From Thalassobaculaceae bacterium (GTDB lineage: Bacteria > Pseudomonadota > Alphaproteobacteria > Thalassobaculales > Thalassobaculaceae), in assembly GCA_029212785.1 (NCBI GenBank), contig JARGOG010000013.1, positions 1 through 64,000 of the forward strand: a DNA stretch of 64,000 bases. The letters are read 5' to 3'. The position numbers and the translations under genes are program-made. Each line of letters starts with the position of its first letter. Position 1 is the stretch's first letter. This document shows positions 1-64,000 of this stretch, one piece after another. Below the pieces are notes generated by a model. That model saw nothing but the letters and a program-made list of their open reading frames with translations, searched no databases and was not told the DNA's origin.

Positions 1-1091
1 TCGATTTCTCGACCCTCCTGCCGGGACCGATGGCGACGCTCATCCTGGCCGAGGCCGGGGCCGAGGTGATCAAGCTGGAGCGTCCCGGCAGCGGCGAGGA
101 CATGCGTGCCTATCCGCCGATGGTGACCGAGGACAGCGGCGTCAACTTCGCCCTGTTGAACCGGGGCAAGCGGTCGCTCGCCGTCGACCTGAAGGACCCT
201 GAGACCGTGGAACGGGTGAAAGGCCTGATCCGGGACGCGGACGTGCTGGTGGAGCAGTTCCGCCCCGGCGTGATGGACCGTCTTGGCCTTGGCTACGACA
301 CGCTGAAGGCGCTGAATCCGGCCCTGGTCTACTGCTCGATCACCGGCTTCGGGCAGACCGGGCCGAAGGCCAGCCTCGCCGCCCATGATCTGAACTACAT
401 GTCGGAAAGCGGGATTCTCAACCTGGGCGCCGACAGCCGCGGGGATCCGGTCCTGCCGCCGGTGCTGGTCGCCGATATCGGCGGTGGCACCATGCCGGCG
501 GTGATCTCCATCCTGCTGGCCCTGCGCGAGGCGGAGAAGACCGGCGAGGGGGCCTATCTGGACGTGGCCATGGCCGACAACCTGTTCGCCTGGGGCTATT
601 GGGCGCTGGGCGAGCGGGCGGCCGGCAAGGGCGATCCGACACCCGGGGGCGAACTGGTCACCGGCGGGTCGCCGCGCTATCAGGTCTATCGCTGCGCCGA
701 CGGCCGGTGGCTCGCATGTGCGCCGCTGGAACCCAAGTTCTGGGCCAATTTCTGCCGGGTGATCGCCCTGCCGGACGCGCTGATCGACGACGCGGCGGAC
801 TCGGCCGCGACCCGGGCCGCCGTGGCCGAGATCATCGCCTCGAAATCCAGCGCCGACTGGCTGGCGGAATTCGACGGCGTGGATGCCTGCGTGACCCTGG
901 TGAAGACCGTCTCGGAAGCGGCGGCGGATCCGCATTTCCAAGAGCGTGGCCTGTTTGCCGGATCCATGCGGGCGGGCGACACGACAATGACCCCGCTGCC
1001 CCCGCCGATCGCCCCGATCTACCGCGATCCCGCGGGCGGTCAGACTTTCCCGGCGTTGGGTGACGCCAATGACGATCTGCTGAAGGAGTAA
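1..1091 (+). CDS. CaiB/BaiF family CoA transferase (5' end outside window)
   Basis: Family III CoA transferase, which moves CoA from one acyl-CoA to a free acid, probably in carboxylic acid or carnitine-type catabolism. The open frame runs in from the left edge: residues before the first internal ATG at position 30 read DFSTLLPGP, a usual part of this family's N-terminus, so the true start lies upstream of the window. 362 residues are visible. Family signatures include AEVIKLERPG, LNRGKRSLAVDLKD and VLVEQFRPGVMDRLGLGY near the N-terminus; the second of these carries the hinge of the first Rossmann half. The stop is followed after 3 bases by the next gene, so the two are likely one operon. The substrate cannot be told from sequence. 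Confidence 0.93.
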   Translation, partial: DFSTLLPGPMATLILAEAGAEVIKLERPGSGEDMRAYPPMVTEDSGVNFALLNRGKRSLAVDLKDPETVERVKGLIRDADVLVEQFRPGVMDRLGLGYDTLKALNPALVYCSITGFGQTGPKASLAAHDLNYMSESGILNLGADSRGDPVLPPVLVADIGGGTMPAVISILLALREAEKTGEGAYLDVAMADNLFAWGYWALGERAAGKGDPTPGGELVTGGSPRYQVYRCADGRWLACAPLEPKFWANFCRVIALPDALIDDAADSAATRAAVAEIIASKSSADWLAEFDGVDACVTLVKTVSEAAADPHFQERGLFAGSMRAGDTTMTPLPPPIAPIYRDPAGGQTFPALGDANDDLLKE

Positions 1092-1094
1092 CGC

Positions 1095-2081
1095 ATGCGG
1101 GCCGTGGTTATGGAGGCGTTCGGGGCGCCGGAGCAGGCCGTGCTCAAGGATCTCCCGGCACCGGTGCCGGGACCGGGCGAAGTCGTGGTGCGCACGCGCG
1201 CCGCCGGGGTGAACTATCCGGATCTGCTGGTGGTCGAGGGCAAATATCAGCACAAGCCGCCGCTGCCCTTCACGCCGGGCAAGGAACTGGCGGGCGAGAT
1301 CGTGTCCGTGGGCGCGGGCGTCGATCAATGGAAGCCCGGAGACCGGGTGATGGCTCAGGTCGAGTATGGCGCTTTCGCCGAGGACGTGTTGGCCGGCGCG
1401 GATCAGTGCTTCGCATTGCCGGACGGCATGGCGTTCACCGACGCGGCGGCCATGGGTCTGGTCTATCAGACCGCCTGGTTCGCGCTGCTCGACCGGGGCG
1501 GCTTCAAGCCGGGCGAGACGGTTCTGGTCCTGGGAGCCACCGGCGGTGTCGGCATGGCGGCCCTGCAACTGGTAAAGGCGCTCGGCGGGACGGCCCTCGC
1601 CGGGGTGACCACGATGTCCAAGGCCGATGCCGCCCGGGCGGCGGGGGCCGACCACATCATCGACCTGTCCGGCGAGGACCTGCGCGACGGATTGCGGGAT
1701 CAGGTCTATGCGGTGACCGATGCCAAGGGGGCCGATGTATGCATCGATCCGCTCGGCGGCGATCCGTTCGACGCGGCAATGCGCGCGCTCGCCTGGTGCG
1801 GGCGGATGGTGGTCGTCGGCTTTGCCGCCGGCCGCATCCCGGTGATCAAGGCCAACTACCTGCTGGTCAAGAACATCGCCGTGTCCGGCCTGCAATGGTC
1901 AGATTATCGCGACCGCACGCCGGCGCGCATGGCCGAGGCCCAGGCGGAGATCTTCCGCCTGCATACCGAGGGCAAACTGAAGGCCAATGTTATGGCGACC
2001 TATCCGCTGGAGGACATGGCGGACGCGCTGGCCGTGATCCGTGACCGCAAAGTGGTCGGAAAAGTGGTGCTGGAAGTGTGA
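1095..2081 (+). CDS. NADPH:quinone oxidoreductase-like MDR protein (zinc-independent)
   Basis: Medium-chain dehydrogenase/reductase of the quinone oxidoreductase (QOR/Qor2) group, 328 residues. It has the GroES-like N-terminal half (residues 1 to about 120, with AAGVNYPDLLVVEGKY) and a Rossmann half with the NADPH loop LGATGGVGMAALQ near residue 150. Cysteine ligands of zinc alcohol dehydrogenases are absent, consistent with the zinc-free branch. It reduces quinones or enoyl compounds with NADPH in characterised relatives; the substrate here is not known. It starts 3 bases after the CoA transferase stop and has a GGAG-type ribosome binding site inside the end of that gene, so the pair is probably co-transcribed. 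Confidence 0.93.
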   Translation: MRAVVMEAFGAPEQAVLKDLPAPVPGPGEVVVRTRAAGVNYPDLLVVEGKYQHKPPLPFTPGKELAGEIVSVGAGVDQWKPGDRVMAQVEYGAFAEDVLAGADQCFALPDGMAFTDAAAMGLVYQTAWFALLDRGGFKPGETVLVLGATGGVGMAALQLVKALGGTALAGVTTMSKADAARAAGADHIIDLSGEDLRDGLRDQVYAVTDAKGADVCIDPLGGDPFDAAMRALAWCGRMVVVGFAAGRIPVIKANYLLVKNIAVSGLQWSDYRDRTPARMAEAQAEIFRLHTEGKLKANVMATYPLEDMADALAVIRDRKVVGKVVLEV

Positions 2082-2144
2082 GAGGCGAGGCGCTCCGAGA
2101 ACTCAAGGGTCGAGTTCGGGACGACATCGCTGGGTAAGACCGGG

Positions 2145-2996
2145 TTAGAATCGCGCCAGAAACCGGTCCAGCGCGATCCTGGCCGCCGGCTCGTCCAGGG
2201 TTGGAGCGTGGCCGATCTCGGGCAGGGTGAGCGCCTCCATCGCCGGATAGCGCCGCTGCATCTCCGCCACCGTCTCGGACGAAAGCACGATCGACCGCCC
2301 GCCGTGGATCAGCAGCGTCGGCACCGCGGTCAGGGCGGTGAATAGCGCCCAGAGATCGGCATCCTTCGCATCGGGCTCCGCCAGTGGTTTCACGATCGCC
2401 GGATCCCAGTCCTGGCGCAGGCTGCCATCGGGTTCCTGGCGGTAGGTCGCCTTGGCGAAGGCGATCCACTCCTTCTCGGAGGTGAGGGAGAGATTGGGCA
2501 GAATGGCGTGCATCTCCTCGGCCGCCGCCCGCCAATCCGCCGGACGCCGATCGCGGCCCATGACCTCGATCAGATAGTCGCCGCCGCTATCGGGCACATG
2601 CGGGCCGATATCGTTGAGAACGACCGCCGCCAAGGCCGTCGGCGCCATCGCGGCGAGCGCCATGGCCATTAGCCCGCCGAATGAGGTGCCGATCGCCACG
2701 ACCTTGTGCAGGCCGAGGGCAACCATGACCGCGCGGACGTCATCCAGCATCACCGGCGGGGCATAGTTCCGCGGATCGCTCTCGTAGTCGGAGCGGCCGC
2801 GGCCGCGGTAGTCGAGACTGACCAGCCGGCGCGGGGCAAGACGCTCGGCGATATGGGCGAAGTCCCTGGTGTTGCGGGCATAGCCGGGCAGGCCGAGTAC
2901 CGGCAGACGAGGATCGAGCGGATCCCCCCAATCGGCGGTGAACAGACGAGCGCCGGACCGACTGGTCACGAAACGCTCCCGACAGGCAATCGCCAT
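2145..2996 (-). CDS. alpha/beta hydrolase
   Basis: Alpha/beta-hydrolase fold protein of 283 residues. Visible are the oxyanion-region segment LGLPGYARNTRDFAHIAERL, the nucleophile elbow GTSFGG (GxSxG) near residue 105 and a late histidine in EIGHAPTLDEP. The frame stays open far upstream, but that part overlaps the haloacid dehalogenase gene; the ATG at 2996 follows that gene's stop by 11 bases and starts a typical N-terminus, so it was chosen. It is likely co-transcribed with the dehalogenase. Family members are esterases, haloperoxidases or C-C hydrolases; nothing here fixes the substrate. Confidence 0.9.
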   Translation of the reverse strand: MAIACRERFVTSRSGARLFTADWGDPLDPRLPVLGLPGYARNTRDFAHIAERLAPRRLVSLDYRGRGRSDYESDPRNYAPPVMLDDVRAVMVALGLHKVVAIGTSFGGLMAMALAAMAPTALAAVVLNDIGPHVPDSGGDYLIEVMGRDRRPADWRAAAEEMHAILPNLSLTSEKEWIAFAKATYRQEPDGSLRQDWDPAIVKPLAEPDAKDADLWALFTALTAVPTLLIHGGRSIVLSSETVAEMQRRYPAMEALTLPEIGHAPTLDEPAARIALDRFLARF

Positions 2997-3007
2997 CCGC
3001 GCGCCCG

Positions 3008-3718
3008 TCAGGCGACGCCGACGATCGACGGCAGCGCGTCGAGGGTCTTCAATTCGATGTCCGGGGCGCCCGGCAGCCGCTCCTTCGCCTGCCCGAAGCG
3101 GTTGCACCAGGCGACCTTGAAGCCGAAGGACGAGGCGGCCGCCGCGTCCCAGGCGTTCGACGACTGGAAGCTGATCGCCGCGGGGCCGGACACGCCGAGC
3201 CGGTCGACCGCGAGCCGATAGACGCTCGGATCCGGCTTGAACACGCCCAGTTCGTCGACCGACAGAACAGCGTCGAGCAGCGGGGTGCAGCCGGTGCTGT
3301 CGCAAACGCTCTGCAGCATGTCGGGAGAGCCGTTGGACAGGATCGCGGTCTTCATCCCGCCGGCCTTCAGCGCCTCCAGGACCCCGACGACCTCCGGATA
3401 GGTATCGAGCGTGCGGTAGCTGTCCATCAGCGCCTGGCGCAGCCCCGTCGGCGGACCGCCCGGAAAGGCGGTCTCGAGGGCGAAGTCGAGGGCGTCGCCG
3501 GTGACCTGCCAGAAAGGGACGTAATGCTCCCGGCCCATCAGGCTGCGGAGCCAGGAATAGGCGAGCTGTTTGGTGCGCCAGACATCCGACATGATCTGCG
3601 CCGGCTCCACCTCGAGTCCGAAGTCGTCGCGGCATCTGGCGACGGCGGAATGGACGTCGAACATGGTTCCATAGGCATCGAAGACACAGGCCTCGATCCC
3701 CTCGAAGCGGTCGGTCAT
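3008..3718 (-). CDS. (S)-2-haloacid dehalogenase, type II (HAD superfamily)
   Basis: HAD-superfamily protein of 236 residues with the order expected of L-2-haloacid dehalogenases: nucleophile aspartate in FDAYGTMFDV (residues about 12 to 21), SNGSPDML as motif II, KPDPSVYRLA with the motif III lysine, and SSNAWDAAAA near residue 175. The SNAWDA segment is characteristic of the dehalogenase branch. The reaction is hydrolytic removal of halide from short 2-haloacids with inversion. The start at 3718 is preceded by a GGGGGA ribosome binding site; a longer frame upstream has no such support. It is the first gene of a two-gene unit with the alpha/beta hydrolase. Confidence 0.92.
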   Translation of the reverse strand: MTDRFEGIEACVFDAYGTMFDVHSAVARCRDDFGLEVEPAQIMSDVWRTKQLAYSWLRSLMGREHYVPFWQVTGDALDFALETAFPGGPPTGLRQALMDSYRTLDTYPEVVGVLEALKAGGMKTAILSNGSPDMLQSVCDSTGCTPLLDAVLSVDELGVFKPDPSVYRLAVDRLGVSGPAAISFQSSNAWDAAAASSFGFKVAWCNRFGQAKERLPGAPDIELKTLDALPSIVGVA

Positions 3719-3762
3719 GTCGGTTCCCCCGGTGTTGCTCCGACGCCGGTCTTTCTCGGGCG

Positions 3763-5883
3763 TCAGTTGCGCTTCAGCGCCGCTTGTTGACGGTCCAACA
3801 ATACGCCGCAGGAGTAGACGCACCAGACTTTCTGCGCGCCGGGCTCGAGGGAAGCGAGCGCGGTCGCCTGATCGTGATCGTTCGCCAGCCGGTCGCGGTA
3901 CACGTGCAGGGCTTCCAGCACGCGCTGCACGTAGTTCCGGGTCTCGGAGAACGGGATGCGCTCGATCCAGTCGATCACGTCGACACTGGGATCGCTCGGG
4001 TCGCCATGCTCGCGCACCCAGGTCACCACCCGGTGCGGGCCGGCATTGTAGGAGGCGATCGCCTTGATGTAGTGGCCGTCGAATCGGTGGACCATCTGCT
4101 TGAGGTAGGTGCTGCCGAGGCGGACATTGTAGTCGGGCCGGGCGATCAGCGAGCCGAGATCGTAATCCAGGCCGATCGACTGCGCGGTCTGCTTGGCCGT
4201 CGCCGGCATGAGCTGCATCAGGCCGCGCGCCCCGACCCGGCTCACGGCGGTCGCCTCGAAGCTGCTCTCCTGTCGGATGATCGCGTGCACCAGTGCCGGC
4301 TCCGGTCCCTCGGTCGGGATCGGATCGAGCAGCGGGTAGCCCAGGGATGGCAGGATCATGCGCCCCACGGCCGCACGCCGCGCGGTGAACACGGCGGTGC
4401 CGAGCTCTCCCGCACTCGCGGCGGTCTCGGCGATCAGGGCGGAGCGGTCGGTGTCCTCGCTGCCGACGGCAAGGTGGCGCAGGAACAGGCGGGCGAGCCG
4501 GTCCATGCGCAGGCGGATCAGCGCCTTCGCGGCGCGGACCTCGTCATCGGCATCGAACGCGGCACGGGCGGCGGCATCCGGGGTGGCCGGTTCCGGCAGC
4601 ATGATGTGCTTGGCGTCGATCCGAGCAGCGGCGAGCTGGCCGTAGAAGGTGGTCTGGAACGCGGCGCCGCGCTCGTACCAGACCCGCGCTTCTTCCGGAT
4701 TGCCGATCGCTTCCGCCGCGCGGCCGGCCCAGTAGGCGGCCCGTCCGGAACTGATCGGGGTCGAGACATTGGCGTGGAGTTGACTGAAATGGCGCAGCGC
4801 GTCCTGCGGCCGGTCGAGAAACCGCAGAGCGATCCACCCGGCCAGCCACTCGGCTTCGGCGAACGGTCCACCGGAGCGTTGCGAGTGCGACGCGGCGAGC
4901 TGGTACGCGTCCTCCAGGTTGCCGTCGTCCAGCGCCTCGCGGATATGCCAGGCTCGCTCGCGCCACCACAGGCCGACGAATTCGTCCGACCGTGGCGCCT
5001 GGAACATCAGGTCGCGGGCGCCGGCGCGCATGCCGGCCAGACGGCGCCAGCGCAGGCGCTCATAATGCAGGCCCGGATCGTCCTGTAAGTCGGCCGGAAC
5101 CCGCTTGACCGCGGCATCCACGCCGGCCTGGCGATAGCGTAGGCGCAGACGCGCGTCGGCCAATTTCTTCCAGCCGGCGGGAACGTGATCCATGGCCTGG
5201 CGTGCGGCACCGGCATGGCCGCGCCAGAGCATCTCGTCCAGACGCTCGATGTGATCGATCTCGCGCAGGTGCTTCCCGTAGAGGGCCAGGAAATTCGCTT
5301 CGTCGCGCTTGCCGAGCTCGATATGGCGCCAGGTCTCGCGCACCGTGGCTTGAAGGGCGGCCTCGTCGCCGATCCTGGCGATCACCGCCAGTTGGGCGAG
5401 CCGGCCGTCGGTGGTGCGGGGAGGGTGCTTGGCGAACCATTCCTGCCGGCGCGACAGGCTCACATCGTCGGAGATCAGTTGCTCGGCGCGGGCGACGAGC
5501 GTCGCCTCGTCGGGCCAGTTCGGATGATCGTGCACGAACCGCTCGATCGCCGCGAAGGCGGTAGGCTGGCCACCGTCGCGCAGGCGCATCCATTCGAACA
5601 GCGCTTCCAACTGGTCGTCGCGCTGGCGTCCGCGTCCTTTGAGCGCCTTGTCCCAGTCACCGGAATTGGCGAAGGACAATGTGGTGCGCCAGGCGGCGTC
5701 CGAGGCCGACAGACCCGTCAGTCTGTCGGGTCGCATCACCGGTTCAGGCACGCCGGTGGCCGAAACGGGCGCCGCCTTAGCGGGGCGCTGTTTGGGTGCC
5801 GGAGCCGCACCTTCGGCGTGAACCGCACTCGCCATCGCGAGTACGGCAGCGCCGAAAATGATCGGGAGACCGCGCACGTTCAT
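3763..5883 (-). CDS. soluble lytic murein transglycosylase (Slt70-like)
   Basis: Periplasmic lytic transglycosylase of 706 residues that cleaves peptidoglycan between MurNAc and GlcNAc with formation of 1,6-anhydro ends. A signal peptide (NVRGLPIIFGAAVLAMASAV) is followed by a long alpha-helical region typical of the Slt70 superhelix (to about residue 540). The C-terminal SLT domain has the catalytic glutamate in IIRQESSFEATAVS, then GARGLMQLMPATA and the IASYNAGPHRV motif. The start at 5883 is preceded by GGAGGA at 5-base spacing; an ATG 15 bases upstream lacks this. It diverges from dapA across a 197-base gap. Confidence 0.95.
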   Translation of the reverse strand: MNVRGLPIIFGAAVLAMASAVHAEGAAPAPKQRPAKAAPVSATGVPEPVMRPDRLTGLSASDAAWRTTLSFANSGDWDKALKGRGRQRDDQLEALFEWMRLRDGGQPTAFAAIERFVHDHPNWPDEATLVARAEQLISDDVSLSRRQEWFAKHPPRTTDGRLAQLAVIARIGDEAALQATVRETWRHIELGKRDEANFLALYGKHLREIDHIERLDEMLWRGHAGAARQAMDHVPAGWKKLADARLRLRYRQAGVDAAVKRVPADLQDDPGLHYERLRWRRLAGMRAGARDLMFQAPRSDEFVGLWWRERAWHIREALDDGNLEDAYQLAASHSQRSGGPFAEAEWLAGWIALRFLDRPQDALRHFSQLHANVSTPISSGRAAYWAGRAAEAIGNPEEARVWYERGAAFQTTFYGQLAAARIDAKHIMLPEPATPDAAARAAFDADDEVRAAKALIRLRMDRLARLFLRHLAVGSEDTDRSALIAETAASAGELGTAVFTARRAAVGRMILPSLGYPLLDPIPTEGPEPALVHAIIRQESSFEATAVSRVGARGLMQLMPATAKQTAQSIGLDYDLGSLIARPDYNVRLGSTYLKQMVHRFDGHYIKAIASYNAGPHRVVTWVREHGDPSDPSVDVIDWIERIPFSETRNYVQRVLEALHVYRDRLANDHDQATALASLEPGAQKVWCVYSCGVLLDRQQAALKRN

Positions 5884-6080
5884 TGCTGTCCTCCGCACGA
5901 TCGGCGGCGTTCCGCAGGGGGGAGGCGGGGCCGACGTCGAACGACCAAGGTAGTGCTGCGGCCGCTAACCGCCAAGCGGGCATGGAAAATTAGGCTGTCA
6001 ACCGCCCTTGCTCCGGGTGGGACGCGGGCGTAATGTCGCGCGCTCTACGTTCCTGTAACTGCCGACTCGGGAGAAAGCCG

Positions 6081-6983
6081 ATGGGCTACGCATTCGGACA
6101 GCCGTTGTTCAAGGGATCACTTGTTGCCTTGATCACGCCGTTCAAAAACGGCGCGGTGGACGAGGATGCGTTCCGAAAACTCGTGGACTGGCAGATCGAG
6201 CAGGGCACCAATGGCCTGGTCCCGGTCGGCACCACGGGCGAAAGCCCGACATTGAGCCATGACGAGCACAAGCGCGTCATCGAACTCTGCATCGAGCAGA
6301 CCGCCGGCCGGGTGCCGGTGATCGCCGGTGCCGGCTCGAACTCGACCAAGGAAGCGGTGGAGTTCACCGAGCATGCGGCGGAAGCCGGTGCCGATGCGGT
6401 GCTGCACGTCATGCCGTATTACAACAAGCCGACCCAGGAGGGCATGTTCCGGCATTTCGAGGCGATCAATAACGCCGTCGATATCCCGATCATCATCTAC
6501 AACATTCCCGGTCGCTCGATCGTGGACATGTCGGTGGACACGATGAAGCGGTGCTACGAGCAGCTCAAGAACGTCACCGGCGTGAAGGACGCGACCGCCG
6601 ATCTGGTCCGTCCGATCAAGCAGCGCATGGCCATGGGGGCCGACTTCTGTCAGCTCACCGGCGAGGATGCCTCGGTGTTGCCGTTCCTGTCCCAAGGCGG
6701 CCACGGCTGCATCTCGGTCACCGCCAACGTGGCGCCCAAGCAGCTCTCTGACATGCATCTGGCGTGGCAGAACCGCGACCTGGACACGGCGTTCACCATC
6801 AATGAGCGGCTGCAGCCGCTGCATGCCGCGCTGTTCTGCGAGAGCAGCCCGGGGCCGGTGAAATACGCCGCCAGCCTGCTTGGCATCTGCGAGTCGACGG
6901 CGCGCCTGCCGATCTACGAGATCGCCGATGAGAGCAAGGTGAAGGTGGAAAGCGCCATGCGCCATGCGGGGCTGCTGAACTAG
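6081..6983 (+). CDS. dapA: 4-hydroxy-tetrahydrodipicolinate synthase
   Basis: DapA, which condenses pyruvate with aspartate semialdehyde in the first committed step of lysine and meso-diaminopimelate synthesis. 300 residues, about the normal family length. Motifs: [20 protein letters not shown] with the catalytic tyrosine, IIYNIPGRS, and GVKDAT with the Schiff-base lysine near residue 172. The start at 6081 is preceded by GGGAGA and begins at the conserved F[11 protein letters not shown] region; an upstream in-frame ATG at 6033 has poorer context. It is followed by a GC-rich hairpin and then smpB, a common order in Alphaproteobacteria. Confidence 0.98.
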
Positions 6984-7013
6984 ACGACACGTTCCGCATT
7001 CGCGGATGCCGGA

Positions 7014-7041
7014 GCGGCCCGCCCTTCTGGGGCGGGCCGTG
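7014..7041 (+). terminator. hairpin after dapA, probable terminator
   Basis: Perfect 10-bp stem (7015-7024 with 7030-7039, CGGCCCGCCC/GGGCGGGCCG) and 5-base loop TTCTG, starting 31 bases after the dapA stop. The T-tract behind it is weak (TGTCCGTT), so termination may be partial and some readthrough into smpB is possible. Confidence 0.6.
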
Positions 7042-7117
7042 TCCGTTCGGGCTCGGGCCTCGACATGAGGGACCGGCTGCCTATATACGCACGGCTGACT
7101 TACAAGGAGAGAGCGCC

Positions 7118-7588
7118 ATGGCGGGCACGCAAGGCGCCCGCAAAGAGGTTGCTCGAAACCGGCGGGCCCGACACGAATACATGATCGAGGACACCCTGGA
7201 GGCCGGTCTCATGCTGACCGGCTCCGAGGTGAAGTCGCTGCGCGAGGGCCGCGCGTCGATCAACGAGTCCTATGCCGGCGACGAAAAGGGCGACCTGGCG
7301 CTGATCAATTCCCATATCCCCGTCTACAAACCCGCCGAGCCGTTCAACCACGAGCCGCGCCGGGTGCGCCGGCTGCTGGTCCACCGCAAGGAGCGCGACC
7401 GGCTGCTGGGCATGATCCGGCGCGAGGGCTACACGATCGTGCCGCTGTCGCTGTATTTCAACGACCGCGGCATCGCCAAGCTGGAGATCGGTCTGGCCCG
7501 CGGCAAGAAGATGGCCGACAAGCGCGAGGACGTGAAGAAGCGCGACTGGGAGCGGCAGAAGGCCCGACTGATGCGGGAAAAGGGCTGA
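7118..7588 (+). CDS. smpB: SsrA-binding protein SmpB
   Basis: 156-residue tmRNA-binding protein for trans-translation; it carries alanyl-tmRNA to stalled ribosomes. The full family pattern is visible: [36 protein letters not shown], the basic [12 protein letters not shown] segment, [20 protein letters not shown], and a basic C-terminal tail ([18 protein letters not shown]) that sits in the empty mRNA path. The start has AGGAGA at good spacing. The ssrA RNA gene itself is not in this window. Confidence 0.98.
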
Positions 7589-7637
7589 TCCCTCGTCGAG
7601 ACCGATCCCTCGTCGAGACCGATCCGTCATTGAGAAA
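7587..7637. repeat. 17-bp tandem direct repeat behind smpB
   Basis: Two exact head-to-tail copies of GATCCCTCGTCGAGACC (7587-7603 and 7604-7620) followed by a third degenerate copy (7621-7637, GATCCGTCATTGAGAAA). The first copy overlaps the smpB stop codon by two bases. It may be a replication-slippage product; no function can be assigned. Confidence 0.8.
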
Positions 7638-7686
7638 TGCCGCCCCAGATGCCACAGAGGTTCCTTTGAGAGCCGAGGAGTGGTGC

Positions 7687-8763
7687 GTGACGGGGTTCGG
7701 AGAGCAGAGACCACTGACGGGTTTAGTCCTGGCCGGCGCGGCGACGGCGCTGTGGCCGTCGGCGGCTGGCGCCCACGACACCTGGGTCCTGACCCACGAT
7801 CAGGAGAGTGCGGCCGAGATGGCGCCCGCGCCCGAGATCTTCACCGCGATCGGTGCGGAGAACGTATCGATCACGGTCCTGGCGATCGCCTTCGTCTTCG
7901 CTTGGATACGGATCGGCCGCACCGACTGGCCAAGGCGGATGCAAGACCGGTTGGGGCTGCCGGTGATCCGGTTTCCGGCGTTTCAGGGCTATGCGGCGCT
8001 GGCACTGCGTCTCGGGTTGGCCGCCATGCTGCTGACGGCGGCCTTCGGGCTGCATCCGCGGCTGGGATACGCTCCGTTCGAGAGCCCCGTCCTGTTCGCC
8101 TCGGACCTTGAGTTTCGACATATTGACGGGGACTGGAGCTGGCTGATTTGGTGGCAGGTGATCCTGGGCTTGGGCCTGGCCCTCGGGGCCTATGTCCGTG
8201 TGCTGGCGGTGCTGTTCGCCGCCACCGTACTGTTCGGCTTCTATCTGTTCACCTGGCCGTTGCTGGCCTATGCCGGCGTGCTGCTCGGCACCGCCTACTA
8301 TCTGCTGATCCGAGGAGGTGGGCGGTTCCAGCTTCCCCTGCCGGCGATATCCGGTGCCCACGGTTTGGTGATGCGCCTCCAGGCGGTGACACCCGGGCAT
8401 CCGCAATTCGTCTTGCGCATCCTGACCGGGCTGACCTTCCTTTATCTCGGCGTGCTGTTCAAATTTCTGCACCCGACCTTCTTGATGGAGGGGATCCGGC
8501 ACTATGACCTGCCACTGTTCGGCTTCGAGGCCGAGACCTTCGTGTTCATCGTCGCCACGGTGGAGACGGCCGTCGGGATCCTGATCACCGCCGGAGTGCT
8601 GATCCGCCCGTTGACGCTGGTGCTCGTCGGGGCACTCGCTTTTTTCACAGTCGCCATGGACGAGGGGGTGCTGGGGCACAGCTTCCTTTACGGCGTCGTC
8701 GCCGCGTTCCTGATCAACGGCGCGGGGCAATCGGGCGCGCGGCGCCGGCGGGAGACGGGCTAG
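7687..8763 (+). CDS. DoxX-like integral membrane protein
   Basis: Membrane protein of about 358 residues with a probable signal sequence or first TM (LTGLVLAGAATALWPSAAGA) and then some eight hydrophobic segments. The later half (LRILTGLTFLYLGVLFKFLH, then VETAVGILITAGVLIRPLTL) resembles the DoxX/DoxD four-helix module, seemingly duplicated in weaker form in the first half. I chose a GTG at 7687 because GAGGAG lies 6 bases upstream; an upstream TTG at 7630 is in the repeat region with no ribosome binding site. A DHDTW-like segment after the signal peptide suggests a periplasmic N-terminal loop. Role unknown. Its stop shares a CTAG with the convergent glycosylase gene. Confidence 0.8.
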   Translation: MTGFGEQRPLTGLVLAGAATALWPSAAGAHDTWVLTHDQESAAEMAPAPEIFTAIGAENVSITVLAIAFVFAWIRIGRTDWPRRMQDRLGLPVIRFPAFQGYAALALRLGLAAMLLTAAFGLHPRLGYAPFESPVLFASDLEFRHIDGDWSWLIWWQVILGLGLALGAYVRVLAVLFAATVLFGFYLFTWPLLAYAGVLLGTAYYLLIRGGGRFQLPLPAISGAHGLVMRLQAVTPGHPQFVLRILTGLTFLYLGVLFKFLHPTFLMEGIRHYDLPLFGFEAETFVFIVATVETAVGILITAGVLIRPLTLVLVGALAFFTVAMDEGVLGHSFLYGVVAAFLINGAGQSGARRRRETG

Positions 8764-9398
8764 GAGGCGTCCAGCAGGCCACGCACCCGCCGGAATACGT
8801 CGTGGAACATCTGTTCGGTCAGCCGACCGGTATTCGTGTTGTAGCGCGAGCAGTGGTACGAGCTGACCAGCCTCCGGCCATCCTCCAGATCGTGCACCGT
8901 GTCATGGCCGAACTTCGCGGATGTTTTCTTGCGGCCCTTGGCCGCGAGGGTGGCCCCATGGGCCAGCGACCCCAGCACCAGAATGACCTTGAGATTGGCC
9001 ATTTCCTCGAGTGTCGCCGTCAGGAACGGCCGGCAGGCGCTCACCTCCGCCCCCACCGGCTTGTTCTGCGGCGGCACGCAGCGCACGGCGTTGGTGATCC
9101 GGCAATCGATCAGGGACAGCCCGTCATCCGGCCGTTTGTCGTAGTCGCCGGCGGCGAAGCCGAAGGTCCTGAGGGTGGCGTAGAGCAGGTCACCCGCGTA
9201 ATCACCGGTGAAGGGGCGGCCGGTGCGGTTCGCCCCTTTCAGACCCGGCGCCATGCCGACGACCAGCAGCCGCGCGTCGGCGGCGCCGAAGCTCGGCACC
9301 GGCGCGTTGTGGAAATCTGGGTACAGCGCCGCGTTCTCTGCCCGAAACCCGACGAGTCGCGAACAGAGAACGCAGTCCAGTGGCGGATTACTCAGCAT
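8760..9398 (-). CDS. uracil-DNA glycosylase family 5-like protein
   Basis: 212-residue iron-sulfur uracil-DNA glycosylase, closest in motifs to the UdgB (family 5) branch: PLDCVLCSRLVGFR at the N-terminus with the first two cysteine ligands, VGMAPGLKGANRTGRPFTGD as motif 1 region, DCRITNAVRCVPPQNKP with two more cysteines nearby, and HCSRYNTNTGRLT as the motif 3 region. UdgB enzymes lack the polar motif 1 residue of other UDGs and remove uracil, hypoxanthine and similar bases. The frame continues to the convergent DoxX-like gene and overlaps it by 4 bases. The ribosome binding site is weak, so the start may differ slightly. Confidence 0.9.
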   Translation of the reverse strand: MLSNPPLDCVLCSRLVGFRAENAALYPDFHNAPVPSFGAADARLLVVGMAPGLKGANRTGRPFTGDYAGDLLYATLRTFGFAAGDYDKRPDDGLSLIDCRITNAVRCVPPQNKPVGAEVSACRPFLTATLEEMANLKVILVLGSLAHGATLAAKGRKKTSAKFGHDTVHDLEDGRRLVSSYHCSRYNTNTGRLTEQMFHDVFRRVRGLLDAS

Positions 9399-9421
9399 CG
9401 ATGAGCAAAGACCTTCAGGTC

Positions 9422-10108
9422 TCAGCGACGGGGAGGCGGCGTCCGGCGGACGACCGCCGGCGGCTCGTCGTCCTCGTACTCATCGTCGACGAAATCCTCT
9501 TCATCGTCGAGATCTTCGTCGGCCTCGACAGGGGCGGAGTGCGGGGCACTCGGCCGCTCTCGACGCGGACCGCGGTCCGAATGAACGCGTTCGATCTGAG
9601 CAGAAAGCTGATCGAGTTCGATGAACTGATCGGCTTGGCGGCGCAGTTCGTCGGCGATCATCGGCGGCTGGGTCCGGATCGAGGACACAACCGACGCCCG
9701 CACGCCCTTGCGCTGCACGGCTTCCAGCAGCGAGCGGAAATCACCGTCGCCGGAGAACAGGACCACGTGATCGACCCGATCGACGATCTCCATCATGTCG
9801 ACCGCCAGCTCGATATCCATGTTGCCCTTCACCTTGCGGCGACCGGCGCTGTCGGTGAACTCCTTAGCGGGCTTCGTGACCAGGGTGTAGCCGTTGTAGT
9901 CGAGCCAGTCGACGAGCGGCCGGATCGGCGAATACTCCTGATCTTCAAGCAGGGCCGTATAGTAGAATGCGCGGATCATCCGGCCCTTGCCGGCGAACAG
10001 ATCGAGCAGCCGTTTGTAGTCGATGTCGAAGCCGAGTGACCGAGCTGCGGAGTAGAGATTGGCGCCGTCGATGAATAGTGCAACGCGTTCGCCAGGGTGA
10101 AAAATCAT
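9422..10108 (-). CDS. NYN-domain (LabA/DUF88) protein with acidic tail
   Basis: PIN-like NYN-domain protein, 228 residues, probably a metal-dependent ribonuclease or RNA-processing factor by family. Acidic site residues are visible in ALFIDGANLYSAARSLG (first Asp near residue 14), KGNMDIELAVDMMEI and VLFSGDGDFRSLLE, and the Arg-Lys GVRASVVSS strand follows. The last 45 residues are a run of acidic residues (DLDDEEDFVDDEYEDDE) ending in a basic-proline segment, beyond the normal NYN fold. The ATG at 10108 is preceded by AAAGGA at 6 to 7 bases; the frame upstream of it has no support. Divergent from folK over an AT-rich gap. Confidence 0.9.
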   Translation of the reverse strand: MIFHPGERVALFIDGANLYSAARSLGFDIDYKRLLDLFAGKGRMIRAFYYTALLEDQEYSPIRPLVDWLDYNGYTLVTKPAKEFTDSAGRRKVKGNMDIELAVDMMEIVDRVDHVVLFSGDGDFRSLLEAVQRKGVRASVVSSIRTQPPMIADELRRQADQFIELDQLSAQIERVHSDRGPRRERPSAPHSAPVEADEDLDDEEDFVDDEYEDDEPPAVVRRTPPPRR

Positions 10109-10325
10109 ATGCAATCCTTTCAATTGCTTTTCGGCTTTTATTGAGATGAATTCTTTAGATTTCGGCAGGGAGCTGAGCAATGACGCCTCCTGCGCCGAAC
10201 GGATTGCAGTCTAGGTCTGAATGTGGGCTGATGTACAGGACTAAGGCCTTTATTGGAGGCGTGTAGCATATGGTTAATTCGAGAATGCGGGTACTAGGTC
10301 CGGGGTTATCTAAGGGCGCTCCGGC

Positions 10326-10823
10326 ATGATCGTCGTTGCCGTTGGCGCCAACCTTCCGGCGACCGGATTTGACGACCCGCTGGCCACTTGCGAAGCGGCG
10401 GTTGCACGGCTGGATCAGGACCAGGACATCCGGGTGACCAAGCGGTCGCGCTGGTACGAGTCCGAGCCGGTGCCAAAGTCGAATCAACCCTGGTATGTGA
10501 ACGGCGCCGTTGCCGTCGAGACCGATCTGATCCCCGAGGTTCTGCTGGCACGCCTGCATGTGATCGAGGAATCTTTCGGTCGGGTGCGTCGAATCCGCAA
10601 CGAGGCCCGTCCGCTCGACCTTGACCTGATCGATTATGACGGCCAGGTCCGCATCGGCGCCGTCGCGCCGACCCTGCCGCATCCGCGGGCGGCGGAGCGC
10701 GCTTTCGTGCTGCTGCCGATCCGCGACCTGGACCCCGCGTGGAACCATCCGGTTTCGGGTCGGGACGTGGCGAGCCTGATCGCCGCGCTGCCGGAAGACG
10801 AGGGCGCGATCAGGGCGATCTGA
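10326..10823 (+). CDS. folK: 2-amino-4-hydroxy-6-hydroxymethyldihydropteridine pyrophosphokinase
   Basis: FolK, which transfers pyrophosphate from ATP to the pterin alcohol ahead of dihydropteroate synthesis. 165 residues. Visible: GANLP near the N-terminus, SRWYESEPV, QPWYVNGAVAVET, and the signature RNEARPLDLDLIDYD (family pattern R-N-x-x-R-x-L-D-x-D) with the magnesium-binding aspartates, then LPHPRAAERAFVLLPI. In Alphaproteobacteria folK commonly precedes rpoZ and rsh, as here. The start codon is the first in the frame at a plausible position; the gap upstream is shared with the divergent NYN gene. Confidence 0.96.
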   Translation: MIVVAVGANLPATGFDDPLATCEAAVARLDQDQDIRVTKRSRWYESEPVPKSNQPWYVNGAVAVETDLIPEVLLARLHVIEESFGRVRRIRNEARPLDLDLIDYDGQVRIGAVAPTLPHPRAAERAFVLLPIRDLDPAWNHPVSGRDVASLIAALPEDEGAIRAI

Positions 10824-10827
10824 CCCC

Positions 10828-10859
10828 CGGAACCGTCGGGCCGAGCCCTGGCGGTTCCC
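10828..10859 (+). terminator. possible hairpin after folK
   Basis: Arms GGAACCG (10829-10835) and CGGTTCC (10852-10858) with a 16-base GC-rich loop, 5 bases after the folK stop. There is no T-run, so this is at best a weak or Rho-assisted terminator. Confidence 0.35.
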
Positions 10860-10908
10860 TCCCGGGAAATCCGCCAGCGATATTGGCGCGAAATCACATG
10901 GATCAACG

Positions 10909-10936
10909 CTTGTTTCGCGGGTGCGAGACCTATATG
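10909..10936 (+). promoter_or_regulatory. possible promoter of rpoZ
   Basis: CTTGTT at 10909-10914 and TATATG at 10931-10936 with 16 bases between, about 47 bases before the rpoZ start. It resembles the alphaproteobacterial housekeeping pattern (CTTGAC, 16-18, TATAAT-like), but is imperfect. Confidence 0.4.
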
Positions 10937-10982
10937 TTCTGCGGCTCCGCCTAATTCATGCGCACCCGATCGAGAGGCTTTC

Positions 10983-11414
10983 ATGGCCCGCGTTACCGTC
11001 GAAGACTGCATCGTCAAGATCCCGAACCGGTTCGACCTGGTGATGGCCGCCGCCCAGCGCTCGCGCGATGTCTCCGCGGGCTCCGCCATTACCGTCGACC
11101 GGGACAACGACAAGAACCCGGTTATCGCGCTGCGTGAGATCGCCGACGAGACGGTCGATATCGCGGCGCTGAACGAGGCTCTGATCAAGGGCCTGCAGAA
11201 GCATGTCGAGGTCGACGAGCCCGAGGACGACGATATGGAGCGCCTGATCGGCTCCGATGCCGGCGCCGGCAGTGTCGGACTGGACGGCCGCCTCGCGGAG
11301 GGTGAAACTCTCGGTGAGGATGCGGCGGCGGGCCTCGGATTGGGGATCGAACAGAGTGAAGGCGGACAGCAGTTCGAAGATGTCGACAGCAGTGAGCTCG
11401 ACCGCGAAGGTTGA
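10983..11414 (+). CDS. rpoZ: RNA polymerase omega subunit
   Basis: Omega subunit, which helps beta-prime folding and assembly and, in many bacteria, ppGpp binding. The N-terminal part is fully typical: [51 protein letters not shown] and the [14 protein letters not shown] segment. At 143 residues it is longer than common omega proteins; the last 55 or so residues are a low-complexity acidic Gly/Glu/Asp-rich tail with no clear homology. It sits between folK and rsh, the usual alphaproteobacterial position. A GAGAGG sequence lies before the start. Confidence 0.96.
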
Positions 11415-11465
11415 TGCCTCGTCCGTGACTGCGCCTTGCCAAAGGGCCCGGCGCCCAGCCGTTCG

Positions 11466-11488
11466 TCAGCACCTGTCTGAGGTGCTGA
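11466..11488 (+). promoter_or_regulatory. perfect hairpin masking the rsh ribosome binding site
   Basis: TCAGCACCT (11466-11474) pairs perfectly with AGGTGCTGA (11480-11488) around the loop GTCTG. The only Shine-Dalgarno-like sequence before rsh, GAGGTG (11479-11484), lies in this loop and 3' arm; the start codon at 11493 is 4 bases beyond the stem. The hairpin could limit translation of rsh, or act as a weak terminator of rpoZ. There is no T-run, which favours the first reading. Confidence 0.55.
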
Positions 11489-11492
11489 CCCC

Positions 11493-13637
11493 ATGATCCG
11501 CCAATACGAACTGGTCGACCGCGTGTGCGCCTACGATCCGACGACGGACGAGGCGGCGCTGGATCGCGCGTATGTCTACGCGATGAAAATGCACGGCTCG
11601 CAGACGCGGGCGTCCGGCGATCCGTATTTCTCCCATCCGCTCGAAGTCGCCGGCATTCTGACTGAAATGAAACTCGATCACGGCACGGTCATCACCGCGC
11701 TGCTGCATGACGTGATCGAGGATACCGAAGCCACTCTCGGCGACGTCCGCAACCTGTTCGGCGACGAGATCGCCCGACTGGTCGACGGCGTGACCAAGCT
11801 GACTCGGATCGAACTGCAGTCGGATCGGACCAAGCAGGCCGAGAACTTCCGCAAACTGGTGCTGGCGATGAGCCAGGATATCCGGGTCCTGTTGGTGAAA
11901 TTGGCCGACCGGGTGCACAATATGCGCACCCTGCATTTCATCAAGAATCCGGATAAGCGCCGCCGCATCGCCGCGGAAACCATGGACATCTACGCGCCGC
12001 TCGCCGCGCGCATCGGCATCAATGAAATCAAGGACGAGCTCGAAGACCTCGCCTTCGCCGAGATCAATCCCGACGCCCGCGCCTCGATCAAGGCCCGTCT
12101 CGACTTTCTGCGCGCCGAGGGCGGTGACATGGTCGAGAGCATCATCGCCGAGCTCAAACAGAAGCTCGCCGATACCGGCGTCATCGCCGAGGTGTCCGGC
12201 CGGATGAAGACGCCGTATTCGATCTGGCAGAAGATGCAGCGCAAGGAAGTCGGCATCGAGCAACTGTCCGACATCATGGCGTTCCGCCTGGTCGTCGACG
12301 ATATCGGCAACTGCTACCAATGTCTCGGCGCGATGCACGGCTCGTATCCGGTCGTGCCGGGGCGTTTCAAGGACTACATCTCGACGCCGAAGCCGAATGG
12401 TTACCGGTCGCTGCACACCGGCATAATCGGCCCGCACCGCCAGCGGATCGAGGTGCAGATCCGTACCCGCGAGATGCACGACATCGCCGAACTCGGCGTC
12501 GCCGCGCACTGGAACTACAAGCAGCGCGATGCGGTCAACGAGGGCAAGCAGTACCGATGGATCCGCGAGCTGCTCGACATTCTCGAGCAGGCCTCGGGGC
12601 CTGAGGAGTTCCTCGAGCACACCAAGCTCGAGATGTACCAGGATCAGGTCTTCTGCTTCACGCCCAAGGGCGATCTGATCGCCCTGCCGCAGGGCGCGGT
12701 GCCGATCGATTTCGCCTATGCCGTCCATTCCGAGGTCGGCGACCGCTGCGTCGGCGCCAAGCTGAACGGTCGGCTGGTGCCGCTGATGACACAACTGCGC
12801 AACGGCGACCAGGTGGAGGTCGTCACCTCCAAGACCTCGACCCCGTCTCCCAACTGGGAACAGATCGTCGTTACCGGCAAGGCCAAGGCGCGGATCCGAC
12901 GCTTCGTGCGGCTCAAGCGGCGCCAGCAGTTCTCCGATCTCGGCAAGGCGATGCTGCAGAAGGCGTTCCGCCAGGAAGGCCATCCGTTCTCGGAGAAGCA
13001 GCTCGAGCCGCTGCTCAATCGGTTCCATGCCGAAGCGGTCGAGGATCTGTATGCCGGGATCGGCGAGGGGCTGGAGCGGGCGCTGGAAATCGTGCACGCG
13101 GTTCACCCGCATGTGCCGGAGCCGAAGAAGGACGAGAATGTCGTCCCCATTGCCCGGGCGCGCGGCCGGGCGAAGAAATCGAAACAGAAGGACGCGCTGC
13201 CGATCCGCGGCCTGATCGATGGCATGGCCATGCATTTCGCCCGCTGCTGCCATCCGCTCCCGGGCGAGCGGATTGTCGGCATCGTGACCACGGGCAAGGG
13301 TGTGACGATCCACACCATCGACTGCGAGACGCTGGACGGGTTTCAGGATCAGCCGGAGCGCTGGGTCGACGTCGCCTGGGACGACGACGCGGACTCCGCC
13401 CATGTCGGCCGTCTGGACGTGGTGATCGCCAACGAGCCGGGGAGCCTGGGGGCGCTGTCGACCGTGATCGGCAAGAACGGCGGCAACATCATGAACCTGA
13501 AGATCGCCAACCGCTCGATCGACTTCTTCGAGATGCTGATCGACGTCGAGGTCGCCGATATACGCCATCTCACGACGATCATCGCCGCCCTGCGAGCCAC
13601 ACCGGTGATCAATTCCGTTGACCGGGCCCGGGGCTGA
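11493..13637 (+). CDS. rsh: bifunctional (p)ppGpp synthetase/hydrolase
   Basis: RelA/SpoT homolog, 714 residues, that makes and degrades (p)ppGpp in the stringent response. Domains in order: HD hydrolase (residues about 25-180, with LLHDVIEDT near 71), synthetase (about 235-350, containing GRFKDYISTPKPNGYRSLHT), TGS (about 380-450), helical linker, and C-terminal ACT (about 640-710). The RFKD sequence is the RxKD form found in bifunctional enzymes, rather than the ExDD form of synthetase-only RelA, and the HD residues are intact, so both activities are expected. A hairpin covers its ribosome binding site. It is followed 12 bases later by acpS. Confidence 0.97.
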   Translation: MIRQYELVDRVCAYDPTTDEAALDRAYVYAMKMHGSQTRASGDPYFSHPLEVAGILTEMKLDHGTVITALLHDVIEDTEATLGDVRNLFGDEIARLVDGVTKLTRIELQSDRTKQAENFRKLVLAMSQDIRVLLVKLADRVHNMRTLHFIKNPDKRRRIAAETMDIYAPLAARIGINEIKDELEDLAFAEINPDARASIKARLDFLRAEGGDMVESIIAELKQKLADTGVIAEVSGRMKTPYSIWQKMQRKEVGIEQLSDIMAFRLVVDDIGNCYQCLGAMHGSYPVVPGRFKDYISTPKPNGYRSLHTGIIGPHRQRIEVQIRTREMHDIAELGVAAHWNYKQRDAVNEGKQYRWIRELLDILEQASGPEEFLEHTKLEMYQDQVFCFTPKGDLIALPQGAVPIDFAYAVHSEVGDRCVGAKLNGRLVPLMTQLRNGDQVEVVTSKTSTPSPNWEQIVVTGKAKARIRRFVRLKRRQQFSDLGKAMLQKAFRQEGHPFSEKQLEPLLNRFHAEAVEDLYAGIGEGLERALEIVHAVHPHVPEPKKDENVVPIARARGRAKKSKQKDALPIRGLIDGMAMHFARCCHPLPGERIVGIVTTGKGVTIHTIDCETLDGFQDQPERWVDVAWDDDADSAHVGRLDVVIANEPGSLGALSTVIGKNGGNIMNLKIANRSIDFFEMLIDVEVADIRHLTTIIAALRATPVINSVDRARG

Positions 13638-13649
13638 GGAGGCGACGCG

Positions 13650-14078
13650 ATGATCCTGGGGATCGGTGCCGATCTGGTCGACACCCGCCGGATCGAGGCG
13701 GCGCTTACGCGGTTCGGCGACCGGTTCCGCCATCGCTGCTTCGCCGAGCAGGAGATCGCCCGGGCCGAGGGCGCGGCCGATCCGGCGCTGGTCTATGCCA
13801 AACGCTTCGCCGCCAAGGAGGCGATCTGGAAGGCGCTGGGCGACGATGCCCGCGAAGGGATCCAGTGGCGTGAACTGGTGGTGGAGAACGCGCGCTCCGG
13901 CAAGCCCCGGTTCGTCCTCAGCGGCCGCGCGGCGGCCCGTCTGGCCGACTTGACGCCCGCGGGCATGGTGGCGCGGATCGATCTGTCGCTGTCGGACGAG
14001 CCGCCCTTCGCCCAGGCATTCGTGGTGGTGTCGGCCACACCGACCGAGTTCGAGGGGAGGCGCCCGGCCGGAGACTAG
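13650..14078 (+). CDS. acpS: holo-[acyl-carrier-protein] synthase
   Basis: AcpS moves the 4'-phosphopantetheine of CoA to a serine of apo-ACP for fatty acid synthesis. 142 residues. Motifs: ILGIGADLVDTRRIE at the N-terminus with the metal-binding aspartate, RFAEQE-like CFAEQEIARA, and AKRFAAKEAIWKALG with the second metal ligand glutamate and the CoA-binding lysines. In many Alphaproteobacteria pdxJ lies between rsh and acpS; here the gap is only 12 bases and pdxJ is absent. The stop codon lies in the loop of a perfect 10-bp hairpin. Confidence 0.96.
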   Translation: MILGIGADLVDTRRIEAALTRFGDRFRHRCFAEQEIARAEGAADPALVYAKRFAAKEAIWKALGDDAREGIQWRELVVENARSGKPRFVLSGRAAARLADLTPAGMVARIDLSLSDEPPFAQAFVVVSATPTEFEGRRPAGD

Positions 14079-14087
14079 CCGGGCGCC
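14059..14087 (+). terminator. hairpin over the acpS stop codon
   Basis: GGCGCCCGGC (14059-14068) pairs perfectly with GCCGGGCGCC (14078-14087). The 9-base loop contains most of the acpS stop codon. There is no T-run, so it may act as a pause, an RNA-stability element or a weak terminator before lepB. Confidence 0.45.
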
Positions 14088-14207
14088 ACGGCGCGGCATC
14101 GGGTAGCATCGGTGGGCATCGCTTGCCCCGGCGGCGCAAATTCGGCATACCGGTCCATACTCTCGCACACGGCTGAGGGTGCCGAGGTCTTGTCAGGATG
14201 GGTTTCG

Positions 14208-14936
14208 ATGGCAGCAAAGAAGACGGGCGGATACGGTGAGTTGATCCGCACCGTGGTAATCGCCTGCGCCATCGCGCTCGGCATTCGCACCTTCCTGTAT
14301 GAGCCGTTCAATATCCCCTCCGGGTCGATGATTCCGACATTGCTCGTTGGCGACTATCTGTTCGTCTCGAAAGTGTCGTACGGCTACAGCCGGTATTCCA
14401 TGCCGCTGTCCCTGCCGTTGATTCCGGGGCGCATCCTGTTCACCGAGCCGGAGCGTGGCGACGTCGTCGTCTTCAAGCTGCCGAGCGACAACAGTACCGA
14501 TTACATCAAACGGCTCGTCGGGCTGCCGGGCGACACGATCCAGGTCAAGGGCGGCATCCTGCACATCAATGGCGAGCCGGTTAAGCGTCGCCAGATCGAG
14601 GATTTCCAGCCGGAGAACGGTGGGCGCGCCGTTGCCCAGTTCATGGAGACCCTGCCGAACGGGCGCGAGCACCGAATTCTGGAGCTCAGCGACAGCATGA
14701 GCGCGGACAACACGCCGGTCTATCACGTGCCCGAAGGGCATTACTTCGCGATGGGCGACAACCGCGACAATTCGCGGGACAGCCGCTTCCCCGAGGTGGG
14801 CCCGATCCCGGCCGAGAATCTGGTGGGGCGGGCTGAAGTTCTTTTCTATTCGACGAATGGCACCGCCTCCTGGATGGAAATCTGGAAGTGGCCGTTCGCC
14901 ATTCGCTATGGCCGACTGCTGGACAGCATAGAATGA
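14208..14936 (+). CDS. lepB: signal peptidase I
   Basis: Leader peptidase that cleaves signal peptides on the outer face of the inner membrane. 242 residues. One N-terminal TM segment (LIRTVVIACAIALGIRTFL) leads to box B with the nucleophile serine in FNIPSGSMIPTLLVGD (near residue 36), the general-base lysine in DYIKRLVGLPGDTIQ, and box E GDNRDNSRDSRF. The start at 14208 has AGGATGG upstream; an ATG 10 bases earlier is out of frame and a longer in-frame extension to 14112 has no support. It overlaps rnc by 4 bases (ATGA), so the two are translationally coupled. Confidence 0.97.
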   Translation: MAAKKTGGYGELIRTVVIACAIALGIRTFLYEPFNIPSGSMIPTLLVGDYLFVSKVSYGYSRYSMPLSLPLIPGRILFTEPERGDVVVFKLPSDNSTDYIKRLVGLPGDTIQVKGGILHINGEPVKRRQIEDFQPENGGRAVAQFMETLPNGREHRILELSDSMSADNTPVYHVPEGHYFAMGDNRDNSRDSRFPEVGPIPAENLVGRAEVLFYSTNGTASWMEIWKWPFAIRYGRLLDSIE

Positions 14937-15616
14937 CATCGGACGATGGAGATTTGGCGGGCCTCGTCAAAATCCTGGGCCATGAGTTTGAACATCCGGA
15001 AGTGCTGCGGCGCGCGGTGACCCATGCCAGCGCGGAACCGCGGGCCTGGAACGCATACGAGCGTCTCGAGTTCCTGGGGGACAGGGTGCTGGCGCTCGTC
15101 GTCGCCGAACAGCTGCTCGACCGGTTTCCGCACGAGCGCGAAGGCGCGATCGCCAAGCGTCACGTCAACCTGGTCCGCCGCGAGGCGCTGGCCCAGGTGG
15201 CGCGGACCATCGATCTCGGGCGCTTTCTGATCCTGTCTCGGGGGGAGGACGACGCCGGTTCGCGCAACAGCGACACGATCCTGTCCGACGCCATGGAGGC
15301 GGTGATCGGTGCGCTGTATCTCGATGGCGGGCTGGAGGCGGCGAGCCGGTTCATCCTGAATGAGTGGAACCGGCTGCTGGAGCTGGATCTGCGCCCGCCC
15401 CAGGACCCGAAGACAACGCTGCAGGAATGGGCCCAGGGGCGTAAGCTGGCGTTGCCGCGCTACGATACGGTGTCCCAGTCCGGGCCGGCCCACGCGCCGG
15501 AATTCACCGTCCGGGTGGTCGTCGACGGACAGACGCCGACAGTCGGAATCGGCCGCTCGAAGCGGCTCGCCGAACAGGCGGCCGCCGCGGAACTGATCAA
15601 ACGGGTGGGAGCATGA
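14933..15616 (+). CDS. rnc: ribonuclease III
   Basis: Endonuclease for double-stranded RNA, acting in rRNA and mRNA processing. 227 residues: nuclease domain (about 1-155) with signature ERLEFLGDRVLALVVAEQLL carrying the acidic site residues, and SDAMEAVIGALYLDGGLEAA with the second set; double-stranded RNA-binding domain (about 158-225) starting DPKTTLQEWAQ and ending with the RSKRLAEQAAAAELI helix. It overlaps lepB upstream and era downstream by ATGA, making one coupled unit. Confidence 0.98.
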   Translation: MTSDDGDLAGLVKILGHEFEHPEVLRRAVTHASAEPRAWNAYERLEFLGDRVLALVVAEQLLDRFPHEREGAIAKRHVNLVRREALAQVARTIDLGRFLILSRGEDDAGSRNSDTILSDAMEAVIGALYLDGGLEAASRFILNEWNRLLELDLRPPQDPKTTLQEWAQGRKLALPRYDTVSQSGPAHAPEFTVRVVVDGQTPTVGIGRSKRLAEQAAAAELIKRVGA

Positions 15617-16515
15617 ACGTCCCTCGGACCCGCTGCGGCTTCGTCGCCCTTCTCGGGGCGCCCAATGCCGGAAAATCGACCCTGGTGAACCAACTTGTCG
15701 GCGCCAAGGTCTCGATCGTGACCCACAAGGTGCAGACGACCCGAACCCGTATCCGCGGCATTGCCCTCGAAGGCGACGCGCAGATCGTGCTGGTCGATAC
15801 GCCGGGGATCTTCAAGCCGAAGCGGCGCCTGGACCGGGCGATGGTGCATGCCGCCTGGGCCGGGGCAGGGGATGCCGACGTCGTCGTACTGGTGGCCGAC
15901 GCGCGCCAGGGCATCGACGACGACACGATGCGGATCATCGAGGGGTTGAGGGACGCCGGCCGCAAGGCGGTGCTGGCCCTGAACAAGGTCGACGATATCA
16001 AGCGCGAGAAACTGCTGCCCATCGCCGCCGCCTTCAGCGAGGTGTTCACCTTCGAGAAGGTGTTCATGATTTCGGCCCTGAACGGCAGCGGCTGCAAGGA
16101 TCTGCGCGCCTATCTCGCTGCGCATATGGTGCCGGGGCCGTGGCTGTATCCCGAGGACGAGTTGAGTGACCTGCCGATGCGCCTGATGGCGGCGGAGGTG
16201 ACCCGCGAGAAGGTGTACCTGCAGCTTCATGACGAGTTGCCGTACTCGGCGACGGTCGAAACCGATCAATGGACCGAACGCGACGACGGTTCGGTGCGGA
16301 TCGACCAGACCCTTTATGTGGAGCGCGACAGCCAGAAGAAGATCGCGCTCGGCAAGGGCGGACAGAAGATCAAGGAGATCGGGTCGCAGGCCCGCACCGA
16401 GCTTGAGGAGATGCTGGAACGCCGGGTCCACCTCTTCCTGTTCGTGAAGGTCCGGGAGAACTGGCAGGAAGACCGCCAGCGCCTCCGCGAATGGGGCTTG
16501 GAATGGGATGTGTGA
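15613..16515 (+). CDS. era: GTPase Era
   Basis: Ras-like GTPase that binds 16S rRNA and assists 30S assembly. 300 residues. G1 GAPNAGKSTLVNQ (about residue 16), G2 region QTTRTRIRG, G3 DTPGIF, G4 NKVD, and the C-terminal KH domain with ERDSQKKIALGKGGQKIKEI. The order lepB-rnc-era is conserved in many Proteobacteria. It starts inside the rnc stop codon. recO follows after a 191-base gap, so recO may have its own promoter. Confidence 0.98.
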   Translation: MNVPRTRCGFVALLGAPNAGKSTLVNQLVGAKVSIVTHKVQTTRTRIRGIALEGDAQIVLVDTPGIFKPKRRLDRAMVHAAWAGAGDADVVVLVADARQGIDDDTMRIIEGLRDAGRKAVLALNKVDDIKREKLLPIAAAFSEVFTFEKVFMISALNGSGCKDLRAYLAAHMVPGPWLYPEDELSDLPMRLMAAEVTREKVYLQLHDELPYSATVETDQWTERDDGSVRIDQTLYVERDSQKKIALGKGGQKIKEIGSQARTELEEMLERRVHLFLFVKVRENWQEDRQRLREWGLEWDV

Positions 16516-16706
16516 GCATCAGGCTCCCATCTCCGACCTGACCAATGACGTCCCGGCCGACCCCAGGCTCCGCGCCCGGACTTGGCGCGCGTCGCCGCCG
16601 CCCGGTCCCGGCCGGCGGGCAGACAGGGATGACGAATCGGTGTCGGCTTGGGGCGCGCTCATTGCTCCCGCTCCCCTCGTGGCCCGGTCCGCCATACTCT
16701 GAGCCC
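16516..16706. other. era-recO intergenic region
   Basis: 191 GC-rich bases with no convincing gene. The frame of recO stays open through most of it, but the resulting peptide is low complexity (RRRRP, GPP) and unlike RecO. The GTCCCGG, CCGGACT and GACAGGGATGACGAA stretches look like a decayed repetitive element of the kind found in alphaproteobacterial genomes; I cannot confirm other copies here. Confidence 0.35.
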
Positions 16707-17480
16707 ATGATCGAATGGCACGACACCGGCATCGTCCTTTCCGCCCGGCCGCATGGCGAGGGGTCGGCGATCGTCACGCTGCTGACCGAAGAGCATGGCC
16801 GCCATGCGGGACTTGCCCGGGGGGCGTTCGGTGCCCGCGGTCGCGGCGTCTTCCAGCCGGGAAATTCGGTGACGGCGGTCTGGCGCGCCCGGCTGGCCGA
16901 GCATCTGGGATCGTGGTCGTGCGAGCTTGAGACCGGATACGCCGCCGGCGTGATGGACGACCCGCTGCGGCTTGCCGGCCTGTCCGCCGTCTGCGCCGTC
17001 GCCGATGCCGCCCTGCCGGAGCGTGAGCCGCATCCGCGCCTGTATCAGGCCCTCGGTGCGCTGCTGCGCGTGATGGCGGACGAGACGCTGGGGGACGCCT
17101 GGGTCGCGGTCTATGTGCGCTGGGAGATCGGACTTCTCACCGATCTCGGTTACGGCCTCGATCTGGAGACCTGTGCGGCGACCGGGACCAACGACGATCT
17201 CGCCTATGTCAGCCCGCGATCCGGGCGCGCGGTGTCGCTCGCCGCCGGCGAACCGTACCGCGACAAGCTGCTCACCTTGCCCCGATTCCTTGTCGGAATT
17301 CCTGGGAGTCGCGGTGGCGGCGATTCGGATGACCTGTTCGCCGGCCTGGCGCTCTCGGGGTTTTTCCTTGAACGCCATGTGTTTGCGACCCACGGACGCC
17401 AGCCGCCACCGGCGCGAACGCGATTCGTTGAACGGTTCGCCGAGCGCGCTACAGTATCTGGTGGAGGTTCCAACGCATGA
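16707..17480 (+). CDS. recO: DNA repair protein RecO
   Basis: RecO anneals single-stranded DNA and loads RecA in RecFOR recombination repair. 257 residues. The N-terminal OB-fold starts in the typical manner ([37 protein letters not shown]). The middle and C-terminal helical part ([48 protein letters not shown]) is also characteristic; the zinc-type cysteines of some RecO proteins are not obvious. The ATG at 16707 was chosen since the conserved start lies there. It overlaps parC by ATGA. Confidence 0.95.
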
Positions 17481-19726
17481 ATACGACATCTACCGATCAA
17501 CCACCCCCGGGCGAACCCGGCACGGTCCGTGACACTTGGCTCGCCGACGCGTTGAGCGAGCGCTATCTGGCTTATGCGCTGTCGACCATCATGGCGCGCT
17601 CGCTGCCGGATGTGCGCGACGGCCTGAAGCCGGTGCACCGCCGCCTGCTGTTCGCCATGCGCCAGCTCAAGCTCGACCCGGACAGCGCGTTCAAGAAATC
17701 GGCCCGCGTGGTCGGCGACGTCATGGGTAAGTTCCACCCCCATGGCGATTCGGCGATCTACGACGCCATGGTGCGCCTGGCCCAGGACTTCGCCGTGCGC
17801 TACCCGCTGGTCGACGGCCAGGGCAATTTCGGCAATGTGGACGGCGATAACGCGGCGGCCATGCGTTACACCGAGGCACGCCTGACTGAAGTGGCCCAGC
17901 GCCTTCTGGAAGGCATCGACGAGGATACGGTCGATTTCCGCGCCACCTATGACGGCGAGGGGGAGGAACCGGTCGTCCTGCCGGCGGCGTTCCCGAACCT
18001 GCTGGCCAACGGTGCCCAGGGCATTGCGGTCGGCATGGCGACGTCGATTCCGCCGCATAATGTGGATGAGCTCTGCGACGCGCTGCAGCACCTGATCAAA
18101 CACCCGGACGCGCAGATCGAGACCTTGGTCGAAAAGGTATCGGGCCCGGACTTCCCGACCGGTGGCATCCTGGTCGAGTCTCGCGAGGCGGTGACCGAAG
18201 CCTACCGCACCGGGCGCGGCTCCTTCCGGGTCCGCGCCCGCTGGGAGGTCGAGCCGCTGAAGAACGGCACCTGGCAGATCATCGTGACCGAGATCCCCTA
18301 CCAGGTGCAGAAATCGCGCCTGGTCGAGCGCATGGCCGAACTGCTGCAGAACCGCAAGCTGACCCTGCTCGGTGACATCCGCGACGAGTCGGCCGCCGAT
18401 ATCCGTCTCGTGCTTGAACCGAAGAGCCGCAACGTCGATCCCGACGTTCTGATGGAGAGCCTGTTCCGCCAGACTGATCTGGAGAGCCGGATACCGCTCA
18501 ATCTGAACGTCCTCGACAAGGACAACGTGCCTCGGGTGATGAGCCTGTCGGAGGCGTTGAAGGCATTCCTCGAGCATCGCCACGAAGTTCTGGTCCGGCG
18601 CACCGAGCACCGGCTTGGCAAGATCGCTCACCGCCTGGAGGTGCTCGGCGGCTACCTGATCGCCTTCCTGAATCTGGACGAGGTGATCCGGATCATCCGC
18701 GAGGAGGACGAGCCGAAGGCCGAGCTGATGCAGACCTTCGAGCTGAGCGATGTCCAGGCCGAGGCGATCCTGAACATGCGGCTGCGCTCGCTGCGCAAAC
18801 TCGAGGAGATCGAGCTGCGCAAGGAGCATGAGAAGCTCTCCGCCGAGCGCGACGACCTGCTCGCGCTGTTGGGCGACGAAGAACGTCGCTGGAAGACGGT
18901 CGGCCAACAGATCGGCGAGATCCGCCGCGCGTTCGGGAAGTCGACCGAGCTCGGCCGTCGCCGCACCGAGATCGGCGCCCCGCCGAGCACGGTCATCGTG
19001 CCGACCGAGGCCCTGGTCGAGCGCGAACCGATCACCGTGATCTGCTCGGAGAAGGGGTGGATCCGGGCGCTGCGCGGCCATATCGGCCTGGATCAGGAGG
19101 TCAAATACAAGGAGGGCGACGGCGAGCGGTTCCGGGTTCATGCGGAGACCACCGACAAGATCCTGGTCTTTGCCACCGACGGCCGGTTCTACACGATCGG
19201 CGGCGACAAGCTGCCATCGGGTCGTGGGCATGGCGAGCCGATCCGTTTGATCATCGACCTCGCCAACGAAGAGGACATCGTCACCATCCTGCCGCATCGG
19301 GCCGGGAACAGGCTGCTGGTCGCCTCGACCGAGGGCCGCGGCTTCATCGTCCCGTCGGACGACGTGGTCGCCCAGACCCGATCCGGCAAGCAGGTTCTGG
19401 TCACCGACGCCAAGTCAAAGGCGCGGGTCTGCGTGCCGGTCTCCGGCGATGCCGTCGCCGTGGTCGGCAGTAATCGCAAGGTTCTGATCTTTGATGTCGC
19501 CGACCTGCCGGAGATGGGGCGCGGCAAGGGCGTGATCCTGCAGAAGTACAAATCCGGCGGAACGCTCGCCGACGTGACCGTGTTCAAGGCGGAGGAGGGG
19601 CTGTCGTGGTCGCTTCAGGGCGGGCGCCGGCGCACCGAGACCGATGTGACCGCCTGGCGTGGCAAGCGGGCCGGTGCCGGCAAGGAGCCGCCGAACGGCT
19701 TCCCGCGGCCTCCTCGGTTCACTTGA
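17477..19726 (+). CDS. parC: DNA topoisomerase IV subunit A
   Basis: ParC, the breakage-reunion subunit that decatenates daughter chromosomes. 749 residues, the usual alphaproteobacterial length. Visible: [35 protein letters not shown] (the quinolone-region serine is near residue 92 and acidic residue near 96, both present in wild-type form), and [12 protein letters not shown] followed by MRYTEARL with the catalytic Tyr131. The C-terminal part after about residue 510 holds the beta-propeller repeats. It is distinguished from GyrA by length and the recO linkage. It ends 94 bases before the convergent bpt gene. Confidence 0.96.
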
Positions 19727-19751
19727 CCGGTACGGTCGGCCGGAATCCGAT

Positions 19752-19797
19752 CCGGGACCTCCCTGCCGACCGAAGATACGGCCCAGGGAGGTTCCGG
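19752..19797. terminator. long hairpin between parC and bpt
   Basis: A 14-bp stem with one GT pair: 19752-19765 pairs with 19784-19797 around an 18-base loop. It lies between convergent genes and could stop both transcripts. No strong T-run on either side. Confidence 0.55.
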
Positions 19798-19820
19798 CTC
19801 TCGCCGGGATGGCCGGGCGC

Positions 19821-20552
19821 TTACTCCGCCGGTGTCTCGAAGGTCCGCCAGCCGTCGGGGCTGAGCATTTCGACCGGGCGGTAGATCGTCTTGTAGGACA
19901 TCTTCCGGCAGCCATCGATCCAGTAGCCCAGATAGACGTAGGGCAGGCCGAGCTCGGCGGAACGGCGCACGGCGTCCAGTACCATGTAGCGGCCGAGTGC
20001 CCGTTTCGGCGCTCCCGGCTCAAAGAAGCTGTAAACGGCGGAGAGGCCATCATCCTGATGGTCGATCAGGATCGTCGACCATAAGGCGCCTCGGCCATCG
20101 CGGTATTCGATCAGCGAGGACTCGATCGGCGAACGCTCGATCATGGCGCCGTAGTCGGCCTCGTCCATCAACGCCATCTCGCCGTCGCCATGGCGGCCCG
20201 ACTGGTAGCGGGAGAACAAGTCGAACTGCTCGCGGGTTGCCTCGTTCGGGACAACCTCTCCGGTCAGGTCGGCGTTGGCCCGCAGCACACGCTTCTGGCC
20301 CTTGGTCCACTGGAAGTCGGCAACCCGGATTCGCACCGGCACGCAGGCCTGGCAGTTCTCGCAGGCCGGACGATAGGCGAGGTGCTGGGTGCGCCGGAAG
20401 CCGGCGCGGGCGAGGGTGTCATGGGCATGCCGTCCGCGGCGGGTCGAGAGGTCGCAGACCAGCCGGCGTTCCTGGCGCCCAGGCAGGTATGGGCAGGGCA
20501 TCGGAAGGGTGTGGAAAAACGTCAACGGCGGAGCAAGCGTGGCGTCATGCAT
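19821..20552 (-). CDS. bpt: aspartate/glutamate leucyltransferase
   Basis: Bacterial leucyl-transferase of the N-degron pathway; it adds leucine to proteins with N-terminal Asp or Glu and marks them for ClpAP. 243 residues. Typical features: PCPYLPGRQERRLVCDL near the N-terminus, RRTQHLAYRPACENCQACVP with the CxxC pair, and the ATE C-terminal domain with VYSFFEP, YVYLGYWIDGCRKMSYK and IYRPVEML. Bpt is the prokaryotic member of the ATE family. The start is 9 bases after the motB stop; its GGAGG lies in the end of motB, so coupling is likely. clpS and aat are not in the window. Confidence 0.94.
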   Translation of the reverse strand: MHDATLAPPLTFFHTLPMPCPYLPGRQERRLVCDLSTRRGRHAHDTLARAGFRRTQHLAYRPACENCQACVPVRIRVADFQWTKGQKRVLRANADLTGEVVPNEATREQFDLFSRYQSGRHGDGEMALMDEADYGAMIERSPIESSLIEYRDGRGALWSTILIDHQDDGLSAVYSFFEPGAPKRALGRYMVLDAVRRSAELGLPYVYLGYWIDGCRKMSYKTIYRPVEMLSPDGWRTFETPAE

Positions 20553-20561
20553 GCTGGGGGG

Positions 20562-21680
20562 TCAGCCTCCCACTCGAGGGGCCGGTGCCCCGGTATCGTT
20601 CAGAATCGGCGCGCCCGAATCGTTGGAGGCGGCCGGCGGAGTTCCTTGAGGAGCGCCGGAGTCCTGGCTGCCACCGATGCCGACCCCGCCACCCGCCAGA
20701 CCCGGAGCCGTGCCGGATACCGACGGATCGAGCAGGTTCAGATTCTTCGCCTCTTCCGGCGTCAGGTTCTTCAGCACGATGCTGATCCGCCGGTTCGTCG
20801 GGTCGGAGGGGTTGTCCACAAGCAGCGGCTCTCGGTCCGCGCGGCCGGCAACCTTTTCGATGCGGCTGATCGGAATACCGTTCTCCTCCAGCACCCGACG
20901 GGACGCATTCGCCCGATCGGAGGACAGTTCCCAGTTGGTATAGGTCGAGCCGGGCGCGAATTGCGAACTGTCGGTGTGACCGGAGATCTCGATCTTGTTG
21001 GGCATCTTCTTGATGACCTCGGCGACCTTCTGCAACAGGGCGCGGGTCTGATCGTACATCGCCGCGCTACCGTTCGGGAACAGAGCGATGCGCTCCTGGT
21101 CGATCAATTGGATGCGCAGGCCTTCCGGCACGGCGTCGATCTTCAGGGATTCGCCGGCCTCGGAGAGCTCCGGCGTCTGTTCGATGGCTTCACGCAGGGC
21201 GGCCTCGGCGTCCTCGAACTGCTGCTGCTCACGCTCGCGCAGAAGCTGCTCGACGATCTCCTGGTTCACCGTGCCTTCCTCGTCCTCGCGGGAGCCCATG
21301 CGGGACTCGATGTTCTCCGGGTCGTCGGAGTCCGGATCGAGGGATTCGGTGCGCTCGGCCTGCGGACGGGCGACCTGCGGAGTTGAGATCATCGGCGGGG
21401 AAGAGGCAGATTTCAGCGCGCCCGGCACGGTGATCGATGTGCCACCGAGCACGCCGCCGGACCCGGATCGCGTCGATCGGCTGATGGCGGTGGGGTCGAA
21501 ATAGTTGGAAATGCCCATCTTCTGCTCCTCGGTGGTCGCGTTCAGCAACCAGAGCAACAGGAAGAAGGCCATCATCGCGGTCACGAAGTCGGCATACGCC
21601 ACTTTCCAGGCGCCGCCATGGTGCCCGCCATGGCCGCCCTTCTTGACCTTCTTGATGACGATAGCGGCGTGATTGTCCAC
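20562..21680 (-). CDS. motB: flagellar motor stator protein MotB
   Basis: Stator subunit that anchors the flagellar motor to peptidoglycan and conducts protons. 372 residues. A short basic, Gly/His-rich N-terminus leads to one TM segment (KVAYADFVTAMMAFFLLLWL, with the proton-binding aspartate near residue 31). A linker with acidic residues and a predicted coiled segment (VEQLLREREQQQFEDAEAAL) precedes the OmpA-like domain (about 190-315, with EISGHTDSSQF and SSDRANASRRVL). The C-terminal tail is Gly/Pro/Ala-rich. It lies 102 bases after motA, with bpt following directly. Confidence 0.96.
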   Translation of the reverse strand: MDNHAAIVIKKVKKGGHGGHHGGAWKVAYADFVTAMMAFFLLLWLLNATTEEQKMGISNYFDPTAISRSTRSGSGGVLGGTSITVPGALKSASSPPMISTPQVARPQAERTESLDPDSDDPENIESRMGSREDEEGTVNQEIVEQLLREREQQQFEDAEAALREAIEQTPELSEAGESLKIDAVPEGLRIQLIDQERIALFPNGSAAMYDQTRALLQKVAEVIKKMPNKIEISGHTDSSQFAPGSTYTNWELSSDRANASRRVLEENGIPISRIEKVAGRADREPLLVDNPSDPTNRRISIVLKNLTPEEAKNLNLLDPSVSGTAPGLAGGGVGIGGSQDSGAPQGTPPAASNDSGAPILNDTGAPAPRVGG

Positions 21681-21782
21681 CGTATGCGTCCCCTAATCGT
21701 GACCAGTGGCTACGCCCATGCAAAGTCGGTGCCGGACGAGGCAGCGTCAACCCCGTGTCCGGCATCGCGGAGCCGCAGGCGG

Positions 21783-22643
21783 TTAAACCGGCGGAAGTGC
21801 GGCAACGGCTTCTTCAACCTCGAAGAACGATGGCCGGTCTTTGGATAGCAGCGTTTTTCGGGCGAACTCCACCGATACCGCCGGCGCGTAGCCTGAAACA
21901 TGGGCCAGGAGCCCGGCACGGATGCAGCCCATATACTTGGCGTCCGCGGCGAAGGCACCGCCCATGGCGGCCGCCAGCGGACTGACGAACCCATAGGCCA
22001 GGAGAATGCCGAGGAACGTGCCGACCAATGCGCCACCGATCAGCTTGCCCAGAACTTCCGGCGGTTCGGTGATCGAGCCCATCGTGTGAATCACGCCGAG
22101 CACGGCCGCGACAATGCCCAGCGCCGGGAACCCGTCACCCATTGTCTGGAACGCGGTCTGGATCTGCGCGTCTTCGGCGTGGTGGGTCTCCAATTCCTCG
22201 TCGAGCAGGTCGGCGAGTTCATGCGGATTGTCGGTCCCCAGCGTCATCATGCGCAGGTAGTCGCACAGGAACTCCATCGCGTGATGGTCGGCCGAGAACT
22301 TCGGAAACGCCTGGAAGAGCGAACTTTCCTCAGGCCTCTCGATATGGGCCTCGATGGCGAGCATGCCCTTGGTCTTCGCCAGCTTGAAGATGGCGTAGAG
22401 CAGAGAGAGCAATTCGAGATAATCGTCTTTGCTGTATTTCGGGCCCTTGAGCGCCGATTTGAAACCGTAACCGGCCTTGCCCAGGACGTGCTTCGGGTTG
22501 GCGACAATGAAGGCGCCGACACCGGCACCGCCGATGATCACCACCTCAAACGGCTGCCAAAGCACCCCGAGGTGCCCGCCGGCGCCGAGGTACCCGCCCA
22601 TCACGCAAGCGATAACGACCAACCATCCCAAGATAACAAACAT
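21783..22643 (-). CDS. motA: flagellar motor stator protein MotA
   Basis: MotA, which with MotB forms the proton channel of the stator. 286 residues with four predicted TM segments: two near the N-terminus (VILGWLVVIACVMGGYLGAG and the VVIIGGAGVGAFIVA region) and two near the C-terminus (FPALGIVAAVLGVIHTMGSI and ALVGTFLGILLAYGFVSPLA). The cytoplasmic loop with charged residues that meet FliG lies between. The whole chain matches the proteobacterial 280 to 290 residue form. It is the first gene of the unit; its promoter is in the 219-base gap shared with the divergent flavin reductase gene. No sigma-28 site was recognised. Confidence 0.97.
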   Translation of the reverse strand: MFVILGWLVVIACVMGGYLGAGGHLGVLWQPFEVVIIGGAGVGAFIVANPKHVLGKAGYGFKSALKGPKYSKDDYLELLSLLYAIFKLAKTKGMLAIEAHIERPEESSLFQAFPKFSADHHAMEFLCDYLRMMTLGTDNPHELADLLDEELETHHAEDAQIQTAFQTMGDGFPALGIVAAVLGVIHTMGSITEPPEVLGKLIGGALVGTFLGILLAYGFVSPLAAAMGGAFAADAKYMGCIRAGLLAHVSGYAPAVSVEFARKTLLSKDRPSFFEVEEAVAALPPV

Positions 22644-22862
22644 GCGCGGCTCCGTTCTGGAAAACCAGGCGGCGCTTGTATTGATACGCGCCCCACCGAT
22701 ATTGAATCATCCCGCATGACGCGGCATTTGCCAATGACGCCGCGTAAGCATCTCTCAAACATAGCGGTTCCGGCCGCAATTCGCGACTCTCTTGCCGGAA
22801 GCCGGTTTGAATCAAGCTCCGCACGGGCTATGAGAGTTCCCGCGATCATCTATGAGGTGACC

Positions 22863-23366
22863 ATGCCCGTGTGTGCGTCCGAGCAGCCAGGCGCTGTCGA
22901 TCCAGCCGATTTCCGCTCGATCCTTGGCCGGTTCGCCACGGGAGTCGCCGTTGTGACGACCCGTGCGCCGGACGGCGAGCCGGTTGGACTGACCGTCAAC
23001 AGCTTCACCTCGGTGTCGCTGGAGCCCCCTCTGGTTCTGTTCTGTCTCGACCTGGAGGCCGGCAGCCTGTCCGCGTTCGAGGCGGCTTCCTGCTTTGCCG
23101 TGAACATCCTTCGGGCCGGGCAGGAAGCGGTCTCCAACCGTTTCGCCGATCCGCTTGCCGCCCGCTTCGCCGATAACGATATCGCCGACTGGTCGACCGG
23201 TGCGCCGATCCTGGCGGATGCCCTGGCGGCACTCGACTGCACGGTTCACGCCCGCCACGACGGCGGCGATCACATCATTCTGGTCGGACGGGTCCAGCAC
23301 CTCGCCGTGCTGGCCGACGGCGAGCCGCTGATCTACTGGCGCGGCGGATACCGCCAACTGGTCTAG
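22863..23366 (+). CDS. flavin reductase family protein
   Basis: 167-residue FMN-binding split-barrel protein of the flavin reductase (HpaC/NTA component B) family. The pattern is clear: DFRSILGRFATGVAVVTTRA, GLTVNSFTSVSLEPPLVLFC and CTVHARHDGGDHIILVGRV. Such proteins supply reduced flavin to a two-component monooxygenase or use their own flavin substrate. No partner monooxygenase is adjacent. The ATG at 22863 has GAGGTGA 3 bases upstream; a Met 33 bases earlier was rejected. The gene ends with CTAG shared with the convergent threonine ammonia-lyase. Confidence 0.93.
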   Translation: MPVCASEQPGAVDPADFRSILGRFATGVAVVTTRAPDGEPVGLTVNSFTSVSLEPPLVLFCLDLEAGSLSAFEAASCFAVNILRAGQEAVSNRFADPLAARFADNDIADWSTGAPILADALAALDCTVHARHDGGDHIILVGRVQHLAVLADGEPLIYWRGGYRQLV

Positions 23367-24598
23367 GCTTTCGGGCGGGCCGCCTCGATCCCGAGCAGCC
23401 TGGCTTCGATGCCGAGTTCGGCGAACCGGGCCAGGATCTCGTCCACATGGTCGGTGTTGCGGGTCTCGACCACCACGTCCAGGTCCGCGCTCTTGACCGG
23501 GATGTCCTGGAACATGCGGTGATGCAGGACCTCGACGATATTACCGCCGGTCCTGCCGATGGTCTCGGCGACGGTGGCGAGCATGCCGGGCTCATCCGAA
23601 ATCTCCAGGCGCAGGCGGATCAGCCGGCCGTCCCGCACCAGTCCACGCATCAGAACCGAGGACAGCAACCGGGAATCGATGTTTCCGCCGCAGAGGACGG
23701 TCGCCACCGATCGGCCGGCGAATCGCTCCGGTGCATGGAGCAGGGCGGCGATCCCGGCGGCGCCGGCGCCTTCCGCGACCACGCGCTGATGCTCGACCAG
23801 GAACTGGACCGCGCGCTCGATCGCCCGTTCGGGTACCAGGACGATCTCGTCCACGATCTCGGCGATGATCTCGCGGGTCAGGACACCGGGCTGCTTGACC
23901 GCAATGCCTTCGGCCAAGGTCGAACCGCCGGCGCGGTTCGGCAATCCCTTCACCGCGTCGTACATGGACGGAAAGCTGTCGACCTGAACGCCGATCATCT
24001 GGATGTCCGGCCGGCGTGCCTTGAGCGCGACCGCCATGCCGGCCATCAGACCACCGCCGCCGATCGGCACGACGACACAGTCCAGCGGTCCGGCATCGGC
24101 ATCGATCTCCAGACCCACCGTGCCCTGGCCGCGGATGATGTCCGGGTCGTCGTAGGGATGCACCGGAACCAGCCCCTCCTCGTCGATCAGCGCCTGGGTG
24201 CGGGCGGCGCAGTCGGCGACGGTGCGCCCTTCCAGAACAATCCGCGCGCCGTGGGCCCGGGTCCGCTCGATTTTGGAGAACGGGGTCGTCGCCGGCATCA
24301 CGATGGTGGCCGGGATGGCGAGCCGGGCGGCGTGGTACGCCACCCCCTGGGCATGATTGCCGGCCGACATGGCGACGACGCCGCGTTCGCGCTCCGACGG
24401 GGTCAATCCCTGGAGTTTCACGCAGGATCCGCGGACCTTGAACGAGCTGGTGTGCTGAAGGTTCTCGAGCTTGAGCTGGAGCGAACAGCCGAGATGCTCT
24501 CCCAGCCGTCGGGCCTCGATCGTTGGAGTATGCAGGACCGAGCCTGAGATCTGGACGGCGGCATCCTCGATCATCTCGATCGTCACGGGCAATGTCAT
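23363..24598 (-). CDS. threonine ammonia-lyase
   Basis: PLP enzyme of fold type II converting threonine to 2-oxobutyrate, at the entry to isoleucine synthesis or threonine breakdown. 411 residues. PLP lysine in HTSSFKVRGSC (near residue 55), the GNHAQGVAYHA loop, the phosphate-binding glycine loop PIGGGGLMAGM, and a C-terminal single ACT-like domain from about residue 330 (LRLEISDEPGMLATVAETIG). The single ACT-like domain gives a length between the short TdcB form and the two-ACT IlvA form; both names are used for this group. It may also act on serine. Confidence 0.92.
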   Translation of the reverse strand: MTLPVTIEMIEDAAVQISGSVLHTPTIEARRLGEHLGCSLQLKLENLQHTSSFKVRGSCVKLQGLTPSERERGVVAMSAGNHAQGVAYHAARLAIPATIVMPATTPFSKIERTRAHGARIVLEGRTVADCAARTQALIDEEGLVPVHPYDDPDIIRGQGTVGLEIDADAGPLDCVVVPIGGGGLMAGMAVALKARRPDIQMIGVQVDSFPSMYDAVKGLPNRAGGSTLAEGIAVKQPGVLTREIIAEIVDEIVLVPERAIERAVQFLVEHQRVVAEGAGAAGIAALLHAPERFAGRSVATVLCGGNIDSRLLSSVLMRGLVRDGRLIRLRLEISDEPGMLATVAETIGRTGGNIVEVLHHRMFQDIPVKSADLDVVVETRNTDHVDEILARFAELGIEARLLGIEAARPKA

Positions 24599-24617
24599 TG
24601 GGCCTCGGCTTCCCGTC

Positions 24618-25583
24618 CTATTCGTATTGCCCCACGAGCTCCACGGTTTCGCCGCCGAGCCCTTCCTTGAAGGTCTTCACCCCCTTGGCGTCGGTATCGT
24701 TGACGCCGCCGAGGTCGAGATCGGTATACCCCGCCTCCTTCAGTTCGCCCATGGCCTGCCACAGGAGCAGGTGGCTGGCGCTGTGGGCGCGGCCGGCCGG
24801 CGTGGTCCAGCCGACCTGGTAGGTGCCGCTGGTACCGTGGCAGAGCACGAGGCAGGCGGCGACCAGCTTGTCGTCCTGGCTGGCGGTGCCGACCAGCACG
24901 CGCTTGCGCCCCAGCATGACCCGACAGAGATCCGCGACGGTGCCGACCGTTGGTCCCGGATATCCGCGCTCGGTCTTGTCCTGCTCGTAGCCTTTCAACA
25001 GGCGAAGCAGCGATTTGCCGGCCCAGGACCACTCGGTGACCAGACTGGCGGACTCGGCCTTCCTCAGATGGCCACGCCATTTGCCCTTGAGGGTCGCGCG
25101 CAGGGTGTCGGTGTCCGGGCGGAGGTCGACCCATATGGTCTGGTAGCCGATCGACTCCGGGCGGCGGCGCAGGCGTGTCGCGTCGAGCGCCGCCCGCATG
25201 TCCGGAAGGTTCCGGACTTCCGGCAGGATACGCCGCTTCCGTCCGATTCGGCGCGGGAACAGGCGGTCGAACTCGCGGAAGAAAGCGCCGACATGCTCGG
25301 GGCTGCCATAACCGTCCAGCCAGACCGGCCCCCGGTCCAGGATCAGGGCATGAATGGTGCGGCGCAGGAGCTGCGCCTCCTGGATCTGAAACAGCCCGGC
25401 CTCTTCGCCATCGATCAGGATGCGTCCGTGGCGCGGCCGCTGCCCCTGGCGCGGGCAGACCGCGCGGGCATAGTCGGGGGATTGCAACAGGTTGGCGCGC
25501 GGCGACCGGGCGAACGCGTCCTCCCACGGACCCAGATCGGTGTCAGTCCAGACGATACGGCAATCGGGGAGGGAGGTGGCCAT
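24618..25583 (-). CDS. FemAB/GNAT-like acyltransferase
   Basis: 321-residue protein with the double-GNAT layout of FemAB-like and BioF2-like (CelD-type) acetyltransferases. Visible segments are LLQSPDYARAV near the N-terminus, LKGKWRGHLRKAESASLV as the basic middle strand-helix, then AACLVLCHGTSGTYQVGWTT and LLWQAMGELKEAGYTDLDLG close to the C-terminus. Relatives make peptidoglycan or exopolysaccharide modifications with aminoacyl or acyl donors. The actual substrate is unknown. It lies 19 bases upstream of the threonine ammonia-lyase on the same strand and may share its transcript. Confidence 0.82.
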   Translation of the reverse strand: MATSLPDCRIVWTDTDLGPWEDAFARSPRANLLQSPDYARAVCPRQGQRPRHGRILIDGEEAGLFQIQEAQLLRRTIHALILDRGPVWLDGYGSPEHVGAFFREFDRLFPRRIGRKRRILPEVRNLPDMRAALDATRLRRRPESIGYQTIWVDLRPDTDTLRATLKGKWRGHLRKAESASLVTEWSWAGKSLLRLLKGYEQDKTERGYPGPTVGTVADLCRVMLGRKRVLVGTASQDDKLVAACLVLCHGTSGTYQVGWTTPAGRAHSASHLLLWQAMGELKEAGYTDLDLGGVNDTDAKGVKTFKEGLGGETVELVGQYE

Positions 25584-25775
25584 GGCGGCAGGTTAGCGAA
25601 TACGCCTCCGATTGCCAGCCCCGGCTGCGGTCGGAGTTTGTCCGAAGAGCGCGGTCTCACGGTCGCGTGCATTGGATTCCGCACCGCGGCATGATAGAGA
25701 TCTACCACAGGGGTTATGGGGAGCGGACGCCAATCGGTGGTCCGCTTGTTTTGTTGGCTTCACGGGGAGGCCGAT

Positions 25776-26444
25776 ATGTCGGGCATTCGGTTTCAGGAAT
25801 GGCACGGAATGACGACCGCAGCGGCGGCTGGGGTCGCGGCGGCGCTATTGCTGGCGACGCCGGTTGCGGCGCAGACCGTGGACAACGCTCAGACACTCAC
25901 CATCGCAGCGCCGGAGGCACCGGCCGCGTCCTGGTACGTGGTCGGCGATATCGAGCACGCGGAGGGGGGCGGTGTCGAGGGGTTCGCCGGATTCGACGAT
26001 CGCCTCGTGATTGGCAACGAGGCGCGACGCGCGGTCGGACTGGGCCTGACTTTCTCCAATGCCGAAGCAAACCGGACGCTGAGCTTCACCGCGCCGTCCC
26101 CGGTGTTGCAGGGCGATGGCGAGGACCGGTTCACCTTCCTGGTCTCGGGTGCCTATGATTGGCACACAGGAACGATCGTCACCCCACGCTTCATGGCGGG
26201 CGTCGGTGTCAGCTATCTGGATCCGAATACCGTTCCGACCCGGCTGCGGTCGGAAGATGCTCCGGGCAGCGATATCGCGCCGGCGATGCAGGTCGGAATC
26301 GGGGCGGATGTGGCGATATCGAGCTCGCTGGATCTGAGCGCGGAATACCGGGCGTCGGTGCGTGGCGCCGCCGAGACCGGGGGCGTCGAGCAGAATCCTC
26401 AGCTGGATCAGAAGTTCATGATCGGCGCGAAGCTACGCTTCTAA
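25776..26444 (+). CDS. small outer-membrane beta-barrel protein
   Basis: 222-residue secreted protein. It has a signal peptide (TTAAAAGVAAALLLATPVAAQ, cleavage near VAA-Q), then alternating hydrophobic strands with Gly-rich turns, and ends in KLRF, where a C-terminal aromatic residue is typical of outer-membrane barrels inserted by BamA. It most resembles Omp beta-barrel domain proteins such as the porin-like OmpA-barrel group. The start at 25776 has GGGGAGG at 5-base spacing; an upstream ATG at 25716 has none. No ligand can be named. Confidence 0.8.
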   Translation: MSGIRFQEWHGMTTAAAAGVAAALLLATPVAAQTVDNAQTLTIAAPEAPAASWYVVGDIEHAEGGGVEGFAGFDDRLVIGNEARRAVGLGLTFSNAEANRTLSFTAPSPVLQGDGEDRFTFLVSGAYDWHTGTIVTPRFMAGVGVSYLDPNTVPTRLRSEDAPGSDIAPAMQVGIGADVAISSSLDLSAEYRASVRGAAETGGVEQNPQLDQKFMIGAKLRF

Positions 26445-26461
26445 GATATTAAAAATAAACA

Positions 26462-28849
26462 TTAAGGCGACAATGTAAGTTCGTGACTCGGCTCTTCGGG
26501 AGCGACGAGGCGTATGCCCGCGTTGCCGACCCAGCCATCGTGCCAGGTCAGGCTCAGCGGCGAGAGCAGATTGCCGGATGGGCCCAGGGCTGCGACGAAG
26601 CGTGAGTTGTCCAGATTCGCGAGATCATAGATTATTCGTAGTCCCGGACCGTGGCGATGGCGGAACGGGTCGTCCGCCGGCCCGCCAAATGTGCCACGCG
26701 ATACGGTGTAGTCGCCGCCGCCACTCGGCGTCCGGGTGGTGAGCGAGGTACCGATCACCGGGATGCGGCTCCAGACGTGGTTGCGGAACCAGGCCTGGTG
26801 GGCGTCACCCCAGCGCCAGGTGTCGATCTTGTTGCCATGCAGCCGGGCGAGGAGAGCCAGGGCATCCTCGTAGGCGCCGGCGACGATATCGGCGCAGCTC
26901 TCCCGGGTCTCGGCGGTTCGCGTGTCGTCGCAGAACCCGTCATCCTCGCGCAGGATCCGCAGCAGGGTGGCTGCGCGGGCCCGCCGGTAGTCCCCGAGCA
27001 GCGCCCCGAGCTCGTCGGCGAACAGCCGCCGCGTCAGGGCCCGGGTCCACGCGGCGAAGATGAGCGGCTCGGCCCGATCGGCGGCCATGGTGCCGTCCCA
27101 CGCCGCGAGCATGTCCGCCGCCTGGGTCTGCAACCCTTTGCCGCCGGCCCGTGGTAGGTGCGGCAGCATCAGCGGCAGCATGTCCCGGGCGAACAGCGAC
27201 ACGGTATCCATCTGCAGCGCGGCCATGCCGGCGAGGGTTCTGTCGCCATCCTTGAGGCGTTCGGCGATGCGGCGCGCCCGGTAGGGGGCATCGAAATGAC
27301 GGGCGATGAACAGATCCGGATCGGCGCCGGCCACGCGTTCGTTCGCGTTGATCAGGGTATTGCCCGGTGGATCGAGGATTTGCGGCAGGGATTCGAACGG
27401 CGCCCATCCGGTCCAGTCGTGGGTGCCGGTCCAGCCCGGGCTCGGGTAGAAGCCGTCACCCGACCGCCTTAGCGGGAGGCGACCGGCCGAAATCATGCCG
27501 ATGTGTCCGGTCGTGTCGGCGAAGGTGACGTTCTGTTGCGGGCTATGGAACAGGCGCAGTGCCGCGACCACGCCGTCGGAGTCGAGCGCGCCACCGAGGT
27601 CGAACAGGGCCTGGGCGGTGTCGTCATCGGCGGCGAGCGAGGGGGAGGCGAGGGCCAGCACCGTCCCATCCTCGGCCGTGGCCGCGGCGCTTTCCATGGC
27701 ATCCGAGACGACCGGACCGTGGCGGGTGCTCCGCACCATATGCTCGATGGTCTCACCGGAGACCTCGAAACGCTCGACCCGCGTCTCGAAAGGTTCGGTG
27801 CCGCCGGGTGTCAGGTAGCGTCCGGGATCCGCGGGGTCGAGGCGTTCGACGAACAGGTCCTGGGTGTCGGAGTGGGTGGTCGTGAAGCTCCAGGCGACGG
27901 CACCGTTATGGCCGATGACGAGGAACGGCACCCCGGGGACAAAGGCGCCGACCCTCAGGTAACCGGGGGCTTCGATCCGGGCGAGCCACCACAGATTCGG
28001 GCTCTGGAACTCGAGATGCGGGTCGCCGGCGAGGATCGGCTTGCCCGAGGGTGATTGCAGCCCGGTCACCGCCCAGGCATTGGAGGCGCGCCGTGGCCGC
28101 AGAACGTCGGGAAGCGCCGCCGCCAGCGCCGCCAGACGGGTATCGTCAAGGCGGTCGACCGCCGATAGGTCCGGCGCGGTCAGACTGCCGTCGCTGCCCT
28201 CGAAAGGCGCATAGAGCAGGTTGATCCGTTCCGGCGTCAGTCCGGTCTTGAGCATGCGGGCACGGGTGATCTCGCTGAACCAGTTTCCGGCCAATTGCAG
28301 CGACATCAGGCGGCCCCACACGAGGCTATCGGCCGCCGTCCAAGGTTCGGGCTCGACCCCGGCGAGAAGGAATTCCGGCGGCAGGGGGCCGCTGCGGGTC
28401 TCCAGGTAGCCGTTCACTCCCGCGACATAGCTGTCGACATGCGACTTGGCCTGCGGCGACATCCGCTCATAGCTTGCGGCGGCGAGGCGATGCAGGCCGA
28501 GCGTGCGCAGCAGCTTGTCGTAGGAGAGTCCCCCCTCGCCAACCGCTTCCGACAGGCGCCCGGCGCCGATCCGCCGCATCAGTTCCATCTGCCAGAGCCG
28601 GTCCTGGGCGTGGGCGTAGCCCAGGGCGAAGCTGGCATCCTGCGGCGTGGCGGCTCGGATGGTGACGGTACCGGCGTCGTCGCGCTCGATCAGCGCCGGT
28701 GCCGAGAGGCCGGAGAGACCGACGATCTCGCCGTCGGTCTCGGGCACCGACCCCTGGAGCCAGAACAGCCCCAGGGCGCCGATGAAGTTGATCCCGATGA
28801 ACACGAGAACCGTGCCGACCAGCAGGCGACGCGTCAGACTGGAGGCCAT
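26462..28849 (-). CDS. penicillin acylase family protein
   Basis: N-terminal nucleophile hydrolase of 795 residues, probably exported: an N-terminal hydrophobic segment (LLVGTVLVFIGINFIGALG) then the alpha-chain region with FALGYAHAQDRLWQMELMRR and YVAGVNGYLE. The predicted self-cleavage site is before Ser256 in ASNAWAVTG; the serine would become the catalytic N-terminus of the beta chain. PILAGDPHL, GHNGAVAWSFTTTHSDTQDL and later NANERV follow. Characterised members are penicillin, cephalosporin or acyl-homoserine-lactone acylases; this one cannot be placed within the family. Confidence 0.93.
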   Translation of the reverse strand: MASSLTRRLLVGTVLVFIGINFIGALGLFWLQGSVPETDGEIVGLSGLSAPALIERDDAGTVTIRAATPQDASFALGYAHAQDRLWQMELMRRIGAGRLSEAVGEGGLSYDKLLRTLGLHRLAAASYERMSPQAKSHVDSYVAGVNGYLETRSGPLPPEFLLAGVEPEPWTAADSLVWGRLMSLQLAGNWFSEITRARMLKTGLTPERINLLYAPFEGSDGSLTAPDLSAVDRLDDTRLAALAAALPDVLRPRRASNAWAVTGLQSPSGKPILAGDPHLEFQSPNLWWLARIEAPGYLRVGAFVPGVPFLVIGHNGAVAWSFTTTHSDTQDLFVERLDPADPGRYLTPGGTEPFETRVERFEVSGETIEHMVRSTRHGPVVSDAMESAAATAEDGTVLALASPSLAADDDTAQALFDLGGALDSDGVVAALRLFHSPQQNVTFADTTGHIGMISAGRLPLRRSGDGFYPSPGWTGTHDWTGWAPFESLPQILDPPGNTLINANERVAGADPDLFIARHFDAPYRARRIAERLKDGDRTLAGMAALQMDTVSLFARDMLPLMLPHLPRAGGKGLQTQAADMLAAWDGTMAADRAEPLIFAAWTRALTRRLFADELGALLGDYRRARAATLLRILREDDGFCDDTRTAETRESCADIVAGAYEDALALLARLHGNKIDTWRWGDAHQAWFRNHVWSRIPVIGTSLTTRTPSGGGDYTVSRGTFGGPADDPFRHRHGPGLRIIYDLANLDNSRFVAALGPSGNLLSPLSLTWHDGWVGNAGIRLVAPEEPSHELTLSP

Positions 28850-28889
28850 ATCGCTCTCTCGTTCGGTGTCCGCGCGGTCCTTAAGGACA

Positions 28890-30419
28890 TCAGGTCTTGT
28901 TGAAGATGACCGTCTTCTTGTGGGTGAAATGCTCCAGCATCGACTCGAGCGTGGCCTCCTTGCCGAGGCCGGAACTCTTGACGCCGCCGTAGCTCAGGCC
29001 CGGCTGGACGACCAGATTCTGGTTCACCTGGACGAACCCGGCCTCCAGCTTCTCGGTCACGTTCAGGGCCGCGTGCAGGTCGTTGGTCCACAGGGTGGCG
29101 GCCAGCCCATACTCGGTGTCGTTGGCGGCCTCGACCACCTGGTCGAGGTCGGTCCAGCGGATGATGCAGGTCACCGGGCCGAAGATCTCCTCGCGGCTCA
29201 GCTTGCTGTCATTGGTCATCTCGGTGAACAGGACCGGACGCACGAACAGGCCGTCCTTGAACTTCTCGTCGGTCGGCATGGCCGAGCACTCGATCGGCTT
29301 TGCCCCATCCTCGGCTTTTCCGTCGGCGATGTAGCCGTTCACCTTCTCGAACTGCTGCGGTGAGATGATGGTGCCGATGTCGGTCTTCTCGTCCAGCGGG
29401 TCGCCCATGACCATGGCGTCGACCTGGGCACGCAGCTTCTCGACGAAGGTATCGTAGAGGCTGTCATGCACGAAGATGCGGCTGGCCGCGGTGCAGGACT
29501 GACCTTGGCGAGTGAAGCGCATGCCGACCACGGCGCCGTTCAGCGCCTTGTCGATATCCGCATCGGCCATGATGATCATCGGCGACTTGCCGCCCAGTTC
29601 CAGCGTGACCGGGATCAGCTTGTCGGCGGCCGTCTTGTACACGATCTTGCCGGTCTCGACCGAGCCGGTGAAGGTCACCTTGCCGACCTTGGGATGCTCG
29701 ACAAGCGGCGCGCCACATTCCGGACCGAAGCCGGACAGCATGTTGAAAACGCCCGGCGGCAGGATCGCATTCATGATCTGACAAACGCGGAGCACGGTCA
29801 GCGGTGCCTCTTCGGCCGACTTCACCACCACCGCATTGCCCGCCAGCATGGCCGGCGCGATCTTCAGTGCCATCAGCAGCAGCGGAACGTTCCACGGGAT
29901 GATGGCGCCGACCACGCCGATCGGCTCGCGCACCGTGATGGTCAGCATGTCCGGATGATGGGGCACGGTCTCGCCCTTCAACTCGGAGCCGAGGCCGGCA
30001 TGGAAGTGGAAGGCATCGGCCAGGATCGATGCCTCGACCCGGCTTTCGGTGCGCAGCGCCTTGCCGGTCTCCAGCGCGATCAGACGGCCGAGTTCCTCGA
30101 CATGCTCTTCCAGCGCCTGGGCGCATTTGTAGAGCAGCTTGCCGCGGTCGCGGGCGCGCATCTTGCCCCAGGCCTTCTGCGCGTTGAACGAATCCTGAAC
30201 GGCACGGTCGACGTCGTCGGCATCGCCAAAAGCGCCGAAACCGATGATCTCGCGGGTTGCCGGATAGATCACCTCGAAGGTCTTGCCGGAGCCGGACTGC
30301 ACCAGCTTGCCGCCGATCAGGTGGCGGCCGCTGAGCGACTTGGCCAGGGCGTAGGGGTCCAGGTTCGGCTCGAGCGACGGCTCCTGGCCGTAGTCGAGAT
30401 CGCTCACCATCAGATTCAT
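28890..30419 (-). CDS. NAD(P)-dependent aldehyde dehydrogenase
   Basis: Aldehyde dehydrogenase of 509 residues that oxidises an aldehyde to the acid. Visible: PWNVPLLLMALKIAPAMLAG, FTGSVETGKIV, the general-base glutamate in TLELGGKSPMII (near residue 275), catalytic cysteine in RQGQSCTAAS (Cys near 309), and EIFGPVTCIIRW. The C-terminal VVQPGLSYGGVKSSGLGKE is normal. Its start codon overlaps the stop of the upstream CoA transferase by ATGA, so the two products are made in step. A benzaldehyde- or semialdehyde-type substrate is possible but not shown. Confidence 0.95.
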   Translation of the reverse strand: MNLMVSDLDYGQEPSLEPNLDPYALAKSLSGRHLIGGKLVQSGSGKTFEVIYPATREIIGFGAFGDADDVDRAVQDSFNAQKAWGKMRARDRGKLLYKCAQALEEHVEELGRLIALETGKALRTESRVEASILADAFHFHAGLGSELKGETVPHHPDMLTITVREPIGVVGAIIPWNVPLLLMALKIAPAMLAGNAVVVKSAEEAPLTVLRVCQIMNAILPPGVFNMLSGFGPECGAPLVEHPKVGKVTFTGSVETGKIVYKTAADKLIPVTLELGGKSPMIIMADADIDKALNGAVVGMRFTRQGQSCTAASRIFVHDSLYDTFVEKLRAQVDAMVMGDPLDEKTDIGTIISPQQFEKVNGYIADGKAEDGAKPIECSAMPTDEKFKDGLFVRPVLFTEMTNDSKLSREEIFGPVTCIIRWTDLDQVVEAANDTEYGLAATLWTNDLHAALNVTEKLEAGFVQVNQNLVVQPGLSYGGVKSSGLGKEATLESMLEHFTHKKTVIFNKT

Positions 30420-31591
30420 TGCTCGATCTCCCTCAGAATTGTCTCGCGGTCTTGGTCCAGGTTGGGGGCCGGGGGCCGCGTGGACGGGTCCGGAAATCCG
30501 GAAATCTTGATCGGGTTGCCGACAACCTTCATCGGTCCGGTGACCGGATCATCGACGCTGACGACCATGTTGCGGGCGCCGGCCTGTGGGTACTCGACCG
30601 CCTGACCGATATCGTTGATCGGACCGGCGGGTACGCCGGCGGCGTCCATGACGGCCATCCAATGCGCGGTCGGCTCGGCCTTGAGCACGGCCTCGACCTC
30701 AGCCTCCAGCTCGGTGACATGGGTCGCGCGCAGGTCGTTCGTCGTATAGCGGCTGTCGGACTTCCATTCCGACTTGCCCAGCGCGTCGGCCATTTTGTGG
30801 AACAGCCCGTCGTTTCCGGCGGCGATGATGATGTAGCCGTCCTTGGTGTTGAAGGCCTGGAACGGGGTGATCGACGGATGGCGCGCGCCCAAGGGGCCCG
30901 GCGCCTTGCCGGTCACGAAATAGCGCATGGCGGCATTTTCCAGCAGGGCGATCTGGCAGTCGAACATGCCGATATCGACCTTGGCGGCCTTGCCGGTCAT
31001 GGCCCGGTCGAACAGCGCCGACATGACGCCGATCGCGGTGAACAGGCCGGCACCGATATCGCCGATCGACGTGCCGATACGGGTCGGCGGCGAGCCGGGA
31101 TGGCCGGTGATGCTCATGATGCCGCCCATGCCCTGGACGACCATGTCATAGGCCGGGCGCTTCATCTCCGGGCCGGAATGGCCGAAGCCCGAGGCGGCGG
31201 CATAGATCAGCTTGGGATATTTGGCGTGCAGATCTTCCCAGCCGTAGCCGAGTTTTTCCATGGTGCCCGGGCGGAAGTTCTCGACGACCACGTCGGCCTT
31301 GGCGAGCAGCTTCTCGAAGATCGCCTTGTCGACGTCGTCCTTCAGGTTGAGGGCGATGCTCTGCTTGCCGCGGTTGACCGACTGGAAATACGCCGACTTG
31401 CCGTTGACGAAGGGGCCATAGTGGCGCGCATCGTCACCGGTGCCGGGGGTTTCGACCTTGATCACCCGAGCGCCGAGCTCGGCCATCATCAGGGTGCAGT
31501 AGGGGCCGGCGAGAATGCGGCTGAGATCGACGACGGTGATGCCGCTCAGCGGTCCAGTCTTGTTTTCGACTGCAGTCTGCTCCGCTGCCAT
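30416..31591 (-). CDS. CaiB/BaiF family CoA transferase
   Basis: Second family III CoA transferase of this window, 391 residues and complete. N-terminal signature PLSGITVVDLSRILAGPYCTL, catalytic-site aspartate region NLKDDVDKAIFEKLLAKADV, ENFRPGTMEKLGYGWEDL, and ARHPSITPFQAFNTKDGYI in the second half. It is translationally coupled to the aldehyde dehydrogenase downstream, suggesting that an acid made by one enzyme is activated by the other, or that they act in one degradation route. The substrate is unknown. Confidence 0.95.
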   Translation of the reverse strand: MAAEQTAVENKTGPLSGITVVDLSRILAGPYCTLMMAELGARVIKVETPGTGDDARHYGPFVNGKSAYFQSVNRGKQSIALNLKDDVDKAIFEKLLAKADVVVENFRPGTMEKLGYGWEDLHAKYPKLIYAAASGFGHSGPEMKRPAYDMVVQGMGGIMSITGHPGSPPTRIGTSIGDIGAGLFTAIGVMSALFDRAMTGKAAKVDIGMFDCQIALLENAAMRYFVTGKAPGPLGARHPSITPFQAFNTKDGYIIIAAGNDGLFHKMADALGKSEWKSDSRYTTNDLRATHVTELEAEVEAVLKAEPTAHWMAVMDAAGVPAGPINDIGQAVEYPQAGARNMVVSVDDPVTGPMKVVGNPIKISGFPDPSTRPPAPNLDQDRETILREIEQ

Positions 31592-31696
31592 GCGGGGGCT
31601 CTCCCTTCCTGGATTGTACGCTTTCGGCCGGTTTTAGACCACGAGCAGATGAGCGACAAGCGGTCGATACAGCGCGGAGGGGAGAAGGATTGCCGG

Positions 31697-32443
31697 TTAG
31701 ATCCCGTACAACTCCGCCGCGGAGCAGGCCGCCACGGTTCCGTCGTCGAGACGGTAGCTGATCCCGGCGCCGGGCTCCGAACGCAGACGCTCGGACGGAG
31801 TCGTCGCCGAGGTCATGCGGAACTCTATGGCGAGACGGTTTGTCGACGCATGGTCCATGGGCTGGGTGCGGTGCAGGGTGAAGCCGTCGAACAGAGCCAC
31901 GTCGCCGGGTCCGAACTTGGGACTGAACCGTCGTTGGTTTCCTGGACCGAAGAACTGCTCGAGAGTTGCCTCGTCGAACGTCGCCGGCGGCACCCCGTTT
32001 TTAAAGACCGCGGCGAAGTTCTCGGCGGGGATCGGGCGCTGCGGCAGGCAGAATTCCAGACCCGGCGCAGTCTCGCCCACCGGGTCGAACGGCACCCAGG
32101 CGATTAGCCCGTGGTGGTCCTGCTTGAAGAAATTGAAATCGAAGTGCCAGGATACGTAGGTCTCGATCCGACCGACCTGATGATGGCGCAGCGTGGTGAA
32201 GTTCAGCCACAGCGCGCACCGATCCTTGTGGATTTCCTCATAGTGGTCGGGGATCGGCGTCTTCCAGAATAGCTCGACGATCTCCCGGGCGGTCTTCGCC
32301 TGCTCCGCCCCGCCGATGCCCGTGAGAAGTTTCAGGACGTTCTGTTTGTGAAAATCTCCCTCGGCGACCTGGTAGCAGCGGCCGGACAGCTCCCGAACGA
32401 TTTCGGGAGCGATCCAGTTCCGCTTGATCTCGAGATTATTCAT
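31697..32443 (-). CDS. phytanoyl-CoA dioxygenase (PhyH)-like protein
   Basis: 248-residue protein resembling Fe(II)/2-oxoglutarate dioxygenases of the PhyH group. The expected facial triad is visible: His-x-Asp in SWHFDFNFF (near residue 96) and the distal His in FTLHRTQPM with the following Arg-rich NRLAIEFRM, which would bind 2-oxoglutarate. The start at 32443 follows the pyrophosphatase stop by 4 bases; upstream frame overlapping ppa was rejected. A chemically modified or unusual substrate is likely but not inferable. The pair ppa-PhyH is an unusual neighbour set. Confidence 0.8.
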   Translation of the reverse strand: MNNLEIKRNWIAPEIVRELSGRCYQVAEGDFHKQNVLKLLTGIGGAEQAKTAREIVELFWKTPIPDHYEEIHKDRCALWLNFTTLRHHQVGRIETYVSWHFDFNFFKQDHHGLIAWVPFDPVGETAPGLEFCLPQRPIPAENFAAVFKNGVPPATFDEATLEQFFGPGNQRRFSPKFGPGDVALFDGFTLHRTQPMDHASTNRLAIEFRMTSATTPSERLRSEPGAGISYRLDDGTVAACSAAELYGI

Positions 32444-32447
32444 CGAG

Positions 32448-32987
32448 TTACTCGGCAGCCCCTTGCTTGGCACTCTTGATGCCGGCGCGGATGAGTTCCA
32501 GCGCTTCCTCGGCCTCGCCCCAGCGATCGACCCGCACCCACTTGCCGACCTCAAGGTCCTTGTAATGGGTGAAGAAGTGCTTGATCTGGTCAGTCAGAAT
32601 GACCGGCAGATCGCGCCAGGACGCGGTGTCCTTGTAGTAAGGGTGCAACTTGTCGACCGGCACGGCCAGGATCTTTTCGTCCATGCCCTCCTGGTCCTCC
32701 ATGATCAGCACGCCGACCGGGCGCACGTTGATCACCGACTTCGGCAGGATCGGGTTGCTGCCGACCACCAGAACGTCCACCGGATCGCCGTCATTGGCGA
32801 GCGTGTGCGGGATGAAGCCGTAGTTGCACGGATAGGTCATCGCGGTGTGCAGGAATCGGTCGACGAACAGCGCGCCGCTGTCCTCGTCGAACTCGTACTT
32901 CACCGGATCGGAACCGAGGGAAACCTCGATAATGACGTTGATGTCGTACGGTGGATTCTTGCCGATCGGAATCTGGGAAATGCGCAT
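32448..32987 (-). CDS. ppa: inorganic pyrophosphatase
   Basis: Family I soluble pyrophosphatase, 179 residues, which hydrolyses PPi and drives biosynthetic reactions. Motifs include the N-terminal NVIIEVSLGSDPVKYEFDE with the active-site Lys/Glu, YPCNYGFIPHTLANDGDPVD with the metal-binding aspartates, VGVLIMEDQEGMDEKILAV and YKDLEVGKWVRVDRWG. The sequence is complete and of usual bacterial length. The next gene starts 4 bases after its stop. Confidence 0.97.
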   Translation of the reverse strand: MRISQIPIGKNPPYDINVIIEVSLGSDPVKYEFDEDSGALFVDRFLHTAMTYPCNYGFIPHTLANDGDPVDVLVVGSNPILPKSVINVRPVGVLIMEDQEGMDEKILAVPVDKLHPYYKDTASWRDLPVILTDQIKHFFTHYKDLEVGKWVRVDRWGEAEEALELIRAGIKSAKQGAAE

Positions 32988-33068
32988 GGGAGTATCCCCG
33001 GGGGTCGCGTGATGTGAATTTTGCTGCGGTGCGACATAAACCGCCCGCGACCCCAGGGCAAGGCGAGA

Positions 33069-33476
33069 TTAGGGACGCGGGACGCCTTTCAGGACATCCG
33101 CGACGATACGCGTCCCCAATTCAATCAGCACCACATCGGTCCCCACGGTCTCCAGCGCATAGCCGCTCGGAATGGAGATCTGGCGGCTCAGATCCTGCGG
33201 TGCTGCCTTCTTGGCGATCCCCGGCGGTAGCGGTTTACCTCGGGCCAGGTTCTTGGCGATACCCGGGGGCAGGGAGGTCGCCGGCTGCGGATGGGTCTGG
33301 AAATAGCGGGTGATCACCCTGCGATCCGCATCGCTGAGCAGGACGCCGGCCAGAACGGCACCGGCCGCGGCAGCGGCGGCAACGCCGTGTTCAGGCGCCT
33401 TATCGTTCTTGGCGAAGGCCGGGACCGTGGCGGCCACGACAAGCGCTGCGGCGAGGGCGATCGGTCGGATGACCAT
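33069..33476 (-). CDS. small secreted protein with LPPGIAK repeats
   Basis: 135-residue hypothetical secreted protein. Signal peptide VIRPIALAAALVVAATVPAFA, then a Lys/Ala-rich start, a short hydrophobic VAAAAAAGAVLAGVLL segment, and two LPPGIAKN/LPPGIAKK repeats near the middle. The end is a hydrophobic strand-like region. LPPGIAK repeats resemble proteins near the RcnB family, but the match is weak. The tandem repeat may be a structural element. No function can be named. Confidence 0.6.
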   Translation of the reverse strand: MVIRPIALAAALVVAATVPAFAKNDKAPEHGVAAAAAAGAVLAGVLLSDADRRVITRYFQTHPQPATSLPPGIAKNLARGKPLPPGIAKKAAPQDLSRQISIPSGYALETVGTDVVLIELGTRIVADVLKGVPRP

Positions 33477-33521
33477 GGATATGCTCCGGAAAAATCAGTT
33501 GTTTGACGATACTGAAAACGC

Positions 33522-33554
33522 CAAAGAAAAGGGCCGGTTCCCAGGAACCGGCCC
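33522..33554 (-). terminator. strong intrinsic terminator after coxM
   Basis: Read on the minus strand: a perfect 10-bp stem GGGCCGGTTC/GAACCGGCCC (33545-33554 with 33531-33540) with a 4-base loop, then a T-run TTTTCTTT (33523-33530). It lies just after the coxM stop and probably ends the coxSLM transcript. Confidence 0.88.
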
Positions 33555-33578
33555 GTCCTCAACCGATGAGATCCGGAC

Positions 33579-34376
33579 TCACCCGGCGGCGGAGACCGCG
33601 CGCTTGGCCATCACGGTGATCAGATGGGCACGGTATTCGGCGCTAGCATGGATGTCGGCGTTGAGGGTGCCTGCGTCCACCGCGATGCCGTCGACCGCAC
33701 CGGCTGACCAGTTGGTCGACAGGGCGCTCTCCATCGCCGGGACACGGAACACGCCGTCCTGGCCGGCGCCGGTGACCGCCACCCGCGCACCGCTGCCGGT
33801 CTTGGCGGCGAACACACCGACCAGCGCATAGCGCGAGGCCGGGTTGTCGAACTTCTGGTAGGCGGCCTTCTCCGGCTTGGGGAAGGAGATGGACACGACC
33901 ATCTCGCCGTCCTCCAGCGCGGTCTCGAACAGGCCGGTGAAGAAGTCGTCGGCCGACAACTCCCGTTTGTCGGTCTTGATGGTCGCGCCGAGCGCCAGGC
34001 AGGCAGCCGGATAGTCGGCCGCCGGGTCGTTGTTGGCGATCGAGCCGCCGATGGTGCCACGGTTGCGGACCTGCGGGTCACCGATGCCACCGGCCAGGGC
34101 CGCCAGCGCCGGGATCGCCGCCTGGACCTCCGACGAGTTGGCGACCGCGGCGTGGGTGGTCATCGCCTTGATCGTCACGGTATTGCCGGAGACGGAAATG
34201 CCCTTGAGCTCGCCGACGCCCCCCAGATCGACTAGATCGGAGGGCTGGGCGAGGCGCTGCTTCAGCGTCGGAACCAGCGTCATGCCGCCGGCCACGTAGG
34301 TACCGTCCTCGGCCCCGCTGCGTGCGGCGACCGCGTCTGCGACGGACGACGGTTTGTGATAGGCGAAATCGTACAT
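33579..34376 (-). CDS. coxM: molybdenum hydroxylase FAD-binding subunit (CoxM-type)
   Basis: Medium, FAD-binding subunit of a carbon-monoxide-dehydrogenase-type molybdenum hydroxylase, 265 residues. FAD-binding motifs AGGMTLVPTLKQRL (near residue 31) and GTIGGSIANNDPAADYPA (near 105) are clear, followed by the CO dehydrogenase flavoprotein C-terminal domain. It shuttles electrons from the Fe-S subunit to an acceptor. It is the third gene of the coxS-coxL-coxM unit, 47 bases after coxL, and is followed by a strong terminator. The gene name follows family use; CO oxidation is not implied. Confidence 0.93.
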   Translation of the reverse strand: MYDFAYHKPSSVADAVAARSGAEDGTYVAGGMTLVPTLKQRLAQPSDLVDLGGVGELKGISVSGNTVTIKAMTTHAAVANSSEVQAAIPALAALAGGIGDPQVRNRGTIGGSIANNDPAADYPAACLALGATIKTDKRELSADDFFTGLFETALEDGEMVVSISFPKPEKAAYQKFDNPASRYALVGVFAAKTGSGARVAVTGAGQDGVFRVPAMESALSTNWSAGAVDGIAVDAGTLNADIHASAEYRAHLITVMAKRAVSAAG

Positions 34377-34423
34377 GGCTTGTCTCTCCTGTAACCCCTG
34401 TCTTCGGGCCTTGTGTCGTCAGG

Positions 34424-36799
34424 TCATTCGGCAGCAGCGGCGGGTGCGACGGCCTGAATGGCCTTCCACACCGCCTGTGGAGTGGCGGGCATCGGCATGT
34501 CGTGTACGCCCAAATCCCAGAGCGCGTCGACCACCGCGTTGATCACGGCCGGCGGAGAGCCGATGGCACCGACCTCGCCGCAGCCCTTCACCCCAAGGGA
34601 GTTATGGGCGCACAGCGTGACTTCCGTGCCGGCCGAGAAGTTCGGGAAATTATCGGCCCGCGGCATGCAGTAGTCCATGTAGGAACCGGTCACCAACTGT
34701 CCATCTGCGTCATAGACGCAGCCTTCCAGCAGCGCCTGGCCGATCCCCTGGGCGAGACCGCCATGGATCTGGCCCTCGACGATCATCGGATTGATCACGC
34801 GACCGACATCGTCCACCGCCGTCATTCGCTCCACCGAGACGACGCCGGTATCCGGATCGACCTCGACTTCGCAGATGTGGCAACCGCCGGGGAAGGTGAA
34901 GTTCAGCGGATCGTAGAACGCCTTCTCGTCAAGGCCCGGCTCCAGCTCGTCATGCGGGAAGTTGTGCGGGACATAGGCGGCCAGGGCCACCTCGCCGAAC
35001 GCCATGGAGCGGTCGGTACCGGCAACGGTGAAGACGCCATCCTTGAACTCGATGTCGCTTTCCGAGGCTTCCAGAATATGGGCGGCGATCTTCTTGGCCT
35101 TGGTCACGACCTTGTCCATCGCCTTGACGATGGCCTCGCCGCCGACGGCCAGCGAGCGCGACCCGTAGGTGCCCATGCCGAACTGCACCTTGTTGGTGTC
35201 GCCATGGCTGATCTCGATATTCGCCATCGGCAGACCGAGCCGCTCCGACACCAACTGGGCAAAGGTGGTCTCGTGTCCCTGGCCGTGGCTGTGCGAGCCG
35301 GTGAAGACCGTTACCGAGCCGGTCGGGTGCACGCGCACTTCGGCCGACTCGTAGAGCCCGGCGCGGGCGCCGAGCGAGCCGACGACCGCCGACGGCGCGA
35401 TGCCGCAGGCTTCCACATAGGTCGAATAGCCGATGCCGCGGCTCTTGCCCTTGGCCATTGACGCGGCCTTGCGGGCGGCGAATCCGGCAACGTCGTGGGC
35501 CAACTCCGCCTTGTTCAGCGTCGCCGTGTAGTTGCCGCTGTCGTATTGCAGCGCCACCGGCGTCTGGTACGGGAACGCATCCGCCGGAATGAAGTTGGCC
35601 CGGCGGATATCGGTCTGGCTCATCTTCATCTCATGGGCGCATTTGGCGACCAGCCGCTCCAGCAGATACGTCGCTTCCGGCCGTCCGGCACCGCGGTAGG
35701 CATCGACCGGCACCGTATTGGTGAAGATCGCCTTCACGTTGCAGTAGATCAGCGGCGTCGTGTACACGCCGGCCAGCAGTGTGGCGTAGAGATATGTCGG
35801 CACACAGGGCGCGAAAGTGGACAGATAGGCGCCCATATTCGCCTTGGTCTCGACCTTCAGCGCCAGGAACTTGCCTTCGCTGTCCATGGCCATCTTGGCC
35901 TTGGAGATATGGTCGCGGCCATGGGCGTCGGAGATGAAGCTTTCCGAGCGTTCCGCCGTCCACTTGATCGGCCGACCGACCCGCGGCGCGGCCCAGGTGA
36001 CGATGGCCTCCTCGGCGTAGTGGTAGATCTTCGAGCCGAATCCACCGCCGACATCCGGGGCGACGACGCGCAGCTTGTGCTCGGGGATCGACAGCACGAA
36101 CGCGCCCATCAGCAGCCGAATCACGTGCGGGTTCTGACTGGTGGTGAACAGCGTGTACTCGTCGGTCGCCCGGTCGTATTCGCCGACGGCCGCGCGCGGC
36201 TCCATGGCGTTGGGAATCAGGCGGTTGTTGACGATGTCGATCTCGGTGACGTGGTGCGCCTTGGCGAAGGCTTCGTCGATCTGCGCCTCGTCGCCGATTT
36301 CCCAGTCGTAGCAGAGGTTGGTGCCGATCTCGTCATGCACCAGGGACCCGCCCTTCAGCGCGTCGTTCATCCCGACGACGGCGGGCAGGGGCCCGTAATC
36401 GACGGCGATCAACTCCGCCGCGTCCTTGGCCTGGGCGTAGGTATCGGCGATGACGACGGCCACCTGATCACCGACATGACGGACCTTGCCCTTGGCCAGC
36501 GGCGGGTGCGGCGGCTCGTGCATCGGCGAGCCGTCCTTGGAATGCACCTGCCAGCCGCACGGAAGCCCACCGGTCTCCATATCCTCCCCGGTGAACACGG
36601 CCAACACACCGGGCGCCGATTTGGCGGCACCGGTGTCGATCCCGTTGATCGCGGCGTGGGCATGGGGACTGCGCAGGATATAGGCGTGGCTCTGGTTCGG
36701 GCGGTTGATGTCGTCGGTGTAGTTGCCGCGGCCGGTCAGAAACCGCTTGTCTTCGACGCGCTTGACGGCCGCGCCGATGCCGGTACCTCCCTCAGGCAT
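34424..36799 (-). CDS. coxL: molybdenum hydroxylase large subunit, form II CoxL type
   Basis: 791-residue large subunit of the xanthine oxidase/CO dehydrogenase family; it holds the Mo-cytosine dinucleotide cofactor. N-terminal ab domain [38 protein letters not shown], and [11 protein letters not shown]. The active-site loop near residues 366-372 is AYRGAGR, the signature of form II; genuine CO dehydrogenases of form I carry AYXCSFR instead. Form II proteins are often called putative CO dehydrogenases, but their physiological substrate is generally uncertain (aldehydes and aromatics are possible). It is preceded by coxS and followed by coxM. Confidence 0.95.
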
Positions 36800-36904
36800 G
36801 GTCTTTTCTCCCTAGCGCCCATCCCCTTTATTTTGTTTTTTGATAAGGGGTTATCAGGCTTTGTTTCAGCATTAGGCAAATAGGACCGGTCTTGCGCCGG
36901 ACCT

Positions 36905-37366
36905 TCACATTGTCTGCTGGGCCTGCTGGATCGACTTCACGATGTTGTGGTAGCCGGTGCAGCGGCAGATGTTGCCCTCGAGCCACTCGCGGATCTCGTG
37001 CTCGCTGGCCTTCGGGTTTTTCTTCACCAAGTCGACCGCGCTCATGACCATGCCCGGGGTGCAGAATCCGCACTGCAGGCCGTGGTTGTCGCGGAACGCT
37101 TCCTGCATCGGGTGCAGGGTGTCGCCATCGGCGAGGCCTTCGATCGTGGTCACATCGGTGCCGTCGGCCTGGACCGCCAGCAGAGTGCAGGATTTCATGC
37201 TGTCGCCGTTGACGTGGACGACGCAGGCGCCGCATTGGCTGGTGTCGCACCCGACATGGGTGCCGGTCATGTGCAGGTTTTCCCGCAGAAACTGAACGAG
37301 CAGGGTCCGGCCCTCGACTTCGCCGGAGACCTGTTTGCCGTTCACCGTCATGGATACCGTGGGCAT
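36905..37366 (-). CDS. coxS: molybdenum hydroxylase 2Fe-2S subunit (CoxS-type)
   Basis: Small Fe-S subunit, 153 residues. The plant-type 2Fe-2S cluster ligands are in [17 protein letters not shown] (near residues 38-50), and the second cluster uses [14 protein letters not shown] and [11 protein letters not shown] near the C-terminus. It feeds electrons from the Mo site to the FAD subunit. The start at 37366 has a GGGAGAA ribosome binding site upstream. It is the first gene of the unit; the 339-base gap upstream holds the promoter, and coxL follows after 105 bases. Confidence 0.95.
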
Positions 37367-37705
37367 GCCCTTATTCTCCCTCGTGAAGCAGTCGAATGGT
37401 TTGATCGGCGGGGGGCGTTCTGGCGTTCCCGTATACGGTGCCGCCCCTCTCTGGGTGCAGTCTCATTCCCCGCCCGCCTAAGGTCAAGCGGGGAGGCCGT
37501 CCGGCGGGTGCCCCTATATGTCGCGCCCGGTGGGGATGGGGCCGCGCCACCAATGCCTATCCCGACATCAATCCCCAACCCCATGCCGGGGGGCCGGCAC
37601 GAGGTCGGGGCGTATGTAAAAGGGGGAAGGGGTGAAAGAAAATGGCCGCCGGGTTGCTCTCGGCGGCCATCTTGGGCTGCTGGGTGGATCTCTCCGCGCG
37701 GTGGT
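37367..37705. other. coxS-frmA intergenic region
   Basis: 339 bases without a gene. It holds the intrinsic terminator of the upstream frmA transcript (37632-37670, minus strand) and then presumably the coxS promoter. A second dyad, TGCCGGGGGGCCGGCA, lies near 37585. No promoter motif stood out. Confidence 0.5.
37632..37670 (-). terminator. intrinsic terminator after frmA
   Basis: A perfect 10-bp stem (37642-37651 with 37661-37670, ATGGCCGCCG/CGGCGGCCAT) and a 9-base loop; on the minus strand it runs into TTTTCTTTC. It lies 36 bases after the frmA stop and separates it from the cox operon. Confidence 0.82.
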
Positions 37706-38815
37706 TCAGTACACCACGACGCTGCGGATCGACTTGCCCTCGTGCATGAGGTCGAAGCCCTCGTTGATCTTGTCCAGCGGCAGGGTATGGGTGATCAGGT
37801 CGTCGATGTTGATCTTCCCGTCCATGTACCAGTCGACGATCTTCGGCACGTCGGTGCGGCCGCGCGCACCACCGAAGGCCGTTCCGCGCCAGGACCGGCC
37901 GGTCACAAGCTGGAATGGGCGGGTGGAGATCTCCTGGCCGGCGCCGGCGACACCGATGATGATGCTCTCGCCCCAACCCTTATGGGCGCATTCCAGGGCC
38001 TGGCGCATGGTGGTCACGTTGCCGATGCACTCGAACGAGTAATCGGCGCCGCCGCCGGTCAACTCGACCAGATGGCCGACCACATCCCCGTCGATCTCCT
38101 TGGGATTGACGAAGTGGGTCATGCCGAAATGCTCGCCGAGCGCCTTGCGGTCCGGGTTCAGGTCGACGCCGACGATCATGTTGGCGCCCACCATCTTGGC
38201 GCCCTGGATCACGTTCAGGCCGATGCCGCCGAGACCGAAGACCACGACGTTGGAGCCGGGCTCCACCTTGGCGGTGTTCACCACCGCGCCGATACCCGTG
38301 GTCACACCGCAGCCGATGTAGCAGATCTTGTCGAAGGGCGCGTCCTCGCGGACCTTGGCGAGCGCGATTTCCGGCAGGACCGTGTGGTTGGCGAAGGTCG
38401 AACAGCCCATGTAGTGGAACAACGGCTTGCCATCGAGCGAGAACCGCGAGGTCCCGTCCGGCATCAGGCCCTGGCCCTGGGTCACCCGGACCTTCTGGCA
38501 CAGGTTGGTCTTCGGATTCAGGCAGTACTCGCATTCCCGGCATTCCGGGGTGTAGAGCGGAATGACGTGATCGCCCTTCTTCAGGGACGTCACACCGGGG
38601 CCGATATCGACCACGACGCCCGCGCCCTCATGGCCGAGGATCGAGGGGAAGATGCCTTCCGGATCGCCGCCCGACAGGGTGAAGGCGTCGGTGTGGCAGA
38701 TGCCGGTCGCCTTGACTTCGACCAGGACCTCGCCCGCCTTGGGGCCTTCCAGATCGACATCGGCAATCTCCAGCGGCTTGCCGGCGGCGAATGCAACAGC
38801 GGCGCGTGTCTTCAT
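37706..38815 (-). CDS. frmA: S-(hydroxymethyl)glutathione dehydrogenase / class III alcohol dehydrogenase
   Basis: Zinc enzyme that oxidises S-hydroxymethylglutathione, the glutathione adduct of formaldehyde, and also reduces S-nitrosoglutathione in relatives. 369 residues. Catalytic zinc ligands: Cys in [18 protein letters not shown] and His in ILGHEGAG; structural zinc cysteines in [15 protein letters not shown]; the NAD loop [24 protein letters not shown]-type ends appear as [23 protein letters not shown] at 38815 follows AGGGGGA; an earlier Met 24 bases upstream was rejected. Ends at a strong terminator. Confidence 0.96.
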
Positions 38816-38876
38816 GGTTTCCCCCTCGGGCTCAGGCACGGACTCCCGGGTCTTACTGCCCGGGCGACGAGACTCT

Positions 38877-38892
38877 CGGACCTGTCGGTCCG
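38877..38892 (-). terminator. hairpin after the CoxG-like gene
   Basis: CGGACC (38877-38882) pairs with GGTCCG (38887-38892) around TGTC; a second hairpin CCCGGG/CCCGGG lies at 38845-38864. Neither has a T-run. Possible weak terminator for the minus-strand coxG-like gene. Confidence 0.35.
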
Positions 38893-38897
38893 CCGGA

Positions 38898-39608
38898 TCA
38901 GGCGTTGGCGGTCACGACGAGCAGCACGGCGGAGGCGGCCAGCGCGACCCAGGCCAGGGCCGCGGCCCAGTGCAGGCTGTCGTAGACGTTCTCGGCGGGG
39001 ATACCGAGACGCTTCATCTCTTCACTACGCGGATCAGCGGCTTCAGCCACGGCATGGTCCTCCTTTTTCGTGTCGGCGGGTTGGGTCTGAACAGGCGTGG
39101 CGCCAGCGGGCTTTGCGGCCGGCGCATCGGATGCGGCCGCCGGCGCGGCACCGCCCGCGGCGCGCTCGGAAGCGATCTTCGTGAAAGTCTCGAAAAAGTC
39201 GTTGGCGTATTTTTTCGCGGTCGAATCGATCAGACGACCGCCGATCTGCGCCAGTTTGCCGCCGACATTCGCGTTGACTTCGTATTTCAACAGGGTCGCC
39301 GCTCCGCCTTCCAACTCTTCCAACTCGACCTTGGCGCCGCCCTTGGCGAAGCCGGCGGCACCGCCCTTGCCCTCGCCGGAGATCGTGTAGCTGACCGGCG
39401 GGTTGAGATCCTTGAGTTCGACGGCGCCGGAGAACCTGGCCTTCACCGGCCCGACCTTGGCGGACACTTTCGCGGTGAAGCCGTTATCGCCTGTCTTCTC
39501 AATTTCTTCGCAGCCCGGAATGCACTGTTTCAGCACGTCCGGATCGTTCAGCGCCTCCCAAACCGTCTCGCGGGGGGCGGGAATGGTCTGCTGGCCGGTC
39601 ATGTCCAT
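38898..39608 (-). CDS. coxG: CoxG-like SRPBCC protein with C-terminal TM segment
   Basis: 236-residue protein. Residues about 1-150 form a CoxG/SRPBCC fold ([58 protein letters not shown]); then a long Ala/Pro/Glu-rich linker ([20 protein letters not shown]) and one hydrophobic C-terminal segment ([19 protein letters not shown]). CoxG proteins are membrane-recruiting partners of the CO dehydrogenase; the tail anchor here fits that. It lies upstream of frmA and the coxSLM genes, on the same strand but separated by frmA and terminators. Confidence 0.9.
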
Positions 39609-39833
39609 CGGGACGTTCTCCTGGGGTCGGCGGGACTCATAGGCATGATCAGATGTCAGAAGGCATCTATCATGTTTGCGCGCGGCTTGTCACCGACCCG
39701 CCGGTGGCATAGTCGCGCGGATGCAGGGGTTTCGAGGGGGCAAGCCTTCGGGCATACTCGCGCGCCTTTAAGGGACCGGTTCGGAGACCGGCAGGAAATC
39801 GGCGGCCACGACGCCGCAGGAGGATGGAGAGGG

Positions 39834-41299
39834 ATGCCGAAGACGCTGATTGGCTGGACCGGGATTGGCTGGACCGGGGCGCGCCGCCTTCTGTGCTGTT
39901 TGCTGGTGGCGGTTGCACTGGTTGCGATGACCGGGGGGGCCGCCTTCGCCGCAGGCGACGGCGCACCGCATTTCGACGGACGTGAGCTCAATCTGCTCTG
40001 GGTGATCCCCTTCGCCGGCATCCTGCTGTCGATTGCCATCCTGCCGCTGGTCGCCGGCGACTTCTGGCATCATCATTTCGGCAAGATCTCGGCCTTCTGG
40101 GCGCTGGCCTTCCTGGTCCCCTTCGCGATCCTCTTCGGTTACGAGATCGCGCTGTACGAGATCGTGTATGTCGGCCTGCTCGAATACATTCCCTTCATCA
40201 TCCTGCTGCTGTCGCTGTTCACCGTAGCGGGCGGCGTGCGGGTCACCGGCACGCTGCGCGGCACGCCGGAGATGAATACCGGGATCTTGCTGCTCGGCAC
40301 CGTGATCGCGAGTTGGATGGGCACGACCGGTGCGGCCATGCTGCTGATCCGGCCGATCCTGAACGCCAACGAGCATCGCCAGCACAAGGTGCATGTGATC
40401 GTCTTCTTCATCTTCCTGGTGGCGAATATCGGCGGCTCGCTGACTCCGCTGGGCGATCCGCCGCTGTTCCTCGGCTTCCTCAAGGGCGTGTCGTTCTTCT
40501 GGCCGACCACGCACATGCTGGCGCCGATGGCGCTGGTCTCGGTGATCCTGCTGGCGGTGTTCTACGGCCTCGATCGATACTTCTGGGCCAAGGAGGACGA
40601 GGCGGTCCGGACAGCGACGGCCAGAAGATCGGCCTCGAAGGCAAGGTCAACATCCTGCTGCTGGCCGGCGTGGTCGCCGCCGTACTGCTCTCCGGTGTGT
40701 GGAAACCCGGCATCAGCTTAGAAGTCTACCATGTGCACTGGGATATCCAGAACATCGTCCGCGATCTGCTGCTGCTGGCAATCGCCTTTATCTCCTGGAA
40801 GCTGACCAGCACGGAGAGCCGGCTGGCCAATGGCTTCAGTTGGTTCCCGATCCTCGAGGTCGCCAAGCTGTTCGCCGGCATCTTCCTGACCATCATCCCG
40901 GCAATCGCCATCCTGAAAGCCGGCATTGACGGCTCGCTCAGCCAGGTCGTTTCCGCGGTGTCGTCGGAGAGCGGCGAACCGGTGAACATGGCCTATTTCT
41001 GGCTGACCGGCGTGCTGTCGTCCTTCCTCGACAATGCCCCGACCTATCTCGTGTTCTTCAACACGGCGGGAGGCGATCCAGAGGCGCTGATGGGGCCGAT
41101 GGCCAACACCCTGCTGGCGATTTCGGCGGGTGCGGTGTTCATGGGCGCCAACACCTATATCGGCAACGCGCCGAATTTCATGGTGAAGGCGATTGCCGAG
41201 GAGCGCGGCATCCCGATGCCGAGTTTCTTCGGATACATGATGTGGTCGGGCCTGATCCTGGTGCCGCTGTTCGTCATTGTCGGCTTCGTGTTCTTCTAG
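39834..41299 (+). pseudogene. sodium:proton antiporter (ArsB/NhaD type) with one-base frameshift
   Basis: Multi-pass transporter. The first part (39834 to about 40610) reads a signal-like N-terminus and TM segments (LLWVIPFAGILLSIAILPLV, FIILLLSLFTVAGGVRVTG) with GNIGGSLTPLGDPPLF-type motifs seen as ANIGGSLTPLGDPPL. The rest (about 40610 to 41299) continues as VNILLLAGVVAAVLLSGV to LVPLFVIVGFVFF in the frame one base earlier. Adding one G after GGCGGTCCGG (40601-40610) joins the halves seamlessly as EDEAVRDSDGQKIGLEGKVN, about 488 residues. So one base is missing here. Either a sequencing error, a real mutation, or a shift; no classical slippery heptamer is present. The start has AGGAGG. Confidence 0.85.
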
Positions 41300-41372
41300 C
41301 GCGAAATCCGGTGACGGTCGGGTGGGTGGCGGACGAATGGGGGAGCCGGCCGTCCGGCCGTCAGCGTGGGCC

Positions 41373-41987
41373 CTACAGCGCGCCGGTCAGCGCCGTCGTC
41401 TCGCCCTCGCGGATGACCGACGGGTCGTAGGCCTTGCGGGCGAAGACCTCGCGCACCTTTGCCTCGAAATGCGCCAGCGGAGGGGTTGGGTAGTTCGGGT
41501 CGAACGAGGACTGGTCCCAGCGCTCGCAGAATGTGGCGCATAGTTCGAAGCACGGGTGGTCGCGGAACCGCTCGCGCGCATTGCGGTCCCAGCCGTAATG
41601 GTGGCCGTAGTAGAGCATCTGGAAGATCCCGTGATGCTCCACCACCCAACTCACGTCCCAGCGCACGAACGGCCGGATCACCTCGGCCGCCATCCGGTCG
41701 TGGTTCTGCGGAGCCAGCGCGTCGCCGATATCGTGCAGCAGCGCGCCGACGACCCAGTCGAGATCGGCGCCGTCCGCCTCGGCCCGGGCGGCCGATTGCA
41801 GGCCGTGCTCGAGCCGGGTGATGCGGTAGCCCTCCAGGGTCTGTTCGCCCTGGCGAGTCAGTTCGGCCAGGACCCGATCGGCGGTGAGGGCCTGATAGGC
41901 ATGCTCGTGGTCCGCCAGCAGCAGATAGTCGTCGCGCGTCCCGTCCTTCATCTGGGTGAAGGAGACCGTCCCTGCCGTGCCGTCCAT
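41373..41987 (-). CDS. HD-domain protein resembling PhnZ/MIOX-type oxygenases
   Basis: 204-residue single HD-domain protein. Motifs: TRLEHGLQSA, then ALLHDIGDALAPQNHD, then WVVEHHGIFQMLYYGHHYGWD, giving the H..HD..H..(D) metal ligand pattern. The spacing and the EHGLQSA start resemble PhnZ and related mixed-valent di-iron oxygenases acting on organophosphonates (PhnZ, TmpB), but no phosphonate gene (phnY, tmpA) is next to it. It could equally be an HD phosphohydrolase. It converges with the frameshifted antiporter and lies 37 bases after the universal stress gene on the same strand. Confidence 0.8.
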   Translation of the reverse strand: MDGTAGTVSFTQMKDGTRDDYLLLADHEHAYQALTADRVLAELTRQGEQTLEGYRITRLEHGLQSAARAEADGADLDWVVGALLHDIGDALAPQNHDRMAAEVIRPFVRWDVSWVVEHHGIFQMLYYGHHYGWDRNARERFRDHPCFELCATFCERWDQSSFDPNYPTPPLAHFEAKVREVFARKAYDPSVIREGETTALTGAL

Positions 41988-42024
41988 CGCGCGCCCCTCT
42001 CTCGCCTCCCGGCGGATTGAACCC

Positions 42025-42861
42025 TCAGTGCGACATCAGGACCGGGCGGTCCAGATGGTGCAGCACATATTCCGAGACCCCACCCATCAGCAATTCGCGC
42101 CAGCGCGACCGGCTGTAGGCGCCCATGACCAGAAGGTCGCAGTCATAGGCCGCCGCCCGGGTCAGAAGCTGCTCGCCGATATTGCCGTCCTCGTGGATGT
42201 CGGTGTGTACCGTCGCGTTCACGCCATGCATGGAGAGATATCGGCCGATACCCACGCCCTTGAGCGATTTCGCCTCTTCCTCCTCGGTGAAGACGTGGAC
42301 GTCCTCCGCCTCCAGCAGGAACGGCTTGGCTTCACGCACCGCACGGATCGCCTCCTTGCAATTCCGCCAGGCGACGGCGATGCGCTTGCCGACCTTGCGG
42401 TCGGGCGCCCAGAACTCCTCCTCATGCGGCAGCACCAGCGTGCCGCATCCGGCCTCCAGCGCGATCTCCTCGGGGTGATGCAGGGCGATGTGACTGGTCA
42501 CCCCCTTGGGCGGCGCCTGCGAGACGATGACGAGGTCGCTGAGATGGGCATACTCCGCCAGCTTCTCGACGTGGTCGCCCTCGGTCTGATGATAGGCGTG
42601 GCTGACATCGACGTTGGCGAAACGCTCGTCCAGCTCCCGGCGGATAGCCTCGGCCTTGGTCTTGGCGATGTCGCGCTGCTCGGCCAGGAACACGTTGGAG
42701 GCGGCCCGGCCGGCGGCACCCGCGGGCATGGTCGCCGGGGCGGTGTTGTAGAGCACGTCCAGATGGCCGGAGAACCGGGTGGTCAACTGGATGGCGAGTT
42801 CCAGGCGGTCCCTGTGCCTGTCGTCATTCGCCATGTGACAGAGGATCGATTTGATCGCCAT
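42025..42861 (-). CDS. universal stress protein (UspA), two tandem domains
   Basis: 278-residue protein with two USP folds (about 1-140 and 155-278). The N-terminal part has SILCHMANDDRHRDRLELAI. The second domain ends LLTRAAAYDCDLLVMGAYSR and GGVSEYVLHHLDRPVLMSH, with the usual G-x2-G-x9-G(S/T) ATP-binding type region reduced. Such tandem USP proteins act in starvation, oxidative or envelope stress, often binding ATP. It may be in one transcript with the HD gene. The promoter probably lies in the 228-base divergent gap before the aminotransferase. Confidence 0.93.
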   Translation of the reverse strand: MAIKSILCHMANDDRHRDRLELAIQLTTRFSGHLDVLYNTAPATMPAGAAGRAASNVFLAEQRDIAKTKAEAIRRELDERFANVDVSHAYHQTEGDHVEKLAEYAHLSDLVIVSQAPPKGVTSHIALHHPEEIALEAGCGTLVLPHEEEFWAPDRKVGKRIAVAWRNCKEAIRAVREAKPFLLEAEDVHVFTEEEEAKSLKGVGIGRYLSMHGVNATVHTDIHEDGNIGEQLLTRAAAYDCDLLVMGAYSRSRWRELLMGGVSEYVLHHLDRPVLMSH

Positions 42862-43028
42862 CGGGCCGTCTCCGGTGCAGGTTCTTATGGTTCGGTGTGG
42901 GGCGAAACCCTAACGGCAGCGCCGATGCTAGGCAATGTGGCATGGAGCGGTTTGCCGCGATACCGCCACCGATTGTCACCACCACAATGCATCGACGCAA
43001 AGCCCTTTGCGAAAATAGGTATGGAATG

Positions 43029-43047
43029 CTGACCTATTATAGGTCAG
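43029..43047 (+). promoter_or_regulatory. dyad over a -10-like sequence before the aminotransferase gene
   Basis: CTGACCTA (43029-43036), spacer TTA, TAGGTCAG (43040-43047): 8-bp perfect arms. TATTAT (43035-43040) in its centre resembles a -10 hexamer. It looks like an operator, in a position to block polymerase. The regulator is unknown. Confidence 0.45.
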
Positions 43048-43049
43048 AA

Positions 43050-43085
43050 CTCCTGACGTAATAATTTTATGTCGCTCAGGAGGAG
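43050..43085 (+). promoter_or_regulatory. leader hairpin covering the SD of the aminotransferase gene
   Basis: CTCCTGA (43050-43056) pairs with TCAGGAG (43076-43082) across a 19-base AT-rich loop. The SD AGGAGGAG (43078-43085) overlaps the 3' arm. The fold would reduce translation from ATG 43090 until it opens. Confidence 0.45.
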
Positions 43086-43089
43086 AGTC

Positions 43090-43968
43090 ATGGAAGGTGT
43101 CTATTGGTTTGAGGGCGCATGGCGCAATGAACCGCCGTTGGTGTCGGGGCCGGCCGATCTCGGCTTCTGGTCCGGCAGTTCGGCCTTTGATGGCGCGCGG
43201 GCCATCGGCGGTTGCGCGCCGGACCTTGAAAAGCACTGCGAACGGCTGATCCGCTCCGCCCTGGCGGTCGGTCTGCAGCCGACGGTCACGGCCCAGGACG
43301 TCCACAGGCTCTGCATCGAGGGCCTGGAGATGCTGCCGGCTGATCGCGACTACTACATCCGGCCCATGGTGTTCTGCCGTGGCGGGACGCTTCTGCCGGA
43401 GACCGGGGAGAGCGTGTTCACCCTCGCCATCTTCGAGATGCCGATGCCGAGCGAGAGCGCCGGCAAGGCGACCTTGTCCCCGTTCCGCCGGCCGGCCCCG
43501 GATCAGGCGCCGACCGACAGCAAGGCGGGATGTCTCTATCCGAACTCTCAGCGCGCCCGTCGCGACGCGATGAACCGGGGCTTCAATCTCGCCGCCGTCT
43601 GCGATCACGAGGGCAACATCGCCGAGTTCAGCCACGCCAATCTGTGGCTGGCCAAGGACGGGGTGGCGATCACCCCGAAGCCGAACGGCACCTTCCTCGA
43701 CGGCATCACCAAGAATCGGGTCATTGCCCTGCTGGAAGATGCCGGTATCGCGGTCGAACAGCGCACCGTCACCCCGGCCGATCTCGACGCGGCCGACGAG
43801 ATCTTCATGACCGGCAACCAGGGCAAGGTGCAGACCGTTACGGCCTGGGAGGCGCGGGAGCTTCAGCCGGGGCCGATCTTCCGCGCCGCCCGTGAGCTCT
43901 ACGCGGCCCATGTCGCGGCGAGCCGCGTGACGAGCGCCGGCAGCAACTACCGCAAGGCGGTGGCGTAA
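43090..43968 (+). CDS. class IV aminotransferase (branched-chain amino acid aminotransferase-like)
   Basis: 292-residue fold type IV PLP enzyme. The lysine is in TDSKAGCLYPN (about residue 145), followed by FNLAAVCDHEGNIAEFSHAN and GTFLDGITKNRVIALLEDAG, both normal for IlvE-type proteins; the usual KTSGNY is replaced by KAGCLY. It may transaminate leucine, isoleucine, valine or related 2-oxo acids. The ATG at 43090 was chosen for its AGGAGGAGA ribosome binding site; the MSLRRR extension 21 bases upstream is within the leader hairpin. The gene overlaps the convergent substrate-binding gene by 22 bases. Confidence 0.9.
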   Translation: MEGVYWFEGAWRNEPPLVSGPADLGFWSGSSAFDGARAIGGCAPDLEKHCERLIRSALAVGLQPTVTAQDVHRLCIEGLEMLPADRDYYIRPMVFCRGGTLLPETGESVFTLAIFEMPMPSESAGKATLSPFRRPAPDQAPTDSKAGCLYPNSQRARRDAMNRGFNLAAVCDHEGNIAEFSHANLWLAKDGVAITPKPNGTFLDGITKNRVIALLEDAGIAVEQRTVTPADLDAADEIFMTGNQGKVQTVTAWEARELQPGPIFRAARELYAAHVAASRVTSAGSNYRKAVA

Positions 43969-44879
43969 CTCTCCACCGGCGGGGTGGTCTCCACCAGCCC
44001 CGCCGCCTTCATGAAGGCCGCGAAACGTTCGTAGCGGGCGACATCGAGGGCGGCGGGCCGCAGGGCGAAGCGGGGCAGGGTGTCCCGCCAGGCCCGTTTG
44101 TTCAGCTCGTCGTCCAGATCCGGGTTCAAGTCGATGAACTTGGCCCAGGACTCGTCCGGATGGTTGATCAGGTACTGGGTCCCGATCTCAACCGCATCCA
44201 GGAACCGTCTCAGACGCGGGTCGCCGATCAGGTCCTTGTTGGTCAGGTAGATCAGCTCGTCATAGGGCGGTACGCCATGTTCCTCGACATAGAAGGCACG
44301 GCCGGGCTTGCCGACGATGTCCATCTGGTTCAGCTCGAAGTTCCGGTAGGCGCCGATCACCGCGTCCACCTGGCCGGAGATCAGCGCCGGCGAGAGCGAG
44401 AAGTTGACGTTGACCAGCTCGTAGTCGTCCTTTCCGAGCCCGGCATTCTGCAGGACCGCCCCCAGCACCGCGTGCTCGAAACCGCCGACCGAGAACCCGA
44501 TCTTGCGGCCCTTGAGGTCGGCGATCTCCTTGATCGGCCCGTCCTGCAGCACCACCAGCGTGTTCAGCGGCGTGGCGACCAGGGTGCCGAACCGCATCAG
44601 CGGCAGGCCCACATCCGCCTGGATGTGCAATTGCGGCTGATAGGATACGGCGATCTCGGCCTTGCCGGCGGCGACCAGCTTGGGCGGATCATTGGGGTCG
44701 GCCGGCGCGATCATCTCGACCTCGAGCCCCTGCGCTTCGAAGGCGCCGATCGCTTCTGCCACGAAGAGCGGTGCATGGTCCGGGTTCACGAACCAGTCGA
44801 GCAGGATGGTGAGCTTTTCGGTCGCCCGCGCAGGCGAGGCGAGCGAAAGGGCGATCAGGGTGGCGACAAGCAGGCGCAT
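43947..44879 (-). CDS. thiY: thiamin-precursor ABC transporter substrate-binding protein (ThiY-like)
   Basis: Periplasmic binding protein of the NMT1/THI5-like family, 310 residues. Signal peptide RLLVATLIALSLASPARA, then KLTILLDWFVNPDHAPLFVA, the start typical of ThiY, VAAGKAEIAVSYQPQLHIQA and GRKIGFSVGGFEHAVLG. Known ThiY proteins bind formylaminopyrimidine, a hydroxymethylpyrimidine breakdown form. The upstream TPP riboswitch supports such a role. The ATG at 44879 was chosen at the signal peptide; the frame upstream runs into the permease gene. It follows the permease by 29 bases. No ATPase gene follows. Confidence 0.93.
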   Translation of the reverse strand: MRLLVATLIALSLASPARATEKLTILLDWFVNPDHAPLFVAEAIGAFEAQGLEVEMIAPADPNDPPKLVAAGKAEIAVSYQPQLHIQADVGLPLMRFGTLVATPLNTLVVLQDGPIKEIADLKGRKIGFSVGGFEHAVLGAVLQNAGLGKDDYELVNVNFSLSPALISGQVDAVIGAYRNFELNQMDIVGKPGRAFYVEEHGVPPYDELIYLTNKDLIGDPRLRRFLDAVEIGTQYLINHPDESWAKFIDLNPDLDDELNKRAWRDTLPRFALRPAALDVARYERFAAFMKAAGLVETTPPVESYATALR

Positions 44880-44908
44880 ACGGTTCTCTCCGTTGGGTGT
44901 TCTTAAGG

Positions 44909-45700
44909 TCAGGAATCGGCCTCGCCGGGCTGCCAGGCCACGGCACGGCGCAGAATCGCATCGACGGTCGCGTAGAGGGCGACCGCCAGGATGGCGAGGG
45001 TGAGGAGGGCGGCGAACATCAGGTCGATCTGCAGGCGGGCGTTGGCGTGCAGCATCAGGTAACCGAGCCCGGCGGAGGAGCCGACCCATTCGCCGACCAC
45101 GGCACCGATCGGGGCCACGGCGGTGGCGACCCGCAGGCCGGAGGCGAAGGCGGGCAGGGCGGCGGGCAGGCGCACCCGGCGGAACAGCCGCACGCCGGTG
45201 CAGCCGAGCGATCGGGCCGCCTCCAGCCACAGCGGATCGACTCGGCGCAGCCCGTCATACAGCGCCGAGGTGACCGGAAAGAAAATGATGAGGGCGGCCA
45301 TCGCGACCTTGCTCGCCATGCCGTAGCCGAGCCACAGCACCAGGATCGGGGCCAGCGCGAAGACCGGAATCGCCTGACTGATTACCAGGACCGGGAGCAG
45401 CCAGGGGCGCAGGCGGCGCCATTCCGACAGCATGACCGCGGTCCCCAGCCCGACCAGCACGCCGATTATCAGACCGAACACGATCTCCAGCACGGTGACG
45501 CCGGCATGCTTGAGGATCATCGGCGCGCGATTGACCCAGGCATCGGCGACGTCAGCCGGTCCGGGCAGGATGTAGATGGGGACGCCGCTCAGCCAGACGA
45601 CCAGTTGCCATGCCAAAATCAGCCCGGCGGCGATCACCAGCGGCCGCAACCGGTTCAACAGGGCATTCTCGGACTGATCGGCAGGTGCGCTGGCGCGCAT
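44909..45700 (-). CDS. thiX: thiamin-precursor ABC transporter permease (ThiX-like)
   Basis: 263-residue inner-membrane permease of the TauC/SsuC/ThiX group with six predicted TM segments (LVIAAGLILAWQLVVWLSGV at the N-terminus and LMFAALLTLAILAVALYATV at the C-terminus). The EAA loop, which docks the ATPase, is EAARSLGCTGVRLFRRVRLP. The start at 45700 has AAGGAGG immediately before it. It is the first gene after a TPP riboswitch, so it is made when thiamin pyrophosphate is scarce. The ATP-binding subunit (ThiZ) is not found in this window. Confidence 0.92.
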   Translation of the reverse strand: MRASAPADQSENALLNRLRPLVIAAGLILAWQLVVWLSGVPIYILPGPADVADAWVNRAPMILKHAGVTVLEIVFGLIIGVLVGLGTAVMLSEWRRLRPWLLPVLVISQAIPVFALAPILVLWLGYGMASKVAMAALIIFFPVTSALYDGLRRVDPLWLEAARSLGCTGVRLFRRVRLPAALPAFASGLRVATAVAPIGAVVGEWVGSSAGLGYLMLHANARLQIDLMFAALLTLAILAVALYATVDAILRRAVAWQPGEADS

Positions 45701-45703
45701 TCG

Positions 45704-45797
45704 AGCCTCCTTGCTCCCTACGCCGGTACAAACCGGATCAGGTTCCTGGGGTCGTCCGAAGATCGGACCTCTCAGCCGCGGATGCGGCTCCCCCGAA
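45704..45797 (-). promoter_or_regulatory. TPP riboswitch, with SD of thiX
   Basis: Read on the minus strand from 45797: CGGGGGAGCC, GCTGAGAGG, then a short variable hairpin GTCCGATCTTCGGAC, ACCCCAGGAACCTGATCCGG, TTTGTACCGGCGTAGGGAG. The conserved CUGAGA, ACCUGAUC and CGUAGGGA cores of the thiamin pyrophosphate aptamer are all there. The SD AAGGAGG (45704-45710) is next to its 3' end, so bound TPP probably blocks translation initiation of thiX; transcription termination is less likely, as no T-run is visible. Confidence 0.95.
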
Positions 45798-45898
45798 GTG
45801 GCAGGCAGAGCATGGACCGGCGGATCGCGATTGGCAATCCGTCACATAACCGGCCGTCCCCCTTGGCAATCGGCGGCGAGCGATCCAGATTGCGTGCC

Positions 45899-47119
45899 AT
45901 GGATATGGTCAGCCCTGCCACCGAGAGCCCGATCGTCGACCCGTCCGTGACCGCCCGGCGCGATCCGGCCTGGACAGCCGGCGTGCTGAAACCGGCGCCG
46001 GTCGCGTTCCCGCGCCGCCCGATCCTGATCGCCAACGAGATTTACCGGCATTCGGTCTACGGCCGGCGCCATCCGCTATCGATCCAGCGGGTCACGCCGG
46101 TGATCGACCTCGCCCGGGCGCTCGGCTGGCTCGGCGACGCCCAGTATCTCGACTGCCTGCCGGCCGGCCCGGAGCAGCTCGTGCGATTCCATGCGCCGGA
46201 CTACATCGAGGCGGTGGCCGAGGCCGAGCGCACCCGCCATGTGCCGGAGGAGATCCGCGACCGCTACAATATCGGGCGCAACGGCAATCCGGTCTTCGCC
46301 GAGATCTTCCGACGTCCTGCGACCTCCTCCGGGGCCTCGATTCTGGCCGGCACGCTGCTGGCGGGCGTCGAGCGGGGGGTAATTCACTCCCTCGCCGGCG
46401 GCACCCATCACGGGCGCCGGTCCATGGCCTGGGGTTTCTGCTTCTTCAATGATCCGGTCCTGGGCATCCTGGCGATGCTCGACCACGGGCTGGAGCGGGT
46501 CGCCTATGTCGATCTGGACGCCCATCACGGTGACGGAGTTCAGGACGCCTTCCACCATGACGACCGGGTGCTGACAATCTCCCTGCACGAGGACGGACGC
46601 TGGCCACGCACCGGTGCGGTCGATGACAGAGCCGGCGGCGCGGCGCGCAATCTGCCGGTTCCGCGGGGCCTGAACGACAGCGAGTTAGACTGTCTGATCG
46701 ACACCGCCGTCGCTCCCCTAGTCGAGCGGTTCTTTCCCGACGCCCTGGTGATCCAGACCGGCGCCGACGGGCTAGCCGACGATCCGCAGGCCAAGCTGGA
46801 CCTCTCCAACCGCGCCCTGTGGACCGCCGTCGAGCGCCTTGTGCATTGCGCACCGAGGGTGCTCGTGGTCGGCGGCGGCGGGTATAATCCGTGGTCGGTC
46901 GCCCGTGCCTGGACCGGGATCTGGGCGACGCTGAACGGGATCGACCCGGATGTGCCGACCACTGGGGCGGCGGAAGAGGTTCTGCGTGCGCTGGAATGGA
47001 ACCACAGTCGCGGGCGCAATCCGCCGGAACACTGGTTCACCACCCTGGCCGATCCGCCGAACCGCGGCCCGGTCCGCGACGAGATCCACCGACTGGCCGA
47101 GGCCGTGCTGTCACCATGA
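45899..47119 (+). CDS. histone-deacetylase-family protein (AcuC-like)
   Basis: Zinc amidohydrolase of the HDAC superfamily, 406 residues, related to AcuC/acetylpolyamine amidohydrolases. Zinc and catalytic residues: His-His in HSLAGGTHHGRRSM (about residue 165), Asp-His in VAYVDLDAHHGDGVQDA, and the third zinc ligand in QTGADGLADDPQAK. GGGGYNPWSVAR carries the late Tyr. The substrate (acetylated proteins, acetoin-linked acetyl-CoA synthetase, or polyamines) is not known. The MDM start at 45899 has no clear ribosome binding site; a Met at 45905 is possible. It overlaps the DUF192 gene by ATGA. Confidence 0.93.
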   Translation: MDMVSPATESPIVDPSVTARRDPAWTAGVLKPAPVAFPRRPILIANEIYRHSVYGRRHPLSIQRVTPVIDLARALGWLGDAQYLDCLPAGPEQLVRFHAPDYIEAVAEAERTRHVPEEIRDRYNIGRNGNPVFAEIFRRPATSSGASILAGTLLAGVERGVIHSLAGGTHHGRRSMAWGFCFFNDPVLGILAMLDHGLERVAYVDLDAHHGDGVQDAFHHDDRVLTISLHEDGRWPRTGAVDDRAGGAARNLPVPRGLNDSELDCLIDTAVAPLVERFFPDALVIQTGADGLADDPQAKLDLSNRALWTAVERLVHCAPRVLVVGGGGYNPWSVARAWTGIWATLNGIDPDVPTTGAAEEVLRALEWNHSRGRNPPEHWFTTLADPPNRGPVRDEIHRLAEAVLSP

Positions 47120-47568
47120 GATTTCCTGCTCTCTTCCTCCTCGCCCTGCTCGTAGCACCCGCCACCTGGGCGCCCGCCGCCTGGGCAGAGGATCTGGTAC
47201 CGCTCCTCATCACTACCGAGGAGGGGACCGAGCATCCTTTCCAGGTGGAGCTCGCCGACACGCCCGAGGAGCGGGGGCGGGGGCTGATGTACCGCAAGGA
47301 ACTGGCGAAGGGTGGAGGCATGCTGTTCATCTTTCCGCGGCGCGAGCGGATCGCCATGTGGATGCGCAACACGGAGATCCCCCTCGACATGCTGTTCATC
47401 ACCGATGACGGTCGTGTCGTGCAGATCCATGAACGCGCGGTGCCGTATTCCGAGGCGACGATCACGTCGCGCCGGCGGGTGCGCTACGTGCTCGAACTCG
47501 CCGGCGGCACGGCCGAGCGGCTCGGCTTCAAGGCCGGGGCGCTGGTGACGTCCGTAGCGATGCAGTAG
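47116..47568 (+). CDS. DUF192 secreted protein
   Basis: 150-residue exported protein. A signal peptide (LFLLALLVAPATWAPAAWA) precedes the DUF192 core: FQVELADTPEERGRGLMYRK, GGGMLFIFPRRE, MWMRNTEIPLDMLFI and YVLELAGGTAERLGFKAG. This family has no fully established activity. It starts inside the stop codon of the AcuC-like gene, so it is co-translated. Confidence 0.93.
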   Translation: MRFPALFLLALLVAPATWAPAAWAEDLVPLLITTEEGTEHPFQVELADTPEERGRGLMYRKELAKGGGMLFIFPRRERIAMWMRNTEIPLDMLFITDDGRVVQIHERAVPYSEATITSRRRVRYVLELAGGTAERLGFKAGALVTSVAMQ

Positions 47569-47607
47569 CCGGCGGCATGTCGAAAGGCCAGCGCCGCCTC
47601 GGCGTTC

Positions 47608-48273
47608 CTAGCCGCGCTTGCGCACCATGGTCAGGCCGTCACCGATGCCCAGCATCGCCATCGAGACCCGCTCGTCGTCGCGGATCTTGGCGTTGAGCGC
47701 GCGGATGACCTGGGTGCTCTCGCGCTGATCGCTCTGGTCGGCGACCGCTCCGGACCACAGGACATTGTCGACCAGGATCAAACCGCCCGCCCGCACCAGG
47801 ATCAATGCCTGCTCGTAGTAAATGTCGTAGTTCGGCTTGTCCGCGTCGATGAACATCAGGTCGATTGTCCCGGCCGCGCCGGCATCGATCATCGCCTGCA
47901 GTGTATCCGCCGCCGGCGCGAGGCGCAGGTCGATCAGCCCGGCGATCCCGGCTTCCTCCCAGAACGGCCGGCCGACCTGGGTGAACTCGTCGCTGACATC
48001 GCAGCAGATCAGCGATCCGCCGGCGGGCAGGGCCAGCGCCATCCGCAGCGCCGAGTATCCGGTGAAGGTCCCGACCTCGACGGCCCGTTGCACCCCTAGG
48101 AGCTCGACCAGGAAGGCCATGAGATTGCCCTGGTCCGCTGAAATCTGCATGCCGGCGGTCGCCATGCCGGCGGTCGCGGCGCGGAGCCGTGCGGCGACCT
48201 CGGGTTCGCGCCCGCCGACATTCACCAGGTAGGCGTACAAGGTCTCGTCGAAGGCGAGGGAGCGGTTGGCCAT
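47608..48273 (-). CDS. class I SAM-dependent O-methyltransferase
   Basis: 221-residue O-methyltransferase of the caffeoyl-CoA/catechol type (Methyltransf_3). VEVGTFTGYSALRMALALPA is the SAM motif I, ICCDVSDEFTQV follows, the metal ligand is in IDLMFIDADKPNYDIYYEQA, then LILVDNVLWSGAV as motif IV. The start at 48273 was chosen for the typical N-terminus; an upstream GTG/ATG frame of 28 residues is not family-like. The substrate is not known. Confidence 0.92.
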   Translation of the reverse strand: MANRSLAFDETLYAYLVNVGGREPEVAARLRAATAGMATAGMQISADQGNLMAFLVELLGVQRAVEVGTFTGYSALRMALALPAGGSLICCDVSDEFTQVGRPFWEEAGIAGLIDLRLAPAADTLQAMIDAGAAGTIDLMFIDADKPNYDIYYEQALILVRAGGLILVDNVLWSGAVADQSDQRESTQVIRALNAKIRDDERVSMAMLGIGDGLTMVRKRG

Positions 48274-48499
48274 GGGGTTCTCATCCGGGAAAGCGGGGCT
48301 GGGACCGGAACCGTATCGGGATGACGCGGATGTATGAAGTGCCGAGATGATGTTCATCCCGGCGACCCGTTCTGGCGACTCGTTCTGGCGGTCCGGTTGT
48401 CCCGGGTACGGCGCCGCCAGGTCGGTCCAAAATGCCGGGTTCGGCGGAGCTGCCGGTGCCGGCCCGGTCGCCTTCCGCGGTCATGTGGACGACTCTCGG

Positions 48500-48529
48500 C
48501 TTGCGGTGCCGGACCTGTGCGGATATCCA
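48500..48529 (+). promoter_or_regulatory. possible promoter of tRNA-Pro
   Basis: CTTGCG (48500-48505), 18-base spacer, TATCCA (48524-48529), ending 22 bases before the tRNA gene. The -10 is imperfect. Confidence 0.35.
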
Positions 48530-48551
48530 TCTTCGCGGGACGTTGGGGAAA

Positions 48552-48628
48552 CGGGGTGTAGCGCAGCCTGGTAGCGCATCTGCTTTGGGAGCAGAGGGCC
48601 GGCGGTTCGAATCCGTCCACCCCGACCA
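48552..48628 (+). tRNA. tRNA-Pro (TGG anticodon)
   Basis: 77-nt cloverleaf with CCA encoded. Acceptor CGGGGTG/CACCCCG; D arm GCGC/GCGC; anticodon stem TCTGC/GCAGA with loop TTTGGGA, anticodon TGG; T loop TTCGAAT. TGG reads the CCA codon and, with wobble, others of the CCN box. Confidence 0.97.
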
Positions 48629-48690
48629 CGACCTGGGATACAATCGCCGCCGGACCACCGGCCGGTGGGAGTTTGAGGAGCGGCCTAGCG

Positions 48691-48996
48691 ATGATGGTGC
48701 GGATCTACAAACCGGCGAAGACCGCGATGCAGTCGGGTCGGGCGAAGACCAAGGACTGGATGTTCGAATATCGCGCCGAGTCCAGACGTATCCCGGAGCC
48801 GCTGATGGGCTGGGTGTCGGCCGGCGATACGACCAATCAGGTCCGCATCCCGTTCGACAGCAAGGACGAGGCCATTGCCTTCGCCCGCAAGCACGGTTTT
48901 GCCTTCATCGTGCAGGAGCCGCGCGAGCGCACGCTGAAGCCCAAGGCCTATGCCGATAATTTCGCGTTCAACCGACGCAGCAACTGGACCCACTAA
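48691..48996 (+). CDS. NADH dehydrogenase Fe-S protein 4 (NDUFS4)-like complex I accessory subunit
   Basis: 101-residue ETC complex I NDUFS4-type subunit, an accessory protein on the peripheral arm found in Alphaproteobacteria and mitochondria. Conserved parts: VRIYKPAKTAMQSGRAKTKD, WVLEYE-like WMFEYRAES, PLMGWVSAGDTTNQVRIPFD, AIAFARKHGFAFIV and KPKAYADNFAFNRRS. It is of usual length for the bacterial form. GAGGAG lies 10 bases before ATG 48691; the next ATG (48694) is also possible. Supports an alphaproteobacterial origin for the window. Confidence 0.92.
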   Translation: MMVRIYKPAKTAMQSGRAKTKDWMFEYRAESRRIPEPLMGWVSAGDTTNQVRIPFDSKDEAIAFARKHGFAFIVQEPRERTLKPKAYADNFAFNRRSNWTH

Positions 48997-49445
48997 GGCC
49001 CACTCGTCTCTTTCGAGAAGCCGCTCCCCAGTGGCGCGCGGGCGCCCATAGCTCAACTGGATAGAGCATCCGCCTTCTAAGCGGACGGTTGCAGGTTCGA
49101 GTCCTGCTGGGCGCGCCATTTTCTGACGCTATAACCTCCGCAAACGAGTGAAGACCTGGACCCAGCCCGGCTAGGTGACGTGACGGGTGCCATGGCGCCC
49201 GCGCCGGCTGGAGCCGATCCGTATCGCGTCGGGGCGGCGGCGATCTGGCCAAGGAAGTCCGATTTGGCGGCTCGAGCCCGTGTCCTTAACGGGAGATCGT
49301 TCTTGCGGATCGGGCCTGCGCGATCCGAGCGGCTCAGGCTGCTATTACCAAACGTCATATCTGAAAGAAACACCAAGCATATCACGGACCGGGCAATTGA
49401 CTCCTCTTGAGTGCGATTAGACAAGGGTAGTCATGAAAACTGGAT
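48997..49445. other. intergenic region around the tRNA-Arg gene
   Basis: 449 bases holding the tRNA-Arg gene and then 327 bases before the FMO gene. The part 49340-49445 is relatively AT-rich (ATTACC, AAAGAAACACC, GGGCAATTGACT) and may hold the FMO promoter. TTGACT (49396-49401) could be a -35 site, but I see no matching -10. A 12-codon short ORF lies at its end. Confidence 0.45.
49042..49118 (+). tRNA. tRNA-Arg (TCT anticodon)
   Basis: 77-nt cloverleaf with CCA encoded. Acceptor GCGCCCA/TGGGCGC; anticodon loop CTTCTAA, anticodon TCT, reading AGA and AGG; T arm GCAGG-TTCGAGT-CCTGC. Directly followed by TTTTCT, a possible Rho-independent end of the transcript. Such genes are frequent integration sites for islands. 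Confidence 0.97.
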
Positions 49446-49471
49446 ATGGCCTTTTGCATGACGCGTATTGA
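49433..49471 (+). CDS. possible 12-codon leader ORF before the FMO gene
   Basis: ATG at 49433 with AAGGG at 5-base spacing, reading MKTGYGLLHDAY and stopping at 49469-49471, inside the FMO gene's first codons (which start at 49446 or 49458 and are out of frame). It may be a translation-coupling leader or chance. The FMO gene itself has no better ribosome binding site. Confidence 0.3.
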   Translation: MKTGYGLLHDAY

Positions 49472-51239
49472 AAGTACCGCACCGGAAGCTCTGTCTGATC
49501 TTTCCGAGGTGTCTTTGTCGGCGATCGTCGAGCACTGGGTGGCGGGGTTGGAAACGGCGCTCAAGCAATCCGATACGACCGCGATTGCCGGCTATTTTGC
49601 CCGCGGGGCAAGCTGGCGCGACGCGCTCGGTTTCGCGTGGAATATCGACACCGTGGTCGAACCGCGGGAGATCGCGGACGCCTTCAGCGAAAAGCTTGCC
49701 AAGGTCGACCTCAGGTCCTTCCAGGTTTCTGACATCCGCCACGAGCCGATCATCGTCACCCGCGGTGGTGTTGAGGTGATCGAAGCTTTCGTGGCGTTCG
49801 ATACGGCCACCGGACCCGGCGAAGGAGTGGTCCGCCTGGTGCGGGGGGCGGCCGGAGACTACAAGGCGTGGGTGCTGCTAACCGCGCTCTGCGAGATCCG
49901 CGGTCACCATCCTTGGCAGAAGGTCGAGGCGGAGGAGGACGCCAGCGTCTCACGCGAGTTCGGGGGCGAGAACTGGGCCGACAAGCGGCGCAAGGCGCTG
50001 CGCTATGACGACCGCGAGCCCTGCGTTCTGGTCATCGGCGCGGGCCAGGCTGGATTGTCTATCGCGGCTCAGCTCAAGGCGCTGGAGATCGATACGCTGA
50101 TCGTCGACCGCCACGGCGAAGTCGGCGACAATTGGCGCAAGCGATACCATTCGCTGGCGCTGCATAACGAAGTCAACGGCAACCACCTCCCGTTCATGCC
50201 GTTTCCCCCTTCCTTCCCGAAATTCGTGCCCAAGGACAAGTTGGCCGACTGGTTCAAGGCCTATGCCGAAGCGCTGGATCTGAACGTCTGGATGAACTCC
50301 CCCTTTGTCGGCGGCGACTACGACGAGGAGGCCGGTCACTGGACGATCACGGTCGTGCATGAGGGAAGCCGGCGCACGCTGAAACCGAAGCACCTCGTCT
50401 TCGCCACGGGGGTGAGCGCCATTCCGGTCCATCCCGAGCTGCCCGGCCTGGATGACTTCGCGGGCGCCGTGGTGCATTCGGGCGCCTATGGCGACGGCAA
50501 GAAATGGGCCGGCAAAACCGCTGTGGTGCTGGGGACCGGCAACAGCGCGCATGACGTCGCCCAGGATCTGCATGCCAGCGGCGCCAGCGTGTCGATGGTG
50601 CAGCGCAGTCCGACCACCGTTCTCAGTCTAGGCGAAGCGCAGAAACTCTATGCGCTCTACCGCGAGCCGCGGCCCCTGGACGAGGCCGACCTGCTGGCGA
50701 TGGCGGTGCCCCATCCGGTGCTCGTCGAAACCTACAAGATGTTGACCAAGAGCATTCGCCAAGCCGATGCCGATTTGCTTCAGGGGCTGGCCGACGCGGG
50801 TTTCAAACTCGATTTCGGCGAGGACGGCACCGGGTTTCAGATGAAGTACCTGACGCGCGGCGGCGGGTACTACTTCAACGTCGGGTGCTCGGACCTCATC
50901 ATCGCGGGCGAGATCGGCATCATCCAATTCGCCGATATCGATCGCTTCGTGCCCGATGGCATCCGCATGAAGGACGGCTCCCTGCACGCAATCGACCTCC
51001 TTGTGACCGCTACCGGATTCCTAAACCAGCAGGATGTGGTGCGGGTCCATCTCGGCGATCGGATCGCCGACAAGATCGGTCCGGTCTGGGGCTTCGGGGA
51101 TGAGATGGAGCTGCGCAACATGTGGCAGAAGACCCCGCAGAAGGGACTCTGGTTCAACGCCGGCAGCATGACCCAGTGCCGCATCTATTCGCGTTACCTG
51201 GCGCTTCAGATCAAGGCCGAGGAACTGGAGCTGACCTGA
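49446..51239 (+). CDS. NTF2-like domain fused to flavin-containing monooxygenase (FMO)
   Basis: 597-residue fusion. Residues about 25-150 form a SnoaL/NTF2-type domain (IVEHWVAGLETALKQSDTTA, TGPGEGVVRLVRGAAGDYKA); from about residue 190 a two-Rossmann FMO core: FAD loop VLVIGAGQAGLSIAAQLKAL, the substrate-channel FAGAVVHSGAYGDG (FMO/YUCCA signature FxGxxxHxxx(Y/F)), NADPH loop TAVVLGTGNSAHDVAQDLHA and a late ATGFLNQQDVV. Similar NTF2-FMO proteins are usually named NAD(P)/FAD-dependent oxidoreductases and relate to YUCCA-like enzymes. The reaction is likely hydroxylation or Baeyer-Villiger type; the substrate is unknown. Start choice 49446 or 49458 is unclear. Confidence 0.9.
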   Translation: MAFCMTRIESTAPEALSDLSEVSLSAIVEHWVAGLETALKQSDTTAIAGYFARGASWRDALGFAWNIDTVVEPREIADAFSEKLAKVDLRSFQVSDIRHEPIIVTRGGVEVIEAFVAFDTATGPGEGVVRLVRGAAGDYKAWVLLTALCEIRGHHPWQKVEAEEDASVSREFGGENWADKRRKALRYDDREPCVLVIGAGQAGLSIAAQLKALEIDTLIVDRHGEVGDNWRKRYHSLALHNEVNGNHLPFMPFPPSFPKFVPKDKLADWFKAYAEALDLNVWMNSPFVGGDYDEEAGHWTITVVHEGSRRTLKPKHLVFATGVSAIPVHPELPGLDDFAGAVVHSGAYGDGKKWAGKTAVVLGTGNSAHDVAQDLHASGASVSMVQRSPTTVLSLGEAQKLYALYREPRPLDEADLLAMAVPHPVLVETYKMLTKSIRQADADLLQGLADAGFKLDFGEDGTGFQMKYLTRGGGYYFNVGCSDLIIAGEIGIIQFADIDRFVPDGIRMKDGSLHAIDLLVTATGFLNQQDVVRVHLGDRIADKIGPVWGFGDEMELRNMWQKTPQKGLWFNAGSMTQCRIYSRYLALQIKAEELELT

Positions 51240-51333
51240 CGGTCAACCTCCGCCCCAACGCCGTGCGAAGCAACCGGACCCTTCTGGCTGCATGCAACCC
51301 TCGAATGCCCCATCCGCCAGGAGAGAAGAGACA

Positions 51334-52239
51334 ATGACATCAGAGACGCGTATCGGATTCATCGGACTGGGTCGCATCGGCGGCGTGATGGCGGAACGCC
51401 TGCTGAAGGCGGGGTACGGCCTGGTCGTTTGCGACACCAACCCGGAGGCCTGTGACAGGTTCCGCGCCATGGGAGCGGAGGTGGTCGAAACGCCCGTCGC
51501 CCTTGCCGACACGGTGGAAATCGCCTTCCTCAGCCTGCCCATGCCGTCGGTGCTCAAAACGGTCTGCCTGGGAGCGGACGGTTTGAACGGCGGCCGGAAG
51601 ATGAAGGTCGCCGTGGACCTGTCGACGTCGGGCCCGGCAATCGTGCGCGAGGTCGCCGCGATCTTCGAACAGTCGGGCAAGGCGCTCGTCGATGCACCCG
51701 TCAGCGGCGGCGTCACCGGGGCCGCCGCCGGCACCCTGGCCCTTATGGCTTCGGGGTCCGGCGAGGCGCTGGATCGGGTCAAGCCGATGTTCGACGTCCT
51801 CGCCAAGGACGTGTTCATCATGGGCGACGAGGTAGGTCTCGGCCAGACCATGAAACTGGTGAACAACATGGTCGCCGCTTGTTGCTCGATCGCCAGTTTC
51901 GAGGCGACGGTATTCGGTGTGAAGGCCGGCCTGTCGGCGGATCGGATGCTGGAGGTGATGAATGTCTCCAGCGGCAGGAACTTCGCCACGATGCAGAAGA
52001 TGCCGAATTCGGTGCTGCCCGGCACGTTCCCCGCGGGCTTCGCCACCGAACTGATGCTGAAGGACGTGAGCCTGGCCGTCGACGAGGCGGAAACATCGGG
52101 CGCGCGCCTCTGGATGGGAACGGCTGCGCGGGCCTTTTTCGAGCACGCCGTCTCCCAGGGCTACACCGACCAGGATTATGCCGAGACGATCAAAATCCTC
52201 GAAAGCCGGGCCGGAGTCGAAGTCCGCAGCAAACCATAA
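51334..52239 (+). CDS. 3-hydroxyisobutyrate dehydrogenase-like NAD(P)-dependent oxidoreductase
   Basis: Beta-hydroxyacid dehydrogenase of 301 residues. N-terminal Rossmann loop TRIGFIGLGRIGGVMAERLL, the substrate-binding DAPVSGGVTGAAAGTLALM, and the catalytic lysine in GLGQTMKLVNNMVA. The C-terminal helical domain is typical. These enzymes reduce or oxidise small beta-hydroxyacids (tartronate semialdehyde, 3-hydroxyisobutyrate, succinate semialdehyde). It starts after AGGAGAGAAG and belongs with the downstream carboxymuconolactone decarboxylase-like gene, 63 bases on. Confidence 0.93.
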   Translation: MTSETRIGFIGLGRIGGVMAERLLKAGYGLVVCDTNPEACDRFRAMGAEVVETPVALADTVEIAFLSLPMPSVLKTVCLGADGLNGGRKMKVAVDLSTSGPAIVREVAAIFEQSGKALVDAPVSGGVTGAAAGTLALMASGSGEALDRVKPMFDVLAKDVFIMGDEVGLGQTMKLVNNMVAACCSIASFEATVFGVKAGLSADRMLEVMNVSSGRNFATMQKMPNSVLPGTFPAGFATELMLKDVSLAVDEAETSGARLWMGTAARAFFEHAVSQGYTDQDYAETIKILESRAGVEVRSKP

Positions 52240-52302
52240 CCGGCGCAGCGCAACCAACGGCAACGCCGCAATCAATACCCAACCCCCAAGGGAGGAATGA
52301 CA

Positions 52303-52692
52303 ATGGACATCGAGGCCATGCGCAGTGACGGCGCGCAGATTCTCAAAGAGATCATCGGCGAGACATATTTCGAGAAGCGCGCCGCCTCGACCAACGATTT
52401 CAACAAGGATCTGCGGGCATTCTCCGAGATCTATTGCTTCGGGGATATCTGGGCGCGTCCGGGGCTGGAGCGCAAAACCCGAAGCCTGCTGTGTCTCAGC
52501 ATGCTGACCGCACTCGGAAAGAGCGCGGAGCTGGGTCTGCATGTCCGCGGCGCCCTCACCAACGGCTGCACCGTCGAGGAGATCAAGGAGACGTTGCTTC
52601 AGGCCGCTGTCTATTGCGGCCTGCCCGCCGCGGTCGACGCCTACCGGGTGGCCGAAGGCGTGTTGCGCGAGGAGGGCAAGATCGTCGACTAG
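52303..52692 (+). CDS. carboxymuconolactone decarboxylase family protein
   Basis: 129-residue all-alpha protein of the CMD/AhpD-like group. DIWARPGLERKTRSLLCLSM, then LGLHVRGALTNGCTVEEIKE and the LLQAAVYCGLPAAVDAYRVA segment are typical of gamma-carboxymuconolactone decarboxylase-like proteins; the CxxC of AhpD is absent. The AT start at 52303 has GGAGG at 7 bases; an ATG 6 bases upstream has no spacing. It may decarboxylate or support the reductase upstream; its role here is not known. It converges with the LysR gene. Confidence 0.92.
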   Translation: MDIEAMRSDGAQILKEIIGETYFEKRAASTNDFNKDLRAFSEIYCFGDIWARPGLERKTRSLLCLSMLTALGKSAELGLHVRGALTNGCTVEEIKETLLQAAVYCGLPAAVDAYRVAEGVLREEGKIVD

Positions 52693-52736
52693 CCAGGCGA
52701 CGGCGTAGCTGGTCCGGGGGCGGACTCCGGGCCAGC

Positions 52737-53648
52737 CTACCGCAAAGCCGCCCACTGTCCGGACCGGACCATCGCCGCCACCTCTTCGCGCACGTGGCCG
52801 TACAGCGCTTGCATGGCCGGGTTCATCGGCCGCAGGTCGTTGCGGCAGAGCGACACGTTCCAGGTTAACTCCAGGCCGGAAATCGGCAGGGCCGAGACGT
52901 AGCCGCTCAGCAGTTCCTGGCGGACCGCGGTGAGCGGCAGCAGACTGAAGCCCTTTCCCTGATGGGCCAGCTCCACCATGAGGCTCAGGGCATCCACCTC
53001 GACATACCGCGTGGGCTGAATTCCGGTGTCGTTGACGATCTTGCGGATGACATGCGGGATATGCGGAACGATGAGGGGGGCCTGATTGAGTTCCGCAAGG
53101 CTGATATGGTCCCGGCCACAATGCGCAGGGGCGCCGATCGCGAAGAGATTCTCCACGAGGAGCTCTGTCGCATCGATGATGGTGCTGGGGCGCGGGCCAT
53201 AAAGAATGGCCAGATCGATCGTGCCGCCGAGCAGCCATTCATGGAGGAAACTGCTGAAACCTTCCACGATCCGCAGGGACACGCCGGGATAGTCCTCGGC
53301 GAAGCGGTCGAGAAACGATCCGGCGAGGCGCGCCGCCATGGGAGCCGGAACGCCCAGCGTGACGCTGCCCGTGATGCCCGGTCGCGTCTGCTTCCAGAGA
53401 TCGCTTTCCAGCGTTTCCACATCCGTGAGAATGCGCTTGCACCGCCGGAACAGATGCGCGCCGGCATCGGTCAGAGCGACGCCATGGCCATGCCGGTGGA
53501 ACAGCTTGGCACCGACGGCCTCTTCGAACCGTCGGATCTGCCGGCTGACTGCCGACTGGGACAGCTTCAGGACCGCGCCGGCCTTGCTGAGACTCTGTTG
53601 ATCGGCCACATGCACGAAGACGCGCATCTGTCTGATATCCAAGCTCAT
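52737..53648 (-). CDS. LysR family transcriptional regulator
   Basis: 303-residue LysR-type regulator. N-terminal winged HTH (about 1-60) with LSKAGAVLKLSQSAVSRQIRRF; the effector-binding domain follows from about residue 90, with PGITGSVTLGVPAPMAARLA and LVENLFAIGAPAHC. These act as effector-dependent activators or repressors. It converges with the FMO-side operon, so it may regulate that unit from elsewhere, or the genes upstream on its own strand. No dyad was recognised next to it. Confidence 0.94.
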   Translation of the reverse strand: MSLDIRQMRVFVHVADQQSLSKAGAVLKLSQSAVSRQIRRFEEAVGAKLFHRHGHGVALTDAGAHLFRRCKRILTDVETLESDLWKQTRPGITGSVTLGVPAPMAARLAGSFLDRFAEDYPGVSLRIVEGFSSFLHEWLLGGTIDLAILYGPRPSTIIDATELLVENLFAIGAPAHCGRDHISLAELNQAPLIVPHIPHVIRKIVNDTGIQPTRYVEVDALSLMVELAHQGKGFSLLPLTAVRQELLSGYVSALPISGLELTWNVSLCRNDLRPMNPAMQALYGHVREEVAAMVRSGQWAALR

Positions 53649-53744
53649 TACTCCGGTCCGTTGGAGACGTCTGAGCCGCTGCTTGCGCTCAATGCTGCCG
53701 GAAAGCCCCGATGCCGCTGTGCGCCCGCGGCAGGCGGGGTTGGT

Positions 53745-54368
53745 TCAGCCTTCCTTGAAGAACGGATCGGGCAGGGAGGGGTTGCGGAGTTTGGCGGCCG
53801 CCCCGGCGCCCGTTACCGGCAGACCGGTCGGGTCGATCAGGCCGAGTTGCACGAGCACGTTGGCCTGGTCCCACAGGATGTGCTCGTAGGAAACCTTGCC
53901 GTCCTCGATGCCGACGATCACGACGAAGACGACTTCGACCTTTTTGCCGGTCGGTTCGACGCCGGGAAGCATCCAGTCGATGGCGGTCGTATGGGTGAAG
54001 GAAATGATGAGTTCGTCGACCAGTCGCTCCTCGCTGTAGGTGCGCGAGATCGTCTCGAACGTCACGTCGGGCGGAAAGAACTGACCGATCAGTCGATTGG
54101 CGTAGAACGTCCGCACACCACTCGGCCCCTGGCCGCCCACCATGGTCGGGACGTTCACGAGATGCGGGTTGGGCGACATGGTCGACAGCGTCTTGTCGAG
54201 GTCACCCGCCAGTTCGGCTTCCATGTGCGCGTTGAAGATGGCGTCGAGCTTCTTGATCAATGCCGGATCGGTCATGGTGGTCGCTCCGCTGTCTTTGATT
54301 GCCGGAAAAACGCTGCCAACCATTGCGGTGGCGAGACCGGCGACTACGCTTCGTCTTCTTGAATCCAT
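53745..54368 (-). CDS. SnoaL-like protein, possibly Tat-exported
   Basis: 207-residue protein. SnoaL/NTF2-like fold (about 35-190), with KKLDAIFNAHMEAELAGDL, HLVNVPTMVGGQGPSGVRTF and SYEHILWDQANVLVQLGLID. The N-terminus DSRRRSVVAGLATAMVGSV resembles a twin-arginine signal (RRxS-VVAG), suggesting export. An internal Met (54275) would give a cytoplasmic form; both have some SD (AAGG and GGAG). Catalysis could be hydration or dehydration. It shares its theme with the SnoaL domain of the FMO fusion in the same block. Confidence 0.8.
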   Translation of the reverse strand: MDSRRRSVVAGLATAMVGSVFPAIKDSGATTMTDPALIKKLDAIFNAHMEAELAGDLDKTLSTMSPNPHLVNVPTMVGGQGPSGVRTFYANRLIGQFFPPDVTFETISRTYSEERLVDELIISFTHTTAIDWMLPGVEPTGKKVEVVFVVIVGIEDGKVSYEHILWDQANVLVQLGLIDPTGLPVTGAGAAAKLRNPSLPDPFFKEG

Positions 54369-54443
54369 GACACCTTCTTACGTTCTCTCCCGCCACATAG
54401 CCATCGGCATCTGCGGCTTCGATGTCTGCCGCCGGCCGGCGCG

Positions 54444-55088
54444 TCACGTCGCGCCGACGACTCCGTAGATGATCTGGACCTTGGTGCCGAACTCTGGATT
54501 TCCGGGGATGTAGGGCATCGGATCCGTCGTCTCGAGGCGCTTGAGGACAGCGTCGTTCACGAGACCGTTCAGCGTGCCTTCGTAGTCTCGGCTGCCCCAG
54601 AAGTCGTCACGGCAGGTGAATACGGCGACGCCACCCGGTCGCAGCACCCGCATCCAGTCGCGCAGCAGCGGCGCCTCTTCGACATAGGTCAGCACACCGA
54701 CACACAGAATCCCGTCCAGACTGTCGGTCTCCAGCGGCAACGGGCCGTTCAGGTCGACCGGTTTCAGCTCGGCATAGATGCCTTTCGAGCGGGCGACATC
54801 CAGGCTCGCGGTCGACATGTCGAACCCGGTCAGCGGTCCCGCGAAGCCCGCCGCCCGCAGGGCGACGCCGGTCATGCCGGTTCCACAGCCGCAATCGAGC
54901 ACGCGCGCTCCGCCGACATCGCCCAGATGTCTGGCGAGCAGTTCGGCGGCGCGGGTGGGGGCTTCGTAGCCCCAGTCCGCGAGCTCGCGGTCATAGTCAC
55001 TGGCCCAGGCGTCGTAGCTCGCGGCGTTGGTGGCGCCGTCCATGGACACCTGTCCGTCACTGCGGATGATCTTGTCGTGATTGGTCAC
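54444..55088 (-). CDS. class I SAM-dependent methyltransferase
   Basis: 214-residue methyltransferase with motif I VLDCGCGTGMTGVALRAAGF, GFDMSTASLDVARSKG, ILCVGVLTYVEEAPLL and MRVLRPGGVAVFTCRDDFWG. The first codon is GTG at 55088 with GGGGAG at 6 bases. The family is general (UbiE/Williams-Beuren type); substrate unknown. Confidence 0.9.
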   Translation of the reverse strand: MTNHDKIIRSDGQVSMDGATNAASYDAWASDYDRELADWGYEAPTRAAELLARHLGDVGGARVLDCGCGTGMTGVALRAAGFAGPLTGFDMSTASLDVARSKGIYAELKPVDLNGPLPLETDSLDGILCVGVLTYVEEAPLLRDWMRVLRPGGVAVFTCRDDFWGSRDYEGTLNGLVNDAVLKRLETTDPMPYIPGNPEFGTKVQIIYGVVGAT

Positions 55089-55220
55089 TGTGGCTCCCCG
55101 TCCGGTCTTGGTGATCTCGCTTCGGGTGAGCGGCCAAGCCTAACGCGGTGAGGGCGGAAGTCGACCCCCTCGAATACGGGCTTCGGCGTCTTCAGGCCGT
55201 TCGGCAGGAGGAAATCGGCG

Positions 55221-56483
55221 TCAGCCGGCGTCCGTCTTGCGCTCGGCCACCGTCTCGACCCAGCGGTCGTCGAACACCATTTCCCGAACGATCTTGAATT
55301 GATCATTGAAGCTGTAGCGGCTGGCCGGAATGTGCACGGTCTTGTCGCCGGGGGAAATGACTTCCCGGTTCAGATGGTAGAGCTTCCGGGCTTGGAAATG
55401 GCGCATGACGTCGCCGTAGAAGCGATGGTTGCGGGCGTCCATGTGCTGGAAACTCATCGAATTGAACACGACCGAGGCCCGCCCCTTGAACTCGCCCAGA
55501 CGCCACGGCGGGATGACGATGACGCGACAGCCCTCGGGCGGTCGGATCGGTCCCTCGAAAGCGCCGTAGACCTGCTCTCCGAAATGCGATCGCAGATAGG
55601 CATAGGTCAGGATCAGATTCACGGGTAGATCAGTCAGCATATAGACCACATCCGGTCGGATCCGCAGCAGCCGCGATGCGGCAGCACCGAAGCCGCCGCC
55701 GACCTCCAGGACAGATCCGTTCTCCGGCACGAGCCCGCTGAGGCGGCAGGCATAGTAGGTCGACTGCAGACTCTTGGCGGTGACGGTGCCGATACCCGGG
55801 ATATCGAAGACGCGGGCACCGAACCGGTCGTCGTCCAGGATCAAGGCATCCGCTACGTTCAGCGTCCGGCTCAGGGGAGTGTTCTTCGGGTCTTCCGCCA
55901 CGGCCTTGTGCAGGCGGCGGAACAGACCGCCTCGGGTCGTCGAGAGAATTGGCCGCCACACCTTAAGATCGGCCTCGGTGACGTCCGGGTAGAAGGTCGA
56001 GAAATCCAGCCGTGCGAAATCTATCGGACAGTCAGGGACGGTTTGCGTGCCGCTGGAAACCTCCGATCGACGAAAGTTGGCCAGGTGTTCGACCGTCAGA
56101 GGGATGGAGAACTTCGATACCTCGATCGACGACGGCGTCCAGGCTTCGGTGCGCCGTCGGTTCGTCTCCTCGAGCAGGCGATGATAGACGTCGACCAGTG
56201 GCGGAAGGTCGACGTCGAACCGTTTCGCCGGCGGCACCGCTTCGGGTGCGCGCGGGATCCAGTTGGGAATACTGGATGCACGGTCCAGGACGTTGAGGCA
56301 CGACAAGGCGTTGGCAAGCCCCCTGGGGTCGTTGGGCGCGAGGATATGTCGGCGAAGCCCCTGACGCGCGGCGGCCAAACGATCACCGTTCCACCAGGAT
56401 TGCAGAAGGGATTCGTAGGCCGCCGGGTTCGCGGGGTCCCGCATTGCCTGCATCCGGACAGCCGAAGTTGGCTCCATGTCCAT
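55221..56483 (-). CDS. putative sugar O-methyltransferase
   Basis: About 420 residues. The C-terminal half (from about residue 240) contains the SAM motif SVLEVGGGFGAAASRLLRIR and RPDVVYMLTDLPVNLILTYA; the protein resembles the 'putative sugar O-methyltransferase' family found beside surface polysaccharide genes. The N-terminal half is less typical and of unknown function. A GTG at 56534 is also open, but the ATG at 56483 has TTGGAG upstream and was preferred. There are no polysaccharide genes beside it here. Confidence 0.82.
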   Translation of the reverse strand: MDMEPTSAVRMQAMRDPANPAAYESLLQSWWNGDRLAAARQGLRRHILAPNDPRGLANALSCLNVLDRASSIPNWIPRAPEAVPPAKRFDVDLPPLVDVYHRLLEETNRRRTEAWTPSSIEVSKFSIPLTVEHLANFRRSEVSSGTQTVPDCPIDFARLDFSTFYPDVTEADLKVWRPILSTTRGGLFRRLHKAVAEDPKNTPLSRTLNVADALILDDDRFGARVFDIPGIGTVTAKSLQSTYYACRLSGLVPENGSVLEVGGGFGAAASRLLRIRPDVVYMLTDLPVNLILTYAYLRSHFGEQVYGAFEGPIRPPEGCRVIVIPPWRLGEFKGRASVVFNSMSFQHMDARNHRFYGDVMRHFQARKLYHLNREVISPGDKTVHIPASRYSFNDQFKIVREMVFDDRWVETVAERKTDAG

Positions 56484-56614
56484 GCGCTCCAATCTCCGGC
56501 ACCAAGCATCCCTAACGACATCGTTTGTTGGCACGAGTCGCCTATCGATGTCACGGGAACTCGGCTTATCCTCACGGAAAACGACGTCAACAAAGCGAGT
56601 GGGAGGACTGTGAG

Positions 56615-57598
56615 ATGCGGATGCGTAAACTCGGCGGAAGCGGGATTGACGTTCCGGTCATCGGGCTCGGCTGCATGGTGATGCCCGGGTTCTACGCTGC
56701 CGGAAGTGAAGAGGAGTCGATCGCGACACTGCATCGCGCGGCGGAGATCGGCGTGACGATGCTCGATAGTTCGGACCTGTACGGCAACGGCAAGAACGAG
56801 GAACTGATCGGCCGGGCCATCGCCGGGCGACGGGATGGGTATTTCATCGTCACCAAATTCGGCAACGTGCGGACACCCGACGGCAAGCCCTCCGTCGACG
56901 GGCGGCCGGACTATGTCCAGCAGGCCTGCGAGGCGAGCCTGAAGCGGCTGAACATCGACACTATCGACCTGTACTACCAGCATCGGGTCGATCCGACGGT
57001 GCCGATCGAGGAGACCGTGGGCGCGATGGGGCGGCTGGTCGAGCAAGGCAAGGTCCGGTTCATCGGTCTGTCCGAGGCGGCACCCGGCACCATCCGCCGC
57101 GGCCACGCAACCTTTCCCGTCGCCGCCGTGCAGACGGAGTATTCGCTGTGGAGCCGGGACGTGGAGGACGAGGTGTTGCCGCTGACGAAGGAGCTCGGCA
57201 TCGCCTTTGTCGCCTATTCGCCTCTGGGGCGCGGGATCTTCGGCGGCGAGGTCACCGGTGCCGACAGTCTGGCCGAGGGCGATAGGCGGCGCGACCATCC
57301 CCGGTTCCAGGGCGCGGCCCTCGAACGCAATCTCAAGCTGCTGGAACCGGTGCGGGCGCTGGCCGAGAAGAAGGATGCGACGGTGGCGCAGATCGCGATC
57401 GCCTGGGTGCTGGCTCGCGGCGACAACGTCATCGCCATCCCGGGTACCCGAAAGATCCCGCATCTGGAAGCGAACGCCGCCGCCGCCGCTATCGAGTTGT
57501 CACCGCAGGAGGTCGCCGCGCTGGATGCCGCCATCCCACCGGGGGCCGCTGAGGGCACGCGCTATCCGGCGGGGCAGTTGGCGATGCTGAACCGCTGA
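56615..57598 (+). CDS. aldo/keto reductase
   Basis: 327-residue TIM-barrel NADPH-dependent reductase of the AKR superfamily, plant auxin-regulated/YajO-like branch. Catalytic residues: MLDSSDLYGNGKNEELIGRA with the Asp/Tyr, VTKFGN with the Lys, and DLYYQHRVDPTVPIEETVGA with His. The end NPAGDIPGTR-like NVIAIPGTRKIPHLEANA is usual. The start at 56615 has GGGAGGA at 7 bases; the earlier frame runs into the divergent gene. It likely reduces aldehydes or methylglyoxal; substrate unknown. Confidence 0.94.
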   Translation: MRMRKLGGSGIDVPVIGLGCMVMPGFYAAGSEEESIATLHRAAEIGVTMLDSSDLYGNGKNEELIGRAIAGRRDGYFIVTKFGNVRTPDGKPSVDGRPDYVQQACEASLKRLNIDTIDLYYQHRVDPTVPIEETVGAMGRLVEQGKVRFIGLSEAAPGTIRRGHATFPVAAVQTEYSLWSRDVEDEVLPLTKELGIAFVAYSPLGRGIFGGEVTGADSLAEGDRRRDHPRFQGAALERNLKLLEPVRALAEKKDATVAQIAIAWVLARGDNVIAIPGTRKIPHLEANAAAAAIELSPQEVAALDAAIPPGAAEGTRYPAGQLAMLNR

Positions 57599-57635
57599 GC
57601 CGAACCGATGTGCGCGCGCCCTCAGGCCGCTTGGG

Positions 57636-58820
57636 TTACGCTGCCTGGGTGCCCCCCCGGGCCAGGGCCTTGGCGGGGTCGACGAACGGCACGGCGACGA
57701 CCATCGCCGCGCGGGGGCCGAGCGGCGTGTCGACGATGACGCCGGTGCCGAGCGCAGCATCGCCGATCGGGGCATAGCCGAGGCCGATGTTGCGGTGCAG
57801 GCGCGGCGAGTAGATGGCGCTGGTCACCACGCCGTCGTTGCCCTCGCCGCCGAAGCGGGCGTTCCAGTGCTGCAGGTTGGCGGGGATCGGATCGCCGAGG
57901 ATCTCGATCCCGACCAGCTTGCGGGTGACGCCGCGCGCGGCGATGAGCCTTAGGGCGTCCTTGCCGACATAGTCCGCCTCGATGTCGAGGGAGACGAGAC
58001 GGTCCAGTCCAAGCTCGAACGGGTTGTTCTCCGCCGTCATGTCAGCGCCATAGGACAGCAGCCCGGCCTCGATCCGCCGGATGGCGTTGGGGCCGGACGG
58101 CGCCACGCCGAGGTCGGATCCAAGTTCGAACAACCGCTCCCACAACGCGTCGCCGTAGCGGCCGTCGCGCAGGAAAATCTCGTAGCCGAATTCGCCCGAC
58201 CATCCGGTGCGGGCCACCACGACGGGGGCACCATCCAGTTCCGTTTCGACAAACCGGAAATATTTCAGCGTGTCGATCCAGTCGCCGAACACCCGCTTCA
58301 TCAGCGTGCCGGCCTTCGGTCCCTGGATCTGCAGCGGCGAGACGTCGGGCTCGGTCACGGTGACGTCCCAGGAACCGGCGCGAGCCAAGGCCTTGGCCCA
58401 GAGCAGCAGATCGCCATCGGCCAGTGACAGCCAATACCGGTCCTCGGCCAGCTTCAGCAGCACCGGATCGCTCAGCACGCCGCCGTCATGGTCGCAGAGC
58501 AACACGTACTTCGCCTGTCCGATCTGCATCTTCGAAAGATCGCGGGGCGTCAGGTACTGAGTGAAAGCCGCGGCCTCCGGGCCGGTGATCTCGACCTGAC
58601 GCTCGCCGGCAACGTCCCAGACCGTGACATCCTGGACCAGCGACCAGTAGTCGGCCTCGCCGCGGTACGAAACCGGCATGTACATGTGGTTGTAGATCGT
58701 GAACGCACGCGCCCCCCAGCGTCGGGTGGCGGCGTAGTAGGGGGAGGTGCGCACGCGTGGCCCGAAGACGAGGGTGGGGGCGGCGGCATCGGCGTCAAGC
58801 GTGTCGGCCAGGGTGATCAT
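57636..58820 (-). CDS. DmdA-related GcvT-fold protein
   Basis: 394-residue aminomethyltransferase-type (GcvT fold) protein. Many blocks match DMSP demethylase Dmd[84 protein letters not shown] and the [14 protein letters not shown] end. The SGYSKQGG block of proven DmdA is changed to [10 protein letters not shown], so the activity may differ; other GcvT-fold demethylases (LigM, DMGDH tail, sarcosine-type) are possible. Two starts are supported: ATG 58820 with GAGGAG at 9 bases (used here) and ATG 59069 with GAGGAG at 6 bases, which adds 83 residues in frame. See findings. Confidence 0.82.
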
Positions 58821-59338
58821 GGGGTCAATCTCCTCACCTTCAGTCGCCGGCTTTCCAACCGACTCTGCTTTGTCCATCCGCCCTTCTTTTAGGAATACTG
58901 AGTGATCTGTCTGTTCCGGACGCGACTGCCCGTTCGGATATGAATAACTATGGGTAAATTGTTTTGAATCCGACAGAAATTCAGAATCTAATTCATTCCC
59001 GACATGTAGTATGTCGTGAATATCTGTGTTGTGTCGAATTTCGAATATTTGATTGTTCCAGTCCGACATTTGTAGCTCCTCTGTCATCACGTCGAGGGGC
59101 CGGTCGGTGCCGAAGCGCTTTAGCTTTTGTTGACCCGGAGCAAGCTGCCCCTCAAATCACCGGGGGTCCGTCAGGGGGACCAGGCCAGAAACCAACAATA
59201 TGGACGGATAAAAAAATCCGCCCAGGAAAGCCATGCGACCGGGCGGATTCATCGATCCGTTTAGCCGCATTTGTTAAGCGCCCGCAAGCAGGATGCAAAT
59301 CGGCGCTGGCTTGAAAATGCGACGGAGCCGCCGTCCGG
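58821..59338. other. AT-rich region upstream of the DmdA-related gene
   Basis: 518 bases. From 58821 to 59069 the reading frame of the downstream gene stays open for 83 codons on the minus strand, with an SD and start at 59069 and another candidate (AGAAGGG then ATG) at 58878. This stretch is clearly AT-richer than its surroundings. Then, to 59338, come the terminator of the EamA gene and spacer. No other gene is seen. Confidence 0.6.
59208..59249 (-). terminator. strong intrinsic terminator after the EamA gene
   Basis: On the minus strand: AATCCGCCC (59241-59249) pairs with GGGCGGATT (59215-59223), 17-base loop, followed by TTTTTTTATCC. It ends the transcript of the EamA gene before the DmdA-related gene. 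Confidence 0.88.
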
Positions 59339-60244
59339 TCAAGCAGATTTCGCCCGGCGCCTGACCACGGTTTCGCGGTGCCAGATATACAGGCCGCTGG
59401 CGACCACCAACGCGGCACCGGCAAAGGTCCAGGTCCCCGGCACATCGCCCCACACCAGCATGCCCAGCAGGATCGCCCAGAGCAGGCAGGTGTATTTGAA
59501 CGGCCCGACGAGGCCGACCTCGCCGAACCTCAGGCTTTCGATCATCAGGCCTTGAGCGACGGCGACGAGGGTGGCGGTGACGACGAAGAGCAGGGCATCG
59601 GCCGCGGTCAACGCCACCCAGCCGAAGGGCAAGGTGAGCAGCCCGGCGAAGGAGAGGATCCCGGTCGACAGGATCAGCATCATCAGCGTCGATTCCCCGC
59701 CGGTGCCCATCTTGCGCGTGACGATATCGCGCATCGCACCGACGAAGGCGGCGACGATCGGAATCAGGGCGACGATCCGGAACATCTCCGGCGTCGGACG
59801 GACCATGACGACGACGCCGGCGAAACCGACGGCGACGGCACTCCAGCGCCGCCAGCCCACCGGCTCCGCCAGCAACAGGGCGGCAAGCGCGGTACCGAAG
59901 ATCGGGCCGGCGAAGGAGATCGCGATGGCGTCGGCGATCGGCAGCAGCCAGAGCGAGGTGACGAACAGGAATGTCGAGACCGACATCAGCCCGCCGCGTG
60001 CCAGCTGCAACGGCCAGCTGCGCACCTTCAGCACCGAGAGCCGGCCGGACGCGGCCGCCCAGCCATAGACCAGAATCACCACCAGCCCGCCGCGGATCGC
60101 CAGGACCTGGCCGATCGGGTAGCGCTCGGTCAACCATTTGGCGATAGCGTCGTTGACCGTGAGGATCGCGGCCGCGGCGACCATCATCAGGATGGCCTTG
60201 GCGGGCGCGGAGGAACCGGAGGTGGGCAGGGCGGAAGCAACCAT
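59339..60244 (-). CDS. EamA family (DMT superfamily) transporter
   Basis: 301-residue inner-membrane protein with about ten TM segments and two EamA repeats (first from LMMVAAAAILTVNDAIAKWL, second from VGAMRDIVTRKMGTGGESTL). The family exports amino acids, metabolites or drugs; the substrate is unknown. Residue 1 at 60244; the protein ends shortly before a strong terminator. It diverges from the ABC-F gene. Confidence 0.93.
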   Translation of the reverse strand: MVASALPTSGSSAPAKAILMMVAAAAILTVNDAIAKWLTERYPIGQVLAIRGGLVVILVYGWAAASGRLSVLKVRSWPLQLARGGLMSVSTFLFVTSLWLLPIADAIAISFAGPIFGTALAALLLAEPVGWRRWSAVAVGFAGVVVMVRPTPEMFRIVALIPIVAAFVGAMRDIVTRKMGTGGESTLMMLILSTGILSFAGLLTLPFGWVALTAADALLFVVTATLVAVAQGLMIESLRFGEVGLVGPFKYTCLLWAILLGMLVWGDVPGTWTFAGAALVVASGLYIWHRETVVRRRAKSA

Positions 60245-60508
60245 TGCATCAAGTCATACGCCCGGGGTGCGGGCGAGGGAAGACGGGGAACGGGCCGGTC
60301 CCGTCGCCGGATCGGCTGATTATTCGACAGACCGCTATCCTGAACGGGATGCGGGGCCCACATGTCGAAAGACCGGGCGTCTCCCGATAGGGCGCTGTCA
60401 GCGGACATGCGGGTCCTGAATCAGGTTCTGGACCACGAAGGCGCATCGATCGGATGCATGCTCGGTTCCCGCTTGGCCGGCTCCCGCAAGCGGTGCTATC
60501 ACCCGGCC

Positions 60509-62395
60509 ATGCTGTCGATCAAAAACATCACCGTGCGCGTCGCCGGGCGGGTCCTGCTTGAGAATGCCACCGCGACCATCCCCCCCGGCCACCGGGTCGG
60601 GCTGGTCGGCCGCAACGGCACTGGAAAATCCACCCTGCTCAAGGTCATTGTCGGCGAGTTGCAGACCGACGCCGGTTCGGTCAGCATCACCGGCCCGTTC
60701 GCGCTCAACAACGCGATTGGCTGGGTGCGTCAGGAGGCGCCGGGCGGTGGCGAGACGCCGATCGAGCACGTGCTTGCCGCCGACAAGGAGCGCGCCGAGC
60801 TGCTCGATGAGGCGGAGACGGCGACCGAGCCGTTCCGCATTGCCGAGATCCAAACCCGACTGGTCGATATCGACGCCCATGCCGCCCCGGCGCGGGCGGC
60901 GCGCATCCTGGCCGGCCTCGGCTTCTCCGAGGCGATGCAGAAGCGGCCGTTGTCGGAGTATTCCGGCGGCTGGCGGATGCGCGTGGCGCTCGCCGGCGTG
61001 CTGTTCCAGGAGCCGGAACTGCTGCTGCTGGACGAGCCGACCAACCATCTCGACCTCGAGACGACGGTCTGGCTCGAACAACACCTCAAGGCCTATCCGA
61101 AGACCCTGATCATCGTCAGCCACGACCGCGACCTGCTGAACTCGGTGCCGACGACGATCCTGCATGTCGACCGGTTGGGTCTGACCCAATACACCGGCAA
61201 CTACGACACCTTCGAGAGGATGCGCGAGGAGAGGCTCGGCCAGATTGAGGCCGAGCGCACCAAGCAGGACGCCCAGCGCAAGCACCTCCAGGCCTTCGTC
61301 GACCGCTTCCGCTACAAGGCGTCGAAGGCCCGTCAGGCGCAGAGCCGGATCAAGATGCTGGAGAAGATGGACGTGATCCCGGCCGCCGTGGGCGATCCGG
61401 AGACCCGGTTCCGCTTCCCCGAACCGGAGGAGCTGGCACCGCCGCTGATCGCGGTCGACAAGGCGTCGATCGCCTACGAGCCGGGCAAGCCGATCCTCCG
61501 ACATCTCGACTTGCGCCTGGACCCCGACGACCGCATCGGTCTGCTGGGCGCCAACGGCAACGGCAAGACCACGCTTGCCCGCATGATCGCCGACGAACTT
61601 CAGGTTGCGAGCGGCGAAGTCCATCGCGCCGCGAAACTGCGGGTCGGCTATGTCGCTCAACACCATGCCGACGAGTTGGATCCGAACGACACGGCGGTCG
61701 AACACCTGACGCGGCGGCTTAAAGGCCAGGCGGTCGATCGGGTGCGGGCGCGGCTCGGCTCCGTCGGACTGACCCAGGACAAGCAGACGACGCGGGTCGG
61801 CGCCCTGTCCGGCGGCGAGAAGGCGCGGCTGTCGCTGGCGCTGGTGATGGCCGACGATCCGCATGTGCTGGTGCTCGACGAGCCGACCAACCACCTGGAC
61901 ATCGACGCCCGCACCGCGTTGGTTCAGGCGATGAACGATTTCTCCGGCGCGGTCATCCTGATCAGCCATGACCGGCGCCTGATGGAGCTGACGGTCGACC
62001 GGCTATGGCTGGTTGCCGACGGCACGGTGTCCCGGTTCGACGGCGATCTTGCCGCCTATCGCGACCGCATCCGCGACGATCGTCGGGGCGAGAAGAACCG
62101 CGACAAGGACGGTGAGAAGGTCAACAAGAAGGACCTGCGCCGCCAGAACGCGGAGAGTCGGCGCCAGTCCGCGGAACTGCGCAAAAAGGCGAAGGATGCG
62201 GAAAAGGCGCTGGAGAAGCTGGTGAAAGAGCGCGAAGGGGTGGTCGCCAAGTTGGGCGACTCCTCGACCTATGACGGGTCGACCTCAGAGCTTCAGCGCC
62301 TGATTCATAAAAAGGCGGAACTCGACGCCGCCATCGACAAGGCCGAGGAATACTGGCTGGCAACCGCCGAGGCGCTGGAATCGACAGCGGCCTGA
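60509..62395 (+). CDS. ABC-F family ATPase (Uup/YheS-like)
   Basis: 628 residues with two ABC cassettes and no TM segments: first Walker A GLVGRNGTGKSTLLK with signature LSEYSGGWRMRVALA, then the interdomain linker (about 230-320, AFVDRFRYKASKARQAQSRI), second Walker A GLLGANGNGKTTLARM with LSGGEKARLSLALVM. The C-terminal tail (about 530-628) is a charged coiled coil (RRQNAESRRQSAELRKKAKD), as in YheS-type proteins. ABC-F proteins act on ribosomes, as translation factors or antibiotic-resistance proteins. The Met at 60509 begins the conserved N-terminus; no clear SD. Confidence 0.93.
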   Translation: MLSIKNITVRVAGRVLLENATATIPPGHRVGLVGRNGTGKSTLLKVIVGELQTDAGSVSITGPFALNNAIGWVRQEAPGGGETPIEHVLAADKERAELLDEAETATEPFRIAEIQTRLVDIDAHAAPARAARILAGLGFSEAMQKRPLSEYSGGWRMRVALAGVLFQEPELLLLDEPTNHLDLETTVWLEQHLKAYPKTLIIVSHDRDLLNSVPTTILHVDRLGLTQYTGNYDTFERMREERLGQIEAERTKQDAQRKHLQAFVDRFRYKASKARQAQSRIKMLEKMDVIPAAVGDPETRFRFPEPEELAPPLIAVDKASIAYEPGKPILRHLDLRLDPDDRIGLLGANGNGKTTLARMIADELQVASGEVHRAAKLRVGYVAQHHADELDPNDTAVEHLTRRLKGQAVDRVRARLGSVGLTQDKQTTRVGALSGGEKARLSLALVMADDPHVLVLDEPTNHLDIDARTALVQAMNDFSGAVILISHDRRLMELTVDRLWLVADGTVSRFDGDLAAYRDRIRDDRRGEKNRDKDGEKVNKKDLRRQNAESRRQSAELRKKAKDAEKALEKLVKEREGVVAKLGDSSTYDGSTSELQRLIHKKAELDAAIDKAEEYWLATAEALESTAA

Positions 62396-62421
62396 TCAGG
62401 CGGATCAAGGAGGAAACGGGA

Positions 62422-64000
62422 ATGGCCAAGACGATCGACGCCGCGAGCCTGAAGGCGGCGCTGGACGGCAGCGCAGAAATCGCGCTGATCGATGTGCGCG
62501 AGCAGGCGCCCTACGGTGCATCGCATCCGATCCTGGCGGCGAACATCCCGCTCGGTCAGCTCGAGATGCGGGTCGGCGAGCAGATCCCGCGCCGTTCCAC
62601 TCCGATCGTTGTCGAGGATGCGGGCGAGGGGCTGGCGCAGCGGGCGGCGGCGCTGCTCGAAGGCGTCGGCTACACCGACGTCTCGGTGCTCGACGGCGGC
62701 ACGCCGGCCTGGACGGCGGCGGGCTTCGAGCTGTTCAGCGGCATGTATGTCCCGTCAAAGGCGTTCGGCGAGTTTGTCGAGCACGCCTATGACACGCCGT
62801 CGGTCTCCGCCGACGAGCTGAAGGCGATGATGGAGTCCGGTGAGAAGCTGGTGGTGCTCGACAGCCGACCGATGGACGAATATCGGGTCATGAACATCCC
62901 GACCGGTATCGACGTCCCAGGCGCGGAGTTGGTGTATCGGGTGGGCGAAGTGGCCCCCGACGCCAATACCACGGTGGTGGTGAACTGCGCCGGTCGGACC
63001 CGCTCGATCATCGGCGCCCAGTCGCTGATCAACGCCGGCATACCGAACAAGGTCATCGCCCTGCGCAACGGCACCATGGGCTGGCATCTCTCCGGCTACA
63101 AGCTGGAACATGGCAACGACCGTACCGCACCGGTTCCCTCATCCGGGACGCTGGACAAGGCGGTCGCGCAGGCCGAGGCCTGCGGCCGGCGCTTCGGCGT
63201 GAAGACCGTGGATGCCGACACGCTCGACACGTGGCGCAAGGAGCAGGGCGAGCGGACCCTGTCGATCCTGGACGTGCGCACTCTCGAGGAGTTCGAGGCG
63301 AAGCGCATTGCCGACAGCCGGCACGCGCCGGGCGGCCAACTGGTCCAGGCGACCGACAGTTACCTGCCGGTCCGCAACGCCCGGGTGGTGCTGGTCGATG
63401 ACCGCAAGGTCCGGGCGCTGATGACGGCGAGCTGGCTGGTTCAACTCGGCTGGCGGGACGTCCATGTCCTGGACAGCGGGCTCGACGGCCAGGCGACCGT
63501 GTCCGGGCGATACACCCCGGCGGTTCTGGGGCTCGACCGGCTGGCGTCGGCGCCGGCGATCCCGGCGGTGGAAGCACGGGCCCTGGTCGAGGCCGGGGCG
63601 GTGATCCTCGATCTCGGCAAGGCGCTGGATTACCGCGACGCCCATCCCGAGGGCGCCTGGTGGGCCGGACGCGTTGCGATCGCCGACAATCTGTCCAAGA
63701 TTCCGGCCGACAAGACCATCGTGCTGACCTCACCGGATGGCGTGCTCGCTCGCTTCGCCGCGTCGGATCTGGCGGAGAGCGGTCGCGACGTGCGGGTGAT
63801 CGAAGGGGGGACCGCGGCCTGGAAGGCGGCCGGCCTGCCGATGCAGAGCGGCATGACCGCCGTTCTGTCGGAGCCGGATGACAGCTACCTGCGCCCCTAC
63901 GACCGCACCAACAAGGCCGAGATCGAGAAGGCGATGAACGACTACCTCACCTGGGAGGTCGCGCTCGTCGAGCAGATCAAGAAGGCGGGCGGAATCAGCT
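62422..64000 (+). CDS. multi-domain rhodanese-like protein (3' end outside window)
   Basis: At least 526 residues; open to the right edge. It is made of four rhodanese domains (about 5-110, 130-230, 265-375 and 385-480). Only the second has a catalytic cysteine (Cys189, in VVVNCAGRTRSII); the others carry Asp or Ser at the site (IVVEDAGEG, VVLVDDRKV, VLTSPDG), and are probably inactive. The protein may transfer sulfane sulfur or act as a scaffold. The start has AAGGAGG at 6 bases. It lies 26 bases after the ABC-F gene, likely one transcript. The last domain is complete within the window; the C-terminus is not. Confidence 0.9.
   Translation, partial: MAKTIDAASLKAALDGSAEIALIDVREQAPYGASHPILAANIPLGQLEMRVGEQIPRRSTPIVVEDAGEGLAQRAAALLEGVGYTDVSVLDGGTPAWTAAGFELFSGMYVPSKAFGEFVEHAYDTPSVSADELKAMMESGEKLVVLDSRPMDEYRVMNIPTGIDVPGAELVYRVGEVAPDANTTVVVNCAGRTRSIIGAQSLINAGIPNKVIALRNGTMGWHLSGYKLEHGNDRTAPVPSSGTLDKAVAQAEACGRRFGVKTVDADTLDTWRKEQGERTLSILDVRTLEEFEAKRIADSRHAPGGQLVQATDSYLPVRNARVVLVDDRKVRALMTASWLVQLGWRDVHVLDSGLDGQATVSGRYTPAVLGLDRLASAPAIPAVEARALVEAGAVILDLGKALDYRDAHPEGAWWAGRVAIADNLSKIPADKTIVLTSPDGVLARFAASDLAESGRDVRVIEGGTAAWKAAGLPMQSGMTAVLSEPDDSYLRPYDRTNKAEIEKAMNDYLTWEVALVEQIKKAGGIS

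Follow-up and report, generated by a model that had tools for sequence, protein, structure and literature searches.

SAM-II-like tandem aptamers upstream of a DmdA-like gene with an AT-rich N-terminal extension in a Thalassobaculaceae genome

The 64,000-nucleotide stretch of Thalassobaculaceae DNA analysed here (the window) carries a gene for a DmdA-like protein that can be read from either of two starts, and the question it raises is what to make of the AT-rich DNA between them. The long start, ATG 59069, has the motif GAGGAG 6 nt on its 5' side; the short, family-like start, ATG 58820, lies exactly 83 codons further 3'. Both points had been made in the initial annotation and are confirmed by the sequence (coordinates are collected in Table 1). 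The extension has a GC content of 44.6%, falling to 40% in its first 60 codons, in a part of the window where the flanking genes mostly have 60-75%. Its GC3 is 0.45, compared with 0.88 in the core, and it does not show the codon bias of the genome. An open frame in such DNA had been considered unexpected. The segment is indeed AT-rich and open, but this is only mildly unlikely: the frame stays open in 2.9% of dinucleotide-preserving shuffles (P about 0.03), and with a chance of about 3% the open frame by itself is weak evidence. The frame also continues above ATG 59069 to approximately position 59159, which means little because the DNA there belongs to a conserved second aptamer. Another ORF of the window, of 437 codons on the minus strand (55221-56534), has no Pfam match.

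Table 1. Features of the locus and related leaders of the same genome.
Feature	Position	Strand	Evidence or remark
Promoter TTGACC (59342-59337), 17 nt, CATTTT (59319-59314)	59314..59342	-	conserved in four genomes
Aptamer 1, SAM-II (RF00521)	59240..59316	-	35.1 bits, E 1.4e-6
Putative antiterminator hairpin CGGAT/ATCCG	59259-59244	-	terminator left arm with 3' strand of aptamer 1
Intrinsic terminator AATCCGCCC...GGGCGGATT + T run	59210..59249	-	hairpin folds in four genomes
Aptamer 2, SAM-II-like	59099..59173	-	23.7 bits, RF00521; P1 CCCGG/CCGGG
Shine-Dalgarno GAGGAG, long start	59076..59081	-	direct sequence
Whole long ORF	57636..59069	-	477 aa, 477 codons without a stop
AT-rich N-terminal extension, 83 codons	58821..59069	-	open; ungapped homologue in L048
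Shine-Dalgarno GAGGAG, before short start ATG 58820	58830..58835	-	direct sequence
DmdA-like core, GcvT fold	57636..58820	-	PF01571, PF08669
GCV_T domain	about 58736-57999	-	PF01571, 9e-50, 169.7 bits, above Pfam gathering
GCV_T_C domain	about 57923-57678	-	PF08669, 5e-12, 46.1 bits, above Pfam gathering
SAM-II leader L084	G000:C13:1-55		before metY
SAM-II-like leader L086	C24:15041-15115		before cysG
SAM-II-like leader L087	C116:15812-15886		before cysH

Within the order, close orthologues are present in four genomes only: that of the window, bin.58 (G004/L048), which is a sister species, Thalassobaculum litoreum DSM 18839 (G002/L049), and bin.41 (G010/L082). In the window and its three relatives the gene is preceded by tandem matches to the SAM-II model RF00521, a feature absent from the initial annotation. 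The strong ribosome site at ATG 59069 is explained by these aptamers, which sit just upstream. Conservation is much stronger in the leader, from promoter to second aptamer, than in the extension. Its promoter contains CTTGAC in all four genomes, with CATTTT or CACTTT as the -10 element, and promoters of this kind stand a few nucleotides before P1 of SAM-II (Corbino et al., PMC1273637). The proposal that the AT-rich segment came with a promoter of its own is not supported, as the conserved promoter lies upstream of the segment (59342-59314) and before aptamer 1 in four of four genomes. The single promoter-like site inside the segment has 9 of 12 matches, where chance alone would give 0.4 such sites, and was rejected because bin.58 does not retain it.

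Aptamer 1 scores slightly below the gathering score of RF00521, which is 36 bits, whereas its orthologue in bin.41 is above it (39.1 bits). The presence of both a promoter upstream and a terminator downstream matches the known SAM-II arrangement (PMC1273637). The arms of the terminator differ among the four genomes, yet they still pair. Together with the alternative hairpin formed by its left arm (Table 1), this pairing pattern suggests a terminator/antiterminator switch.

Aptamer 2 ends approximately 12 nt before the Shine-Dalgarno sequence of ATG 59069. It is below the RF00521 gathering score in all four genomes (22.4-23.9 bits), and is more than 97% conserved in bin.58 and T. litoreum. It resembles the leaders of cysG and cysH in its own genome, a type characterised by an inserted hairpin before the 3' strand of the pseudoknot and by scores below the Rfam cut-off. 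When aptamer 2 is compared with these leaders, P1 shows covariation in the form of one C-G to G-C double change, and 100% of the P1 alignment cells are paired (slid controls, 20-50%). A SAM-V aptamer was considered and rejected, as there is no match to RF01826 even in a 281-nt search. The probable pseudoknot of aptamer 2 is GAGGGGC/GCCCCTC. Its 3' strand (59101-59094) is complementary to the Shine-Dalgarno sequence, likewise in the three relatives, and an anti-Shine-Dalgarno hairpin folds in all four genomes when pseudoknots are left out of the folding. Taken at face value, the pseudoknot-free fold, in which the 3' strand pairs with the Shine-Dalgarno sequence, would mask the ribosome site in the absence of SAM and expose it on SAM binding, so that aptamer 2 might act in the reverse sense to aptamer 1. 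The loop sequence GAGGGG of aptamer 2 itself resembles a Shine-Dalgarno sequence. Both aptamers are predicted to bind SAM.

The other SAM-II leaders of the genome precede metY, cysG and cysH (names from inspection of the translations), and the gene therefore belongs to a SAM/sulphur regulon. Related genomes also hold RF00521 matches of these kinds.

The enzyme core was described initially as resembling DMSP demethylase but lacking the SGYSKQGG block, and so it does: where Pelagibacter ubique DmdA has RSGWSKQGG, the window protein has RTGWSGEFG, and no SG[WY]SKQGG is present. SKQGG also occurs in some tree rows outside the DmdA clade. The best structure match is P. ubique DmdA (3tfh), with a TM score of 0.92 by target and 38% sequence identity. 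The DmdA model NF009133 gives 388.6 bits, below its curated cut-off of 410. The initial annotation had made the kinship depend on a place with DmdA in a tree; in a tree of 61 rows, 3tfh falls within a clade of 25 rows (SH-aLRT support, 100), and the clade of the window protein (support, 98) lies outside it. The outgroup is distant and on a long branch, so that the root and deep order of this tree are unsure. The groups around the window clade mostly carry RTGWS[GS]E, among them HTCC2080 (L061) and the loci L134 and L135; the latter two are probable homologues of SAR11_1265 with RTGWSSELGYE, and L134 shares 51% identity with the window protein. Besides the fold, DmdA (P. ubique, 3tfh, NF009133) and the window protein have in common TIYNHM at the start of the core, the DMSP-contact tryptophan described as DMSP-specific (W171 in the numbering of PMC7487153; window W290) and the folate-site glutamate (Glu297), the latter two being invariant in the alignment. 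The window gene differs in TGWSGE, in a phenylalanine in place of the DmdA tyrosine two residues after the folate-site glutamate, in the SAM aptamers upstream, in the 83-residue tail and in its position outside the DmdA clade. Given the results for cut-off, clade and motif, we do not claim that the protein is a DmdA. The best functional guess is a DmdA-like methyl transfer to tetrahydrofolate (THF).

The neighbours of related genes bear on this guess. RTGWSGE-type homologues in gammaproteobacterial and unassigned proteobacterial genomes adjoin metH and metA (L057), metY (L064), metA and metY (L081) or an MTHFR-like gene (L058). These are four of approximately 15 loci examined, and they belong to another subclade, about 50% identical to the window protein. 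In addition, SAR11_1265, a dmdA-like aminomethyltransferase gene, adjoins metF (PMC3160333). SAM control in Thalassobaculum and the neighbouring genes elsewhere are two independent lines pointing to a role in methionine supply. The idea that the window genome lacks metF was rejected: metF is present, and the enzyme is therefore not the sole source of 5-methyl-THF. In three loci of the RTGWSSE type (L135, L136 and L138) the DmdA-like gene adjoins enoyl-CoA hydratase-like genes, and AMP-binding acyl-CoA ligase-like genes (assigned by inspection only) are found near it in L135 and L138. Such neighbours would suit an onium carboxylate handled by CoA steps.

We now return to the extension. It is found in the window and bin.58 only, being absent from T. 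litoreum and bin.41, and the gene tree fits either loss in T. litoreum or gain in the window species and bin.58. By the initial annotation, a frame closed in relatives would have spoken against its reading. In bin.58 the segment occupies the identical site, in frame and ungapped, and is exactly 83 codons long; its open frame has a shuffle P of 0.08. The two segments are 51% identical in nucleotide sequence, compared with 27% ± 2.7 for shuffled sequences and 24-30% for shifted registers. By codon position, the extension shows identities of 0.54/0.58/0.57 and the core 0.86/0.91/0.52. Thus, the residues of the extension drift at about the silent-site rate, and there is no purifying selection on them. 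When noncoding drift of equal depth is simulated, the frame stays open in 0.2-1.7% of runs; with indels, the frame is both open and exactly 249 nt long in 0-0.075% of runs. We read this as selection to keep the frame, without selection on the residues. A frame and length that are kept while the residues drift fit a translated, unconstrained N-terminal tail. AlphaFold2 gives pLDDT values of 27-39 over the extension. Disorder would produce such values, but so would a region for which hardly any sequences can be aligned; we predict a disordered tail. The statement that this segment is unlike any DmdA holds more widely: there is no match in Pfam or NCBIfam and no credible match (and no donor) among plasmids and phages; among 98 related genomes the protein search finds only its own genome, the remainder having E above 0.05. 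As DNA, it is a single copy in its own genome. Probably, the extension is translated as a passenger tail free of constraint; we do not see it as a domain acquired together with a promoter.

The position of the long start is informative in this respect. Its GAGGAG is identical in bin.58, and a GGAG-type site is found at the equivalent position in T. litoreum and bin.41. In these two species, which lack the extension, the start follows directly after aptamer 2, at about the same distance as ATG 59069. It follows that ATG 59069 occupies the place beside the riboswitch where the ancestral start stood. The longer product, put forward initially as a possibility, is likely on the strength of the frame, exact length and long-start Shine-Dalgarno sequence kept in bin.58.

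Our preferred explanation, held as a whole with moderate confidence, is a SAM-governed, folate-dependent methyltransferase beside true DmdA, with an 83-residue tail forced upon it by the riboswitch. We infer the direction of each switch, the use of each start and the enzymatic reaction as follows. The gene product would belong to the DmdA/GcvT superfamily, in a lineage that neighbours true DmdA without being part of it, and would act as a folate-dependent methyltransferase. A small methylated compound (a sulphonium or quaternary-ammonium osmolyte) would most likely donate a methyl group to THF; the resulting 5-methyl-THF would feed methionine and SAM synthesis. The RNA would start at aptamer 1, whose SAM-bound form would favour the terminator, a step suggested by the pairing pattern. 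At low SAM, transcription would pass this first terminator and the long start would be translated. At high SAM there would be termination, and aptamer 2, from its place just before the Shine-Dalgarno sequence of ATG 59069, would add a further block to translation or adjust it. In two species, that of the window and one sister, a 249-nt AT-rich piece would have come to lie between the riboswitch-coupled start and the core. As the start must stay beside the switch, ribosomes would read through this piece and add the tail. The ribosome site at the old start of the core (58820) may also give a short product.

This last point can be enlarged into a different account, in which the gene has two regular products: initiation at 59069 would give a long form under SAM control, and initiation at 58820 a short form with leakier expression. 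Both pairs of Shine-Dalgarno sequence and ATG are kept in the window and bin.58, the AGGAG of the short start at an unchanged spacing of 9 nt, and an AGGAG 5-16 nt before an ATG is expected by chance at about 1% of the ATGs in the window. A second, short product is therefore possible, and its ribosome site would allow translation to skip aptamer 2. However, a second start that escapes control would weaken the second switch, and AGGAG could persist by chance in Glu-Glu or Lys-Glu codons. We regard regular use of both starts as possible but doubtful.

We think it unlikely that the AT-rich DNA is a spacer left untranslated, with ATG 58820 as the start in use and the terminator of aptamer 1 as the only regulator. 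The conserved GAGGAG at 58835 would serve such a start, the N termini would then match those of T. litoreum and bin.41 in length, and the absence of residue conservation and the foreign GC3 would be natural in a spacer. Against this, an open frame of equal length in two species at 51% identity is improbable for noncoding DNA, GAGGAG and ATG of the long start stand in both species where T. litoreum and bin.41 begin their proteins, and the conserved translational aptamer 2 would be left without a target.

The reading given initially, a DMSP demethylase with a foreign N-terminal segment that brought its own promoter, appears improbable. It draws on the closest solved structure being DmdA, on the retained DMSP-contact tryptophan and on the AT content of the segment, but the protein scores under the NF009133 cut-off and has its place outside the fully supported DmdA clade, the only relative of the segment is that in bin.58, and the segment is preceded by the conserved promoter and aptamers, whereas its own promoter-like site is not conserved. 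Finally, an assembly artefact or a frame-neutral chance insertion without biological meaning, for which one might cite the roughly 3% chance of an open frame in the window alone, is very improbable because an independent genome, that of bin.58, contains a homologous piece of equal place and length.

Returning to the SAM-governed methyltransferase with its forced tail, its parts are of known kinds, and for their combination we found no published report. Nor did we find a published link between SAM-II and a DmdA-type gene, in a literature search that excludes most subscription journals. In P. ubique, SAM riboswitches are found on bhmT, mmuM, metY and metX, and the level of DmdA protein is constant under sulphur limitation (PMC5069961). 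One of the closest parallels is P. ubique bhmT, where a SAM-II/SAM-V element combines a terminator switch and then a translational switch (PMC11508383, PMC5069961). The order of switches would be the same as here, again before a methyl-transfer gene feeding methionine; in contrast, aptamer 2 of the window is a weak SAM-II match and does not match the SAM-V model. Tandem SAM-II riboswitches with mixed platforms have also been described, the first with a terminator and the second at the ribosome site (PMC9481103). The window sequence suggests the same order, but the target is a DmdA-like gene, and aptamer 2 has an insert before the 3' strand of the pseudoknot and is below the Rfam cut-off. On the protein side, the uncharacterised aminomethyltransferase of the SAR11_1265 type (PMC3160333) is likewise DmdA-like but distinct. 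It belongs to another subclade and has no N-terminal extension, and no SAM aptamer was found near its probable homologues.

SAM-riboswitch control of a DmdA-sister enzyme, as the leader suggests it, is a more interesting fact than the extension. Tentatively, we propose that the DmdA-sister enzyme, including the relatives next to methionine genes and the SAR11 core gene SAR11_1265, serves methyl salvage for methionine: on SAM shortage, an osmolyte methyl group would yield 5-methyl-THF, bypassing MetF, and in Thalassobaculum this would be controlled by a pair of SAM sensors in series, each with its own mechanism. An orphan DmdA/GcvT branch, with members in the abundant SAR11 bacteria, would thereby become a testable part of methionine metabolism. 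As for the extension, ribosomes seem obliged to translate an inserted piece because their start is coupled to a riboswitch, which gives a disordered tail with almost no selection on its residues.

Some minor observations concern the group as a whole. T. salexigens is a reported DMSP producer (PMC5395565); a search for dsyB, as a sign of own DMSP production, gave Methyltransf_2 matches that were not resolved to DsyB. Two single-contig genomes of 1.5 Mb (G001 and G005) are filed under one genus with Thalassobaculum-like genomes of 5 Mb and possibly represent reduced symbionts. In bin.41 the tandem leader and the gene are found together (L082:2805-4236) behind an upstream gene that differs from the one seen in T. 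litoreum and the window, and the leader and DmdA-like gene look like a unit that moves together.
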